From Solen grandis (taxonomy: Eukaryota > Mollusca > Bivalvia > Adapedonta > Solenidae), in NCBI GenBank assembly GCA_021229015.1, contig CM037781.1, positions 34,268,759 through 34,332,758 on the forward strand: a DNA stretch of 64,000 nucleotides. The letters are read 5' to 3'. Below are positions 1-64,000 of the stretch, piece by piece. Both the position numbers and the translations under genes were made by a program. The notes beneath the pieces are model-generated. The model had not been told where the DNA came from. It did no database searches and was given only the letters and a program-made list of their open reading frames with translations. The number at the start of each line of letters is the position of its first letter. The stretch's first letter is position 1.

Positions 1-2100
1 GTGAAACAAACCGGTTTGTTTTAGAGTCTTGCCCATGCAAAGATTAATCATGAAGGAAAGATATGCTGTTATTATTTATTGCAAAGTACTGTCTTAGATA
101 TTAAAGAAACAAAGTTTGTGAAGACTTCACTTAAGGGAACATTGTAGTTAACTTATATATATAAAACAGTCCAAAATCTGTTTTCTCTCTTATCACTAAA
201 TGGTGACAATATTCATGTTTGTTTCAATACCATTGCGTTATGGAAGTCGAAACTAAATAAAAATGTGTTAAAAATCAATACTGGAGATACCGTGCTTAAT
301 AAACTGTTACGAAAAAAGAAAGTACTCAGGAGCGAAAATCGCAAAACATTCGGAGATATTTCGAACCATGACTGGCTGAAATTACCAGCGATAGCCAACA
401 ATAAATGGGGATAAAATCATGGCTATGTAACAGTTGGCGAAATAGTGCAGTGAATGAAGTAGTCAGTCTGTTCAGCATGGCAAAGGTTGTAGGTTCGAGT
501 ACCAGTCAGGTAACTTTTTATAGAAATACGCCTGCTTCTTATATCATTGTTTTAAATCATATTCCCAAAGCAGCATTCCCTAATTGATATTAAGGAGATA
601 TTAAATTTTCATTACTTTGTTACATTTCATGTAGAAACATTATATCAAGTAGAAAGGTATATACAACCTGAAACTCCCATTTTAAATTGGAATATCCTAA
701 ATATCCTTAAAATTAATTATACAAGCCAAGAATAGTAATGCTTTACTCTGGCTTCTTTTGCTTACCAACATATGATTGGTTCAAATACAGTTTTATACAG
801 CTGCGCCGTAAAAGGGTCAAGGCCTAAAATAGACTAAGAAATGCAAAGGCATTTATATGCTCCGGAAATTTTCTTTTGACGTAGTTTAGCATATATAGTT
901 AGGACCACAAAAATGATGAGTATAATAAAAAGACATTTTGATTAGAAATTTAAGAGATTATATGTGTATGATGCGAATTAGTATGCGAGATACCAAATAG
1001 CAAGCATTATGGAATAACATGGTAAACATGATTGAAAGAAATTATTAATATGTTAAAAGAAACATTGCATGATATCAAAATTGAATCTATCCGTACATTC
1101 CGAATAAAGACATTATTAGCTTCTGTTTTAATTAAAGGAAGAAATAGACCATTTTCTTTTATTTCTGCCTGTATCAATGATTTACTTTATAGTACTCTTA
1201 GTTGTATCACAGTTGCTTTAAATTATACACACACATATATATTGTTTGCGTCTTCTTTTTCTTTTTTTTAGCCTACTTAACCCGGCAGTGAATCTTAAGT
1301 ACAAATACGATATGGGTTGTCTGAGAGAAAGACATAAATATACAATATTTATCCAACTGAAGGTTGTCGTTGAGATGATACAAAAAAAAAATTCCAATTC
1401 CTTTTTCTCTCATATATTGTATACTTGATGACATTGAAACAAGAAAGCAAGAATCTATCATCTTGTTTTAGCATGTCTGTAACGTAGCTCTATTCTAAAA
1501 TCTAGAACCAAAATAAAAACAGTGTAGATAAACACAAGTATTTTTGTTTTCAAATTAAAAACCAAAATCTTATGTTCATATCCAAAAAACAAAGACCACC
1601 AAACACAAAGTTCGTTATAGACAATGTTTATGTTTTGTATTGGAACTGATATGTTTCATGCGAAGTAATCGACTGATACTTGAGTTATTTTGCTCACAGA
1701 TTCATCATGGTAAATACAATTTCCTGTCTGACGTTCTCATCAAATTATGATATAAGTTATACGGATTTAACTAATGCTATCCTGAAAAAGGTCTTCATGA
1801 AAAAAGACATGACAGTACCGGTAAATAGAGTTGACATTGCGTCTGGCATAGTTATTAGACACACATCATGAATACATTTGTAGAACCTGGCTCGAATTCC
1901 AACAACAATACTTATCACTAAGTAATATCTAAATTCTTAAACTAGACAGATACACATTCCACAATTACTTTTTTATGAAACGTTCAAGAACACGACTTAG
2001 TTCAAATGAATTATCACCTTAATAAATATCAATAATTGATAAAATATGAAACAGTTGAGTATTTTTATAAGAGAAACAAGACTGATAGTAGTATAGGGTG
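1..2100. other. Intergenic stretch, no gene seen
   Basis: AT-rich sequence with only short open frames that have no recognisable motif, no sensible codon pattern and no splice context. A stretch near 430-520 ends in GGTTCGAGTACC, which resembles a tRNA B box, so a degenerate SINE head is possible there but too weak to call. I see no other structure. Confidence 0.6.
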
Positions 2101-2297
2101 GCACTATGGTACCAAGGTACCATAAATTTTTTTTTATGGTACCGTGGTACCATAAATTTTTTTTTTTTTGGTACTTATGGTACCGAATCTATAGTACCGA
2201 ATGGTACTCTATATGAAAACAGAATCTATAGTACCGAATGGTACTCTATATGAAAACAGAATCTATAGTACCGAATGGTACTCTATATGAAAACAGA
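2101..2297. repeat. KpnI-palindrome cluster and 37-bp tandem repeat at the left Polinton edge
   Basis: 2101-2185 contains repeated ATGGTACC / GGTACCAT palindromes separated by T runs. It is followed by three tandem copies of a 37-bp unit (2187-2223, 2224-2260, 2261-2297) that begin ATCTATAGTACCGAATGGTA and end GAAAACAGA. Each unit holds the small palindrome TAGTACCGAATGGTACTCTA. The position outside the first gene suggests the subterminal or terminal region of the Polinton, but the matching right end is not in the window. Confidence 0.6.
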
Positions 2298-2331
2298 TTT
2301 ATGTAAAATTGTAAAAATGACAATTGTAAAA

Positions 2332-2371
2332 ATGTCCTTTCGAGACATTTGGGTTGGCCCTGAAAAGGGCC
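2332..2371 (-). terminator. Histone-type 3' end: stem-loop plus purine-rich downstream element, copy 1
   Basis: On the minus strand, 15 nt after the stop codon of the 2386-2607 gene, GGCCCT-TTTC-AGGGCC (2371-2356) forms a perfect 6-bp stem with a 4-nt loop. It is preceded by CAAAAC and followed by AACCCA, then TCTCGAAAGGACAT about 12 nt downstream and CAATTGT further on. Stem length, loop size and sequence, the CCCA flank and the GAAAG block are those of metazoan replication-dependent histone mRNA 3' ends (SLBP site and U7 snRNA target). No AATAAA lies just beyond. Assignment to histone-type processing is inference from sequence match. Confidence 0.8.
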
Positions 2372-2385
2372 GTTTTGTTTCTTCT

Positions 2386-2607
2386 TTAGATTTCGGTGAC
2401 ATTGTCCACATCGTGCTTGGTTTCAGTGACATCATGTTCATCGCGTTGCATCATCTGTTGTCTCAACATCATCTGATGTACCATGTTTGACAAAACCAGA
2501 TGGTATTCTGCAATATGGTCTTGCTGTTGTCTCCACTCATTGCGTTGTCGTTCGATCAACCCCATCAATTCGTGGATAAATTCATTCAGTTGCTGAATTT
2601 GTTCCAT
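2386..2607 (-). CDS. Small coiled-coil protein, unknown (Polinton left-end gene)
   Basis: 73 residues, beginning at an ATG 43 nt downstream of a TATA box (CTATAAAAG, 2650-2658). The protein is predicted helical and rich in Gln, Met and His, with heptad-like spacing (MEQIQQLNEFIHELMGLIE, then QRNEW and a QQMMQR stretch), so a short coiled coil is likely. It has no cysteine motif, signal peptide or membrane segment, and I do not recognise a family. The gene is framed by a promoter module that is duplicated upstream of the 3422-3895 gene and by a histone-like stem-loop 15 nt after its stop. That strongly suggests it is a real transcription unit despite its size. The open frame is undamaged. Confidence 0.65.
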   Translation of the reverse strand: MEQIQQLNEFIHELMGLIERQRNEWRQQQDHIAEYHLVLSNMVHQMMLRQQMMQRDEHDVTETKHDVDNVTEI

Positions 2608-2614
2608 GGTTGTG

Positions 2615-2810
2615 CAGCGAGAATATGACCGAATGCTTGATGCGGTGCGCTTTTATAGCCTTGAGGTGGATTGACCTACTTTCTACTGTTAGCGTACACC
2701 AATCAGAGAACGTTAGTTCTATCCAATGATTCAAGTTTAACCTTGACCTGAGTTGGATAGCATTGTCTTCGGCCTTGACATTGGGGTGGATTGACCTACT
2801 TTTGTATTGA
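2615..2810 (-). promoter_or_regulatory. Promoter module, copy 1 (TATA, CCAAT, repeated GGATTGACCTACTTT)
   Basis: Upstream of the 2386-2607 gene. Contains TATA box CTATAAAAG (minus strand, 2650-2658), two copies of GGATTGACCTACTTT (2668-2682 and 2788-2802), CCAAT sequences in the plus orientation near 2700 and 2724, and the block TTGGATAGCATTGTCTTCGG. The same elements in the same order and spacing recur at 3915-4095, so this is a duplicated regulatory module. The AGGTCA read on the minus strand of each repeat resembles a nuclear-receptor half-site, but that is speculative. Confidence 0.65.
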
Positions 2811-2961
2811 CATATCAGAATTGCTGTAAAATTAAAAAAAATTCAAGCCGAATTTGTAGTAGTGATGACTTTTTTTTTGTAACATTTTTGTTTTTAAAAG
2901 GTTTTTAATGAAAAAAAAAATTTGAATGGAATTTGAAAATAATGGTGACAATTGAGGTATA

Positions 2962-3000
2962 TTCTCTTTCGAGACATTTGGGTTGGCCCTGATAAGGGCC
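2962..3000 (-). terminator. Histone-type 3' end, copy 2
   Basis: Minus strand, 24 nt after the stop of the 3025-3321 gene: GGCCCT-TATC-AGGGCC (3000-2985), a 6-bp stem with a 4-nt loop in which one loop base differs from copy 1. It is followed by AACCCAAATGTCTCGAAAGAGAA, quoted here as AACCCA then CGAAAGAGAA; the latter is the closest of the four to the classic U7-pairing purine element. CAATTGT lies further downstream, as in the other copies. Confidence 0.8.
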
Positions 3001-3024
3001 GTTGTTTTTTTCACAGAGTAGTGG

Positions 3025-3321
3025 TTACTCTATTTGTCTATGAGTTTTCTTCAGCAGGTATTCAACATGTTCTATGGTGATGAAATGTGCTTCAATGATA
3101 TTTAAGATATCATCGTAGTATAGTTCATGAAAGTAACATGCACTCAAATTGTCTATGATACTCCTGAGTGTTGTTGTTATTTTAAGCGTACGTTGGTATC
3201 GGGCTTGTAGTTTAAGCGAACGTTGGCGTCGGGCTTCTATTTTGTCCATGTCAGATATGCAGTCGATAGTTATATGTGACTTATCCATAGCACAGTCTGA
3301 AAACGAATGGCATGAATTCAT
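3025..3321 (-). CDS. 98-residue unknown protein (Polinton left-end gene)
   Basis: Starts at the ATG at 3319-3321. The N-terminal third is Cys/Asp-rich and followed by a basic helix (EARRQRSLKLQARYQRTLK); the C-terminal half is a predicted helical pair (IIDNLSACYFHELYYDDIL and IIEAHFITIEHVEYLLKK). I see no catalytic or zinc-binding motif and recognise no family. The upstream gap to the next hairpin is only about 45 nt and has a weak TATA-like AAATAAAAG, which could also act as a backup poly(A) signal for the upstream gene. The gene ends in a histone-like stem-loop. The frame is intact. Confidence 0.6.
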   Translation of the reverse strand: MNSCHSFSDCAMDKSHITIDCISDMDKIEARRQRSLKLQARYQRTLKITTTLRSIIDNLSACYFHELYYDDILNIIEAHFITIEHVEYLLKKTHRQIE

Positions 3322-3366
3322 TTCGCTTGATACTTTTATTTACTTGGTTTGACAATTGTAAAAATA

Positions 3367-3405
3367 TGTCCTTTCGAGACATCTGGGTTGGCCCTGAAAA
3401 GGGCC
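3367..3405 (-). terminator. Histone-type 3' end, copy 3
   Basis: Minus strand, 16 nt after the stop of the 3422-3895 gene: GGCCCT-TTTC-AGGGCC (3405-3390), identical in stem and loop to copy 1. It is followed by AACCCAGATGTCTCGAAAGG and, about 20 nt further, ACAATTGTC. An AATAAA (minus strand, about 3331-3337) lies roughly 55 nt beyond and could be used for backup polyadenylation. Confidence 0.8.
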
Positions 3406-3421
3406 GTTGTTTTTTTCTTCT

Positions 3422-3895
3422 CTACTTCTTACTCTTTTTGCAATTTTGTATGTCTTTACAATGGGCTCCAAGTCCAGTCTTAGAATGGGATCCACCATCA
3501 TGCGGACGTTTGTTGGATGCTTCCACATTTTCCGGAGTGAAAGTGATAGGCACCACCAGCTTGTCTGTTTTCATTTTGATACGGCATTCCACTTCTACCA
3601 TTCTCTTTTGCAATTTGATGAGGTTGTTGTTCACCTCTTTGAGTTCCCTCAGAATAGATTGTCCAACATTATTTACTGGCTGCGCTGCCGGTTGCTGTTG
3701 CACTGGTTGTTGTTGCTGTACTGGTTGCTGCTGGTGTGGTGGAGGCTGAGGTTGATACGTTGGTTGGTAGCTGGGTTGGTATATCGGAGTCGGAGTGTAC
3801 GACACTGATGCCTGGTTAGCAGCTGTCGTCAGCTCATACAAATCAGCAGCCTGTATGGCGTTGTTAACGATATCAGAAGTTACGTAGCTTTCCAT
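3422..3895 (-). CDS. Pro/Gln-rich protein with C-terminal coiled coil, unknown
   Basis: 157 residues from the ATG at 3893-3895. Layout: helical N-terminus (1-30); low-complexity Tyr/Pro/Gln region (about 31-78) with YQPSYQPTYQPQ and repeated QQQPVQQQ; predicted coiled coil (about 80-108, ILRELKEVNNNLIKLQKRM); basic tail ending CKKSKK. It looks like a structural or scaffolding protein rather than an enzyme, but I recognise no family. It has its own TATA box (3931-3939) within a divergent promoter shared with the RING gene, and it ends with a histone-like stem-loop. The frame is undamaged. The Q/P tract also gives long false open frames on the opposite strand. Confidence 0.7.
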   Translation of the reverse strand: MESYVTSDIVNNAIQAADLYELTTAANQASVSYTPTPIYQPSYQPTYQPQPPPHQQQPVQQQQPVQQQPAAQPVNNVGQSILRELKEVNNNLIKLQKRMVEVECRIKMKTDKLVVPITFTPENVEASNKRPHDGGSHSKTGLGAHCKDIQNCKKSKK

Positions 3896-3904
3896 GGTTG
3901 GATA

Positions 3905-4146
3905 GTAGGATTATGATACGATGCAGTGTGCTTTTATAGTCTTGAGGCGGATTGACCTACTTTCTTCTGTTAGCGTACACCAAAGAGAACGTTATTTTTT
4001 CATCCAATAAATCAAGTTCGACCTTGACCTAAGTTGGATAGCATTGTCTTCGGCCTTGACATTTGGGGATGGATTGACCTACTGACCTACTTTTTTTCAT
4101 AACTATATAAGTGTTTTTTTTTTAAAAAAAGAAGGATGAAATCACA
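3905..4146. promoter_or_regulatory. Divergent promoter between the Pro/Gln-rich gene and the RING gene, with promoter module copy 2
   Basis: A 251-bp gap separates two opposed start codons. It contains a minus-strand TATA box (3931-3939) and a plus-strand TATA box (TATATAA, 4104-4110). Between them is the second copy of the module seen at 2640-2810: GGATTGACCTACTTT (3949-3963), GGATTGACCTACT (4071-4083), an extra GACCTACTTT (4084-4093), a CCAAT at about 4014 and the TTGGATAGCATTGTCTTCGG block. A short bidirectional promoter with CCAAT and two TATA boxes resembles divergent histone-pair promoters in layout; that parallel is inference. Confidence 0.65.
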
Positions 4147-4410
4147 ATGTCCGAACAAAAACTCTGGTTCGAAAAGTGTGGTGTGTGTTTAGAGGAGAGG
4201 GAGGAGGATATATATCACATAAACCAGTGTCAATGTCAGGACATTGTATGCGTCAGATGCTTCGCACGGCTTCAGAAGTGCCCGTTTTGTAGGGCACCCT
4301 ATCAAGTGTATGCCTGGCCTGCCTGTGTTTTCGCTAAACATGGGCCTACAGTGCGCTCAGCCTATTATGGCATATGGTTTGACCCTGATTATTCAGAGTT
4401 AGTAGGGTGA
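4147..4410 (+). CDS. Small RING-type zinc-finger protein, probable E3 ubiquitin ligase
   Basis: 87 residues on the plus strand, opposite to its neighbours. A RING-like cluster occupies residues 11-48: CGVC, then QCQC, then CVRC, then CPFC, giving eight metal ligands in C4-C4-like order. Such domains bind E2 enzymes and direct ubiquitin transfer, and viruses and transposons often use them to alter host proteins. The C-terminal 40 residues are rich in Tyr, Trp and Pro with no known motif. The start ATG lies 37 nt after the plus-strand TATA box. The mRNA would end in the fourth histone-like stem-loop, 34 nt after the stop. The frame is intact. Confidence 0.8.
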   Translation: MSEQKLWFEKCGVCLEEREEDIYHINQCQCQDIVCVRCFARLQKCPFCRAPYQVYAWPACVFAKHGPTVRSAYYGIWFDPDYSELVG

Positions 4411-4444
4411 CTCCGAGTAATTCAGGATCACAAAAACCAAATAC

Positions 4445-4480
4445 GGCCTTTTTCAGGGCCATCAAACTATATTCGAGAGG
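4445..4480 (+). terminator. Histone-type 3' end, copy 4, plus strand
   Basis: 34 nt after the RING stop codon, GGCCTT-TTTC-AGGGCC (4445-4460) forms the same 6-bp stem and 4-nt loop. A C-to-T change at stem position 5 leaves a G-U pair rather than breaking the stem. It is preceded by CCAAATAC and followed by ATCAAAC, CGAGAGGGAA (purine element) and CACAATTGT (4490-4498). It is more diverged than copies 1-3 and in opposite orientation, yet keeps every element in order. Confidence 0.75.
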
Positions 4481-4541
4481 GAATATATCACAATTGTTAA
4501 TGTGTAAGATAAACAACAAGAAATCAAATCAGTTTTAGCCT

Positions 4542-4547
4542 TTTATT
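4542..4547 (-). terminator. AATAAA poly(A) signal for the leftmost virion genes
   Basis: AATAAA on the minus strand (TTTATT at 4542-4547), about 95 nt beyond the protease stop codon. It is preceded by a 3' UTR containing a short AACAATATGAACAA tandem (about 4560-4625). It marks ordinary cleavage and polyadenylation for the protease end of the virion gene cluster, in contrast to the hairpin-ended genes to its left. Confidence 0.6.
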
Positions 4548-4641
4548 GAACTCTATGAACATTGCAAACAAAATATGAACAAACAATATGAACAAACAAT
4601 ATGAACAATGCAAACACTATGAACAACAAGTACATAACACT

Positions 4642-5240
4642 TTAATGAAAGTAGAATGGGTCCAAACTATTCGTCAGTAATTCAAAACACGCACGACCAT
4701 CTCCAAACTTTGGTGGATGTTTAGCTGTGCATGTTTGTTGGTGCTGATTACACACTTGTCTTCTTGCACGTTTGTACAGTTCTGAATAGTTCTGGTAAAA
4801 CCAACATCCCACATTGGAATCGTTCAAACTGAAGTGAGGTTGATCCTCTGTCCGGAATTTAGCTCTAAACACCCGTGTTAAATCACATCCTCGAACAAGA
4901 AAATGCAAAGCAAACAAACAATATGCTCCACACACAAACGTGTTGTATCCTTGAAGTCTCATGAGATTCCATGTATAGGGTCCATGTCTTTCCAAGAAAC
5001 GTTGAATGTCACAATGGAGTGGTTTTTGTCCATACGAATCAAAGTAGTAAGTCGATTTATCGTTGAAAAACACACCACCCAATGTTCACCAGGTTGAGTC
5101 GAATTGTGGGTATTCACTATGTAAGCTTTTACAGTCTCTGGTCTACGTTGTGGTAGTTGATCTTTAGCACATACCACGGCATTCAAGGGAGCTAGAATTG
5201 GTGAATGATCCAAAATATACTGCAACTCAATCGTTTCCAT
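4642..5240 (-). CDS. Adenain/Ulp1-like cysteine protease (Polinton PRO), frameshifted
   Basis: Processing protease of the Polinton capsid module, C48/C5-like fold. The N-terminal part is read from the ATG at 5238-5240 and contains the catalytic His in GEHWVV. The C-terminal part is in another frame, from about 5082 to the stop at 4642. It contains the acidic residue in FDSYG, the oxyanion-hole Gln in RLQGYN and the nucleophile Cys in VCGAYC. The two parts meet at about 5060-5080, between HWVV and FFNDKS, so a single-base indel separates His from Asp/Cys. Length (about 200 residues) fits the family. The C-terminal tail has extra Cys/His residues (CNQHQQTC). As sequenced it would be inactive unless the indel is an assembly error. 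Confidence 0.85.
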
Positions 5241-5254
5241 TTTCCCAATCTTGT

Positions 5255-5677
5255 TTAATGCGTCCTGCCCATTCGCACAAAAGCTTCCAATGGTGTGATC
5301 TTGTTCGTATCTACACTAGCCTTTATATTTGCCCACATCTGATAAGCATCAGCTTTCTCAGCGCGTGTGAGATCCATGTTTTGTAGTTCAGCGTACCATC
5401 TTTCCATCACTTGATACATGTCCAGTTTTTTTAATGCACTGTTCAGAAACATCTCGACCCACTCACTTTTGCTGCTAAACAAACATATGGGATGTTGGGT
5501 CTGACTGGGATGATCAACAATGCAGCCATAACAGTTTTCTTTCACGATATCAAAGAGGTGTGTCTGCAGTTCATGCACCACATGCTGGTTCAAACTCTTT
5601 ACCATATCGTTTCGCCTATTCAAGTTGTAGATTTCTTCGTACAGTTGTTTGGCCAGCTGTTGTCCTGATTTGCTCAT
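5255..5677 (-). CDS. Conserved Polinton Cys-rich protein, function unknown
   Basis: 140 residues, ATG at 5675-5677, intact. The centre has a conserved-looking block, ENCYGCIVDHPSQTQHPIC, whose Cys/His spacing could bind metal. It is flanked by helical segments. Proteins with the NCxGCxxDHPSQxxH pattern occur next to capsid genes in animal Polintons (recalled from the family); no biochemical role is known to me. The gene sits 15 nt upstream of the protease start and 2 nt downstream of the major capsid stop, so it probably shares their transcript. Confidence 0.7.
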   Translation of the reverse strand: MSKSGQQLAKQLYEEIYNLNRRNDMVKSLNQHVVHELQTHLFDIVKENCYGCIVDHPSQTQHPICLFSSKSEWVEMFLNSALKKLDMYQVMERWYAELQNMDLTRAEKADAYQMWANIKASVDTNKITPLEAFVRMGRTH

Positions 5678-5679
5678 GG

Positions 5680-6974
5680 TTAATAGTCTGTGATGACTTC
5701 TCTGAACCCGTTAATCTCTATCTGACTGTCATATTCGGCATACACAATCACATTGATGGGGTCACCAAGAGCTGCACGAAACTGAAGCTCGATTCGCAAG
5801 TTCCCCGTTTTTATAGGATGCAGCTGTCCCTCTTCTGATCCTTGATCTGGCGTTAAGTCAATACCCCACAGTGTGTACCCCTGCATGTAATCGTCCATTG
5901 TCAGACCCATGGAGCGGTTTAAACCGAGTGATCCCGTGGCTTGATGCAGGGACATGTATGATCTCAAAATTTCTCCTGTGGGAAAGTTAGGCTGGAACGG
6001 CAAGTTGTGTGTCGTCTTTCCGTCTACACTGACTTCTAACTTAGACAAGTTGAAATGTTGAAAATCAAATGGGTTGGTTGCCAGATCACCGTTCATGTCT
6101 GTATTCTTTACCAGGCCTAGAATGATACGTTTGGGTAACTGTCCTTGAAATAAATGATCTTCGATCTTTGATCGTTGGCCTGCAGGAATGGTGAAAGTTT
6201 TTACCTCAGCTCGGCGAATTGGGATCTTCATGCCATGTTGAGCGATGGTCTGGTTTAAGTTGTTGGCCACTACGGGTAACAGGTCAACAGTCCGAACATT
6301 GAATCCAGCTTGAAGTAACTGGATTTTTGCCTCTGTTCCAAACAGGCAAAAACTGACTGGGGTTCTGTTGAGTCGCAGCCGTATCTCTACACCATTGGGA
6401 AGGTACTTGTCTTGCAAACACAGGTCTAAATGCAGACGTCCGCACATTTCCAGAACACGACTCCGGTGGATACGTGTTCTTCTTTTAGTAAATCCTTCAT
6501 TATCTTCCGCAACTGTATGCTCTTGCATATGACCCGCCGTGTCAGGACTCCACATTTCCGTAGCGTAGAGCTGTGTTGATTTACTGTCCGTAGAATAAGA
6601 CAGCAAATTCTCAATGTAGGCCCGGTACGCATATGTGTCAGCATTATTGGTGATCAGTTTGTTGTTCAGATACACATCAATACTGCTAAACAAGCTGTGG
6701 AAGAAATTATTTACTGTGGATGTTTCTCCATCAGCAGCCAGATTAGTGCCATCAGGTTTGACTACTTTGACTTTCAGGTACAAGTAGCTCTGGTTGATAT
6801 CAGTCCACTTTTCTGATTGAGCAGGAATTACAAATTCAATGGAGATGAATTGCTCAGTGCTGACACAGGATAATGTTCTGTCCACTGTGCATCTTGCATT
6901 GCTGTCATGGTAGGTGGAACATGTGACACATCAAGTTCAGTTTTGCTACACTCACAAGAGCCGTGTTGCATCAT
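5680..6974 (-). CDS. Major capsid protein, double jelly-roll (F54H12.2-like), frameshifted near N-terminus
   Basis: Forms the capsomer of the predicted Polinton particle. The main frame (5680 to about 6840) matches the F54H12.2-like family used for animal Polinton capsid genes. Recognisable blocks include NNFFHSLFSSIDVYLNN, YAYRAYIENLLSY, GRLHLDLCLQDKYL, FTIPAG, QLPKRIILGLV, QPNFPTGEILRSYMSL, GYTLWGIDLTP and the C-terminal EINGFREVITDY. The natural N-terminus starts at ATG 6972-6974 in another frame (CSKTELD, then VPPT), and joins the main frame after a 1-nt loss near 6838-6841. No in-frame stop is seen elsewhere. The family's usual length is about 430-450 residues, consistent with this span. 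It starts 10 nt after the stop of the upstream gene. Confidence 0.9.
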
Positions 6975-6983
6975 GTTGTTCAA

Positions 6984-7343
6984 TCAAAAATATCTGACGG
7001 TCGCGATGAGATTTTTCTTTTTTTGTTGCGTCTCCTTGCCGCGCTGAAAGCAGAATGATGTCGACGTTTAAAATCTCGAAGCTTTATACCTCTCAGAGTT
7101 TTCAGACCCACATCTTTCAACAATGTTTTACCCCGTTTCTTGATCACTGTCTTTACATTTTGGCCAGACAGAATATCTTTTACGGCTCCTATACCTTGTT
7201 TTAAAGCCCTCTCTTTTCAGAGTCTTTAGTCCTGAGGTCACGATGGGTTTCATCATGGGTAAGATGTTGCTGGCCATTTTCTTGAACATGGAACCCAAAC
7301 CATATCCGACTTGTCGAGGTTGACCACGGTAAACTGGAATCAT
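6984..7343 (-). CDS. Basic Gly-rich minor capsid/core protein (adenovirus pVI/pX-like in position), frameshifted
   Basis: Starts at ATG 7341-7343, overlapping the stop of the penton gene as ATGA. The N-terminus MIPVYRGQPRQVGYGLGSMF is the Gly-rich opening typical of small Polinton virion proteins. The reading frame shifts at about 7200-7215, after which a very basic C-terminus (KTVIKKRGKTLL, then FKRRHH and RRRNKKRK) runs to the stop at 6984. Total is about 118 residues. The basic tail suggests DNA or membrane contact inside the particle. A comparison to adenovirus pVI or pX rests on size, composition and gene order only. Confidence 0.65.
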
Positions 7344-8090
7344 CGTGTCTTTCTTTTAAAATGAAGCTTCACCATCGACTTCCCGTGAGTGAAATGAATT
7401 GATTCCCCTGTGTCACCGGTTATATTGATACTGATCTCGTTGAAATATGATCTGCTGACAGGTATGTAGTGTAGATTTAGAAATTCAAAGTGCATGTGTG
7501 GATTAGACCCTGCTTTTTTTTTGTGGCAAATGGCACAACGCGTAAAATGGGTGCTTCGACATCCCCTATCAAAGTGTGTTCTGCCAGATCGGAATATACA
7601 AACAAATGGTTCATCTTCGTGAAGAGGTCCACACCGTACTTGAATCTGCTGTTGTCTCTGTCCGGAAACACCACAGTACTTCCCTCTCCTCCAAGTTTCG
7701 TAAGGAGGATTGGATGAAGTTCCAAGCCGATCTTTGTTCCACTATTACCGGTAAACTTGACACGTTTTGACAAGCCGGAAAAATCAAGTCCAAATGTGAG
7801 GTTTCTTTGAGTTAAAATTGTTTTAGTGGCTTGTTTAATAACCTTGTCCATTTCGTCAGTGAGATGTTGTGGTGACACATAGATGCCTGCAGGAATACAA
7901 AGGGGTAATGCCCATTTTTTGCCTTCTAATTCACACCCGTTTTTCACTTGTGAAAAGGCTGCCGCCAGTTCTGGATCTTTAGTCAGACATCAATGGTTTT
8001 TGTCAGCTTGGTTCTAAAACAGCATTGTGTGTTGTTTGGGTACAATGCCATCGAACTATCACTGATGAGAGTGATGTAGAAAGAATTCAT
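7340..8090 (-). CDS. Minor capsid (penton-like) protein, frameshifted and internally deleted
   Basis: The start ATG (8088-8090) overlaps the stop of the small membrane protein gene as ATGA. The first 34 codons carry the family's opening (FYITLISDSS, then YPNNT, then FRTKL). An apparent deletion near 7985 then removes the segment that usually follows, and the frame changes. The middle (7947-7477) has AGIYVSPQHL, KVKFTG-like strands and a GDVEAPILRVVPF strand. A nine-A run (7513-7522) marks a second shift, and the last strands (PVSRSYF, then VKLHF) run to the stop at 7340. A single jelly-roll vertex protein is expected from the family. This copy cannot make one as sequenced. Confidence 0.8.
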
Positions 8091-8335
8091 GATTTCTTAA
8101 ATTTTAAACTTGGGTTTGGAAGAATGTATCCGATAGAAGTACTCATCAGCAGCAACCAAAGTTCACGATCTGGACTGTTGAGACACAGGTTCACTAATGA
8201 CACGATGACAATGATAAAGATGATCACAATCTGTGTCAAGAAAGTGATTCTGTTGTTTGGTACCTCACTTTTTCCTGTCTGTATACTGTTGTCTACCTGA
8301 ACACTGCTGGTATCGGACTGAGACATGGTGTTCAC
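8087..8335 (-). CDS. Small two-helix membrane protein, conserved in animal Polintons
   Basis: 82 residues, ATG at 8333-8335, intact. The N-terminal 28 residues are polar and Ser/Gln-rich. A transmembrane helix (ITFLTQIVIIFIIVIVSLVN) is followed by a short loop with SPDRELW and a second hydrophobic segment (LLLMSTSIGYILPNP). The LW...GYxLPNP ending is a pattern I recall from small Polinton proteins encoded just upstream of the penton gene. Role unknown; a membrane or particle-associated factor is plausible. The ATGA overlap with the penton start suggests linked translation. Confidence 0.7.
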   Translation of the reverse strand: MNTMSQSDTSSVQVDNSIQTGKSEVPNNRITFLTQIVIIFIIVIVSLVNLCLNSPDRELWLLLMSTSIGYILPNPSLKFKKS

Positions 8336-8347
8336 GACGTTTATACT

Positions 8348-9442
8348 TTATACTAAATGCGATTTTGGAATCCAACTGTTAAACTTTTTAGGATATCCAA
8401 GCCACTTGACTTTCACTTCTTGAAAAGTTTTACCGCCTACACGCCTTGTACGCCGATCAAGAACTGATTCCACTTCGTATAGCTCATCATCTTTTATATG
8501 TTGAATTTCATCCCTGTAGAAGGATCCGGCGATAGTTTCTCCAGCCAAGTCTTCCAGTTTTTACGGTCAATGGATGTGTTCTGTTGATGCGAACCACTTT
8601 GAACAATTCCACTGTCCAGTTGGGTAGATAGCCTTTGGCAAATGTTTGCTTGGTTTTATTGATGCGCACTATATCACCCACTTTCAAATCAGTTGATTTC
8701 TTTTTTTTTTTTGATGGTTGCCATACAATGTCTTGGTGACTTCATGCTCATTTTCTCTAGACACAGATGCAGGGGTACGTCCGATGCTTCGATGAAAACG
8801 ATGATTGTAGCCATGTACCAATAGTTGCAGTACATCCACATAATGACGGGTCTTGTGATGAGTAAAATATTTCCACATTCTTGATTTAAGCGTACGTTGA
8901 AAACGTTCAACAATACTCGCTTTAGTTTCTGGGTTTTCAGACGTGAAGAAATGAATGTCATGCTTGTCTAGAAACTTCTGAAAGTCTTTGTTCAAAAATT
9001 CTCGGCCTTTGTCTGTTTGCAAAGAGAGTGGTTTTCGACCTTCTTTTAGAATAGACTGAAAGGCTTGGATGAGCGTCTTTCCAGTTTTGTCAATGATGGG
9101 TATTACCCAAGCATATTTTGAAAACACATCAATGACACATAGTAAGTAGCGATATGGTGAATTCTCTTTGTACATACGTTGCATATCTGCGAGATCAGCT
9201 TGCCATTGATGATCGATACCTCCTACCACAGTCTGTCGACGTCGAAATTTTCGTCGTATTGTTTTATGCAACGTGTAGGTTCTTTGACTTCTCAACCAAT
9301 CTCGTACATCCTCTAAAGTGATAGATTTCAACTGTTTTTTCGCTGCCTTGTAGAGTCCATGAATTCCTCCAAAACTCGTAGGATTATCAGTATCATAGTA
9401 CAGGTGACGAAGTAACGTGTCCTTCTTTAGTAGGCGTCCCAT
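8348..9442 (-). CDS. Retroviral-type DDE integrase with SH3-like and chromodomain (Polinton INT), frameshifted
   Basis: Joins element ends to host DNA. ATG at 9440-9442. The N-terminal zinc-less helical region (LRHLYYDTDNPTSFGGIHGL) precedes the catalytic core with Asp83 (WQADLADM), Asp144 (LQTDKGREF) and Glu179 (SIVERFQRTLK), the spacing of DD35E enzymes. A long A run at about 8699-8710 shifts the frame. The SH3-like part (VGDIVRINKTK, about 8560-8690) is in the second frame. A further shift at about 8560-8568 leads to a chromodomain (YEVESVLDRR, then VKWLGYPKKFNSWIP) ending at 8348. Chromodomain tails steer integration to marked chromatin in related elements. Both breaks lie in homopolymer A runs, so they may be sequencing errors. 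The gene overlaps the upstream gene's end by 16 nt. Confidence 0.9.
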
Positions 9443-10159
9443 GACGAATGGGCTAATATCTCCTCGGGTTCTTCCTTTTTAATAGGTTTTCGTTTCTTTG
9501 ATGTAGGTGGGTAGGCAAAACTATCATAAAAATCTTCCTCCTCCTCCTCCTCCTCCTCTTCTTCATCATCTGGTCTTTGTATGAAATTCCATCGACGTTT
9601 ATTGCCCACGACTTCTTGTGGGATGTTGACCTCTTTCAGTCCTCTAGAAAATTGTTCCCATCCTCGTGGATTTGACCCTTTCCGCTGTCGAAGTACATCA
9701 TTGACCAGATCAATAATATTTGAACCTTCAACGGGTTTTCCATCATATTCTAACAGACCATGTTCATCCCAACTAAGTGAGGATGGTCTTTCAGCATGTT
9801 TAACAAAAGAGTAGCCTTTCGCCGCATGGTCGTAGGAACACTGTCTAGAATTTGATCTTTCAAGGTCATCGGTTTTTCCTCTTTCTTTTCAGTCACTGTA
9901 TTGTTGTTTTCTCAGCCATAGCGGTCTGAAGGGTTTGAGTGCTTTTTTATGTGACACTTGAAAGCGATGTAATACTTCTCCAAATTGTTGTGCTTTTTCT
10001 GACTCAGACAAATGATTGTCGTCAAGAACTTGATTCATTTCTTTCTGTAATGATGAAGTCTGACTCACTTGAGGGATGGGGGTAACCGAGGTCGTTGTCC
10101 TTCTTCCAACGATTCATCTCTTCCAACAACCGAACTGGAACATAGGCCATCTTCTTCAT
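9427..10159 (-). CDS. Conserved Polinton protein with acidic C-terminal tract, several frameshifts
   Basis: Starts at ATG 10157-10159, overlapping the upstream stop as ATGA. The N-terminus (KKMAYVPVRLLEEM), a helical middle (LSESEKAQQFGEVLHRF) and a block with LSWDEHGLLEYDGKPVEGSN and NPRGWEQFSRGL are in different frames, and the last part (GNKRRWNF, then a run of ten Glu, then KKRKPIKKEEP) ends at 9427. Shifts are near 10090, 9905 and 9770. The DGKPVxGSNIxDL and NPxGWxxF blocks are typical of a protein found beside the integrase in many animal Polintons; function unknown, possibly DNA-binding or virion core. About 240 residues if continuous. Confidence 0.7.
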
Positions 10160-10512
10160 ATTTTCCGAATGATTTCACCAGCAAGAGGTATAATTGATTT
10201 GGCTAAGAGTGGTGCAAGTGCCAACAGGGGTAGAAAACCACCTTTCTGATTGAGAATGATTTTCTTTTTTCGAACTGATACTTTCTTGGTCGCTAACTGC
10301 CGGAGCTGTTGTCTCTTAGAATGCAATCGACGCTTCTGAGCCTCTGACAGTGGTACATTGCCTTTTAAAATGTTGTGACAACATTCAGCAATACAATCTA
10401 CCAATTCTTTTGGTGCTTCTTGAATAATCTTCTTTCGAAATTTGGGCGAGGCTTCTGTCAAAGCAAGCAACATTTTGCCATGTTTGCGAACGAGTGGTTG
10501 TTTGCGCTTCAT
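10156..10512 (-). CDS. GGFL-motif basic virion/core protein 1
   Basis: 118 residues, ATG at 10510-10512, intact. Three helices rich in Lys/Arg are followed by the block VSVRKKKIILNQKGGFLP and a hydrophobic C-terminus (LLALAPLLAKSIIPLAGEII). The KxxLxQKGGFLP ending is a known hallmark of small basic Polinton proteins, and a positively charged packaging or core role is likely. It is partly similar to the N-terminal part of the next gene upstream (LRQL...K...LIL...GGFLG), so the two look like paralogues. Confidence 0.7.
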   Translation of the reverse strand: MKRKQPLVRKHGKMLLALTEASPKFRKKIIQEAPKELVDCIAECCHNILKGNVPLSEAQKRRLHSKRQQLRQLATKKVSVRKKKIILNQKGGFLPLLALAPLLAKSIIPLAGEIIRKI

Positions 10513-10545
10513 GATGACAAATGATGATGAAATGTTTGGTCTCTT

Positions 10546-10671
10546 TTATTTATACCACTGCTGAAGGGCTTGTAAAGCGATATTGCCAGCACTACTCAGT
10601 GGTCCTGAATTTCTCATCGCAGTAACGGCAGTAGGTAAAGGGGAATGGAGACTTGGGATTGGTGAAAATCT

Positions 10672-10706
<35 letters not shown>

Positions 10707-11458
10707 GCCCACTTGAAGAATTGGAAAGGTCAAACAATTGTCGTCGAACTGTAGGGTTTGGAGAAACCGTCATTGATCCTTGTGGTGTAGCCAACCCCGA
10801 CCTCATCGAACTTCTGTTAGAACGGGGAGTAGATGAGGTCAGTGGAGAGAATTGGGCCACAAGTGGTGATGCTTTGGATGTTGTCCCTGATGTAACATCA
10901 CGTCGAATCAGTATGGGGGACACTTTTGGTGTTCCAGTTGATACAGAGCGTTTTCTTCTTACAGTGACAAATCGATCATGAGGCAATGTCTGCTTCTTCC
11001 TTGTTTGTTTCCTTACTGGTGACTTGCGTTTTGGGTTTGGGTGTTTTCGTGGTTGTTGTCGTGACCGTTTCCTGGCTGGTGACTTTCGTTTGGGTGGTTG
11101 TTTTCTTGCTACTGGACCAAATTTTCTCACAGCTTTGGTCCCGTTCCATCGAAGCAGTGTACGAATGATGGTGCCCCAAGGAAACCTCCACCACCAGGTT
11201 TTAAAATAAGTTGTCGTTTTGTGGTCAGATCCACATGTTGATCAGCTAACTGTCTTAAAATGTCTTTGTTGCATTCCATAAAATTCATCGTCTGTTTTGG
11301 CACGGTTACTTTTTTCTCTAAGATGAGTCGTGCAGCTAAGGTGAACCATTTTACCATCTCTGTTAATCCTGATTCTACCAGCTCTTGTCGTTTTGTTGGG
11401 TTCTTTTTCGACTCAACGATTCTAGAGCTTTGATCACTGTATGTGGTGTGTTTTCCAT
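10546..11458 (-). CDS. GGFL-motif protein 2 with long basic Ser-rich tail, frameshifted
   Basis: ATG at 11456-11458. The N-terminal helical part holds LRQLADQHVDLTTKRQLIL and GGGGFLG, related to the 10156-10512 protein. After the GGFLG block the frame shifts at about 11170-11180 and continues as a very basic tail (PPKRKSPARKRSRQQPRK) followed by Ser/Thr/Pro-rich sequence with an 11-Ser run. It ends ALQQWYK with a stop that overlaps an AATAAA (minus strand, 10545-10550). Another shift lies near 11400. The tail looks like a histone-like or protamine-like DNA-condensing region. The poly-Ser and poly-Asp/Glu shadows explain other long frames here. Confidence 0.65.
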
Positions 11459-11504
11459 GGTAGCTGTATCCTTAATGATGATCGGGTGTCATGTTCCTAT
11501 CATT

Positions 11505-12154
11505 TTATACTGTAGTGTAGACGATCGGTCCTCGATCTTCACCTGTTACCCACCGATGGAACACATCTGTTCTTAAACGATTCTGATCGGGTGTTCTTGG
11601 ATGAAAGTCAATAATAAGATATCCATGAGGTGTAGAGGTTGCATCTTGATACGCCATCACCAAATGGGGTAGTTGTATTTGGTTCGCAAGTGTTTTGATC
11701 TGGCCTTTATCTCTTGTGTTTTGAAATAATATCATGTAGTGTGCATTCAAGCTGATGGTACGACTAGCCTTGGATTGTTGGAACATGTTTTGTGTGATGT
11801 AAATGACAGTGGCATTTCTATGGTGTCCCTTTCGCGTGAACCATAATTTAATTTTCTCCTCATCTTTTTCTCCTAACATATCATCAAATATGACGAGGTG
11901 TGGTAAGGTTGTATCGTCTACTATCTCTTCATCATCCTCAGGGATACCCTGAATGAATTTGATAGCTTCACGTTCTTGTAACTGTGCGTAGGCACTTTGC
12001 CATTCTTTGTAACACCAGACGATGTGTTGTGGTACCACATGAAATAAATCGGTTTTGTACTCAATAAGTTTTTTTACAAATTGGTTTTTCCTGAACCACT
12101 TGGCCCTGAGATGAAAATGTTACTAGGATGTTGAAAAAGTAAACTACTTTCCAT
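11505..12154 (-). CDS. DNA-packaging ATPase, FtsK/A32-like, frameshifted
   Basis: Pumps the element's DNA into capsids in the family model. ATG at 12152-12154. The Walker A motif GPSGSGKT lies at 12083-12106 in one frame. Immediately after it a base is missing (about 12077-12083), and the rest is in another frame down to 11505. The Walker B motif LVIFDDM follows about 75 residues later, then the sensor-like VIYITQNMF and a C-terminal HGYLIIDFHP. About 215 residues in total, the usual size for Polinton A32-type ATPases. The break falls directly behind the P-loop, so this copy is inactive unless the indel is a sequencing error. Confidence 0.88.
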
Positions 12155-12194
12155 GATGGTCCAAGAAATAATAACAGCATTGACATGACAACAT

Positions 12195-12200
12195 TTTATT
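12195..12200 (-). terminator. AATAAA poly(A) signal downstream of the 12240-12497 gene
   Basis: TTTATT at 12195-12200 reads AATAAA on the minus strand, 40 nt after the stop of the small 85-residue ORF and before the ATPase start. It suggests the polB-side genes end in a separate polyadenylated transcript. Confidence 0.5.
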
Positions 12201-12239
12201 TTATACATCATAGGAAATAAAACACTTGAACAACATCAG

Positions 12240-12497
12240 TCAAAAATGTAAACTATGACACACAACATGAATCAGTCTTTCTTTATACATCATCCATTCC
12301 GGCAATATCATGGTATACCCCATAGTATTTAAAGCCATGCACACTTCGTCAAACAGTTCCTCGGATTGTCTTAACGCCTGTTCTGATTGAATTCCAAGTT
12401 CACGCACAGCCAACAACACAGCTCTACGCCATGGATTCCGAATTGGAGTTATGTTTTTTTCCTGTAGTGAAGTATTTCCCATGTTTTGACTTCTCAT
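12240..12497 (-). CDS. 85-residue conserved-looking protein, unknown
   Basis: ATG at 12495-12497 overlaps the stop of the upstream gene as ATGA. The protein has a central segment NPWRRAVLLAVRELG followed by two predicted helices (EQALRQSEELFDEVCMALNTMGY and WMMYKERLIHVVCHSLHF). I recognise no catalytic or binding motif and cannot name a family. Its intact frame and overlap with the preceding gene support it being real. An AATAAA lies 40 nt downstream. Confidence 0.6.
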   Translation of the reverse strand: MRSQNMGNTSLQEKNITPIRNPWRRAVLLAVRELGIQSEQALRQSEELFDEVCMALNTMGYTMILPEWMMYKERLIHVVCHSLHF

Positions 12498-13116
12498 TCG
12501 TCTTGCAAGTACTCTGCGTAGTATCTTATTTTGTAGGTGTCCCAGAGGGATTCGTCTCCCAACTCAAACCTTTCTAAGTTGTTGAAATTGGGATGTTGAA
12601 AGAAACTGTTCACTAGGATTTGGCCTCGTTTGTTTGAATATTGCGCTGCACTGTTTACCAAAAATGTTAAACACTTGTTCACAAGTGATAGGTTCTGGAG
12701 TCAGTAAAATGGCACGTATATCCTCTGGTGTGTCGTTCCGGTGGTTAATCGCAAATCTGAGATACATACGCTCATCAAAACGGTTCAGTTTCTCCACTGT
12801 ATCAATGTTTAGGGTATCAATGTATATGTACCACACGTCAGAGATCAGGTTGCGTAGCAGGTTGTAAATGGCAAAAATCCGTTGAAAGACCACACTTTTA
12901 TAGCTGCTTGGAAGATTACGCCCTCGTACATCACTAAACATATCATAAACTTGGTTTAAACAAGAGGAATCCTTCATCGTCTGGTGAATTATTCTGTTTC
13001 CAACGCGCTGTGCCCAAGTAAAAAAATAACTCGTTGCAAAATGCAGCAGGTTTCTTATTAGCTTCAACGAGATGTCTGTAGATCATCTGTTGTATTTCTA
13101 CTGGTAGAGTGTTCAT
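12494..13116 (-). CDS. Helical protein with F-box-like N-terminus, frameshifted
   Basis: Starts at ATG 13114-13116, 62 nt after the polB stop. The first residues, MNTLPVEIQQMIYRHLVEA, match the F-box consensus core (LPxEIxxxIxxxL), which in host proteins binds SKP1 to build an SCF ubiquitin ligase. The rest is in three frames, with shifts near 12955 and 12660, and is predicted all-helical (VFQRIFAIYNLLRNLISDVW, then FDERMYLRFAINHR). It ends WDTYKIRYYAEYLQDE at 12494. About 205 residues. The F-box assignment covers only about 20 residues and is tentative; no known C-terminal substrate domain is seen. Confidence 0.55.
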
Positions 13117-13177
13117 CGTGAATCTCCGTATGTTTCCACCACCGTTCAGGCTATGCACACGACCACAAGCCAACTGG

Positions 13178-13899
13178 TTATGACGGTTGGTAACCGTACG
13201 GCACTGTCTTATATTTGTCCACGACCACGCGTTTTGTATACACTGAGCGGAACGTCTTGGTCTGTGTCTCACTGATCACTTTACGATTTCTATGTCTCTT
13301 GATTCGGGATTCATATTCGATGACTGTCTTGTAATGTTTGCGATCTTGTACACAGTTGACCATAGTCTTAAAATTGACTTTTTGACTAGCATTGTAATCC
13401 AAAGTGATGCCTTTTACTTTGCATTTCTGATGTCGATTTCCTTTTTCATCGATATATTCATACCCATAGTTTTTTGGCCCTAATGCCACGAATTTGACAA
13501 TGCGTCCATGTGGTACTTCATCTGTCCACTTTCCCAACTGGCTCTCTTCAATTGGAATGTTGTACTGGTCAGGGTCATAGATGTACATACAACTGTCTGT
13601 GTCAAAATACAGTACCCGATCTCCAAGTTTTTCCAATGGGTGTAAAGTTTCAAGTCGAGCATAGGACGTAACGAAGGCAGCTACCACTGGATTTGAAGAT
13701 GAATGGGCTGTGTTGCGTCTGTTTCATCCGAGTAATTCACCAACATGAAGTTGTCATGATCGAAAATCTCGGCAAACTGCACAGTGACATGACGGTCGGA
13801 GAGTAGGTCATACAACCGGTTCACCTTAGTCACATACTCGGTTTGGTTTGAACATTGTTTTGTGCATTCTTACCCACAAACAGTTCAACATGGTTTTGG
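13178..13899 (-). CDS. Protein-primed family B DNA polymerase, C-terminal part, truncated by gap
   Basis: Copies the Polinton genome. The best frame (13178-13687) contains palm motif C, YFDTDS (residues 27-32), the Lys-Tyr motif LGPKNYGYE and the conserved VKGITLDYN. It ends in a basic stretch (RIKRHRNRK) and GYQPS. Upstream, 13690-13860, another frame gives NYSDETDATQPIHLQIQW and RLYDLLSDRHVTVQFAEIF, continuous with the palm, so a shift lies near 13690. The exonuclease, TPR1/TPR2 and fingers regions would be in or beyond the N run. This is the strongest single marker of a Polinton in the window. Confidence 0.9.
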
Positions 13900-13999
13900 N
13901 NNNNNNNNNNNNNNNNNNNNNNNNNNNNNNNNNNNNNNNNNNNNNNNNNNNNNNNNNNNNNNNNNNNNNNNNNNNNNNNNNNNNNNNNNNNNNNNNNNN
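13900..13999. other. Assembly gap (100 N)
   Basis: Exactly 100 Ns, a conventional placeholder for a gap of unknown size. The Polinton stops here on the left side, and unrelated host-type sequence begins at 14000, so the missing part probably includes the 5' two-thirds of polB and the right end of the element. Confidence 0.95.
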
Positions 14000-14482
14000 A
14001 CCTGAATTACGGTACAGGGGTTTTTGCCTTCTTCATTATGGGCCGTTCATAGGTGCCTTCCCTTCTGATTTTTTAAATTTATGCAGTTTTCCCCCAAATT
14101 TGCATCAAACTCCAGGATTTTTCTTTCCCCAGTGAAAAATATTTTCCCCAAAATATGATATTAATGCCCCTTCCCCAACATCTGAAAAAAGGACCTGTTT
14201 CATTCATTTGATTGTCCTGATTTAATTGTAAAGATAGGGTTTTGTTTTAGCTTTGATTTAAAGAATTTTTATTTATTTCATTATTATAATAATGATAAAA
14301 CATTTTCGCAAGTGTGCATCGTGTAAAATACAATTTTCAGCTACTTTGAAAAAAACATATCAAAATTTTCAGCCACTCTTTAAAAACAGGACTAGCATAA
14401 TTGTCTACCTTTGATAATCATTTATAGAAAAACAAACAAAAAAAGAGAAGAAAATTGACAACTCTGTCATAATGTTTTCTAG
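14000..14482. other. Non-coding, probably intron of the MINDY-3-like gene
   Basis: No open frame or repeat that I recognise. It ends in a T-rich stretch and AG at 14481-14482, immediately before a coding exon, so it is best read as intron sequence. Earlier exons would lie in or left of the gap. Confidence 0.5.
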
Positions 14483-14645
14483 TGTTGATATCATGGTCTC
14501 AAAGTTGGATGCTGAGAGTCTAGGAATCATCACTCTAAGCAGCTTTATGGACGAGTTTTTCCCCGGGGAAACAACGCCAGAAGTACCAAAGTCTTTCAAG
14601 TTGTACCATTACAATGGATTGGCCAGATCCTGCCATGAAAACAAG
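14483..14645 (+). CDS. MINDY3: MINDY-3 (FAM188A) deubiquitinase-like, penultimate coding exon
   Basis: Flanked by TTTTCTAG at the 5' edge and AAG|GTGACA at the 3' edge. Codes for a segment with KLDAESLGIITLSSFMDEFF followed by FKLYHYNGLARSCHENK. The LGIIxLxxFxxEFFP block followed by LYHYNGL matches my recollection of the C-terminal part of MINDY-3, a K48-chain-selective deubiquitinase with an EF-hand insertion. The reading frame continues cleanly into the exon at 16513. The exon is 163 nt long, and one base (14483) completes a codon from the previous exon. The assignment to MINDY-3 rather than MINDY-4 rests on the YHYNGL...V.YV.GTAV pattern and the PSIN terminus. Confidence 0.75.
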
Positions 14646-14812
14646 GTGACAACACTTTGAATATTTAATTTAAATCAGTCTCAAAGCCAATTTTCCAATC
14701 CCTGCTTCACATAGTGAAGTGGGGGCAATGTGGGAATCCACTTTTGTCACGTCCCAACATGTCCTTGTTTCATCGCATCAGGGCCTGTCCTGTCCTATTT
14801 TGGTAACTGTTG

Positions 14813-15054
14813 TTAACCCTTTCCCTCATAGAGGAAACCATGAAAAGACATATGCGAACAACATAAAACCAGATCAGCCTGCGAGTAACTGGCAGGCTGA
14901 TCAGGTTTTATGCTGTTTGTTGCTCCTCAGTGGTCTGTAAATGAGGATTTTGTAATTAAATTTGGTAAAGTTTAACTGTGGTTTTCTGCAGATCAGGCTT
15001 TATGTGGTACCTATTGAGTGCATCAAAATGAGTCTATATGAGGGAAAGGGTTAA
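14813..15054 (+). mobile_element. piggyBac-like MITE with palindromic core, copy 1
   Basis: Flanked by TTAA on both sides. Terminal inverted repeats CCCTTTCCCTCATA ... TATGAGGGAAAGGG. The interior has a near-perfect palindrome around CAGATCAGCCTGCGAG/TAACTGGCAGGCTGATCAGG. TTAA target duplication plus CCC...GGG ends is the piggyBac superfamily signature. It has no coding capacity. Confidence 0.85.
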
Positions 15055-15218
15055 TGCTGCCCACATACTTTGAATAATAAGTTATCATGATATGACCAGT
15101 AAGCAGGCAAGTGAAGATGTCTGTGTCAAGGATATTATATAAGTTATAGCCATTTTTTCTATGTCAGAGCTGTATTCAGGACTATTTCTAGTTTATCAGT
15201 ATCAGAGCCAAATATTTC

Positions 15219-15460
15219 TTAACCCTTTCCCTCATATAGACTCATTTTGACGCACTCAGTAAGTATCACATAAAGCCTGATCTGCAGAAAACCACAGTTA
15301 AATCTTACCAAATTTAATTACGAAATCCTCATTTCCAGACCACTGAGGAGCAGCGAACAGCATAAAACCTGATCAGCCTGCGAGTTACTTGCAGGCTGAT
15401 CTGGTTTTATGCTGTTCGCATAGGTCTTTTCTTGGTTTCCTCTATGAGGGAAAGGGTTAA
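15219..15460 (-). mobile_element. piggyBac-like MITE, copy 2
   Basis: Same family in inverted orientation, TTAA at 15219-15222 and 15457-15460. Palindromic core CTGCGAGTTACTTGCAGGCTG. The right TTAA abuts the 11-bp repeat AGCTTGCTTGA of the neighbouring element. Confidence 0.85.
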
Positions 15461-15470
15461 GCTTGCTTGA

Positions 15471-15780
15471 AATAATGTGGAAAAAATCAACAACATTATT
15501 ATTTATATTACTTCAACGTTTCGGCTTACGCCTTCATCAGGATAACAATAACTTTTAAACATAAACAATGGAAACGACAACACCATGAATAACGTGACTT
15601 CAAAAAAAAAAAAAGAAGGAAAATGCAGACGTTATGCTTACTGTTTATAACGTCAAAATGAGGTAGGTACTGTTTTGGATATAAAATACAAACATTTCCT
15701 TTAGCTTATTACAATAAAAAACAGGAATAGGAAAAAACGAAAAACAGTACCTACCATGCAAGTAGACATAGGTTTTTTTT
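15471..15780. mobile_element. Unclassified 310-bp element flanked by 11-bp direct repeats
   Basis: AGCTTGCTTGA occurs at 15460-15470 and 15781-15791, consistent with a target-site duplication. The interior has the motif CAACGTTTCGGCTTACGCCT / TCATCAGGA, common in invertebrate dispersed repeats, and an inverted pair GTAGGTACTGTTTT (15663-15676) / AAAACAGTACCTAC that would fold into a hairpin. No open frame. Confidence 0.6.
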
Positions 15781-16029
15781 AGCTTGCTTGAGCATATAAT
15801 GCTCAGAATGAACTTTTATATTCATAAGATATTTGTTATTTGCAGCACTCAAGCCTCATCAATAACATTTGATTCAATGACAAGTAATTGAATGTTTAAT
15901 AAGATGTTATGGAGATCCTCTGTAAAAGTATTCAGCTGGAAAAAGGGCTTTCAGTCTTAGCAGAATACCTACCGTGATTTAAAATGTTTTTATTGAATGG
16001 TAAAAAGTTAAGACGATGCATAATCATTG

Positions 16030-16090
16030 ATGAGTGGTAAGAGCATCTGTTAAGTTACTTGGGGACTGTGGGTTTGATCCCCGGCTGCAA
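16030..16090 (+). repeat. tRNA-derived SINE remnant
   Basis: GAGTGGTAAGAGCATCTG resembles a tRNA D arm (A box), and GTGGGTTTGATCCCCGGC resembles the T arm (B box), about 40 nt apart. No full cloverleaf and no clear 3' body, so a decayed SINE head rather than a tRNA gene. Confidence 0.5.
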
Positions 16091-16103
16091 CCTGCAAAGG
16101 TAG

Positions 16104-16345
16104 TTAACCCTTTCCCTCATAGAGGAAACCATGAAAAGACCTATGCGAACAACATAAAACCAGATCAGCCTGCGAGTAACTCGCAGGCTGATCAGGTTTT
16201 ATGCTGTTCGCTGCTCCTCAGTGGTCTGGAAGTGAGGATTTTGTAATTAAATTTGGTAAGGTTTAACTGTGGTTTTCTGCAGATCAGGCTTTATGTGGTA
16301 CCTATTGAGTGCGTCAAAATGAGTCTATATGAGGGAAAGGGTTAA
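16104..16345 (+). mobile_element. piggyBac-like MITE, copy 3
   Basis: TTAA-flanked, plus orientation, with intact terminal repeats and a perfect palindromic core CTGCGAGTAACTCGCAGG. Very close to copy 1. Confidence 0.85.
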
Positions 16346-16512
16346 ATGGTACTGGTATATCTCCCTTAGTACATGAGTCCCAGTTCTCCTTGGCCTGGTG
16401 TCTAACATCCAAGACAGCGTTACTATACATCTCCACCTAACAGTATTTCTCTAGGTAGGAAGTTAAACCCAAACAAATAATCAACAATGACATTGCTTGT
16501 GTGTACTTTCAG

Positions 16513-16662
16513 GTGCGATATGTACTGGGAACAGCAGTCCTGCAGGATGAACTGGAAGTACAAATCATCACGGATGTGTCACACATCAAAATGGTTCTCC
16601 AAACCAAGTGGCCCACCATAGAACTCAAGTGGAACAATGACATTACCCCATCTATCAACTGA
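16513..16662 (+). CDS. MINDY3: MINDY-3 (FAM188A) deubiquitinase-like, last coding exon
   Basis: Begins after TACTTTCAG and stays in frame with the preceding exon (AAG|GTG). Codes for 49 residues opening VRYVLGTAVLQDELEVQIIT and ending TKWPTIELKWNNDITPSIN, then TGA at 16660-16662. The LQTKWPxIELxW ... PSxN ending is the C-terminus I recall for MINDY-3. AATAAA candidates follow in the AT-rich 3' UTR near 16883. The two exons read in the opposite sense to the Polinton and show no damage. Confidence 0.78.
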   Translation: MRYVLGTAVLQDELEVQIITDVSHIKMVLQTKWPTIELKWNNDITPSIN

Positions 16663-19316
16663 GCCAATATTTATACCAGTCAGCAATGGTGCTGAGTAGT
16701 CACAAGTTTCATGCTTGTGAGATTTACTTCTTTGACCCTTTTCCACAGTAGATTTGTATAGAGGATATTTGTGCGTTTTTGTGGAATATGCAGTTTTATT
16801 TCATTGAGTGAACTTCGAAAAGTGTGTACTCATAAGTGGTGTAACTATGGGTGAAAATCCAAATTTCAAAGTTCATGAGATAAAATAAAATATTGCATCT
16901 TCCAAGAAAAACAAACAAGTTTTCTTTATATTTTATGTTAGAAAAGTAAAATTATATTTCTTTTATTTTCAAGTTGTGAAATATCGAGTATAAATTTTTA
17001 TTTTTATTGCAATAATCCACTCAAAAGCATAAAATGAAAATTTATTACTCCATGGTAAACTAGTGAAATGGACAATCCAGTTTCAGTAAAACCTCAGTAA
17101 TAAGACCACCCTTGGGACTGCTGTCAACAGGTCTTAAGGATGAGGAGGTCTGATAAAACAGTTTCAAATTACAGAAAATATGGGAAAAGGGTCCTGTAAA
17201 TAGTGGTCTTATTTGTGAGGTGGTCTTTATATTGAGGTGGTCTTTAAAGTGAGGTGGTCTTTATGATGAGGTGGTCTTAATATGAGGTTTACTGTAAATG
17301 GATAGGTCATACCTGTGACCTTATGATGCAAACTTACCCACAAATGTTGCCATGTTGGCTTTTGTTACATATATGATAAAAAAACACGATTGTAATTCAT
17401 TCAGATAATGCAAATTTAAAAGATCATGGATTTAACCTCTCTAAATTTAAATGAATCTAATCTTTGTTTAAATAAGATTTTAGTGAATGACCTTCCCATC
17501 TAAATAAAAGTAAAGATCAGAAGAAAATGGTATTAAACCTTATTGGCCTGTGAGATATTCTGAGGCATAACTGGTTGCAAAAGTCATTTTACTGATAGAA
17601 TAAATGTGGGAAAGGGTTGAAGTAAGATAAAGTGAGCATATGTAAGTTGGAATATATTTAGCAGGTCAGAATGGACCGTCTGCCTTTGAAGGACAATATG
17701 AACATATTGGATAGGAGAGACATGTATGTGGAATGTAAGCTGACCTTTAGTTTTAGATAGTGGAAGTTTAAGGACAGGACAAAATGACTCTCAGCTGTAT
17801 GAGATCAAAATAATTCAGGAAGACAAAGTGTGATAGAAATGTGTCCATAAGAAGAAAGAAATGTTTTTAGAAAGGAAAGTTTTTTTGTTTTACAAGTCTG
17901 TCAAAATTTGTATTTATTATGTTTTGAGATTGCATTGGCTGTTGGGAGGAGGGGGAAGGGGGTATCTAGGATGCACTTTGTCCTGTTGAATCTTGGTAAG
18001 GGCTGTTATAAGTTTTCAAATTGATGAAGCTGTTTTAAGGGTATGCATCACCTTATAATGACAGCTGTGAATATTAAATGTGTTTATATGAACTGATTAA
18101 TGACAGGTTCACTGATAGCAAGCAGAAGTATAACGTCAAAATGAAAATCTGTTTCTTATTACTGCAACCCCCAATGAGGCAAGTTTTTGGGCGGAGGGTG
18201 GTGGGGGGAGGGGCTATGTAAGAAACTCTTTTTACATGTTCTTTGCTTGAAGGGTTTATGTTATTGTGCTGTTGTCTGTTTGTCTGTCCCGTCATTAATC
18301 AAAATCTAAATTGCAAAATGAGCATCACTCTACTCCTCTCTGCTGTGGTTTGAATCCCATTAGAGTCACTCAGATTTTTTTATATGAGGAAGCCTTTTAG
18401 CTGGCTTGTGGTAGGTTGATGGTTCTACCTTGGTATTTCTGTGTTCTTGAGTTCCTCCTGTCTTTGTAATCAGCTAGGTAATCATATATGACTGAAATAC
18501 TGTAGTGCTACAGCAACAGTTGACTCTTAACACAATAAAAATATGTCCATGCCACATCTTCCACATTTTCAAAGTGATTTCAATGTAAAACTGTTCAAAC
18601 TCCTCCAATAGTGTTGCAGTCAGTCTTTGTATTTGAAGATTGTATTATACATGCAACTCCTTCTACAATTTGGAAGAGATTTGGATGGAAATTTAGGCAT
18701 ATTTAACACATAAATCTTGGATTTAAAGTTATGAATGCCCCTTTGGTCTTACCTGCTTTGCGGCGCTCATGTTTACATGGTGGCAAATTGCAAATTCATG
18801 TAAATATGTCAACTCCTCAAAGTTTTTGTTACATTTAACACAAAATACCCCAATTGTTAGTACTTATACTAAGAATTACAAACTTGTCCTGTATTTCCAT
18901 CAGGATGCCTCAGTTCAGTCAGGGTCTCCCTCAAGCTGAAGTAAGCTTGATGTTGCTATATGACTGTAATACTGTCACTGCAGAGGTGAAATCCAAAACA
19001 ACAAAAATTGTACTCTGAAAGGTCAATAGTCCTGACTTGTGTCACCTGCTGTATGCAGAGGATCATTTTCCATCATCTGTCCGACTCACATTTTCTGCTC
19101 GCTTCAGCAGGTGACACACTCTTTATATTTTTTTGTTAAATATTGTAGCTGCAATAGCTGAAACATTCATATTTTATAAAATGCACAATTTTTTTTTGTC
19201 CCAGTAGGGTTTTCTTTCACCTGAGACAGATTTAGCTTCATTTCACAACACACACCCATACCTCTGTAGAATGGTTGTGACTTTGTATGTTACGGATGAA
19301 AAGGTTATAACCTATT
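16663..19316. other. 3' UTR and intergenic DNA, no gene seen
   Basis: AT-rich. Contains degenerate tandem GAGGTGGTCTTTA repeats (about 17210-17290) and a decayed SINE tail near 18340-18520 (GAGGAAGCCTTTTAGCTGGC, GGTAGGTTGATGGTTCTACC) matching the better copies at 26880 and 59490. No credible coding frame. Confidence 0.6.
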
Positions 19317-19317
19317 G

Positions 19318-19485
19318 TAACTAGCAGGCTGATCAGGTTTTATGTTGTTTGCTGCTCCTCAGTGGTCTGAAATGAGGATTTTGTAAATGAATTTGGTAAG
19401 TTTTAACTGTGGTTTTCTACAGATCAGGCTTTAAGTGATACCTATTGAGGCCGTCAAAATGAGTCTATATGAGGGCATGGGTTAA
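19318..19485 (+). mobile_element. piggyBac-like MITE, 5'-truncated copy 4
   Basis: Starts inside the palindromic core (CTAGCAGGCTGATCAGG) and runs to a diverged right end (GAGGGCATGGGTTAA). More mutated than the other copies, so an older insertion. Confidence 0.75.
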
Positions 19486-19712
19486 ACTTTAACTGTATTC
19501 CCCTTTGTAAACCTTAGCTATATTTTTTCTTACATGAAACAGCACATAGCAAATAATCTTGTTTAAGTCAAACCAGTGCAAAATAAACAAATGCCAAATT
19601 GTTTAAATATTTTTTATTTTGAACTAAAATGCACATCTAAGATTCTGTTAAAGTAACTGTGATTTAGGATATTTTGTGGTTGTTTTAAATTCCATTCAGT
19701 ACACTCTAAATT

Positions 19713-19952
19713 AGTCCCCTACTGGTGTTTACACCAGAGGAGACTATAGGTTTGCCCTCTGTCTGTCCGTCTTGGTGTCCGTAAATTGGGATCCCGCGAG
19801 AACTTAAAATCTGTTTTAAGATAATATTATGAAACTTGGTATATGAATAGATGACAGTATGGAGATTCTGCATGTCACTTTGTTTTTTTCTTGGACCAAA
19901 GTTCTGGATGCTATGGTAATGGAAAAATTATGCACTTCACTGGTAGGGGACT
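19713..19952 (+). mobile_element. MITE-like element with 15-bp inverted ends
   Basis: AGTCCCCTACTGGTG at 19713-19727 and CACTGGTAGGGGACT at 19938-19952 are near-perfect inverted repeats about 240 bp apart. The interior (CCCTCTGTCTGTCCG, then TGAAACTTGGTAT) resembles a dispersed invertebrate repeat. No coding capacity. Confidence 0.6.
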
Positions 19953-20389
19953 CATGTGTTGCGCACAGCACCAGTTACATGTTATTCTGAATGTTTGTTT
20001 CACCATTTGCTTGTTTAAGGATAATAGATAAGCATGCAGTTGATTTGTTATTTATTTGTTTGAATGACTGAATTGTATAAACGTGTTGTTCTCTTCATAA
20101 CGGTAAATTTGACAACAGATGTTTATACTGTAATATACTCTGACTATGAATCATGTCTTCCCCTGTTTCTCTTACTGAACTAGGACATACGTATATAGAG
20201 ACAGCGTCGGATACCCATGACTGCCTGTTACATCTGTCAGCCTTGGGATACTTGGCTAGCACTTTATTGTTATATGGATATTCATGAGAGGTACATCAAC
20301 CAATCATAATGCTGCTTACACAAATGAGTACTCTTCAGTTAGGACTCTAAAATCTGTAAGTCAGTAAAGGTTTGTCTAAGTGCCGAAAG

Positions 20390-21234
20390 TACAGTGGTCA
20401 CGTGATTCTTCAAGGTCGGACGGGATCTGCAAAAAAAACTGGAAGAATCGTCGTATTCGAGGAATCATTTATGTGTCAAAATTCAATACATTTACATTTG
20501 TTGATACCTTAACGTCATCTTTTCATTAGTTATTTTGTTATATTTAGCTTTAAATAATACTTTATAAACATAATATATGTTTAAAAGTACAAAAATAACA
20601 CGATCAGCTTTCATTGTGAGAATTAAGTCAGATATAAGATCTTTTTTTTACAGATTATATACTGAAACCCTTTGTTTTAGTTTGTGTATATGGCGGTGTT
20701 GTGCATTTTTTACATTCTTGTAATTAACACTTATACCGTGGTTCTTCAAATTAATGATTACAGAGAAAAAGAACAACACACAAACAAAATCAGTTTCTTA
20801 AATGACAAATGATTAATCATGCAGACCCATCACAGTTTGTTACATGATCAGTAGGTGCAAAAATACTTTCTTCATGGCCGTGTTGATATAACGATTCACC
20901 TATGTACTCTAAGGAGGTTTGACAATGTGTGAAAACAAAAAAAAAACATCTAGAGCAAGGTGTTAATTACAGGTGGTCATAGGGCCGGAGTATGGTTGTC
21001 AAGGAGATATAGGTAGGTTTTGATACCGATTTCGAGGAATCGCATAGAAATAATATAGGATATTCTATCAAGGGACCACGAACGGAGCGCGAGGAATCCG
21101 AAATTGAATGTTTGAAGAATCGCCCATAAATATATATAGAATAAGAAGGGCTAAATCAAGGGACCGGACTTGTAGCTCGAGCCATCGCCGGTATTCAATG
21201 AATCTCCACATTGAGAAATCGCGTGACCACTGTA
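20390..21234. mobile_element. Non-autonomous DNA element with TACAGTGGTCACG ends
   Basis: TACAGTGGTCACGTGATTC at 20390 and its inverse GAATCGCGTGACCACTGTA-like end at 21216-21234 form inverted termini, with TA at each edge that could be the target duplication. The interior repeats GAGGAATC / GAAGAATC several times. No transposase frame; the apparent open frame at its right end is spurious. Confidence 0.55.
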
Positions 21235-21980
21235 TGAGAGTTTCTATTAATCCAAAATTCTCACTTCCTAGTGGGGCTGCGAATAGTGACGCGGCTTTTC
21301 AAATAATCGATAATGAGCAAATGCTAACTAATAATCCCACAGGCAATGTATTGTGCAACAGAATTAGTGCTCGTGGGTTTCCGACGCTGATACAGAGAGA
21401 GAAATCTGGTATAATGTGCTGAATTCCACCCCCACCACCTTTCCTTCACCAAACACTCAATATTTGAAGGGTAGATAATGGTACCCTTGTGAAACTGGGA
21501 ATAATTTACCATAGCCAGTAAAGGTATATTGGAATGTCCTTGAACTTGGTAGGGTCAACCACTGTTATGAATAGGATTTTTTGCTTTAAAGAAAATGGCA
21601 CTGATAGCAGTAAGGGAGGTTGTATTGTGAAATACATTATCATATACTTTTTATATGAGTGTTGTAATATTTTAAATGGTAGATTTAGTTTTGGTGCCAA
21701 AAAATATTTTCTTAGAATTTTTTTTTTTTTTTCAACTTTTCAAGAGTTAATTTTGCATATACCTGATTTTACGCAAAACATATAAAATCAAAATTCAGTC
21801 TGCATCAGAATTGTTTCCTGTTGCCTGTTATGATATTTTCTAGCTTCTCAGCTGCTTGTGATGAGTATTCTAGTAATATACAGTGTAATTCCATTACTAA
21901 GGACTATATAAATCTGTTACCTCATGAATATTCATGTACATATTTTTTAACTTAATGAATATTAATTAGTTCACTGATCT

Positions 21981-22222
21981 TTAACCCTTTCCCTCATAGA
22001 GGAATCCATGAAAAGACCTATGCGAACAACATAAAACCAGATCAGCCTGCAAGTAACTCGCAGGCTGATCAGGTTTTATGTTGTTCGCTGCTCCTCAGTA
22101 GTCTGGAAATGAGGACTTTATAATTAAATTTGGTAAGGTTTAACTGTGGTTTTCTGCAGATCAGGCTTTATGTGGTACCTATTGTGTGCATCAAAATGAG
22201 TCTATATGAGGGAAAGGGTTAA
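21981..22222 (+). mobile_element. piggyBac-like MITE, copy 5
   Basis: TTAA-flanked plus-orientation copy with terminal CCCTTTCCCTCATA / TATGAGGGAAAGGG and core CTGCAAGTAACTCGCAGG. Confidence 0.85.
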
Positions 22223-22328
22223 ATAGTATCCGGAACTGTTACATGTATAAGAAAAACATCAAGTAATGGCCACAATTAAATCTGTATTGTTTCACTTCAT
22301 TTATGTTGAGGATATTCTTGAAAAAACA

Positions 22329-22570
22329 TTAACCCTGTCCCTCATATAGACTCATTTTGACACACTCAATAGGTACCACATAAAGCCTGATCTGCAGAAA
22401 ACCACAATTAAACCTTACCAAATTTAATTATAAATTCCTTATTTCCAGACCACTGAGGAGCAGCACACAGCATAAAACTTGATCAGCCTGCGAGTTACTC
22501 GCAGGCTGATCTGGTTTTATGTTGTTCGCATAGGTCTTTTCATGGTTTCCATTATGAGGGAAAGGGTTAA
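22329..22570 (-). mobile_element. piggyBac-like MITE, copy 6
   Basis: Inverted copy 107 bp after copy 5. One terminal base differs (CCCTGTCCC). Copies 5 and 6 therefore form a head-to-head pair, as copies 1 and 2 do. Confidence 0.85.
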
Positions 22571-25265
22571 TGAGTGCCAATGAATTTATCTTTTTTATAG
22601 GTTGCATGTTTAAGTGAAAAAATGCTATAAAGGTATTGCAATATCTCTATTATCATTTTCGTCAACATTATTTCTTTTGTTATTTTTGTCTACCTCTGTA
22701 TGCAATAACTATTCATATATCACGATTTATAGCAATAGGAATATATTTCATTTCCAAACAACTTAGGGTTAGAATGAAAAGTATTTATATCAAATTTGTA
22801 ATTTAATTAACTAGTTTTGGAGTTGATATTCATTGATAAAACAACAGAAATGTGTGCCACACAAAAATTAATGCTTTAACTATGTCAAATGCTTGTACAG
22901 ATGAAAAGATGATTAAATGTCACATTACACAATACATCACATAGAATAATAACATACAAGAATAACTATGACCAGTCTTAGTCAAAGAAAATTACTGAAT
23001 TGTATTCTTTCTTAACATTTTTTTGGGGTTCCTTTATGTCATGCATACAGAATGGAATTTAAGCGTATTTAAAGTGTGTGAATGTTTCAAAAACACTCAT
23101 TAGGCAATGTATCTGCTACATAGAAGAGTGTGTAATAATATAGCTTATTTCTGAACTTTAGCTTTCCTCTATGAATAGCTACTTTTGAATTGTTATGAAT
23201 GTATATTCTCTTTTTAGCTCGACTATTTGAAGAATATGAGAGCTATTATAGTCGCCCTTGCGTCGGTGTCGGCATTGGCGTTGCAGCTTTTGGTTAAAGT
23301 TTCGCATGCAAGTTACTATCAACCTTATATCTCAATAACCATTTATGGTATTGACTTGAAAGTTTATAAATATGTTCAGGGGCATCAGAAAACTAAAGAG
23401 GATAACTTTTGGACTGAATTTTATGCAAATTATGGCCCTTTTCTTGCTTGGATTTTTGGTTAAAGTTTTGCATGCACAGTGTTATTGTGCTTATGTCTCA
23501 GTAACTAGGCTTGGGATTGATTTTAGACATCATAAAAATATTAAGGGGTATCAGACTATCAAGGTATATCATTTTGACTATTATTATGTACAGGGTATGT
23601 GAAGGGCAAGAATTGAAATAGATTTCATTTGATTTACCAACAAGCATTTTGAAAAGTCGAGCGTGCTGTCCTCTGACAGCTCTTGTTGTTTTTGTACACA
23701 GCTTCTTTTGAATGAAGACTTTAAATATATTCCCTTTTGAACAGTTTTCTTTGTAATATTTGTTTAAAGTGATCTATGAATACAGCTTTTTTTAACTTTT
23801 ATCAAGCTTAGGTAATAAACAATGATTCTGAATACAGATTTCCTTTACATTATCTATGGAAATGGTATATAATTTTTCAACACTGTCAATGAGTACAGAT
23901 TTCCTTTACATGGGCTATGAATACAGCTTCAGTCTCTGAGTACAGATTTCCTTTACATGGGCTATGAATACAGCTTCAGTCTATGAGTACAGCTTTCTTT
24001 TACATGGGCTATGAATACAGCTTCAGTCACTGAGTACAGATTTCCTTTACATGGGCTATAATAACAGCTTTATTTGAAAGTGATCTATAAATACAGCTGC
24101 TATTTTAAGAAGTCTTCACTGAGAATATATCTTTTCATGGTCTTCAGCTTTGAACGCAGCTGCCTTATGGGCTTAGGCTATGAAATAAAGCTTCTTGTCA
24201 ATTTATTATGAATACAGCATCCTTCCACTTAAGGCATTAAACCTATAATACAGTTACATAGAGGAATGAATATTCTTACATTGGCCACAAATACAACTTA
24301 ACTTTCTTTTAACTTTGCTTATGAATGCTGATGAATACAGTTGTGTTTTAATTTTTTTTTAATGCATTTTAATCAGAGAGATTGTCCCAGGTGTTGAAAA
24401 AAAAAAAGTTTTTAATTAACTCATTGTTTAAGTATGATACTAGATGTTATAACGTAATTAGGAAAAAGTCAGTGAATTGTATATCGTGTTACCTATCATG
24501 CCATAATAAATTTGTCTGCAGTTATATATCAGTGTTTTTTTTGTTTAGTTTTTCATTTTCTCCTTAAAATCTCCTTAATAAGGCAAGATTTTGGAACTAC
24601 TTTTTAATCACGTCTGCTGCTTGGCACTTGGTAAAAAAGGGTTGCTATGGGAACTCGGGAGTACTCAATACTGTTTTTTTACACAGGAACTTGTCTCCCG
24701 TTTGTCGGTGCTATATGCCGAGCTCATATAAAAAGGAGTCTATTTGCAAAATGAGCTAGGGTATCGCACCCGGACTCACTTGTCTCCTCCTATACTGTCG
24801 CTTCAGCAAACAGAGTGTTATCCTTCACTGAAAGTCCAATTATGGCCATAGATTGCAATAGAAGATGAATATCTGAAGGTGAAATAGTTCCATAGTTTAA
24901 CCCTTAACTGCCATGGATATTCCTGTACAAATGTATTGAATTGTGCTCTAATGAATACAGTAGATATTCTCAAAAAAGAAGGTCCTGGTGATAGTTAATT
25001 TACTTTTTATATGAAACAAAGATTTTTATTTTATCATGTATTGTGTAGAATAGTGCATGAGGAAACAAAGGAGACACTGAACAGATGGTCTGGTCTGCCA
25101 AGGCATTAAAACGTGTCTATCTGAGGTACTATTAGGGTTAAAGTCATTCTTGACATATTTACAAACTATTATACTGTCCAACCCATGCAAACTTCCTCGG
25201 AGATTTCCTGAAATAGGCAAAGGTTTTTTATCCGCGGCGTGGGATATGGTAATAGTCTCCGTCCA
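22571..25265. other. Intergenic DNA with dispersed repeat and minisatellite, no gene
   Basis: About 23215-23660 is a dispersed repeat (GCTCGACTATTTGAAGAATA, GTCGGTGTCGGCATTGGCG) whose open frame mimics a signal peptide. About 23880-24060 is an imperfect minisatellite built on GAGTACAGATTTCCTTTACA / TGGGCTATGAATACAGCTTC, with decayed copies to 24330. Nothing else is recognisable. Confidence 0.6.
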
Positions 25266-26360
25266 TCCGACATTTTTGTCCGGAGCATAACTCAAAAAGT
25301 ATTTGAGGTATCAGCTTGATACTTTATAGATGAATAGTCTCATTGAGGAGGAGTGCAGTGCACAAGAATGATAACTCTGCTATTAATAAATTTTGAGTTA
25401 TTGCCTTTTGATATTTTTCAGACTTAATTTTTGTTTGGAGCATACGTCAAAATGTATTTGAGGTATCAACTTGAAACTTCATAGGTTGATAGATCTTATA
25501 GAGGGAAAGTGCAGTGCATAAGAATGATAACTCTTATCATTCATAATTTTTTAATTAAAGCCCTTTGTTATTTTTCAAACTTAATTTTTGTCCGGAGCAT
25601 AACCTGAAAAGTGTTTGAGGTATCAACTTGATACTTCAAAGTTGGATAGATCTTATTGAGGAGGAGTGCAATGCACAAGAATGATAACCCTACCATTCAT
25701 AATTTTTGAGTTATTGCCCTTTGATATTTTCAGGCTTAATTTTTGTCTGGAGCATAACTCTAAAAGTATTTAAGATATCAACATGATACTTCATAGGTGG
25801 AAAGATCTTATAGAGGTGACGTGCAGTACATGAGAATTTCATAATTTTTTAGTTCTTGCCCTTTGTTATTTTTCAAACTTAATTTTTGTCCGGAGCAAAA
25901 TTTGAAAAGCATTTTAGATATGAATATGATACTTTATAGGTGGATAGATCTTATAGAGGAAAAGTGCAGTGCACAAGAATGATAACTCTGCCTTTCATAA
26001 TTTTTGAGTTACTACCCTGTGTTATTTTTCAGATTTTTTTTTTATCTGGAGCATAAGTCAAAAAGTATTTGAGGTATCAACTTGAAACTTCATAGGCGGA
26101 TAGATCTCATTGAGGGGGAGTGAAGAGCACAAGAATGATAACTCTACCTTTCATATTTTTTTAGCCATTGCCTTTTGTTATTTTTCAGACTTAATTATTG
26201 TGCGGAGCATAACCTGAATTTTTTTTGAGGTATTAACTTGATACTTCATAGGTGAATAGATCTCATGGAGGAGGACTGCAGTGCACAAGAATGATAAATC
26301 TACCATTCATAATTTTTTAGTTATTGCCCCTTCTTATTTTTCAGGTTTAATTTTTGTCAC
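25266..26360 (+). repeat. Tandem satellite, about 155-bp unit, seven copies
   Basis: Units begin near TTTTTGTCCGGAGCATAAC at 25272, 25429, 25587, 25741, 25884, 26040 and 26195. Each contains GAGGTATCAACTTGATACTT, TAGATCTTATAGAGG and GTGCAGTGCACAAGAATGAT. Divergence between units is moderate. The array ends in TTTTTGTCACAGTGACC. Confidence 0.75.
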
Positions 26361-26554
26361 AGTGACCTTGACATTTAACCTAAAATAGGGGAATTAGTAG
26401 ATCTTCATATGGGTTTCATATCTAAATTCACTCTTCATTACCAAAAATTTCTTTTAAAAGTGAAATTTTCTACTCTCCAACATCTCTTCTAAAGAGCAAG
26501 CATTTGGTGAGAGATGGTCATGTTAACATGGCTCTTATTTGTTTTTGTTTTTGT

Positions 26555-26780
26555 TTGGTTTAAAGTCCCACCGACAGTATTTCAGTCATTTGGAGATGAT
26601 GTCTTATTTGAGACATATATATAGTGCTGCCACACCAGTATCACGCCGTAGACATGTGGCTTGATACCACACCCAATCACATTATCCTGGCACTGGGCCA
26701 ACCAGTCCTGCAACTACCATTATATGCTGAGCGCCAAGTAAGGAAAATATAAAAAGACCATTTTTATAGACTTTGGTATG
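26555..26780 (+). repeat. Dispersed repeat, copy 1
   Basis: Marked by CCCACCGACAGTATTTCAG, GTATCACGCCGTAGACATG and CCTGGCACTGGGCCAACCAG. Related copies or fragments occur at 33630-33660, 35605-35830, 44335-44430 (inverted), 61370-61505 (inverted) and 62395-62430. Probably a non-autonomous element; ends not defined. Confidence 0.6.
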
Positions 26781-26876
26781 TAGCGGCGAAAAAGGCGAGT
26801 TAACACGATTTCTTCACCATTGTACACAACGATAATCTACGTATATGTGGATAACTGGCCCCTTTTAGCGTATGGG

Positions 26877-27128
26877 GCTGCCGTGGCCATGCGGTTACAG
26901 TCGTGGACTACAAATCTCTCAGCCCCTCACTGCTGTGGGTTCGAATCCCGGTAGGGACTTCGGATTTTTCATGTGAGGAAGCCTCCAGCTGGCTTGCGGT
27001 AGGTCGGTGGTTCTACCCGGGTACCTCTGTGTACTCGGGGTCTTCCTCCACCTGTAATTAGCTGGATGTCGCTATATGATTGAAATACTATCGCAGCGAC
27101 GGTAAACCCCAATGCAACAACAACAACC
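26877..27128 (+). repeat. tRNA-derived SINE with AAC tail
   Basis: The head has an A box (CCGTGGCCATGCGGTTACAG) and B box (GTGGGTTCGAATCCCGG). The body has GAAGCCTCCAGCTGGCTTGC and TGTAATTAGCTGGATGTCGC, ending CAACAACAACAAC. The same family is inverted at 59486-59735 and fragmentary at 18340-18520 and 37105-37205. Confidence 0.8.
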
Positions 27129-27289
27129 TTTTAGCGTATGCTCTATAACCGAGAGGTCATGAGTTTGAATATGGACACAAAATACCAAAGTAAAAACAAA
27201 GATGCTAGTATAGCTCTCATACATGGCGCATTGTATGTACGATTATTCGTTAAAGTTGTCAGGGTTATGGGCATTTGTTTTTGAAAAAT

Positions 27290-27560
27290 ATGGAAGTTTA
27301 TGCTTAGGACGCACATAACTCTGAAAATATTTGCACTACAGACTTGAAATATCATGGATATATTATTCAGGGCATAAACTTGTGCACCTGGGTATTTTTA
27401 TCGAACCTTCGAGAAAGTTGACAGAATTATGGACCTTTATTTTTGAAAAAAATAGAATTTTATGCTTGTGACGCACATAACTCCGAAAGTAGTTGTACTA
27501 CAGACTTGAAACTTCACGAATATATTACTCAGGACATGAAATTGTGCACCTGAGTATTTT
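27290..27560 (+). repeat. Two-copy tandem repeat (GACGCACATAACTCYGAAA)
   Basis: Two units of about 180 bp carry GACGCACATAACTC, CACTACAGACTTGAAA / TACTACAGACTTGAAAC and TTGTGCACCTG. Distantly similar in style to the 155-bp satellite upstream. Confidence 0.5.
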
Positions 27561-28199
27561 TATACCCTCCACCAAAAAGTGAGGCATTAGATTTAGTGTT
27601 TAGATACCTTATGGGAAGAGGAACATTGGGGTTGAGTTTGAATAGGTCAAGGTCACTGTTAATAAAAAATAGTTTTGCCTGCCTGGGACGACACTTAAAA
27701 ACCTAGTTTCGCGGTACTTGACGTGTTTCTTGTTTTATTCACTGACCCGTAAGTCACGGCTATAGAAGGGAAACATAATATTGTGTTTCTTTTTTAAAAC
27801 CAAGCAAGGATTAATATTAAGGATCGACTGCCGTAAATAAGGTTGCATTTAAAAATAATAAAAAAAAAAGATATTTGCGAGTTATTTTCTTTGATTAAGT
27901 TTATGCAATCGTTACTTGTGAGTTTTGTGCAATTACATCTATTCCCTTTACTTTTTAATAAAGTTGATGAATTAGATATAATTCCCAGATAAATCTAAAT
28001 AATGTTTTCTCAAAAATTAGTCTGAAGTAAAAAAAAAAAAAAAAGATAGGGGAAAGTACATTGACATAAAATGTTGATGTATATTATATTTAAATTAATT
28101 AATTTATTTTATTATTATTATTTTTTTCTGCATATGTTTTAGAAAATGCAAGGGACGAAAGGCTAATATTTCGCTTTACTTTTCATTGGATACGGACTT

Positions 28200-28240
28200 A
28201 TTTTGTTTTAAAGTAAACACACACACACGTGCATTCTCTT

Positions 28241-28275
<35 letters not shown>
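28200..28275 (+). repeat. CT microsatellite
   Basis: ACACACACAC followed by TCTTTC and about 16 CT units. Low complexity, source of a spurious open frame. Confidence 0.9.
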
Positions 28276-28277
<2 letters not shown>

Positions 28278-28559
28278 TCGAGACATTTACGGGACATTTT
28301 TTTTCACTCTTTCATTTTTTTCCTCCGGAGACGGAAGTCCAGACCGCTGCTTCTTTTCTGTGGTAATAGATGTTCCTCAGACTGTACAAAATGTGCACTA
28401 ATACAAATGAAAGACATTAAAAATAATTATGGTATAGAGGAGAAGAAAAGCAGGGTCGTAATTTTCAAATACATTGTAGATTGAATCAAATTTTGGAAAT
28501 CCTGCAATGACGGGTATATTTATCCTTGGTCGTTGTCTCCGTCTTATAAGACGAGAGTA

Positions 28560-30565
28560 ACTGAGTAATCGGAAAGTCATTGAAGTCCCCGGATATTGAT
28601 ACAACCTGGGACCCCGGTAACTTACTGACCACACAGCTGCGTCATTTCCGTAAAAGATCCTGGCACTTCCGGTTGGTAATTCATACTTTTTTAAAGCTAT
28701 ATGCTGAGCATTTCTTGCCAGTTCCAATTTCCATGGATGCATCATTATGCGTGAGACGTCATAACTCATAAGTTACATCAGTCCTCGGGATCATCCGTAC
28801 CCTGGGACCCAGGTAACTTACAAGCAAGAACGTCTAGGTTATTAGTATCTTCCGTAGTATTTTCGTATATAATCGCTTTTCACGACAGAGTGATTCGAGA
28901 TCTGGGTTAGAAAACAAAATCCTGGTTTTTAATAAAATTGATGTAACATGCACAGTATCCTGGGTGTAAATCTGTGCTTCTTTTAATCCCCAATCAGCTG
29001 GATTTATAGTTCTTTCTGTAGTATTCTGCCAAGAGGTTCGAAAGTTACAAAAGACCTCGGTGTTTCAACAATGCCTGGGACCCATGCAACTTACACGCCT
29101 CAAAACAGTTATGACAAGTCGATTTATTCTCAACTTCCTTCATTTCCGGTTGCCAGACGGGTTATATTCCAAGATTAACAAGTTGCAGAGGTCTTGGGAT
29201 TTTGTTAAACCCGGGACCCATGCAACTTACACATCTTGAAATGCATCCAAATGGTTACTTCTACAATTCTCTTCCATGGTTTGCATCCAGACGGAGTCAT
29301 TTCCGAGACAAGTAAGTTGCAGAAGTCTTGGGAATTTCAAAAGCCCGGGACCTATGTAACTTACATACCTCAGAAAATGAAAGTTTACATGAATACACTT
29401 TCGGTTAATATTCTAGACGGGTACTATTCTTAGATAAATAAATTGCAAAAGTCTTGGGAATTTCAATAACCCGGGACCCATGCAACTTACATGCCTAAGA
29501 AAACATTTTCGCACCTGAATCCACTTCCGGTTGATTTTCTAGACGGGTTGTGTTCCTAGATAAATAAGTTGCAAAAGTCTTGGGACTTAAAAAAAACCTG
29601 GGACCCGTGCAACTTACACATCTTAAAAACACTCGCATAGTCTCCATTTTTTGGTTGTTGTTATCCTTCAAATATAACGATCCTCTTCCATGCTTGTGTA
29701 TCCAGATGGAGTTATTTTCGAGACAAATAAATTGCAGAAGTCTTTGGACTTTGCTAAACCTGGGACCCATGCAACTTACATGTCTCGGAAAGTGCGGCTA
29801 TATATCCACTTCCGGTTCCTGTTACATTTAAGACGGGTTCTGTTCTTAGATAAATAAGTTGCAGAAGTCTTGGGACTTCAAAAAACAACCTGGGACCCGT
29901 GCAACTTACACATCTTAAAACGATCGCATAGTCTCCATTTTGTTTGTTATCTTCAATACTAACCCTCTTCCATGCTTGTGATTCCAGACGGGGTTATTTT
30001 CGAAACAAATAAGTTGCAGAAGCCTTGGGACATTGCTAAACCTGGGACCCGTGCAACTTACATGTCTCGGAGGTGCGGTTATACATCTACTTCCGGTTCC
30101 TGTTCTTTGACGGGTTCTGCTCCTAGATAAATAAGTTGCAGAAGTCTTGGGACTTTGCTTAACCTGGGACCCGTGCAACTTACATGTCTCGGAAGTGCGG
30201 TCATACATCCACTTCCGGTTCCTGTTACTTCTTTGACGGGTTCTGCTCCTAGATAAATAAGTTGCAGAAGTCTTGGGACTTTGCTTAACCTGGGACCCGT
30301 GCAACTTACATGTCTCGGAAGTGCGGTCATACATCCACTTCCGGTTCCTGTTACTTCTTTGACGGGTTCTGCTCCTAGATAAATAAGTTGCAGAAGTCTT
30401 GGGACTTTGCTAAACCTGGGACCCGTGCAACTTACATGTCTCGGAAGTGCGGTCATAAATCTACTTCAGGTTCCTGTTACTTCTTTGACGGGTTCTGCTC
30501 CTAGATAAATAAGTTGCAGAAGTCTTGGGACTTTGCTTAACCTGGGACCCGTGCAACTTACACAT
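28560..30565. repeat. Minisatellite, about 125-bp unit, about 14 copies, homogenised at the right end
   Basis: Each unit contains CCTGGGACCCGTGCAACTTA (or variant), CACTTCCGGTTCCTG, GACGGGTTCTG and ATAAATAAGTTGCAGAAGTC. Marker copies lie near 28606, 28800, 29070, 29210, 29344, 29470, 29597, 29758, 29890, 30040, 30163, 30290, 30414 and 30541. Spacing is irregular and units are diverged on the left but nearly identical at 126-127 bp from 30040 to 30541. The minus-strand open frames at 29915-30456 are products of this repeat, not genes. Confidence 0.85.
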
Positions 30566-30599
30566 CTGCGGAACATAGAATGACCATTAAATCCACGTT

Positions 30600-33500
30600 T
30601 GTGTGATGAAATCTTTATCCTCTTTTGTCTGTTTGCCTATAGTTTACATTTTTGTATTTTACATATTTATTAAAAAAAAAAAAAACATACGATGTCAAAG
30701 TGATCTTAATTTCAAGACATATATGAATTATTATTGAAATTAAGTTTAAAAATGGTATAAAGAAATAAGAGAAAAATACTTTTGCAGTTAAAAAAAGTAA
30801 AATCTAAAAGTGATTCTTAATAATAAACAATTATAATTAATAACAGAGTTAATCCAACACGTTGTCCAAGTGGTCAGTCTGTTTCCGATCTGAACACTAG
30901 AGCTAACTCGAAGCTTGTGCCTTTGACTAAGCAACCAGAGAGATTTATACCTGCTGGTCTCGCCTGACTTCCCTAGGAACACGGATGATCATTATCGGCT
31001 GTCCAGGAAACCGGGAATCATATTGTTCCTTTTTTCCTCCACCAGAGGGCGCGACCTGTCACAATTAATGGCGGATCGGATCATTTTAATTGTCACCTAA
31101 TTGTTTTCAATAACAGGAAATAAAGGGTAGATAGCGATACGTGAGATGTGATTATGTCATTTTATGACAGATGATTTTTATTTTCACAGTAAAGTGAACT
31201 ATAGATTTAATTTTTAGAAGATGCTGTCATCTTTTGATTGATTTACTGGTCAGAGATCGCTTGATGATGACTTTTACAAAAAAAGCGACGAACTCAAATT
31301 GTTGTTTTTACCTAACGGCAAAAGGAAATATAGTTTATATCATTTTTCATTTCTTGATAAGTGAGTGACACTTTTATCAGTTACAATTACTTTTTATAAT
31401 ATTTATTTATTTTCGACATTTAACATCGTCTTTTTTTTCTGTCAATTACTTACTCTGTCAAAAAATGACATTAATTGAATCGCGTACTAATTGGTTGTGT
31501 ACGGCTTTCCTGTAACGTATAATGAAATATAAATCACATATATTATTTATTATATTGATAAATATCCACTAACATATAATCTAAGGTCATTTTCAAATAT
31601 ACAGTAATTTTTGTTATATGTAAAGTAGTATGTATGTGTTTAGACCAAGAGACAATATTCACATAGAATATTGAAGTCAAAAATCAATAATCGGGTTTTC
31701 TTTTACTTATTTTTTTTTTCCATTTTTTTCGAAATTGTTAAAATTAGCATAAGCAATTTCGATTACCGCAGTTAAACCATTCTTACAGTTAATTAACTCT
31801 TTTTCTAAAGATTATTTTTTACCGTGCACTGTTACAGTAAACATTCTTAAGATGACGGCTTCTAGTTTTGAATTGAATTATAAGCACGCTATTTAATACG
31901 TGATATTTAATATCAAACAGCCCCAACAGTTAAATGAAATATAAACTGTCTTAAATGTATAAAACACACTGAAATTCATTATGGTCATAAATATAAAAAT
32001 TTTATTTCATTTTTTTTTCCACGAAAAACATTTAATTTAGGAATATAATAGGTGTTATAAATCAGCATTAAAGTAAATACAGTGGTATATATTTCGTGCT
32101 AGAAAAGAGGCAAAAAGCAAAGAAACGAATTCTAATAATTGCTTATTGTTTCCACCATCGTCTGAATGAATGAATGAATGAATGAATGAATGAATGAATG
32201 AATGAATTAATTAATTAATGAATTAATTAATTAATTAATACAATGGAATTCAGAACAAAGACAGATATTGAATTTAGATTTCGTAGGTTTTGAGTTAAAA
32301 AAAAAATGTTCAAAGGTGTTTCCGTGTTTACCATTGATATATATTATAAACATCGTATATGTGTCATGCATGTATTGAATTTCTTTATTATTTTATGTGT
32401 AAAAATTTACATTTATAAATGGGTGTTTGTTTCATACCATTCATATATATAAAGTAATCCCAATCTTTTTAGTTATCATATGTTATATAAAACAGACAGA
32501 AGTATTCTACATGTTGTTTGTTCATCGAAGCTACAAAATATCCACTAACGTAAGTATTGATTAAGAAGTCTTATATTTTTTTATTTATAGTTGAGAAGAT
32601 TTCATCGACATCAAAAGTAGAAATTATGAAGAAAACTGAATTAATTAAGTGATTAATCATTAATAGAAATGTAAATGAATTAAATGAGCATTACCATAAT
32701 TCAGCATTCGGTTTCATATCTAATATATAACTTAAAGTTATTCGGCGATCTATTTTTTAAATTCACTTTTCGGCGTGTGGTCCGACCATTTTGACGATTT
32801 TTGAAGTCTTGGTAATTTTAGAAGATATTTTATATTAACGATTATACATATGTTTTAACTAAACAAAATGGACCTTTGGTACTCAGAAAAATACTCACAA
32901 TATCTTTCCAAGGTGAAAGACAATACAACCATTCTATCACGCACCGGAATTATATTTTCTTATTAATTGCAGTTGTAATTAATAACACCTTTATTGATAA
33001 ACAATAATTATCAATGGACAAAATTAATCATACTTAACTAATAATTAGGGGCATAACGCTGTTATCACATTTCATTTAATCGGTGTTTATTTTCAAGTTA
33101 TATTTTTTGCAATATTGGCTCAATGCACTGATTAAAAAATAAAATAAATAAGACATATTTTTAGGATTGTGCAGTACAATTTGAAAAAATATATTAAAAC
33201 ACGCAGAAAATGTGTTTTTTTTGTGTGTTTTTTTATGACATTATCGACCAATGAAAACGCGCCTTTCAAATGCAGTTCTTTTTCTATGTAGAAGCTTGAA
33301 AGCTACGTAAAAAAAAAAATAAATGAATGCATCCGGCTGCTGTATAATACGGTCTCTATGATTGGTTTTATTAACGTGATGCAACAAATGATCTGGCGTT
33401 ATTTGACACATCTTAAAACGACAAAATCAAGCCGTATAATCCTAGGGCCTGTGCTTGATCTATCAATCGGCCGTGGGTATTCGACGATGGCATATTCTAT

Positions 33501-34614
33501 GATCTTGCCATTCACAGAACACAACTTTTCAAATGGTGATATATATACTTCTTAAACTATAGGTATGTGTTAGTTAGTATCTAAAATACTCATTAGCGTA
33601 TGTCGTTAAAACGGAACTGTTTGTTTGTTGGGTTTAACGTCCCACCGACAGTATTTCAGTTTTACCTCCCCTGCTTCGGTAGCAAGTAATACGACAAATT
33701 CGCAGCAGTTACTTCCCTTTTTAGTGAGGGTGTACAAAAAAGTTTAGTTTCAGTTAGTTTTCATTCAATTTTTACAATTTACAATGTCACGGACATGTTA
33801 AGTGTAATATATTTCGGATACACCATATGTACTATGTAACGCATGTGCATATATCGGCGTTGTTTGCCTCGCTACGTTCAGGTGTCGGCCATTTTGTTTT
33901 AACCATTTTGGTAATTTTCCGGCCTTCACTCTTTCGTTGATTCGCAGGTGCATACCCTGTATTTGGCGTAATGTAACTGCGATTTATGACAATGTTATGT
34001 CTGGTACCGAAGTGAAAAGAAAGTTATGAGCTTGTATATTACATGCTAGAGAGGACTCTTTACTAATAGGGTTAAAGACTGTCCAAATTTGACATAGAAA
34101 AAATGGCAATACTAGATGAAACTGCCCGTTAGTATGTGAAATTATTTTTTAATTTAATTTTATAGGTTTGTCTTTAAATTTTATTTAAATGGAAACTGGC
34201 AATAATTTGATATAGATAAAAACAACTCTGTATATAGGGTCCCTGGTTTGGATATAAACTGTCACAATATCAGCAAAACTACTTCGCCAGTATAGGACAT
34301 CAGTTTGTATTTACAACATACCCTTTTCAAATATTTCATTAATTTGAAATGAATAAGTATATTTAATAGATTGTAAACTTTCTTTTCTTGTTTTAAATTA
34401 GTATTAGACAGCTACTATAAGAACAACTCAGTTGTTCGAAAATGAACTCGAAAACCTACACTTTTTTAATGTTTTGATCAAGAATATTTACAAGAAAAAT
34501 AAAAAAAGATGTCCATTGAAAGATTTTCTGTAAAATTAAAAAAAAAGTTTAAAATGGTGCTATTTTTATCTCTCTTTTCCAGTTATTCTTAGGGGTTTTG
34601 TCCATTTCTGAAAG

Positions 34615-34646
<32 letters not shown>

Positions 34647-35600
34647 AGTACCCGAGGTTATCTTAACCATTCATACAGATATATTAAATTTTCATGAATT
34701 AACTGTTAGTCATGATGTAGAACTTCTTTCTGTAGAATTTTTACTTCTTTTTATTTCTTTTTAATGAGACAGGTATATTTTAGCTATTTATTAGAAACGG
34801 TTACCATGGCTATACAACTTAGTATAAAAACGAACACAGTGACCTATCATTTTTTAACATTTTCGTATTTATCGCATTTTTTTTACATAGCATATATGAA
34901 AATCAGAAAATTCTATCGGAAAAAAAAATAAACAAAAAAAAAACAGCATACGTCCTTTACATTCATAATAATATAAGAATATTTCATAAAAATAATGTGA
35001 GCATCTTTTAAATGTCACACCGGTTTACCTAGGTCGTTACGTAAGATACTTGGTGGAAGTGATTTAATGTGACCGATGCAAGGAGTACGGTATATGGTGT
35101 TGGCCATGTATCAAAATAGTGTAGTTCTACTTTTGCTAGAAGCGGACCCTTTTATTATATGTACAATACAATACAGTATTGTATTGTATTGTATATGTAT
35201 GTTTCGACTTGTCCGGATTAATTAATCATTGACTTCCCTTCCTTCTTACAGAACAGTGCTTTCCTGACAAAGAACAATTATATAATTTGAAACTAAATAT
35301 ATATAGATATATATAGAAGACCTTTGTCTGTTGTTTAGAGTAGCTTAATCAAGTACGGTTTTCTTTTTTACGTTACCAGCTATGTGTACATACACTGAAA
35401 AATATCAACTGCATTTCAAGTAAAAAGGATATTTGTGTAAGTTATATATTATATTTCAAGATAAATAAAAAAAATCGTGTTTTATTTAACCACTGGCGCT
35501 AGAGTCGCTCTCTCTCTCTCTCTTTTCCCCCTATATGTAACATATATTGATGGGGTGTTATATAGGGGAAGAAAGGGGGGTGGGTGCGCTTCTAGCACCA
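30600..35600. other. Intergenic DNA, no gene seen
   Basis: Very AT-rich. Holds a TGAA/TTAA tetranucleotide microsatellite (32163-32240), an A run (about 34615-34644), a palindromic TACAATACAATACAGTATTG stretch (about 35160-35195) and one copy (about 34420-34870) of a diverged long repeat also present at 39290-39690 (shared AACGGTTACCATGG and surroundings). No coding signal. Confidence 0.6.
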
Positions 35601-35604
35601 GTGC

Positions 35605-35830
35605 ATTTAACGTCCCACCGACAGTGTATCAGTCATTTGAAGACTATGCCTACTTGAGACAGACATAGCGTTGTCACGCTGCAGTATCACGTTGTAGACA
35701 TGTGGCATGATACCACACCCAGTCACATTATCCACCGGGCCAACCAGTCCTGATACTAGGCTGTATATATGCTGAGCGCTAAGCAGGAAACTACTGGTAT
35801 CATTTTTAGCGACTTTGATATGTTGCAGTC
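35605..35830 (+). repeat. Dispersed repeat, copy 2
   Basis: Same family as 26555-26780: CGTCCCACCGACAGTGTATC, GTATCACGTTGTAGACATG, CCACCGGGCCAACCAG. Degraded sequence of the same family in inverse orientation continues to about 36000. Confidence 0.6.
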
Positions 35831-38088
35831 GGGATTCTTTACTTTATTCAGTTAGAAATGATTGGATGTGAAAATTCACCTATCATGCGTGTACATCACT
35901 ATCGGGCGGTCGTGTGTTTGTTCCAGGATTGGATGGGCCGGTGTCAGGATAAAGTGAGTAGTTGTGGTATTACACTGGTTGTGGTATCATGACCCTTTTC
36001 TAAGACATAATAACGAAATCGGAAAGAGAAACAGAATTATATCTGTTTCATATAGCCAATCGGTCCCAAATAAGTGGAATACTGTTTATGGGACGTTAAA
36101 CCCAATCAATCAATAATAGGTTGCAATTTCTTTAAGCAGAACAGAACAGAGCAGAACAGATATTTTATTTGTGTCTCACTCTTGTACATGTTATTACATA
36201 CTCATATTAATAAAGTAAATATGATAAAAGTAATAAAAAAACATGCACAAAACCACTCAATATGAGTTATGAGAGACATAGACATTAATAAAACTATAAG
36301 CTTTAGCATATGGATCTCCGAAGTACAATGATTAAATCATAAAACATAAAACAAGCAAGTTAAAAGACTGGACCGGAATAGTAAAACGATACCATGCCAA
36401 TATTTCAATACACTATCAATTTGAACATATAATTTTGTCCTGTAAATATCAGACTTACAAAAGTTAGTAAACACTAATCAGTTTCAAATCTTTCTTAAGA
36501 ATTATAAACATATACTTGAAACTAAATTGGTAGAACTAAAATGGTGTGTTTCTGGTTGCCCGATTGAATTCTAAATGGAAATAACTGAAAACAAAACAAA
36601 ATAGGCAGATAAATAAATGTGCAATAAAAATAGGAAAATAAAAACGTGGCAATAGAAATACTTAGTAAGTTTACTTAGTAAGTTTAAGAACCCCCATTCA
36701 TACCTTTCAGCACATACTACATTGACACGATAATGCATCTTAAATATGAAAAACTCATACCTACCGACGCCATGCAGCTAAAGACATTTTTTTTTTATTT
36801 TGCATAGTTTAACTCGAAAACATACTTGTATTTGAAATGCATTTTTCATTTGCCATATTTGCAGAAATTTAATTCACTACACGAGTATTCGCTTTAGTTG
36901 TACAAACGTAATTATATTTGCACAACTTTACAATATGTAAACATATTTATCATTTTTCGCAAATTTACTATGCATTACTGTAATTCTCATTTTTACAGAA
37001 GCTACTATATTTGCATATTTTTACAAACTTGTGATACTTGTAATATTGCATTTTTTTTACACACACGTTATTTACAGAAACCTTTCATATTTTAATATCT
37101 GATTCTACCCGGATGCCTCCGTTTATTCGGGGTCTTCATCCACCTGTAATTAGCTGGACGTCGCTTTATGACGGAAATATTGTCGAAGCGACCTTAAACT
37201 CAAATAGTCAAGTAAAGTTAATATCTTAACATAACTCATTATAGTTGCTATATTTGCACAAACCTATACGTGCAATATTAGTTGCATCTGGCCAAAGCCA
37301 GAAAACTGCTCGATTCGCACACCATAAACACTTATGACGGCTCAGTTCACCTGGCACTTGCATCTCTCTACAAATCAAAACAGGTAAAGTATAATTATGT
37401 TAATTAACAGATCACAAACAGCTAATATTAGGCCGCAGGGCACAACGATGACTCGCCAAGCGAGACGGTTATCACTCATAAAGGTTTTGTGTATTACTCT
37501 TGTGTATTGTCTCTAACTATAGGTAATCATGCTCTCACTTTGTACTTGTGTGCCAAGTTTTGGAATTTCTTTTCTGATTAATTAAGCTATCACCTGGACT
37601 TATAACGAAGGTTCCGAGTGCTTAAATATTTGTAAACGGTATGTGCATCTACTTAAAAAAGCAATGTATTAACAATCATCTATTTTTTAATGGAATGCAT
37701 CATTATTATCATCATCACCAGCTTTTTTCCTTCTTTTTTTACGTCGGAGTCGTTGTTAACGTCGTCGACATTCTATGCATCTTTCTTCGTTCTTTCTTCT
37801 GTTCCTTTTCTCTAATTTTCTCTGGATCACTGGAATAATTCTTGTTGCAGTGAATATTACTATTTTTTTTAATGACGTCTTGAAAACGATTTGAAAAATG
37901 CAATTATAAAACTGTTCAGAAATTTCCTTTTTTTTATTTCCTTTTACAAAAACACTCATAAGTACGCAAATGAACGATCATACGTACAATCATATAAACA
38001 CTCACATACAAACGTGAAATGCAGTCTATCTACAGTTTCTCCGTTCTCCGCCATCTTACGTTACGTTGCGCGTTTTTTTTTTCCAATC

Positions 38089-38152
<64 letters not shown>

Positions 38153-38815
38153 CGGAAGCTATATGCTGTTGAGAATGCAGACGGTGTTATGCATGCATAA
38201 TAATTACCTGTCGGGAATTTGATCTGGACAATTTATCATTTATATGGCCCTGGGCGCCATTTTAGCTGTCTGTATATATAATTTTATTTCTATTGGTCAA
38301 CTTATACAATGGCAAACCACAAACTAATTTATCTTTTCCTTTTTTGTACTATTAGATAAACAAATTAAAATTAAAATAAACTTTTCGTGGTGATATCGCA
38401 GTGAGGCAGCCCTATATTTGTCTAATGTAGACTTATGTCACCAAATAACTGAAATGGAGTCCGTGTGACGTGAAGTTCAGCAAGCAAGCAAGCAAACAAA
38501 CAAACAAACAAATATATTAACTACATTTTAAATCATACCTACAATCAATTATAGCAATTGTTTATAGGGTTGGCAAAATATAGATATATATAAACTTTTT
38601 TATGTATTGCTACGCATTTAACTGTTAAGATGAATGGGTTCTCTATTCATTTCAATCTTCGTGCATTTATCATTGGTTGACGTTAAGTTCCATCAGTCAC
38701 ACTGAACAGTAATTGCTTATATCTGTTTTATGAAACAGGTGCATTGCACGGTAGTTAGCAATCGGGTTTTTCATATTGAAATTTTATCGTCGTAACACCA
38801 TCGTTATTGAACAAG
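35831..38815. other. Intergenic DNA, no gene seen
   Basis: AT-rich. A SINE tail fragment (TGTAATTAGCTGGACGTCGC) lies at 37105-37205. An (AT)n(GT)n microsatellite lies at 38086-38151. Short open frames have no supporting motif or splice context. Confidence 0.6.
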
Positions 38816-38998
38816 TACTGTAGAATCATTAATTTTCGTGGGTGACTAATACTTGTCGATTTCGCGGACGGCTTGATTCACGAATATTAATCCCTACTAA
38901 ATCTATTAAGTAAACAGACCTCACGTCTTCACGAGTACCAACGAAATTGACGAATTCCACGAATTTAAATGTCAACGAAAATTAATAATTTTACAGTA
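38816..38998. mobile_element. Palindromic MITE (TACTGTA... family), copy 1
   Basis: Ends TACTGTAGAATCATTAATTT / AATTAATAATTTTACAGTA are inverted repeats. The interior has TTTCGTGGG...CACGAA palindromic blocks. About 183 bp, no coding capacity. Confidence 0.75.
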
Positions 38999-39289
38999 TA
39001 CAACTGGTCCCGGTGGCTGAGTTATTAGTGCATCAGCCTAACATTCGGGCTAAAATGGCGTATGTTGCAGCTCACAATCGCAATGTTTCGGATATGTAAA
39101 GTGTAACGTAATTCGAGTACTTGCAATTTTCGAATGTAAGCTGTCAAAATGGCAGCAACGCTGAAAGGGTTGTTTCGCAGTAAAGGACGTCTGTTCGTAT
39201 TTATCATATTTCCTATTTAAATAGTTTATTTTAAATGATTTAAATATGTTTAACATATATTAAACTTTGTTTTCTTGTTTACCATAGCA

Positions 39290-39690
39290 ACGGTTCAGTA
39301 GCTCCTAAATGAACTAGGTGACCTATATTTTTTTCATTGTTTTTATCAAGCAACCTTAAAGAATATTACCAAGAAACAAATCTTTTAAAGGAATTTCTGC
39401 AAAATTTAATAATTGTTTTAAAATGAAACAATTTTATCTACTTTTTCTAAAACCTCTATGGCATTTTCCATTTCTTTAAAAATGAAGCACCTGTGGATTT
39501 TTAAAACATATATTCAAATAATATCATGAATTATTTGTTAGTATGAATTTCTTCTAATTGTAGAATGTTAATTTCTTTTTTTAAGCGATATCTGAATATT
39601 TTAACTATTTATCAAAAACGGTTACCATGGATATATATGAACCTAGAATAAAACCGAGCAGGATTACTTATCTTTTTTCCAATTTCATGT
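39290..39690 (+). repeat. Diverged copy of a long dispersed repeat
   Basis: Alignable by eye to 34420-34870 through GATCAAG / TATCAAG, AATATTACCAAGAAA, AACGGTTACCATGG and TAGTATGAATTTCTTC. Neither copy has a coding frame. Confidence 0.5.
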
Positions 39691-39711
39691 CAGGATGATT
39701 TATGGTAAAAA

Positions 39712-39761
39712 AACAACACACACACACACACACACACCCACACACACACACACACAAAACC

Positions 39762-39806
<45 letters not shown>
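39712..39806 (+). repeat. CA microsatellite
   Basis: Interrupted (CA)n of about 90 bp. Confidence 0.9.
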
Positions 39807-39808
<2 letters not shown>

Positions 39809-39928
39809 ATTTTAGCAAGTAATAACATGCTTTTCAATATAGTCTTTTGTATATACCAGTGCCTAAATTGAATTTACTTTTTTTTTACTTACATTGTATA
39901 CAGTCAGTGAACGTTTGACAGAGACACA

Positions 39929-40135
39929 TACTGTTAAATCATTAATTTTCGTGGGACACTAATTTTGGTCGATTTTGTGGTGGGTTTTATCCTCGAATAT
40001 TAATACCCACGAAAAATGTCTCTTATATAGACCTCACGTTTTCTGGAACAAAGATCCACGAATAAATGTACCCACGAAATTCCCTTAGATACATAACGAA
40101 ATCTAATGTCAACGAAAATTAATGATTTTACAGTA
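39929..40135. mobile_element. Palindromic MITE (TACTGTA... family), copy 2
   Basis: TACTGTTAAATCATTAATTT ... AAATTAATGATTTTACAGTA ends and internal TTTCGTGGG / CCCACGAA pairs. About 207 bp. Together with copy 1 it brackets 38999-39928. Confidence 0.75.
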
Positions 40136-42527
40136 TCTTGAAATCTTGAATTCAACGTGCATAAATACATAGTCTAATCAGGTCCATGAATCACGACCAT
40201 TGAGTTCGTCAATCAAATTGCTTTCAAGTAAAGAATGACATCAATATAATAAAGTTTGTAATTGGAGGTCTTCTATCAGCTCACCAAACATGTACATTTT
40301 TATCAAACATTAAATGGAGGCATAACAAGGTCATAAAGTGAATTAACTGTGTTCACTGGTTTGCTTCTGATTGATACGTTTGACGTGAACACGTCATGTA
40401 CGTTGACTGCGTGAACAGTGTTAATCAACGCCCGATAGACGTCGCCGACAATATTTCCATACAAATCTATACTTAAGGACTCTAAAAAAAAAGGCACGCT
40501 TTGAGATAAGTGTAATATCACAACAAGAGCACTTACTATAGGATTATATTCATACACTTTTGTTGTAATATTTTCATTGCCGCGATTCAGACACCATCAC
40601 ATAAAGTAAATATATACATTTGATGGAATCCTTCGTATTTCGTTTTCGTGTAAAAATCCCATATAATACAGGCGTGCGTTTTCAAAGTCCCTTACTATTA
40701 TTATATCTTCTTTCACTTGATAATTTCAAAATGTATCGATTATAAACCTTCATGTCCTTCGATTACTGCTCATTAAAACATTTCGTCTTATATATATTCA
40801 ATACGAACATACGCGCGAAAACGCAGACACGCACGAGCACTCAAGGAAAAAATAGTTAAATCAGATCTGAATTAAGCGGACAGTAAAGGATACACGAGAA
40901 AGCTGTTGATCTTTGCAGATGGTCGTTAAATAAAGGTCAAATAAATGGAAATGTTCATAAAGTTAATCTTAAAATTTGAAGTGCGTTGAATGGACAAATA
41001 GTTTCAAAGTAGTTTTCTGTCTTTTTTTTGCAACAGTGTTCATGTGCCAAAAAAGATTGTTTCGGTAAGGTGTTAAAAAGGATAGAAGTTAATAATGGAG
41101 GGACTTTCAGCCAAGGTATGGCTTAAGTTGGTTTTGGCCATTAAATTAGAGAAAAATAAAAATAATGACACACACGCACATGGAAGTCATATATCATCTG
41201 CTATACTTTGTCAAAGCGGAAAAAAGTTGTCTACAACAGACACTACCTTTCAAAATTATACTATTGTTGCATAAAATATATCATAATAATTAAATAACAA
41301 TGGCATAACAATGGCACAAAAATAAAAAAATAAATAACACTACACGTATTAACAAATTTATAACACAACTTTACATAATATAACATACAATAACATAACA
41401 CTACACGCTATAACAGATTACAACACAACGCAACATAATATAACATAAATAAAATAACACTACACGATATAACATATAACAACACAACGCAAAATAATAT
41501 ATCATAAAATAGCATAACACTACACGCAATAACATATAACAACACAACGCAAAATAATATATCATAAAATAACATAACACTACACGCTATAACAGATTAC
41601 AACACAACGCAACATAATATAACATAAAATAACATAACAAACACAATATAACATCTTACAACACAACGCAACATAACACTTAGATATAACATATACAATA
41701 CAAAACAGCGCAATTCAACTGAACATAACATAAAATAACGTAACACAACACAATATAACATGTTACGTTATAACACAACGCAACGTTATACGAATATATT
41801 AACCGTTTAAACATGTTATATGTTTGTAAACATATCTTCTTTATACGTCATCATATGCAATATCGTGATTTCTTTTTAAACTATAAAGAAAGAAAGAAAA
41901 TAATGCAGCTGGAAAGATAAGAAATAAACAATACAACAATTAATAGAATCTTAACTTTTAGTGATTTATACTCTACTATTATAATGATATAATTTTGTTG
42001 TTATTAATTTTGAGTTTAAAAGGCATTTTTGGTAATGTCCTATCGTTTTATCCACATCACTGCCGATTTAAAAGGATTTTCCTCCTGCAAAACACAAACA
42101 GAATGTGTTTACAGCGATGTGACTATGTGATATATTATTTCAGTGCATATGAATCATGACATTTAAAACAACAACAACAACAACAACAATAGTGAGCTTT
42201 AAAGATTGTACAATGTTCATGAAAACTTAATTTCTAACTGTATGTTTCAGACTTACAACTGGTTAACTTAACTATTTCGTCATTTGGGAGAAAAGTTCAA
42301 ACAACTTAATCCAATTCTGAGAGGGACCAGTAAATTGTGTCTCTGAAGATCATTAAAGATGCATGTACCTAACAAGGTTCACAGCCACAGACTTCAGTCC
42401 TGCGATTAATTATGCTTTCGCTGCACTACGGCGCCATTGACAGTGTCAAATGATGTTACTTATACTACTATTACTACAACTACCACTAATGATAACTAAT
42501 AGTCATTATTTTCGTCTGATTGAACGA
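40136..42527. other. Intergenic DNA with a degenerate tandem array, no gene seen
   Basis: About 41280-41800 consists of imperfect tandem units built on CATAACACTACACGCTATAA and CAACACAACGCAAAATAATA, about 60 bp each. An (AAC)n lies at 42168-42190. Nothing else is recognised; an 84-codon frame near 40303-40557 has no motif. Confidence 0.55.
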
Positions 42528-42575
42528 TTTTTGAGTGACGCTACATTTTTCTTTCAGATCTGAAGAATATTCAAG

Positions 42576-43631
42576 ATGAAGTCATTGCTGTACATTATCC
42601 TGATTGGTGCTTGTATTATTCTGCCACGGGTCAGTGGTCACGGCTGTCCGATGGGCTGCTACTGTAAAAATCGATTCATAGACTGCTCCACCCTAATGGA
42701 TTTTCCAACAAAATTACCGGAAGACACAGAGAGAATCCGAATGTCCCATCTGAACATCCGGGATATTCCTCCACGCGCGTTTAGCTATCTTTCAAATATA
42801 ACGTCCATTGAAATTACAAACAGCAACATTGCAAATATCCAAGGCTGCGCTTTTTCTGACTTAGCAAAAGTAAGGACAATCGTTTTTGACAAAACTGTAC
42901 TTGGTAACATTGAAAGATATGCATTTATGGGACTAAATGGTTTGGATTTGATACAATTTGAAGCTTGCAGGATAGGCCGAATCAAGGAATTCGGATTTTA
43001 CGAAGTTTCGGATATTGACGAATTCAATTTAATTGACGTGAATATTTTGAACTTTTATACTCACGCATTCTACAATGTATCTTCTATCAACATGATGGTC
43101 TGGACAAAGAACAACATCAGCGATTTTGTTACAGGAGCTCTTGGACAGATGTCTCACATTAAGAAATTTGAGGTACACATGAGTTCGTTTTGGAATATGC
43201 ATTGCGGTGTGCTAGCAGAAATGCAGGCGGCAGCTGACAACATTGTATTTATAGAAAACACATTTTATTGCAATTGTTCCGTGAGTTGGATTTTGAATGA
43301 CGCAGGCCGAAAAGATAACGCTTGGATATTGTCGAAAAACCGTTGTCATGGTCCCGACAACTTTTCAACAAAACCGTTTCTAGATGATGTGCAATTTAAA
43401 GAGATAGGATGCAAGAAGATCGAAGCAATGGATCCTATTAAATGTAAGGAGTTAGCTGTGACTCCTAACCCCAAATGTCCCGTCCCTGGAGCGTGGTCTA
43501 CTTGGGTGACAGAAGAGGACGACAACTCAAATGGCGACAAGAAAAATGCGGCGGCTGTTAATATGTTTAGAGCATCTTACAACATCATCTTTTCTGTTGT
43601 TGTTATGATCACACATACTTACAGATTTTAA
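42576..43631 (+). CDS. Secreted or GPI-anchored leucine-rich repeat protein
   Basis: 351 residues, intronless coding region. The ATG follows a splice-acceptor-like TTTCTTTCAG (ends 42557), so a 5' UTR exon probably lies upstream. Residues 1-21 form a signal peptide. An LRR N-terminal cap follows (CPMGCYCKN and C38). About six irregular LRRs span residues 45-200 (for example IRDIPPRAFSYLSNI, NIERYAFMGLNGL). The C-terminal cap has CNCSVSWIL and later paired Cys. A hydrophilic Asn/Asp/Lys linker precedes a hydrophobic tail (YNIIFSVVVMITHTY) that suits a GPI signal or membrane anchor. Several N-glycosylation sites are present. Such proteins act in adhesion or recognition; a specific orthologue is not recognisable. 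Confidence 0.85.
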   Translation: MKSLLYIILIGACIILPRVSGHGCPMGCYCKNRFIDCSTLMDFPTKLPEDTERIRMSHLNIRDIPPRAFSYLSNITSIEITNSNIANIQGCAFSDLAKVRTIVFDKTVLGNIERYAFMGLNGLDLIQFEACRIGRIKEFGFYEVSDIDEFNLIDVNILNFYTHAFYNVSSINMMVWTKNNISDFVTGALGQMSHIKKFEVHMSSFWNMHCGVLAEMQAAADNIVFIENTFYCNCSVSWILNDAGRKDNAWILSKNRCHGPDNFSTKPFLDDVQFKEIGCKKIEAMDPIKCKELAVTPNPKCPVPGAWSTWVTEEDDNSNGDKKNAAAVNMFRASYNIIFSVVVMITHTYRF

Positions 43632-44445
43632 ATATCCTACGCGTGTTTCAGATATAGGAAGGGAACAACTCTCTGATTTCACCTGGTTATGATAGAGACC
43701 CATACTTTGCCTAGTTCTTGCCCATAAACTTGTGCATATAATGTAATCGCTGTGACTGATCTTTTTTTTTGCACGCCTCAAAATTCCTCCAAATATATAT
43801 CAATTAGTTTGTGGATCATAATCTTTGATACATGCAAATATATTGAACTATTTTTTTAAAGAGGCGTAGTAATTGCACATTAGTTCCTTTATTTAGTTTA
43901 TTAATTTCTAGCAACCATATCCTGTGCGAAGTGCAAGAAAGTCTTATCTCCGATATACATGTATGAAATTCAATTGTATTGATAGACTCTTGCATCATGC
44001 CAAACTAAAGATATTTGCTTTAAAGCTTATTTGTCGCGTGTTTGAGGTATCATGGACCCCTTTACTTACCCCTTTTATCTTATCCCCGTTATATGACACA
44101 TGTACTGGCGATTGCATGAATATAACTTAGCATAATATACGTTTCGTTATGTACGAGTATATCCTAGCAAAAATTACTGAATTTAAATGACATCTGAATT
44201 GATGATGACGTAAATCGTCTATCCTACTTATGGAAATAAATCTAGCCTTTAGTAATTCATGCAAATATCACTTGAAGTAAATGTATATGGTCCCGGCCGC
44301 GACATACCAAATTCGTAAAAAATGGTACTGTTATAGCCCCCTTGCTTGGCGCTCAGAATATAATGGTAGTTGCAGGACTGGTTGGCCCGGTGTCAGGATA
44401 ATGTGACAGGGTGTGGTATCATGTCACAGCCCACGGGAAAATACT

Positions 44446-44477
<32 letters not shown>
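43632..44477. other. LRR gene 3' region, inverted dispersed repeat and TA microsatellite
   Basis: Probable 3' UTR with an AATAAA near 44236, then an inverted fragment of the CCCACCGACAG repeat family (44335-44430, GGACTGGTTGGCCCGGTGTC), then (TA)n at about 44446-44477 that forms the left insertion site of the Ngaro element. Confidence 0.55.
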
Positions 44478-44481
<4 letters not shown>

Positions 44482-44689
44482 AATCTTCTCCTTCCACCAA
44501 CCCAATACTTCACATAGGGGGTCTCAGTTCATATGTGAGTTCGCAATAATAACAACTAAAGATTTATGTGAACATGTCATTTATTTAAAAATGACGCAAA
44601 TGGATTTCAACTACAATATGACTAGATCTATAAACACAATTTGAATATAAAGCTGGCGAACGCACATAGGTGGGACAAACAACCCGCCA
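44478..44689 (-). repeat. Split direct repeat B2 (element 3' end)
   Basis: 212 bp, identical by eye to 45068-45279. Begins (plus strand) TTTGAATCTTCTCCTTCCAC directly after (TA)n and ends CAACCCGCCA. Confidence 0.9.
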
Positions 44690-44889
44690 ACAAATAAACA
44701 AAAACAGACTAATTACAAAATTAACACATTCTGGCACACAAATTAGAGCAATCAACAAATTGACTAGAAAATTCAACAAATTGGCTAGAAAATTTAAGCA
44801 ATTGTGGCATGTTAGGAACATATATCTTTCAAGAGAGACAAATTTAGGTAATATCTACATTAAGGGTGGTGGTAGGGGAAAGATGGTGG

Positions 44890-45068
44890 ATTTCGACAAA
44901 TTTTTTCAAACGCCTTCGTCTGTACACAGCGTCTCGTGACTTTGTTCTACACGGAAGGATCACGTGACCCAATATTACTGGGATCACTCCACTAAATATC
45001 CTCCGGGTAAATTCCACCAAATAACCTGGAAGGACGACTCAAAAACATTTAATTACATTAAATTATAT
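44890..45068 (-). repeat. Split direct repeat A2
   Basis: 179 bp identical by eye to 51171-51349. Opens ATTTCGACAAATTTTTTCAA and ends TTACATTAAATTATAT, where it meets repeat B1. Confidence 0.9.
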
Positions 45069-45279
45069 TTGAATCTTCTCCTTCCACCAACCCAATACTT
45101 CACATAGGGGGTCTCAGTTCATATGTGAGTTCGCAATAATAACAACTAAAGATTTATGTGAACATGTCATTTATTTAAAAATGACGCAAATGGATTTCAA
45201 CTACAATATGACTAGATCTATAAACACAATTTGAATATAAAGCTGGCGAACGCACATAGGTGGGACAAACAACCCGCCA
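45068..45279 (-). repeat. Split direct repeat B1
   Basis: 212 bp, identical by eye to B2. The A2/B1 junction is AAATTATATTTGAATC, so the only sequence shared by all ends is a short TATAT core. Confidence 0.9.
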
Positions 45280-45460
45280 CCAACAACTGGCCAAGCTCTA
45301 TGCTGGCGAGTTGAGTCCCCCCCCCCTGAGAACCCCTAGAAACACAAGTACAACTCTTGAAAACTTTTAAGCATACAAATTAAAGAAAAGAAGACCACAT
45401 ATACTAACTATACCGTGTGTTCATATATGTATTGTAAGGCAAAATGTTTTGTTAAAAATG

Positions 45461-46040
45461 AGCAGCCTTATGCTGGACTCGTCCCATGCCTCATAATGCA
45501 AAATGAGTTTGTACATTAGAAGTTAATTTTCTAAAAGTGCTGAACTTTGTAAATTGCAAAAGTGAACCATAAAAAATGTATTATGGAGCAGCCTTATGCT
45601 GAACTTCTTTATAAGAATATAAGGAATAACAAATGGAACTGACTACAACAATCCTGAATGACTCACACGGACTCAAACGTGATACGACCATATTATATCT
45701 AGTTAGTTTCTTTTTCACAGGACCTAAAAATTTTCAAGGGAAGCAGCCTTTTGCTGGCCATCCACTACAACAATAGTTTAGACTTGGTATCAAAATTAAG
45801 GTGTTACATAACAATAAGATAAATGTACACAATTCTGTATGGAAGCAGACTTATACTGGCCTTCCTTCAAGTTCAACTGTACATGTAAGATCTGTCCGTA
45901 AGAACAATATATGCAAAGGATTTCAATTGTAGAAAATACTCTCTGAAACAGTGACCAACCGAAAAGTCACTAATAAAATAAAATGAAATGTTACACAACA
46001 TTTGTATGTATCTCAGATAAGCAGCCTTCTGCTGGACTTA
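45461..46040 (-). repeat. Five short hairpin repeats (GCAGCCTTATGCTGG) in the Ngaro 3' UTR
   Basis: AGCAGCCTTATGCTGGACT or close variants occur near 45461, 45587, 45742, 45844 and 46019, spaced about 100-175 bp. Each holds the small inverted repeat CAGC...GCTG. They lie between the recombinase stop and B1, where no protein is encoded. Confidence 0.7.
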
Positions 46041-46166
46041 CCCCACGTTGTTACCTACTGTTTCAACAAATGACTTAACTAGTTTTTCGACACATCAACC
46101 CAATGACAAACGAGTAGACCTAAATGACATCCCTGATTACCTACGCAGTGGTCAACTCGAATAGTT

Positions 46167-47123
46167 TTAAGTAGCCAATCGATGACTCTGCAATCGCAGC
46201 ACTGGCAAGCGGATATAATTTTGCAAAGCATTTGACTTCCAACGCCCCATTCTCTTTATTTCATCTTCTGAAAACCCTAATATGGCTGCATTTGTTGCGG
46301 CCCCTATCCGAAATGAGTGTGATTTATAGCGGAGACTATCATATCCCACAAATTTTACTACATCCTGCAAGGTCTTTCTGAAAAAATTGTAGGTAACTGG
46401 TGTTCCATCTGAAAATTGGAAGAATGAACCAGTGGCGTGTTTTACTAAAGATAAATAGAGTTGTGTAGCCGCCACCGGGCACAAACACAATTCTTGACCA
46501 TAGACAGGCAAAAACAAAGTTGCTGCCTGAGTACTGTGCTTATATTTCCTCAAGGTCAGTTCGATCCCACAGATATTTCCATGACTACCTATAACCTTTA
46601 CATCATTAAACTGTAACACAGATGAGCTATCACTATCAGCCTTGACACAGATTTCCCCAATCCTCAAAAAACCATGGAAAGCCAAAAGACACATGTTTGC
46701 AAAAACCACCCTTTTGTAAGTATTGGGCACTATTCTTGGTAATGCATAAATCATCTTTTTCAGTAGGGATAGAGAAATAGGCAGACGTGAATCGGCACTT
46801 GTTTGTAAGGACTTTCCGTTCTTTGCCCCCTTCAGAAATTGTTTGACAAGGAATGAGTCATTGTAATCTGAAAACCCAAACAGCTTGTTAATATAAGCAA
46901 TGGCAGACACATGTGAAGATAAAGTGTTTCTGCGATAACCTTTTTCAGACAAATCAGCCAAAAAATTTAATAAGTACGGTACAGGCACTGGCAATCCAAT
47001 TTTCAGGTTGTTACTATTACAGAATGTTTCATAGTGTGTCCAATAGTGGAGGTACAGTTTCTTTGTCCTGTGATTTATGGCCCGTCCTATAATATTTCTA
47101 GCTGTGGCACTTAAATTGTCCAT
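46167..47123 (-). CDS. Tyrosine recombinase (Ngaro YR)
   Basis: 318 residues. Would integrate the circular cDNA by site-specific recombination. The N-terminal SAM-like helical domain spans about residues 1-110. The catalytic domain carries Arg154 (FLRIGEI), Lys near 193-195 (LRKYKHS), His269 and Arg272 (SHSFRIGAATN), Trp295 (GRW, replacing the second His) and the nucleophile Tyr303 (LQNYIR). The R-K-HxxR-W-Y set is complete. The ATG overlaps the RT/RNase H 3' end by 13 nt in another frame, so reinitiation or frameshifting is needed if both come from one mRNA. Intact. Confidence 0.92.
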   Translation of the reverse strand: MDNLSATARNIIGRAINHRTKKLYLHYWTHYETFCNSNNLKIGLPVPVPYLLNFLADLSEKGYRRNTLSSHVSAIAYINKLFGFSDYNDSFLVKQFLKGAKNGKSLQTSADSRLPISLSLLKKMIYALPRIVPNTYKRVVFANMCLLAFHGFLRIGEICVKADSDSSSVLQFNDVKVIGSHGNICGIELTLRKYKHSTQAATLFLPVYGQELCLCPVAATQLYLSLVKHATGSFFQFSDGTPVTYNFFRKTLQDVVKFVGYDSLRYKSHSFRIGAATNAAILGFSEDEIKRMGRWKSNALQNYIRLPVLRLQSHRLAT

Positions 47124-48688
47124 AAGTGGTCCGGAATCTTTAGAGGGGCCAGGTTGAGGTGCGGAGCATTTTGGAAAGCTTTCTGAAAATCAAAACGCGA
47201 TAAACTGTCAGCCACCACATTAGAGTGCCCTGGAACATGCACTGCTTTAAACAAAATATTATGTCTCATTGATAATAACACCAAATGTCTTAGCCAGCGC
47301 ATCATCACTGCATCTTTTGATGTCTTTTTGTTAATGACACAAACAGTAGCCTCATTATCAGAATGAAAAACTATTTTGTGATTCGACATTTTTCGTCCCC
47401 AGATTTCCACTGCAATGACAATAGGAATGAGTTCCAAAATATTAATATGAAACTTTTGTAACAAATTTGGCCATTTTTCTGCTATCCATTCTGATCCAAA
47501 TACAGCGGCACAACCTATTGTTGATGCAGCATCAGTGTATAAATGTAAAGTTCTAGCCTCAACCCAATCATCATTTAAAAACATACAGCGACCGTTAAAG
47601 TGTTGCATAAATAAGCTCCACATTTCTAAATCCGCTCTAGCCTCTTTGTTTAAGCGAATAAAATGAGATGGAACTGAACAGCCGATTGTTAAGTTATACA
47701 GTCGTCGCAAAAAGGTGCGCCCTGGTACCACACAGGAACACGCGAAGTTTAACAGGCCAAGCAAGGATTGCAATTCTTGAAGGGTAACCTTGCGCCGTCT
47801 TTTGATTTCAGTAAGCTTGCATCTAATTTTTTGTAATTTATCACTAGGAAGTTTGGTTATCATCTCATCAGAATTTACCTCTATGCCATATATAATCAAG
47901 CAAGTTGAGGGAGAAACTGTTTTCTCTGACTTTATGGGAATGTTGATGTGTCGACAAACTCCAAGGAAATGATTTAAATTCTGCAAACAAATATTTGAAT
48001 TGGCTGGCCCCACAAAGAAAAAATCATCTATGATATGGCTCATAATAGCATTAAACTTGTTTTCCATAATGAATTGCAATGCATTGCTAAAACGAGTGAA
48101 AATTTGACATGATACACTAAGGCCCATGGCTAAACAAGCATCTACAAAATACTCTATCGTGTCCTCTAACGTCCAAGAGAAACCCAATAAAAACCGATCA
48201 TCCCTGTGAATGGGAATTAGTCTAAATGCATTTGCAATGTCGGTTTTCGCCATAAGAGCATGGCGTCCGCATAGCTTGACCTTTTCAATGACAGTATCAA
48301 TGGAATCGTATTGAACTTCTGTATGTGACTTGTCGATTGAGTCATTCACGGAATGCCCTTTCGGAAATGGCAGATCATGGATTAGGCGGAATTTTCCGTC
48401 TCGTTTTGGTATTAAAGCCAAAGGAGAACAAATTATATCATTAGGTTTGGTTTTGAAAGGCCCTAACACTCGCCCATGATGAATTTCCTCAAGAATTTTG
48501 TCTGTAGTTGCTTGTTTATTATGCAATGCAGAAGGATGATTGCGGGAAAAAGTATGATGTGGCAATTTTTGTGGATCGTATGGAATTCTAAAACCAACTT
48601 TAAAGCCATCTACCAAAAATGATGTTTCCTCTAGCGGGTAACCTGCCAAGTACATGTGCAAAATATTACTTCTTACTGGGGTTGGCAC
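47111..48688 (-). CDS. Reverse transcriptase-RNase H (Ngaro/DIRS order)
   Basis: 525 residues. The RT palm has Asp150 (KTDIANAFRLIP) and the catalytic pair Asp221-Asp222 in IIDDFFFVG, the DIRS-order version of YxDD. Thumb and connection follow to about residue 375. RNase H has Asp386 (LYTDAAST), Glu419 (INILELIP), Asp444 (FHSDNEATV) and Asp494 (NVVADSLSRF), a complete DEDD-type set. No protease or DNA methylase domain is present. The start overlaps gag by 23 nt in the +1 frame relative to gag. No stop or frameshift. Confidence 0.93.
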   Translation of the reverse strand: MPTPVRSNILHMYLAGYPLEETSFLVDGFKVGFRIPYDPQKLPHHTFSRNHPSALHNKQATTDKILEEIHHGRVLGPFKTKPNDIICSPLALIPKRDGKFRLIHDLPFPKGHSVNDSIDKSHTEVQYDSIDTVIEKVKLCGRHALMAKTDIANAFRLIPIHRDDRFLLGFSWTLEDTIEYFVDACLAMGLSVSCQIFTRFSNALQFIMENKFNAIMSHIIDDFFFVGPANSNICLQNLNHFLGVCRHINIPIKSEKTVSPSTCLIIYGIEVNSDEMITKLPSDKLQKIRCKLTEIKRRRKVTLQELQSLLGLLNFACSCVVPGRTFLRRLYNLTIGCSVPSHFIRLNKEARADLEMWSLFMQHFNGRCMFLNDDWVEARTLHLYTDAASTIGCAAVFGSEWIAEKWPNLLQKFHINILELIPIVIAVEIWGRKMSNHKIVFHSDNEATVCVINKKTSKDAVMMRWLRHLVLLSMRHNILFKAVHVPGHSNVVADSLSRFDFQKAFQNAPHLNLAPLKIPDHLWTI

Positions 48689-49676
48689 GAAAGGAATGAT
48701 CAGTGCCTGAAACTGATTTTAATTTTGTGTCAGAGGAGGTAGATGGGACACCCGAGTTCAACTGCCTGCCATGACGGGAATAACAACGAAATTCAGGATG
48801 ACTTTTCCTACAGTGCTTGCACACATGCTGGTAACGGCAAGCCTTATCTGGGCAGCCAGCTGGTTTATTGTATTTATAGCAGTAACGCAGCTGGGGATTA
48901 CCATTACTGCCGCTAACATTCAGATTAGACTTTACAACTAATGTAGTTGCTTTTATCCATAGTTCTTGATGTAGAGCACCCCACTGCAGGTCCTTAGACT
49001 GCCTTAACATCCTAAAATTCCTGTCATAGTAGTTGAACACACTTGTCCCATAAACTCGCTCTAGTTCACGCATCAAATTCATATATGATAGAAGTCCGGA
49101 CGCCTCATTTGGATATTTGGCAATCCGGACATCCATATACATGGTGAAGGCTGACAGCCACTGTGCGATGGACAGATTCCTCTTGTCTGCCTTTTGGGTG
49201 AAGGACAGATTCCCAGTAGCCGACATTTGCAAGGTGAATTCTTGCGTATTTGTCTTGTTTAACAAGTCGTTCATTTCTATGAACTTGTTGTCCCATATCA
49301 AAGTTTGTATTCGTGGAGTTACTGAAAGTCGCAACCCTGAGAGTTCAGCCTTTTCAGATGATTGGAACCCGTCCATACCTGGTTTCTCCGAGTCAACTTG
49401 AAGGGCTGAGCGAATATGCTCGGCTAGTCCGCCCTCCTGCGCCACGTCAGGTTGAGATAATGCCGAGTCATTAGCATCGGGAGCAGTAGCACCTTGCTCC
49501 TTGTCCCTCACACTTTTCACACCCTGGCTTGGTTGCCCCGTAGAGATGGCATCATCGTCACTGGCACATTTTGGGAGGAGGCCTCTCTGTTCTAGTATGT
49601 CAACAACAGCTGCTGCAGTGTCTGCTACCAGAGCCTTCTCCCGTTCGGACCGTCTCTTCTTAGCGGCAGAAGCCAT
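48666..49676 (-). CDS. Gag-like nucleocapsid protein with zinc fingers (Ngaro ORF1)
   Basis: 336 residues from the ATG at 49674-49676. The frame stays open upstream to a TTG but has no earlier ATG. The N-terminus is basic (AAKKRRSEREK) and followed by an acidic, low-complexity stretch. A helical capsid-like middle (LSIAQWLSAFTMYMDVRIAK, LMRELERVYG) precedes a Cys/His cluster with CYKY, CPDKACRYQHVCKHC and HPEFRC. This CCCH-plus-CCHC-like arrangement is usual in DIRS/Ngaro Gag proteins and should bind RNA. A basic Ser-rich tail follows. Intact. Confidence 0.85.
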   Translation of the reverse strand: MASAAKKRRSEREKALVADTAAAVVDILEQRGLLPKCASDDDAISTGQPSQGVKSVRDKEQGATAPDANDSALSQPDVAQEGGLAEHIRSALQVDSEKPGMDGFQSSEKAELSGLRLSVTPRIQTLIWDNKFIEMNDLLNKTNTQEFTLQMSATGNLSFTQKADKRNLSIAQWLSAFTMYMDVRIAKYPNEASGLLSYMNLMRELERVYGTSVFNYYDRNFRMLRQSKDLQWGALHQELWIKATTLVVKSNLNVSGSNGNPQLRYCYKYNKPAGCPDKACRYQHVCKHCRKSHPEFRCYSRHGRQLNSGVPSTSSDTKLKSVSGTDHSFRANPSKK

Positions 49677-49839
49677 CACCTGCAAGTTATCAACCAATCA
49701 GATAACCGAATGCAAAAATGCAAATAAAACCAGAGCATAAACAGTTAGTGCATCTAACACATGATATGTTCAACGAACTGCTATCCAAATACGAGATAAA
49801 TCTACAGCTAATTAAATGATATGTATCTGTCAAAACCCC

Positions 49840-50150
49840 CAGGAAATAATTTGGAATCACCAAATGCTACACATATGTACTAGGGAAAAATTCCTAAACA
49901 CCACATATGCTTACACATATATGTATTGGTACAGGGAAATAAACATTCCTTAAAATCCACATATGCTTACACATATGCATTGATCCCGAAAACCTACCTA
50001 TGTTGACACATATGCAAATTATACAGGGAAATAACCTTCCCTAAAATACATAAGGCTTACAAATATGCAGTGATACAGGAGAAATAAACATTCCTAATAT
50101 AATTTGTGTAATACTCAAATAAGTATTGATTCTGGGAAATAAACATTCAT
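49840..50150 (-). repeat. Degenerate tandem repeats in the Ngaro 5' region
   Basis: Four to five units of about 60-75 bp carry CACATATGCTTACACATATG and CAGGGAAATAAACATTCC. They lie between the SGNH ORF and gag, a likely regulatory or leader region. A C run follows at 50185-50196. Confidence 0.65.
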
Positions 50151-50466
50151 CGCAAACAATTTCACAAGTATGGGACCTAATCACCCCCCCCCCCCCAATA
50201 AATAAATATAAATCAAAATAACATGTAAATGAAACCTTAAATATCAGTCAAATCATTAAATCACTGAAAAATAATATGAGATTGACAGAAAAATGAACAA
50301 GCAATCCAGTACCAAAGAGTTATCGTTCCTTACCGAAACTGACCAAACAAATCACGGCTAGATTAGCTACATATCAAACTGCAGAAATAACTTTGCTGTG
50401 AAATAAATAACAATCCTTTGAATTTTTGAAAATCCCCAATTAGGATATAAGTTGTCAACTAAATTG

Positions 50467-50989
50467 TCAATGTTTTTGTGACTGCCAATTTGCAACTCTG
50501 ATTATGCAGTCACGCACACTACGAACATACTTCTGGTAACCAATTTGCTGAGAAAGGTGAATGCCATCCTCGCAATAAATATTTATTCCATTCCTTCCAA
50601 AAAGGAAATTGGCTGTAGCGCCTAAAAATTTGCCTCAATACCTTTTCATTATATCCTACATAAGGTTCGAGCCTCCTTGGTAAGCAAAAACTATACACCA
50701 AAAAGGACGCATAACTGACCAAATTCAAAGCAAATTGGTTTGTTGATAGGGAAGGGTCACAAAGATCATTCGAGCCGATATCAATAAGCACAAGATCCTT
50801 GCCTGCAAGTTCAGCATCTGCAGAATGCAATCTAGCTCGTGTATGTAACGCAAGCCCACCGAATCCTTGCATAACCACGGTGAACCTTTCTTTGTTTAAA
50901 CCCAAATTTTCTGGCAAAATGCCACTATTGACTAGCGTCCGCAGCCGTTTTACAAAACTATGACCCCAAATAATTACACTGTGAGACAT
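50467..50989 (-). CDS. SGNH-type hydrolase ORF of the Ngaro element, frameshifted before the catalytic His
   Basis: ATG at 50987-50989. Block I is VIIWGHSFV (Ser nucleophile in GHS), block II is near GFGGLAL, and block III is LIDIGSNDLCD (Asn oxyanion hole). At about 50568-50571 an extra base shifts the frame. In the other frame DGIHLSQQIGYQKY supplies block V (DxxH) and continues to a stop at 50467-50469. SGNH or GDSL-like ORFs have been reported in some tyrosine-recombinase retrotransposons; their role is unknown. Here it is the first ORF, upstream of gag. All other ORFs of this element are intact, so this break may be a sequencing error or a recent loss. Confidence 0.75.
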
Positions 50990-51170
50990 TTTGATGATTA
51001 CACAACCATCCGACAATAAACAATAACATAAATTTTATAAATAAGTAATAATTTCTCTTGCATATGTAACAAGAAGGACGCTACGCACCCTTTAACAAAG
51101 GAGCGAGCACAAAGGAAATACTCAGCTGGTAAATGCAGTTAGAATTTCCAACGAAGAAATTCGTCTGTAC

Positions 51171-51340
51171 ATTTCGACAAATTTTTTCAAACGCCTTCGT
51201 CTGTACACAGCGTCTCGTGACTTTGTTCTACACGGAAGGATCACGTGACCCAATATTACTGGGATCACTCCACTAAATATCCTCCGGGTAAATTCCACCA
51301 AATAACCTGGAAGGACGACTCAAAAACATTTAATTACATT

Positions 51341-51349
<9 letters not shown>
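51171..51349 (-). repeat. Split direct repeat A1 (element 5' end)
   Basis: 179 bp identical by eye to 44890-45068. Its outer edge runs straight into (TA)n at 51350-51371. Confidence 0.9.
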
Positions 51350-51371
<22 letters not shown>

Positions 51372-51485
51372 GAATGTCAAGTAGTATTTGCCTTGTATTT
51401 ATGAATCGTGTTTTGATTTGTTCAAGTTATCCTTATTAACACGTTTATTTGTCAACATAATATTTTTATAATATTGATTCCTGGA

Positions 51486-51517
<32 letters not shown>

Positions 51518-54500
51518 TCTTTTTTTTATCTTCGGCACGCTTTTTATTTTTTACTATTTTTAGAATCTAAAATATAATTTACGGTCGATCGGGCCTATAG
51601 AAACAAAGCTATTGTTTGCCTTTTTTCAATTCCCACAAAGTACTTATTTTTGTCAGTGTATGATGGAGACACTGATAAGAAACAATAACAACAACTCTTA
51701 CCTATATATTTTGGCCAAATAGCAGAACAGAACAAAGCAGACGTTAGTTCATATAACTTGAACATAAAAAGTTCATCATCATATTACAACAATCACTGCA
51801 TGCATGGCAATATGCGAGAGTAGGAACATGAAAAAATACATGAATATATTACAAATCAATATCTAGACACTATTTAAAGAAATAACGTGTGTTGGAAAAC
51901 ATGATATTAATTAGATGTTACATTTTGACAACAACAACAAAGCGCGCTATAATGTCATGCCCTGCATCTCTTAGCGGGTCCCATTCAGTGATTTCATAGC
52001 CTGAAAATGTAGATTATGTTCTAAATGCAGGATTTACAGCATTAGTATCCCAAGAACCCAGAAGGAACCCGGACGTGAAATGAAGTCTGAACAGCTTCAC
52101 AAGATACTACGTCCATTGTTTTACTCATCCGAGAAATTATCCATGCATATTGTAACCCATCGTCGGAAACCAAGTTAGCTCAATACGATTTGCTTCTTAA
52201 TCGATCGTGGTTTATTTGATCGACAAAACTTCGTACTCATGAATTATTAATTAGGCATTTCATTTGATCCGTGGCAGAGACAGCACGGATCATTTGACCA
52301 ATGAAAAGGCGCATTACATATAGTTGTCCGGATTTGAAAGTCAGCTTATACTTTTGTAAATTCATTGTAGAATAATCAAAATAGTACGTGTGGTTTCATT
52401 GGTCAGCAAGTAGCTGATTATTATTCATGAAAACGAAGTTTTGCCAGTTGAAAGACCCACGGTATATACGACAATGATGACGGGATATTTACCGTGGGTT
52501 CCGACGATGTTTGTGAAAACGAAGGCAAGCTTGACATAAGAAAAATCCGATGTAAATTTGAATATTAAAAGATAACATTATAAAACCATGTAACGAATTA
52601 CAGTTTGTTAGTCGATTTTTCTTATATAGAAAATGCTTTATATATATTCTTCACATATTGATGTGGGGACAGAATATATCCAGACGTAAAGCTTCAATCT
52701 TTTATCTATACAAATGTATATGCATTGAAGTCCTAGACCCCTACTACTGGGGGAAACTTAAGCAGCATATAATAATAAAGACATTTTAATTTACAAAGTA
52801 TACATCGATACAATGGAAAGAAGATAATAATTTGATATTTAATATTATTCTTCGTATGGGAATATGAGAAACAAAAGAAGAATCTTGCAGTATTACTGTA
52901 AGGAACGTAGCTAGCAGTACATCAGTACACAAGTGCATAACTTGAAATTTTGAATTGTTGCTGTTACCAAGAAAATGTAAAACTTTCATTAAGCAATGTT
53001 CACCTATTCAGTGTTTATGCCTTACATAAAAAACAACAACAACAACAACAACAACAAAAAAAACAACAAAAAAAAACAACAACAACAACATTTGCTACGC
53101 CCCTGACTGTTTATTGTACAAATACATTCTTGTAATGATGAAATGCAGGATTAACTGTGGATATATGTAAGCATTCTTATATACAGTAATCTCTCTCTTT
53201 ATGCAATTGATAAATGGAAATACACAAATGTATAATGAGACAAATCTCTTGATTTAAATTTCTCCTTCTTCTAACTTGTTCATAGTTTTGTTTTATCGTT
53301 ACAAACAGAGCAGATGCATGCATCTCAAATCTGCTTAAAAAGAATAAATAAAATTTTAATATATTAAAAACAGAGTGGTGTCAAGTTTGAATTCTTTCTT
53401 TTACTAGAAAAACATGATTTAGATAAACTTTGCAAAAGTACTATACATGTATGTTGAAATCTAAACTTCAGCTTCTGTTAGGGCAAATAGTCAATTTGCC
53501 GTGAGAATGAGTTAAACCACGGTAAATATCGAAATAAGCTACGTATACAAAATGTTACTAGGTTTTATTACTCTTTTGAATGAAATTTTCCACAAAAATA
53601 CCCCAAACACTTTCTACACGATGATATTTCGTGCGTTGGCCACCAACATAAAGCTGAAGCAAAAATAAGACATGTACACCTTTGAATGTACATACGTGAT
53701 GATTATAGTGAACTGGAAACAGCTGTTCAAACATATTGACAAAAAAATTCTTGTCAAAACAGTCACATAGAGCGAGTTCACATGGAATCTCTAGGGAAGG
53801 GTTTTATGCTTACTCCCACCTGTAAAACTTCAGCCAATCACAGACTATATGAAAAACAGCTTTTACCCTGCTCATTTTTCAATGTATGTACAATCAGGGA
53901 ACCAGCTCATTCTCGAAAAACACTGGGCCGACCGAGGGTTACTAGGTTTGAGGTCAGAGGTTAAATTGACGTCACTAGTGATGAAACCTATACCGTTCAG
54001 TTGGAATTCGGGGTATATCGAGATCGATCTTGAGTTCCATGTGAACACGCCGTAGATAAAAGTTTTGGGTGAAATGGAGATAAGGCATTAAATCGTTACT
54101 CGTGCACAGAAATATACTGTCATTAAATAGCATATGTATATACGAGTATAATGTAATGGCATTTCTTCAGTTAGCAATACATTTTTAATGTGTTAGGCTA
54201 GTATTCTATAAACGCGTATATTCCGTGCGTTAGGGAAAAATTGATCTAAGCGCTTCCTGTTTCGTGGTATTTCGATTCGCACTTTCGCAGCAGTAAGTAA
54301 GAGGGCTTAACACAACTTTTAGACAGATACGTGACGGAAAAAATGATCGCACTAGTACAACGAAATATATTTTGAAATAGTTAAATAGATTATGCTGTAT
54401 GCAGCGAAATCTGGCACTATTAAGTACTAGTAGTGACGAACCAAACGTTAACAAAACCTGCGATGAAATTCGCAGTCATGAAATGCGTGACGAAAATTAA

Positions 54501-54654
54501 ACGGAAAGTATTTTCCTTGTGTTTAAATTACGCGTTCATGGAATTCCGGCCAATATATTTATGAAATGACGTGATTTCGACACCGTTAGAAATATCAACT
54601 AAAAATTGGCATCTTTGAAGATACAGAGAAAGTAACAAATTGTTAAATTTTCCT
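51350..54654. other. Intergenic DNA, no gene seen
   Basis: Holds (TA)n flanking the Ngaro, a CA microsatellite (51488-51510), a CAA repeat (53030-53091) and a 279-bp inverted-end element (53772-54050). Promoter-like fragments near 52300 and 53500 share CCACGGTAAATATC but lead to no gene that I can identify. Confidence 0.6.
53772..54050. mobile_element. Possible MITE with GCGWGTTCACATGGAA ends
   Basis: GCGAGTTCACATGGAATCTC at 53772 and the inverse of TTCCATGTGAACACGC at 54035-54050 form imperfect inverted termini. The interior contains AGCCAATCA and the palindrome TGACGTCA (a CRE-like site, about 53969). No coding frame with support. Target duplication not clear. Confidence 0.45.
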
Positions 54655-54718
54655 TTATATCCAAGCGGTGTCCACTTTCATGCAATTCGAAATCAGGACA
54701 CGAATCTTACAGTGTCTT

Positions 54719-56346
54719 CTAACCAGCACCTTTGATGACACACAGAACGTAACTTGCATTATTTGACTTTTGAACGTTAATGCCGTTTCCATACGGATGG
54801 TGTACATGAATAAGAAAGCCTTCCATTTCTGGATTAGGTCTCCACAGACGGACGTTTCCAGTAGGATGAAAAGCATAGACGACTCCTCCGTATGATGGAA
54901 AGAGACTCTGTGAGTTACCATATGCAGGAAACCGGTAACCAGCATTAGGTCCATCCTCTGCTTGAACATACAAAGATGTCAAATCTTTATCCATGTTGAG
55001 ATATTCAGGAAGCGATGCGGGCCATTCAGGAAAAATTATGTCCTTATTCTGACGGATGTGGTAGTTTTTCCCTGGAACAAAGGATTTAACATCCCATGGC
55101 AAATTTGAAAAGCGTGCCAGCCATCCCCGTCCCCTATTAGCCTATAGGATGGGTTCGGATTCTCCTGCATAAATCCTGTCCAAACCCTTATATACTTGCT
55201 ATTGAATGCCCAGACAGTTCCACCGAAGTCAGAGAACATAGTTTCAGCTTTCGCTGAAGCTCCTACCCCTTCCGAGATATAAAATTCATTTCTGCTTTGA
55301 CAACGAATTTGGATATTGACAAATCCTGGATAACTTTCAAGATTATGTGGTATTTCATGAAAGGCTTTAGTTTCATTGTAAATATCTAAGGGAATCCATT
55401 CAGACACAAAATCCGGTGATGGCCATTTGTCTTTTCCCCAAACCTTGACCTTTACATATGCATCTAAAGCCACCTGATGGTTGTTTCCGAGTCGTAAATT
55501 TAATGACCCTCCAGTGTTTATAATCGTGCCCAAAGCTTCTTCATTCCTTTGTAACGGAGCTGCTAGAATGACAGACTGATTGTTATACAGATAAACTATT
55601 CCACCGTATCTTCTACTCCTGTCATCGTCACTTTGAAACACAGAATCTCCACGGAATGTCCATCCGGCGTTTGGACCGGTAATTGGCCGTATTTGAACTT
55701 CAACCTTATATGGCAATATCCCAAGTCCGTGGTGTACCGTTCTTGAGCTAAGGGTTGCATCTTGTGATCTCATCAATATCCACTCACTCATAAATGAAGG
55801 ACTTCCATACTTTTTAATGTTTAGTTCCATATCTTTTTCTATCATCGCTTTTCGCTGTAAGTCAGTTTCCCTATAATTAACTCTGTCGCTAGCTTTCTTC
55901 AGTTCAACAGTTAATTTGCCTAAGGATGATTCGACGTCCTGGACTGATGCTGTAAAAGTATTCAATATTGTCTCCATTCCATTTTGATGCTTTTCATATT
56001 TATTCAATTTGTGTTTGATACTATCTTGGTGCAGTTTAACGTCTTTGAATGCGCGATATAAGTGTTGGTATTTAACAAAGCCACTGGATTCATTAGTAAT
56101 GATTTTGCTTTCGTATTTACACTTATCTTTGATATCATCAGGTATCATACTCATTTTTTCTTCCAGAACACGAACTCTTGACGACAGATTTGTGAAAAGA
56201 TGTTTGATATACGAAATATTATCCCAATGAACATCCAGAAACGCATTCGGTCCAAACAGGGTGTTCTTGGACGCAGATGCTGATAAATACAATTCATAGA
56301 ATATCACAATAGAAAATAAAGTCCGACTTAATGTCTGGAAACGCAT
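54719..56346 (-). CDS. Secreted coiled-coil protein with three tandem lectin-like domains, one frameshift
   Basis: The main frame (55036-56346, 436 residues) opens with a signal peptide (about residues 1-26). A coiled coil follows (about 40-170, for example VRVLEEKM and LGKLTVELKKASDR). Two copies of a roughly 125-residue domain come next: the first has SEWILMRSQD, VHHGLGILPYKVEVQI and GPNAGWTFRG; the second has SEWIPLDI, YPGFVNIQI and FGGTVWAFN. A third copy lies at 54719-55102 in another frame (FPEWPASLP, GPNAGYRFP, YGGVVYAFHP). The frames meet at G/C runs near 55121-55135, so one protein of about 540 residues with an indel is more likely than two genes. The domain is predicted beta-rich and resembles molluscan secreted recognition proteins, but I cannot name the family. 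Trimerising coiled coil plus repeated binding domains suggests a lectin-like role. Confidence 0.75.
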
Positions 56347-56939
56347 CGTGGGAAGTTCAATCTATTTCACCTGTTTTACTCAATTTCACCCCAACAACAT
56401 GAATAGTCTGATTAAAACACAAATTTCACTAGATTTATAGAGTTATATGATCATTGAGCACTACGCATTACATAATAGTCTACTTCAAAACGCACCACAA
56501 GACGGTAAGGTGTTCAGTTAACGTCAATAACAGAATAAAGGCCAAGAATGTACTAAGGAATGAAATAAACTGTAAACTGAAAAAAAATGCCATCAATCAA
56601 AAGTTATCTTGATATCTAAAAATAAAGTGCTTGCTGTTTTTAAATGAGGCTATCCTATGTACATTTACTGCTTTGTCCATTGAGTCTTTATACAACAATG
56701 ATTAGCTATTAGCTATAGTTGAAGAGATGCAGCTAAGTCGTTTAGCCATTACTTGTATAGATTTTCCTAGCAAAATGGCGATAGGAAAACAGCTCTCCCA
56801 ACAAAGGAAATTTGAAACTTTAAGTATAATATTCATCTGCCATTGGACCGATATGGTTGAAATATTTACCAGGAGCGGCAAAATGCAGCAAAATCTTGCT
56901 GTTCAAGTTTACTTTTGGGAGCACGTGGTAGTTTTCTAC

Positions 56940-58300
56940 TTTCGTGGAAGCAGAATATACTAAACTCTTTCCATTTATGTCAAATGTTTTGGAGATGGTA
57001 GTGGACAAACGTATTGAGCAAAATATGTCAAGAAATAATCTTCATGAGGAACATCAGTCGGCATATAGAAAGTTTCATTCAACTGAGTCTACTCAGAGTC
57101 CAGAGCGATATTCTCCAATCATTAGATCAGAACAAGGTTACTGTCGTATTATTGACCTCTTGCTGCATTTGATACCATCGATCATAGCACACTGCTTGAT
57201 CGTCTAGAACATGACTTTAGAATAGCTGGTAAACCAAGTTCATGGATGACATCCTATCTCACTGATCGCTATCAAACTGTGTGCATTGCCAAAGAAGACT
57301 CTGAGCCAGTCCTCATGAAATACAGTGTACCACAGGGATCGGTGTTGGGGCCAAAAAATCAATCTGTAGAAATCATGGACTTAATAATCATTTTTATGCA
57401 GATGACTTTCAGCTATATCTGTCATTTGAACCTACTGTCACTAGTACACAAGTGGAAGTTATTAGACCAGTAGAAGCCTTTCTAAATGATATTTTCCACT
57501 GGATGTACCACAATATGCTAAAACTAAATACAGATAAAACAGAACGTGTACTGTTTAGCTTAAAGCGTAATGCAGAACGTGTATCGAACATAACAATCAA
57601 AGTTGGTGATGCTGAGATAAAACTTGTGTTCGAAATCTAGGGGCATTTCTTGATTCCAACACGAACATGGAACACCACGTGAATTCTGTTTGTAGGTCCT
57701 GTTACGCACAGCTACGGCAAATACGACATATCAGAAAATATCTGACTACTGATGCTACTAAAACCCTAGTAAATTCTCTTGTTACATCCAGACTTGACTA
57801 TTGTAACTCCCTGTATTGTGGTCTACCAAAACAATTTTGAACAAACTGCAGACTATATAGACCATAGCGTGACTTAAGATCCAAAAATGACTCCACGGCT
57901 CTTGTGATACCAAGATCCCGTACAGTTACATATGGTGATCGTAGCTTTGCAAAGGCTGCTTCGAAAGAGTGGAATAAACATCGGTGCGAATATGTAACTC
58001 GGATACTCTCGACTCTCTTAAAGATCTCTTAAAACCCATTTCTTTTTAAAGATATATAACAACTGATGTATATTTTAGCTATGTTTTAAGCTTTAGTGAC
58101 AATATAAGATCAACAATGTTTTACATTAAAAATACAATATTAATGTTTTCTTTATGTTTTTTAATATCTTTAAAGTTTATTAATAATATCTTTGTTTTCT
58201 TTTCTGCATCATTTTAATTGTAAAGCACTTTTGAACATATCTTAGATATGAAAAAAAAAATGCTATATATATATTGCATAATAATAATAATGATAAACTC
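56940..58300 (+). pseudogene. 5'-truncated, decayed non-LTR retrotransposon (CR1/L2-like RT)
   Basis: Reverse-transcriptase blocks appear in several frames: FMSNVLEMVVDKRIEQ, HEEHQSAYRKFHSTE, SYLTDRYQTVCI, KYSVPQGSVLGP and MLKLNTDKTE. A C-terminal WNKHR-like block follows, then an end with GTAAAGCACTTTTGAACATA and an ATA-rich tail near 58260-58300. The active-site FADD region is mutated. Order and 3' tail style fit the CR1/L2 group. At least three frameshifts; not functional. Confidence 0.8.
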
Positions 58301-59480
58301 AAGGCAACTTGGAATATTGTAATATAAGGCCTCCGGCCCAGAATACAAAGTAAAATTTTCAGAGTATATAATACATATGTTGTTCTGTCAACAAATTATA
58401 CGATAAAATCAATTATTAGACACGTATAGTGTATCATACATTAAATAGTATACATAGAAGATAATGTCTTATAATATTTTCACCAGTATTCTTAAATAGC
58501 TTATACAAATCTTCTATCCCGGAATTTGCACTAAACCATGTTCGTAAGCCTAATATATTTTGGCATATGAAAAAGGCAAGGTATTCACATTCCAGCACAG
58601 TACTACAAAAAAAAATATCACAGAGCCTTTCCTGAATAGGTATATTGTTTTGACGCCCAGTTTCAATCATATGTTTGTGATTTGAACATCTAATCTTAGA
58701 TAAAGTTGTTTTTTTTACTTAATAGGGGCAATTCAAATATAAGATAATTTTCAATATTCAACAAACTTTTGGAATGCTTATAATGATAGCATTTACTTCA
58801 AGAATTTATATCCTCTAGCCAACATTGGGTATAATGAATGGTTAAGCGTTCTTTACATTTTGACATAAACACATTAATATTACCAATGTCTTGTGAAATC
58901 TAAATGCATCTCTGTTATTTAAAGGTCTCTGCTACGTGGAACAAAAAATATCGACGAGACTTAATATGAAGCTGCCTTTTTGGGAAGATATAAAACCGAC
59001 GGATATTGCTGAATAAATGATATGAGGTTCTAAATGAATGCAACTTTTCAATATATTTAATATATTTAATATATGTCAATATATTTTATCATTATACTAA
59101 GAAAATATATACATTAGTTATTTATTAAAGGAAATAATTGTGACATTAACATTTGATAACCTATATTGCTGTAATAGACTTTAAATTTCCCTTACATAAA
59201 TCAAATTGTTTTTAAAGCGACGAAGTGACTCAAACAGTGCTCCGTAACAGCTGACACTGCTTCTCAGTTTCACCATTATAGCAAATGTGTGAATGCTTCT
59301 AACAAATGTTCCAATGTGCAACTCGACTTTTTAGGAGTGTTCTTTTTAAAGTGAACTACGCATACTCCTCGACACATACATTATTTTACGATATTTTAGC
59401 ACAGTTTAAACTAAGATTACTAAATGTCGATATGACTCTGTGGTAAGAAGCAGTGTAAAAAGAATCATGATTTTGTTATT
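58301..59480. other. Intergenic DNA, no gene seen
   Basis: AT-rich, with short ATATTTAATATATTTAATAT runs near 59040-59095. No recognisable coding or repeat family. Confidence 0.6.
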
Positions 59481-59485
59481 GTTGT

Positions 59486-59735
59486 TGTTGTTGTATTGGG
59501 GGTTTACCGTCACTGCGATAGTATTTCAATCATATAGCGACGTCCAGCTAATTACAGGTGGAGGAAGACCACGAGTACACAGAGGTACCCGGGTAGAACC
59601 ACCGACCTACCGCAAGCCAGCTGGAAGGCTTCCTTGTGTGAAACATCCGAAGTCCCTACCGGGATTCGAACCCACAACGGCGAGGGGCTTAGAGATTTAT
59701 AGTCCATGACTGTAACCGCTCGGCCACGGTAGCCC
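59486..59735 (-). repeat. tRNA-derived SINE, inverted copy
   Basis: Reverse complement of the 26877-27128 family: (TTG)n tail at 59486, body with AGCCAGCTGGAAGGC, B box as GGGATTCGAACCC (59660-59672) and A box as TGTAACCGCTCGGCCACGG. Well preserved. Confidence 0.8.
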
Positions 59736-59739
59736 CTGA

Positions 59740-59930
59740 TTTAAAGAGGATCTCCGTGGTCGAGCGGATATAAACACTGACTAAACACCACTCAAACCTT
59801 CACTTCTGTAGGTCTGAGTCCCGGTATGTGCACCTGAGGATCCTTGCGGTAGGTTGGTAGTGTGACACCACTTTGGCTCTTCCTGCATCTATAATTACAT
59901 TAAGCTAAACGTCGTACCAAAAATTATTTC
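59740..59930 (+). repeat. Second tRNA-headed SINE family
   Basis: Begins with GATCTCCGTGGTCGAGCGGA (A box) and has GGTCTGAGTCCCGGT (B box) about 50 nt later, then TGCGGTAGGTTGGTAGTGTG. A different body from the neighbouring SINE and in the opposite direction. Confidence 0.6.
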
Positions 59931-60394
59931 AAAAGATATAATATAACCCGTTGTATGTAGTGTGTGTGTGTGTGTGTGTGTGTTGTGTACGGAGTGATGC
60001 TACATTGTGGCATTTCTATTGTTTAAAGTAGACAAAGTTTCAAAATGACTGGAAACTGACATAACAAACAATAAACATATATAAAAGTAAAGCCATTGGC
60101 GGTTCAATATCATTTTGTTGCGATATACCAAGTATGTTATCATTTTAAGCTCGTCCGAGTTCAACGTGCTAACAGTGGAGAGTTTTGATTCCCAGTTTTG
60201 CTTTAAATAACAGTTCCTGGTAAAAAAATGATGAAAACTCCTTTTATGGTCTTACTAATCATGAACACAGCTGAACTCCGATTGTCATGATTAATGATTT
60301 GTTTTTATAAAAAACATCAGCCTCCCTCTGAAACATATTTTTCTTCTCATTTAATGTTTTTGGTATCAACATACATTTTTTAATGGCTCAACGG

Positions 60395-60465
60395 GGTTCG
60401 AGCCCATGACCTCCGGATTCGCAGACATGTATGTTACCACTGGACCACGGCGCTATTAATGTATC
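60395..60465 (-). repeat. tRNA-like sequence, probable SINE head
   Basis: On the minus strand GCGCCGTGGTCCAGTGGTAA (A box) and GGGCTCGAACCCCGTTGAG (B box) lie at tRNA spacing. The anticodon stem is poor and no acceptor stem closes, so not called a tRNA gene. Confidence 0.5.
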
Positions 60466-61116
60466 TGTTATTCACATGGTGGTGACACTAAGCTCTATAC
60501 CCCCCTTTTAAATTATCAGAAAATCGGACGAGACGATTTTTCAATTTTCTTTCAATATGAGAATCGCCGTTCTCTATTTCATAAGTGCACTAAGCTCTAA
60601 TATGAGAATCGCTGTTTCATAAATGCAAGAGCATATCTCGGTTATTTTGTACATCCGGGGAAAGTGGCATGGGTATACCGTATCGATTCCATTACAGGCG
60701 AGAATACACTACCGCAAAATATACCAGTAACAATTATATAACTTACAATATAACGACAACAGAAAAAATGGTTATCTCTTCACTACCATTTTCTCTCTCA
60801 TCTGTCTCCTCGTCTAACTAGTCTGTAACAATCTAAAAGCAAGTCACCAGCTTTGATATTTCCTTTGCCTAGAATAAGTAAACGTATACAATCTCAAATA
60901 TAATGAAATCGTACTTAATATGTAAACATAAGTCTTAAATTTACAAATGTATGAAATTCACATTTTAAATGTATAGGAAAATATAATTACCTGTATAACA
61001 ACATATTGCAATTTTGCTTAATACACCGTCCCTCTACTGTTTTTTTCTCATGTGTTTCAACAAAGATGCCATTAATATTGATACACCCCTTAAATGGAAA
61101 ATATCATTTTTATAAC

Positions 61117-61143
61117 TGTTCATCATCATCATCATCATCATCA
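61117..61143 (+). repeat. CAT microsatellite
   Basis: Eight to nine CAT units. A (CT)n run follows at 61203-61230. Confidence 0.85.
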
Positions 61144-61369
61144 TTTCTTGAGCATTTGCCATTATTGTAGAGATCAAATCATTTCAGTTCTTTTGCTCCC
61201 CACCCTCTCTCTCTCTCTCCCCCTCTCTCTTTCCCTTCTCCCAGAAATTACCTTCTCAAGTTTATCAATATCATGATATTTTACTTTTATCGTAAAGAGT
61301 CTTATCAAGTTATTAAACTTTCTCTATTATCCATTTCAAAATGGTTGATATAGTTTTCTTGTTTGACGC

Positions 61370-61505
61370 TTAGCATATAAATATAGTTCCAGGACTGGTT
61401 GGCCAGGTGTAGGATAATGAGACTAGGTGTTGCATCATGCCACAGTGTGGCAGCACTATATCTGTCTCAAGTAGAGGACTGAAATATTGTCAGCGGGACA
61501 AACAT
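61370..61505 (-). repeat. Dispersed repeat fragment, inverted
   Basis: Same family as 26555-26780: GGACTGGTTGGCCAGGTGT, ATCATGCCACAG, GGACTGAAATATTGTCAGCGGGAC on the plus strand is its reverse complement. Confidence 0.6.
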
Positions 61506-61509
61506 CCCC

Positions 61510-62689
61510 CATCCCAATCTTTATTTTCCCATCTCTCTCTTATTCCCCTCTATCATGATAGGAGCTACATTTGTACAATTTTATCATATGACATTATGCT
61601 CAAACAGCTGTTTCCGTTTCTTATTTATAACCATCACATATTTTCTTATATTTAACACGTAATATGTAACTTTAAAGCCGAATTACATCACTCCTCGTCA
61701 CGCGCGTGTATTCTATATATATGCATGAACAGCTGGATGAAATGTGTATGATAAATTTAATCAAATGTTTGCATTATTCATAAGATGTGTGAGAAATCAG
61801 TTATTATTGAAACTATTTTCTTTGTGTTAGATTACAAATGGTAATTCGTTCACAGTCCATTCATTCATGTTTTTTGGTTGTTGTTATAATTGCGATTTAC
61901 TGTCATTATAGGTTATATGATAAAAGAATCTGACATAAATTGCCATTTCATATCAAATTTTACTTAACTCGTTCATGAAAATGTTATTAAGCGAGCCTCT
62001 GGTAAAATTTGATATGAAATAATAATTCATGTCAGATCCTATATATCAATAAGATGACACTGGTTTGAATCCTATCGTGGAGCGGGCGCTTTGATACTCG
62101 GGTCCCGACGACTGTTGTATTCTCCTTAATAATAAGTAAAGAAAATCACTATCCCTTACCCAGCCCCACCCATATCAAGTAAGCTTCAATTGGGTTCAAT
62201 GTTAATTTTTTGGATTTAAAAAGTCAAAAGTATGTGTCTCTTAGTATGTTTACATGTATCAGCCGGACTGTGTCTATTTAAACTATTAAACTGCATTAAC
62301 TATTTGAATAAAGCCAACCAACTACATTTATAGTGCACTGAAAATACATTCCAATCCAAACAACTTTATTTATCTATTGTTTTGTTAATGCTTGGGTTTA
62401 ACGTCCCACCAACAGTATTTCAGTCATTTTGGGGGATTTCTTTTTCAACACGAGACAAATGTATCTAATAATCTGATAAATAAAACAGAACAGATATTTT
62501 ATTTCTGACTTAAGCATTACTAGCCATATACTAATCAGATACAATGACCTATAACATAATTAAAATATGCCATGCAATGTACGAAGGTCTCGGTGGCAAA
62601 ATATCTAAAGCATATCTTACATTTGGTTATTTGTGAATATAACGGTGACATACATTACAAGGATATATACTTCGGTAAGTAATAGAATA
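61510..62689. other. Intergenic DNA, no gene seen
   Basis: Contains an inverted pair of about 25 bp, CATAAATTGCCATTTCATAT (from about 61934) and ATATGAAATAATAATTCATG (62010-62029), around TCAAATTTTAC, possibly a small MITE. A tRNA B-box-like GGTTTGAATCC lies near 62062. No coding frame. Confidence 0.5.
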
Positions 62690-62900
62690 CAACTTTATTT
62701 ATTTTACATCGATTAAGAAACAAGTTATTACAACTCGATGGCTCTGGCGGCGGCGTATGTGGTCATTATTGTGGGAGAAAACCTACATATCTGAACGGGC
62801 GACAACTGTACCCTCTCACGTACGTGACCAGGAATCGAACCACCTGGGACGCATTGGTGGGAAGCGAGGCGCGTTACCGCTATGCTATCCAGGAACCCAA
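62690..62900 (-). repeat. tRNA-derived SINE, third family
   Basis: On the minus strand the head reads GGTTCCTGGATAGCATAGCG ... GGTGGTTCGATTCCTGG (B box). The body includes GTTTTCTCCCACAATAATGA and the tail AAATAAATAAAGTTG. Good A/B box spacing. Confidence 0.65.
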
Positions 62901-64000
62901 ATAGTAATAGAATAGAAGCTTGTTCACAGATGATCGGTAGAAATAAAATTAATGTTTTTTTTTTCTATTCTTCCTTATTAATGTTGGTTAAGTTCTTGTT
63001 TCCTGACATATAAACTCGGCGAGTGTAGTTCACATTGCACGGGAAAACGCTATTTTCGTAAACGCCAACTTCCGAGGAATCGGTTAGATATATATTACGG
63101 TATTCTCGAAGAAGGTGTTTGCCTTACCACGTGTCACGTTCCAGAACATTGTATTTTTACCAGTTCCTGGTATCTAAATCATAAGTTCAGTCTGTGAATT
63201 GGACGCATTCGGGAAAAATGAATGTGATCAGTTATTTGACAGCACACGAAAAAAAAATCTAAATAAATGTTTTATACTCCTAAATATAGATTCAATACCG
63301 TTCGTTACGCTATTTCCAGTGACAGAGAATCACCCATTTTAATTACAATCACAGATTGTTGCATTGGGTGACTATGGGTTTGTACATGGATATTGATAGG
63401 TAGAACATTAGTTTCATCATTATCCCACGATGTTCATAGCACAGAATGTTGGTTTTGTCTCTTAATATCGTTATCTAACGTTCTTTCTCGATATAAATCA
63501 GATTTTCCATTATAAACCAATGTCATCATTATTCTAATCCCTGGCCAAAACTATATTTAACAAGTCATAGAGCACGGAATGATTACATGTAACTAATTAT
63601 TGGGACTTCTGATTTTGTAAGCTTAGGCGCAAAAATGTGTTAGTAGGGACTTGTTTTATCCACCTGTGTTTTCCTTATCCACATTGTAAGTAGCATTACA
63701 AGATTAGATGGCAAATGTTTATTCCATAGGTTATTACATCGCATGTTACAGACGTTTCGACAATACATGTATTTCATTCAGATAGAGACGTCAAATTTAT
63801 TACAAGTAAAATCAAAGGACAACAATAGCAATCTTAATTTGCCTAAATGAAAACAGTCAAGGATTCTTATATATAAATGTAATATGAATATTATAAAGAT
63901 AGTTTTTTATGAGAACATAAGTGATATAGTTTGTGAAAGCATCAATATTACACTTCCTTGAAGAAAGACTTATTCAAAAAATCTATTTTCCATTTTTTGN
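62901..64000. other. Intergenic DNA, no gene seen
   Basis: AT-rich with no coding signal. The motif AGACGTTTCGACAATACATG followed by TTCATTCAGATAGAGACG near 63750 resembles the dispersed motif at 15520-15545. The last base is N. Confidence 0.55.

What the first reader, a model, noticed from the sequence alone, without database searches (positions are those of the whole stretch)
2332..4498. Four adjacent Polinton genes end in histone-type stem-loop 3' ends instead of a poly(A) signal
Seen: 15-35 nt after each of four stop codons (2386, 3025 and 3422 on the minus strand, 4410 on the plus strand) is a hairpin with exactly 6 bp and a 4-nt loop, sense GGCCCTTTTCAGGGCC or one-base variants. It is preceded by an A/C-rich flank and, in three copies, followed by AACCCA; all have a purine block (CGAAAGGACA, CGAAAGAGAA or CGAGAGGGAA) about 12 nt on. 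Known: this is the SLBP stem-loop plus U7 downstream element of metazoan replication-dependent histone mRNAs, which otherwise mark almost only histone genes. Inference: this transposon has borrowed histone 3' processing to make non-polyadenylated, S-phase-coupled mRNAs for a subset of small non-virion genes. I know of no description of this in Polintons.
Basis: partly seen in the sequence, partly recalled or inferred. Interest (0 to 1): 0.93.

Follow-up and report, generated by a model that had tools for sequence, protein, structure and literature searches.

The report
Bivalve Polinton with histone-type mRNA ends
A virus-like jumping gene in what is probably a shellfish genome ends some of its genes with the same three-part signal that finishes its host's histone messages, and three of these genes carry a promoter word also found in front of host histone genes, which suggests that it has put them under the host's histone (DNA-replication) control.

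Summary
Four 6-bp/4-nt hairpins lie 14-34 nt after four stop codons, in sense.
The decisive test was against histone genes of the same genome. All five types end in stem-loop, purine block and a CAATTGTC-like box 28-32 nt after the stem; the Polinton ends have all three at that spacing. A model built only from ten host histone ends finds the four hairpins (E 9e-12 to 5e-7; next E 2.6).
The model finds 87 of 90 expected sites in 30 young copies. Sister copies have two more at the other end; the outermost two lie in the TIRs. Promoters of c1, c3 and RING carry GTAGGTCAATCC, also before host H2A and H2B but not H1 or H3. The host has SLBP. U7 was not found; there are no RNA data; other species were not testable. 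Ten searches of open papers listed no prior description.

The parts
2087..2386 (.). left terminal inverted repeat; 85% identical to the right end of another copy (L031 880-1165); it ends at the c1 stop codon, so the c1 histone-type 3' end lies inside the TIR
   Evidence: blastn of window 1901-2700 against right-end locus L031
2386..2607 (-). c1: 73-aa ORF, Q-rich, function unknown
2356..2371 (-). c1 histone-type stem-loop GGCCCTTTTCAGGGCC, 14 nt after the stop
   Evidence: RF00032 31.0 bits; host-histone model R1 62.4 bits
2333..2342 (-). c1 purine block CGAAAGGACA, within a second predicted hairpin
2320..2326 (-). c1 CAATTGT box, 29 nt after the stem
2668..2680 (-). promoter word AGTAGGTCAATCC, at about -72 of c1
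2788..2800 (-). promoter word AGTAGGTCAATCC, distal copy for c1 (about -192)
3025..3321 (-). c2: 98-aa ORF, function unknown; no promoter word of its own
2985..3000 (-). c2 histone-type stem-loop GGCCCTTATCAGGGCC, 24 nt after the stop; purine block 2962-2971, CAATTGT box 2948-2954
   Evidence: (R1 53.6 bits)
3422..3895 (-). c3: 157-aa ORF, Q/P-rich with a basic C-terminus, function unknown
3390..3405 (-). c3 histone-type stem-loop GGCCCTTTTCAGGGCC, 16 nt after the stop; purine block 3367-3376, CAATTGT box 3352-3358; an AATAAA follows at 3340
   Evidence: (R1 56.0 bits)
3949..3961 (-). promoter word AGTAGGTCAATCC in the divergent c3/RING promoter (about -65 of c3)
4071..4083 (-). promoter word AGTAGGTCAATCC in the divergent c3/RING promoter (antisense to RING, about -72)
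4147..4410 (+). c4: 87-aa RING-finger-like protein
   Evidence: several RING Pfam models, best E 2e-4, all below curated cut-offs
4445..4460 (+). c4 histone-type stem-loop GGCCTTTTTCAGGGCC (one G-U pair), 34 nt after the stop; purine block 4474-4483, CAATTGT box 4491-4497
   Evidence: (R1 41.5 bits)
5680..6885 (-). Polinton major capsid protein (F54H12.2-like); no histone-type 3' end
   Evidence: 71% to a Mercenaria mercenaria protein; no R1 match
8684..9442 (-). retroviral-type integrase (rve); no histone-type 3' end; AATAAA 24 nt after the stop

Best explanation
A young, high-copy Polinton of a genome that is probably a bivalve's carries a set of small genes (c1-c4 here, c5 at the other end in sister copies) whose mRNAs are most likely finished by the host's replication-dependent histone pathway: SLBP binds the stem-loop, U7 snRNP is guided by the downstream purine block, and cleavage a few nt after the stem gives short mRNAs without poly(A). 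c1, c3 and the RING gene also share a promoter word with host H2A and H2B genes, so the unit is probably a histone-gene mimic at both ends that ties this gene class to S phase; the capsid and integrase genes show no such 3' signal. Shown: the three-part 3' end equals that of the host's histone genes in sequence and spacing, lies after stop codons in sense, is present across copies, and the host has SLBP. Inferred: cleavage, lack of poly(A), U7 pairing, S-phase timing, and any benefit to the element.
For: Chance mean 0.06 against 5 found. RF00032 E 1.3e-6 to 3.8e-4 in 2.4 kb. Host histone arrays with H1, H2A, H2B, H3 and H4; ten of ten ends have stem-loop, purine block and CAATTGTC-like box. 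Host-only model R1: four hits in 64 kb, E 8.8e-12 to 5.4e-7, next 2.6. Stem-to-box spacing 28-32 nt in 18 of 18 ends, 10 of them histone, 6 Polinton. Exact 22-mer at 1,015 sites in the 1.32-Gb genome, reversed control 0. R1 finds 87 of 90 expected c2-c4 ends in the 30 best copies by RING protein, c1 in 19 of the first 20 of them, c4 in 6 of 6 copies reached through the capsid protein, and c5 and c6 in 4 of 4 right ends that had been chosen by the c6 pattern. Stem paired in 78 of 78 cells over 13 ends, with a C-G to U-A change on both sides in host H1 and in c5. Combined core varies less than its surroundings in c2, c3 and c4 (0.71 v 2.56%, 0.12 v 1.88%, 1.49 v 2.14%). Promoter word in 30 of 30 copies; GTAGGTCAATCC before host H2A (-91) and H2B (-83), GTAGGTCA before H4 (-80). 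SLBP domain over cut-off in two exons.
Against: All four window hairpins are below Rfam's cut-off. AATAAA or ATTAAA lies downstream of c3 and c2. c2 has no promoter of its own. Host H1 and H3 promoters lack the promoter word, and the H2B of the second array has it with one mismatch. U7 was not found. The 30 copies are the best-scoring, nearly identical ones, so retention there is weak evidence of selection; within the core the c4 stem-loop (2.5%) and the c2 box (2.5%) vary as much as the surroundings. By strict pairing rules c4 is intact in 4 of the 6 capsid-chosen copies and c5 in 3 of 4 right ends; 2 of the 43 hairpins listed lack the box. The diverged copies that keep paired stems (L089-L091, L093) were fetched because RF00032 matched them, so they do not test loss. 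The covariation is one pair, which 157 of 500 shuffles also reach. No RNA data.
Confidence: 0.82

Rival explanations
1. A Mimivirus/virophage-type 'hairpin rule': palindromes at transcript ends that serve viral cleavage and polyadenylation rather than histone processing.
For: Polintons are related to virophages (recalled), and hairpins end Mimivirus transcripts (PMC4402537, abstract and passages seen).
Against: PMC4402537 describes those hairpins as not conserved in nucleotide sequence; here letters, loop, purine block, box and spacing match host histone ends. R1 finds no such end at the capsid or integrase gene.
Confidence: 0.05
2. Passive capture: the element once picked up a histone gene 3' end, and its copies are relics spread by duplication and TIR homogenisation, without present function.
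For: c1-c3 ends lie in one 53-nt repeat family and the c1 and c3 promoters are duplicates; c1 and c6 are TIR copies of each other; the c4 stem-loop varies among copies as much as its surroundings.
Against: c4 and c5 differ from c1-c3 and from histones outside the three elements in the 69-nt alignment; c5 has the stem change on both sides; c1-c5 are all in sense and 14-34 nt after a stop; the combined core varies less than its surroundings; the promoter word is shared too.
Confidence: 0.08
3. The hairpins are DNA-level structures of the element (replication or transposition signals), not RNA signals.
For: Two of six lie in the TIRs, and one of these (c6) follows no clear gene.
Against: Four are internal, c1-c5 are oriented with the gene they follow, and purine block and box lie on the fixed 3' side as in host histone genes.
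Confidence: 0.02
4. The host uses this 3' end for many ordinary genes, so the element merely uses a common host signal with no tie to histones.
For: A 114-aa Cys-rich gene and a dispersed SGNH-hydrolase-like family also carry the signal.
Against: Of 52 RF00032 matches, 29 lie in the two histone arrays, 1 resembles the H3 end, 13 are this Polinton, 8 those two families and 1 was not read; none of the 51 was recognised as an ordinary single-copy host gene (read). But only 75 of 260,318 first-look candidates were scored.
Confidence: 0.08

Closest known systems
Metazoan replication-dependent histone mRNA 3' end (SLBP stem-loop plus U7 histone downstream element, Rfam RF00032)
   Same: 6-bp stem, 4-nt loop, A-rich 5' flank, ACCCA-like 3' flank in three of four, purine block, closeness to the stop codon; recognised by a model of the host's own histone ends.
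   Different: The genes are not histones but small genes of a Polinton; window scores lie below Rfam's cut-off; U7 pairing and the processed end are untested.
Histone genes of the bivalve Lucina pectinata (PMC6210712; one passage seen)
   Same: Stem-loop close to the stop codon in the histone mRNAs; purine elements near it in four of the genes.
   Different: No CAATTGTC box and no mobile element is mentioned in the passage seen.
Polinton/Maverick elements (PMC4028283 seen in the listing; content otherwise recalled)
   Same: Capsid protein, rve integrase, TIRs beginning AG, about 16.5 kb between the end hairpins in listed copies.
   Different: Histone-type 3' ends and a histone-like promoter word on part of the gene set; not described in any paper listed by my searches.
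Mimivirus 'hairpin rule' mRNA ends (PMC4402537, abstract and passages)
   Same: Hairpins that end transcripts of DNA viruses.
   Different: There the sequence is not conserved and the machinery is viral and cytoplasmic; here the sequence is that of host histone ends.

Membership tests
Replication-dependent histone 3' end signal | 6-bp stem with 4-nt loop of the conserved sequence, near the stop codon | tested here: met
   4 of 4 in the window, 14-34 nt after the stop; 26-36 nt in the five host histone genes of L029, by the coordinates
Replication-dependent histone 3' end signal | RF00032 score over the gathering cut-off | tested here: inconclusive
   0 of 4 in the window (25.1-31.7 v 34 bits); 10 of 13 Polinton hairpins among the 52 matches pass, but that list holds best candidates only
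Replication-dependent histone 3' end signal | recognised by a model of the same host's histone ends | tested here: met
   R1, from 10 host histone ends only: E 9e-12 to 5e-7, no other match better than E 2.6 in 64 kb
Replication-dependent histone 3' end signal | purine-rich downstream element | tested here: met
   CGAAAG or CGAGAG starting 13 nt after the stem, 4 of 4
Replication-dependent histone 3' end signal | no poly(A) signal | tested here: inconclusive
   AATAAA or ATTAAA about 50 and 75 nt past the stems of c3 and c2
Replication-dependent histone 3' end signal | complementarity to host U7 snRNA | tested here: inconclusive
   RF00066 found nothing with 65 of 388,410 candidates scored; a pattern gave 9 matches against 31 for its reversed control, none with a U7-like hairpin
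Replication-dependent histone 3' end signal | mRNA cleaved after the stem, no poly(A), S-phase coupled | not testable with these tools
   no RNA data held
Replication-dependent histone 3' end signal | host encodes SLBP | tested here: met
   PF15247 over cut-off in two neighbouring stretches at C9:6574048-6575410
Polinton/Maverick | capsid protein of the F54H12.2-like type | tested here: met
   377 homologues at E <= 0.001 (120 listed), best named Mercenaria mercenaria at 71%
Polinton/Maverick | retroviral-type integrase | tested here: met
   PF00665 rve 1.5e-13, over cut-off
Polinton/Maverick | terminal inverted repeats | tested here: met
   about 300 bp, 85% identity between the left end here and the right end of another copy
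Polinton/Maverick | packaging ATPase | tested here: inconclusive
   Pox_A32 16.9 bits, below cut-off 22.8
Polinton/Maverick | protein-primed DNA polymerase B | not tested
   region next to the gap at 13900; no search made
Mimivirus hairpin rule | palindromes not conserved in sequence | tested here: not met
   here the sequence is conserved and is that of host histone ends

The most novel reading that the evidence does not exclude
A whole class of Polinton genes are histone-gene mimics at both ends: a promoter word shared with host H2A and H2B genes and a three-part histone 3' end (stem-loop, purine block perhaps in a second hairpin, CAAUUGUC box), so that the element's regulatory genes are expressed with histones in S phase, at or like the histone locus body, and escape poly(A)-based control. 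At least two other repeated or multicopy gene families of the same genome have taken the 3' end too, making histone 3' processing a recurrent target of mobile DNA in this host.
Probability: 0.5. Interest if true: 0.95.

Novelty: new variant of a known kind. Interest (0 to 1): 0.88.

Why it matters
Histone-type 3' ends mark almost only histone genes in animals (general knowledge). A virus-like element with hundreds of copies that uses them, together with a histone-like promoter word, would link element gene expression directly to host S phase, show a way for a nuclear DNA element to make unpolyadenylated mRNA, and give a natural tool for dissecting histone gene control. Poly(A)-selected RNA data would miss these genes, so element activity may be underestimated. 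The CAAUUGUC box shared by host histone genes and the element may be an undescribed part of the histone 3' signal of this host.

Tried and rejected
Relatives elsewhere: the exact 22-mer had no match in viral contigs or genome contigs, and the capsid protein or its alignment gave no confirmed relative there. Other species were therefore not tested. Other Polinton families of this genome: a distant capsid query returned matches at 45-50% identity to the query, nearly all listed ones with frames of about 434 aa like this family's (91 of 1,046 candidates scored), so families with and without the hairpin could not be compared.

U7: Rfam model and a pattern both failed. The nine pattern matches were read; none has a U7-like 3' hairpin. 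Inconclusive, not evidence of absence.

A second hairpin around the purine block: predicted in Polinton ends (mean z -2.2 over six, two of which are TIR copies of each other and one of which, c5, shows none) and only weakly in host histone ends (mean z -1.2 over ten; 2 of 10 below p 0.05 and one at 0.050). Left as a suggestion.

12-mers shared with host histone intergenic DNA: 24 in the left end against 2.2 in shuffles, but one of three control regions was also in excess (38 against 16.4, partly simple repeats), and part of the 24 are stem-loop words. Rejected as a general measure; only the named promoter word and its position are used.

A loose three-element scan that ignored sequence found 5 in the window (the four plus one) against a mean of 3.0, largest 7, in random sequences: too permissive to mean anything.

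The 270-aa protein beside the 114-aa gene had no homologue at E <= 0.001 among 5.8 billion proteins (382 candidates) and none in phages.

Literature: ten searches over open-access PMC papers; I saw listings, plus passages of PMC6210712, PMC5011920, PMC7026596 and PMC4402537. No listed title or abstract start joins histone stem-loops with Polintons; only 20 of 172 papers were listed. Most subscription journals are missing, so this is no proof of novelty.


Full report
WHAT IS THERE. The window holds the left part of a Polinton: left tip at about 2087 (AGTAGTATAGGGTGGCAC), three minus-strand genes c1-c3, a divergent RING-finger-like gene c4, then a minus-strand block with the capsid protein (5680-6885), the integrase (8684-9442) and others, running into an assembly gap at 13900-13999. 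The genome has 1.32 Gb in 811 contigs. The nearest named capsid relative is from the clam Mercenaria mercenaria at 71%, so the host is inferred to be a bivalve; it is unnamed.

THE HAIRPINS. Each of c1-c4 is followed, 14, 24, 16 and 34 nt after its stop, by a 6-bp stem with a 4-nt loop in sense. The 16-mer with up to 3 mismatches occurs 5 times in the window (one being the reverse reading of c2) against 0.06 expected. RF00032 reports these four and no others in 64 kb, at 25.1-31.7 bits, all below the gathering score of 34.

COMPARISON WITH THE HOST'S HISTONE GENES. RF00032 over the own genome gave 52 matches at E <= 0.001, 47 over the cut-off (75 of 260,318 first-look candidates scored). Two tandem arrays hold H1, H2A, H2B, H3 and H4. 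Each of the ten histone ends examined has the stem-loop, a purine block and a box reading CAATTGTC, CAATTGTT, CAGTTGTC or AAATTGTC 28-32 nt after the stem. The six Polinton ends examined have all three at the same spacing, while most letters between the elements differ. A covariance model made from these ten host ends alone finds the four hairpins at 62.4, 56.0, 53.6 and 41.5 bits (E 8.8e-12, 2.5e-10, 9.3e-10, 5.4e-7) and nothing else in 64 kb better than E 2.6. Over 13 different ends the stem is paired in 78 of 78 cells, with one pair changed on both sides (C-G to U-A) in host H1 and Polinton c5; 157 of 500 shuffles also reach one such pair, so this adds little.

OTHER COPIES. An exact 22-base pattern (stem-loop plus AACCCA) occurs 1,015 times in the genome, its reversed control never; among the places listed, many cluster in twos and threes with one more about 15 kb away on the other strand. 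At the right end of another copy (L031) there are two more: c5, 19 nt after a 78-aa ORF and with the H1-type stem, and c6 in the right TIR. The left TIR (2087-2386) ends at the c1 stop codon, so the c1 and c6 ends are TIR copies of each other; no clear gene precedes c6. In the 30 best copies by RING protein (150 scored of 610 candidates), R1 finds 87 of 90 expected c2-c4 ends; missing are c3 and c4 of L044 and c2 of L061. c1 is found in 19 of the first 20 of these copies, missing in L077, and c5 and c6 in 4 of 4 right ends, which had been chosen by the c6 pattern; by a strict pairing rule c5 is intact in 3 of 4, and 2 of 43 hairpins listed lack the box. In six copies reached through the capsid protein (90-96% identical to the window there), R1 finds c4 in 6 of 6, but a strict rule in only 4 of 6. 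More diverged copies (76-87%: L089-L091, L093) keep paired stems, but they were fetched because RF00032 matched them, so they do not test loss; L091 has a degraded box, and in L094 the strict pattern did not match although R1 did. In the young copies the 29 core bases depart from the majority less than the rest: c2 0.71 v 2.56%, c3 0.12 v 1.88%, c4 1.49 v 2.14%; but the c4 stem-loop taken alone (2.5%) and the c2 box (2.5%) do not. The case for selection within copies is thus modest.

PROMOTERS. AGTAGGTCAATCC occurs four times in the window, all upstream of c1, c3 and RING, and in 30 of 30 RING-chosen copies. GTAGGTCAATCC stands upstream of host H2A and H2B in the first array (core at -91 and -83); in the second array it occurs at two places, by position upstream of the two H2A genes, while H2B has it with one mismatch. 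H4 shares AGTAGGTCAAT in the first array, with the core at -80. With up to one mismatch GTAGGTCAATCC does not occur elsewhere in the window; with two it occurs once more, at 54945. H4 and the c3/RING promoter also share GTCAAGGTCGAA. Host H1 and H3 promoters lack the word, c2 has none, and c5 has it in antisense. That the core resembles a nuclear-receptor half site is recalled, not tested.

MECHANISM. In animals the 5' end of U7 pairs with the downstream element and U7 snRNP cleaves 4-5 nt after the stem, giving mRNA without poly(A) (PMC7026596, passages seen). The host has SLBP. The simplest reading is that c1-c5 mRNAs are made and finished like histone mRNAs, while those of the capsid and integrase genes are not. 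Cleavage, lack of poly(A), U7 pairing and timing are inferred. AATAAA after c3 and ATTAAA after c2 leave room for polyadenylation as well.

OTHER FAMILIES WITH THE SAME END. I sorted the 52 RF00032 matches: 29 in the two histone arrays, 1 resembling the H3 end with no gene identified (L092), 13 this Polinton (12 read, 1 by position), 2 of a 114-aa Cys-rich gene, 6 of a dispersed SGNH-hydrolase-like family, 1 not read. Members of the last two families score 36.9-51.4 bits with R1; purine block and box were read in L033 and L034-L036, while L012 has no clear box. Use of histone ends by repeated or multicopy genes may therefore be recurrent here.

NOVELTY. No described case appeared in ten searches of open-access papers (named under Tried and rejected), which cover only part of the literature. 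The parts are known; their use by a Polinton appears new.

Noticed in passing
L029 and L030 (histone arrays); window 2320-2326, 2948-2954, 3352-3358, 4491-4497: A third shared box, CAATTGTC or a close variant, 28-32 nt after the stem in 10 of 10 host histone ends and 6 of 6 Polinton ends (2 of 43 hairpins lack it). I know of no description of it; no search was made for it by name.
   Followed up: partly
L034 1951, L035 1842, L036 3881 (minus); L095, L096: A dispersed SGNH-hydrolase-like gene family (Lipase_GDSL 23.4 bits, just below its cut-off 23.6) ends in the same kind of histone signal.
   Followed up: partly
L033 2737-3173 and L012: A 114-aa Cys-rich gene, beside three uncharacterised ORFs of 240, 154 and 270 aa in L033, carries a histone-type end (R1 51.4 and 38.7 bits); no significant Pfam match, and the 270-aa protein has no homologue found. 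Possibly an unknown endogenous virus.
   Followed up: partly
own genome: The Polinton family is young and abundant: 610 first-look candidates for the RING protein, 150 scored, all at 97-100% identity.
   Followed up: partly
window 3321-3358: c2 begins about 30 nt after the c3 CAATTGT box and has no visible promoter; how it is transcribed if c3 is cleaved is unexplained.
   Followed up: no
window 2105-2297: The TIR tip holds GGTACC-rich repeats and a 37-nt tandem repeat in three copies.
   Followed up: no
window 14843-16217, 22011-22537 and 28565-30570: Repeats that match Rfam miRNA families mir-1253 and mir-1990 far below their cut-offs, probably inverted repeats of interspersed elements.
   Followed up: no
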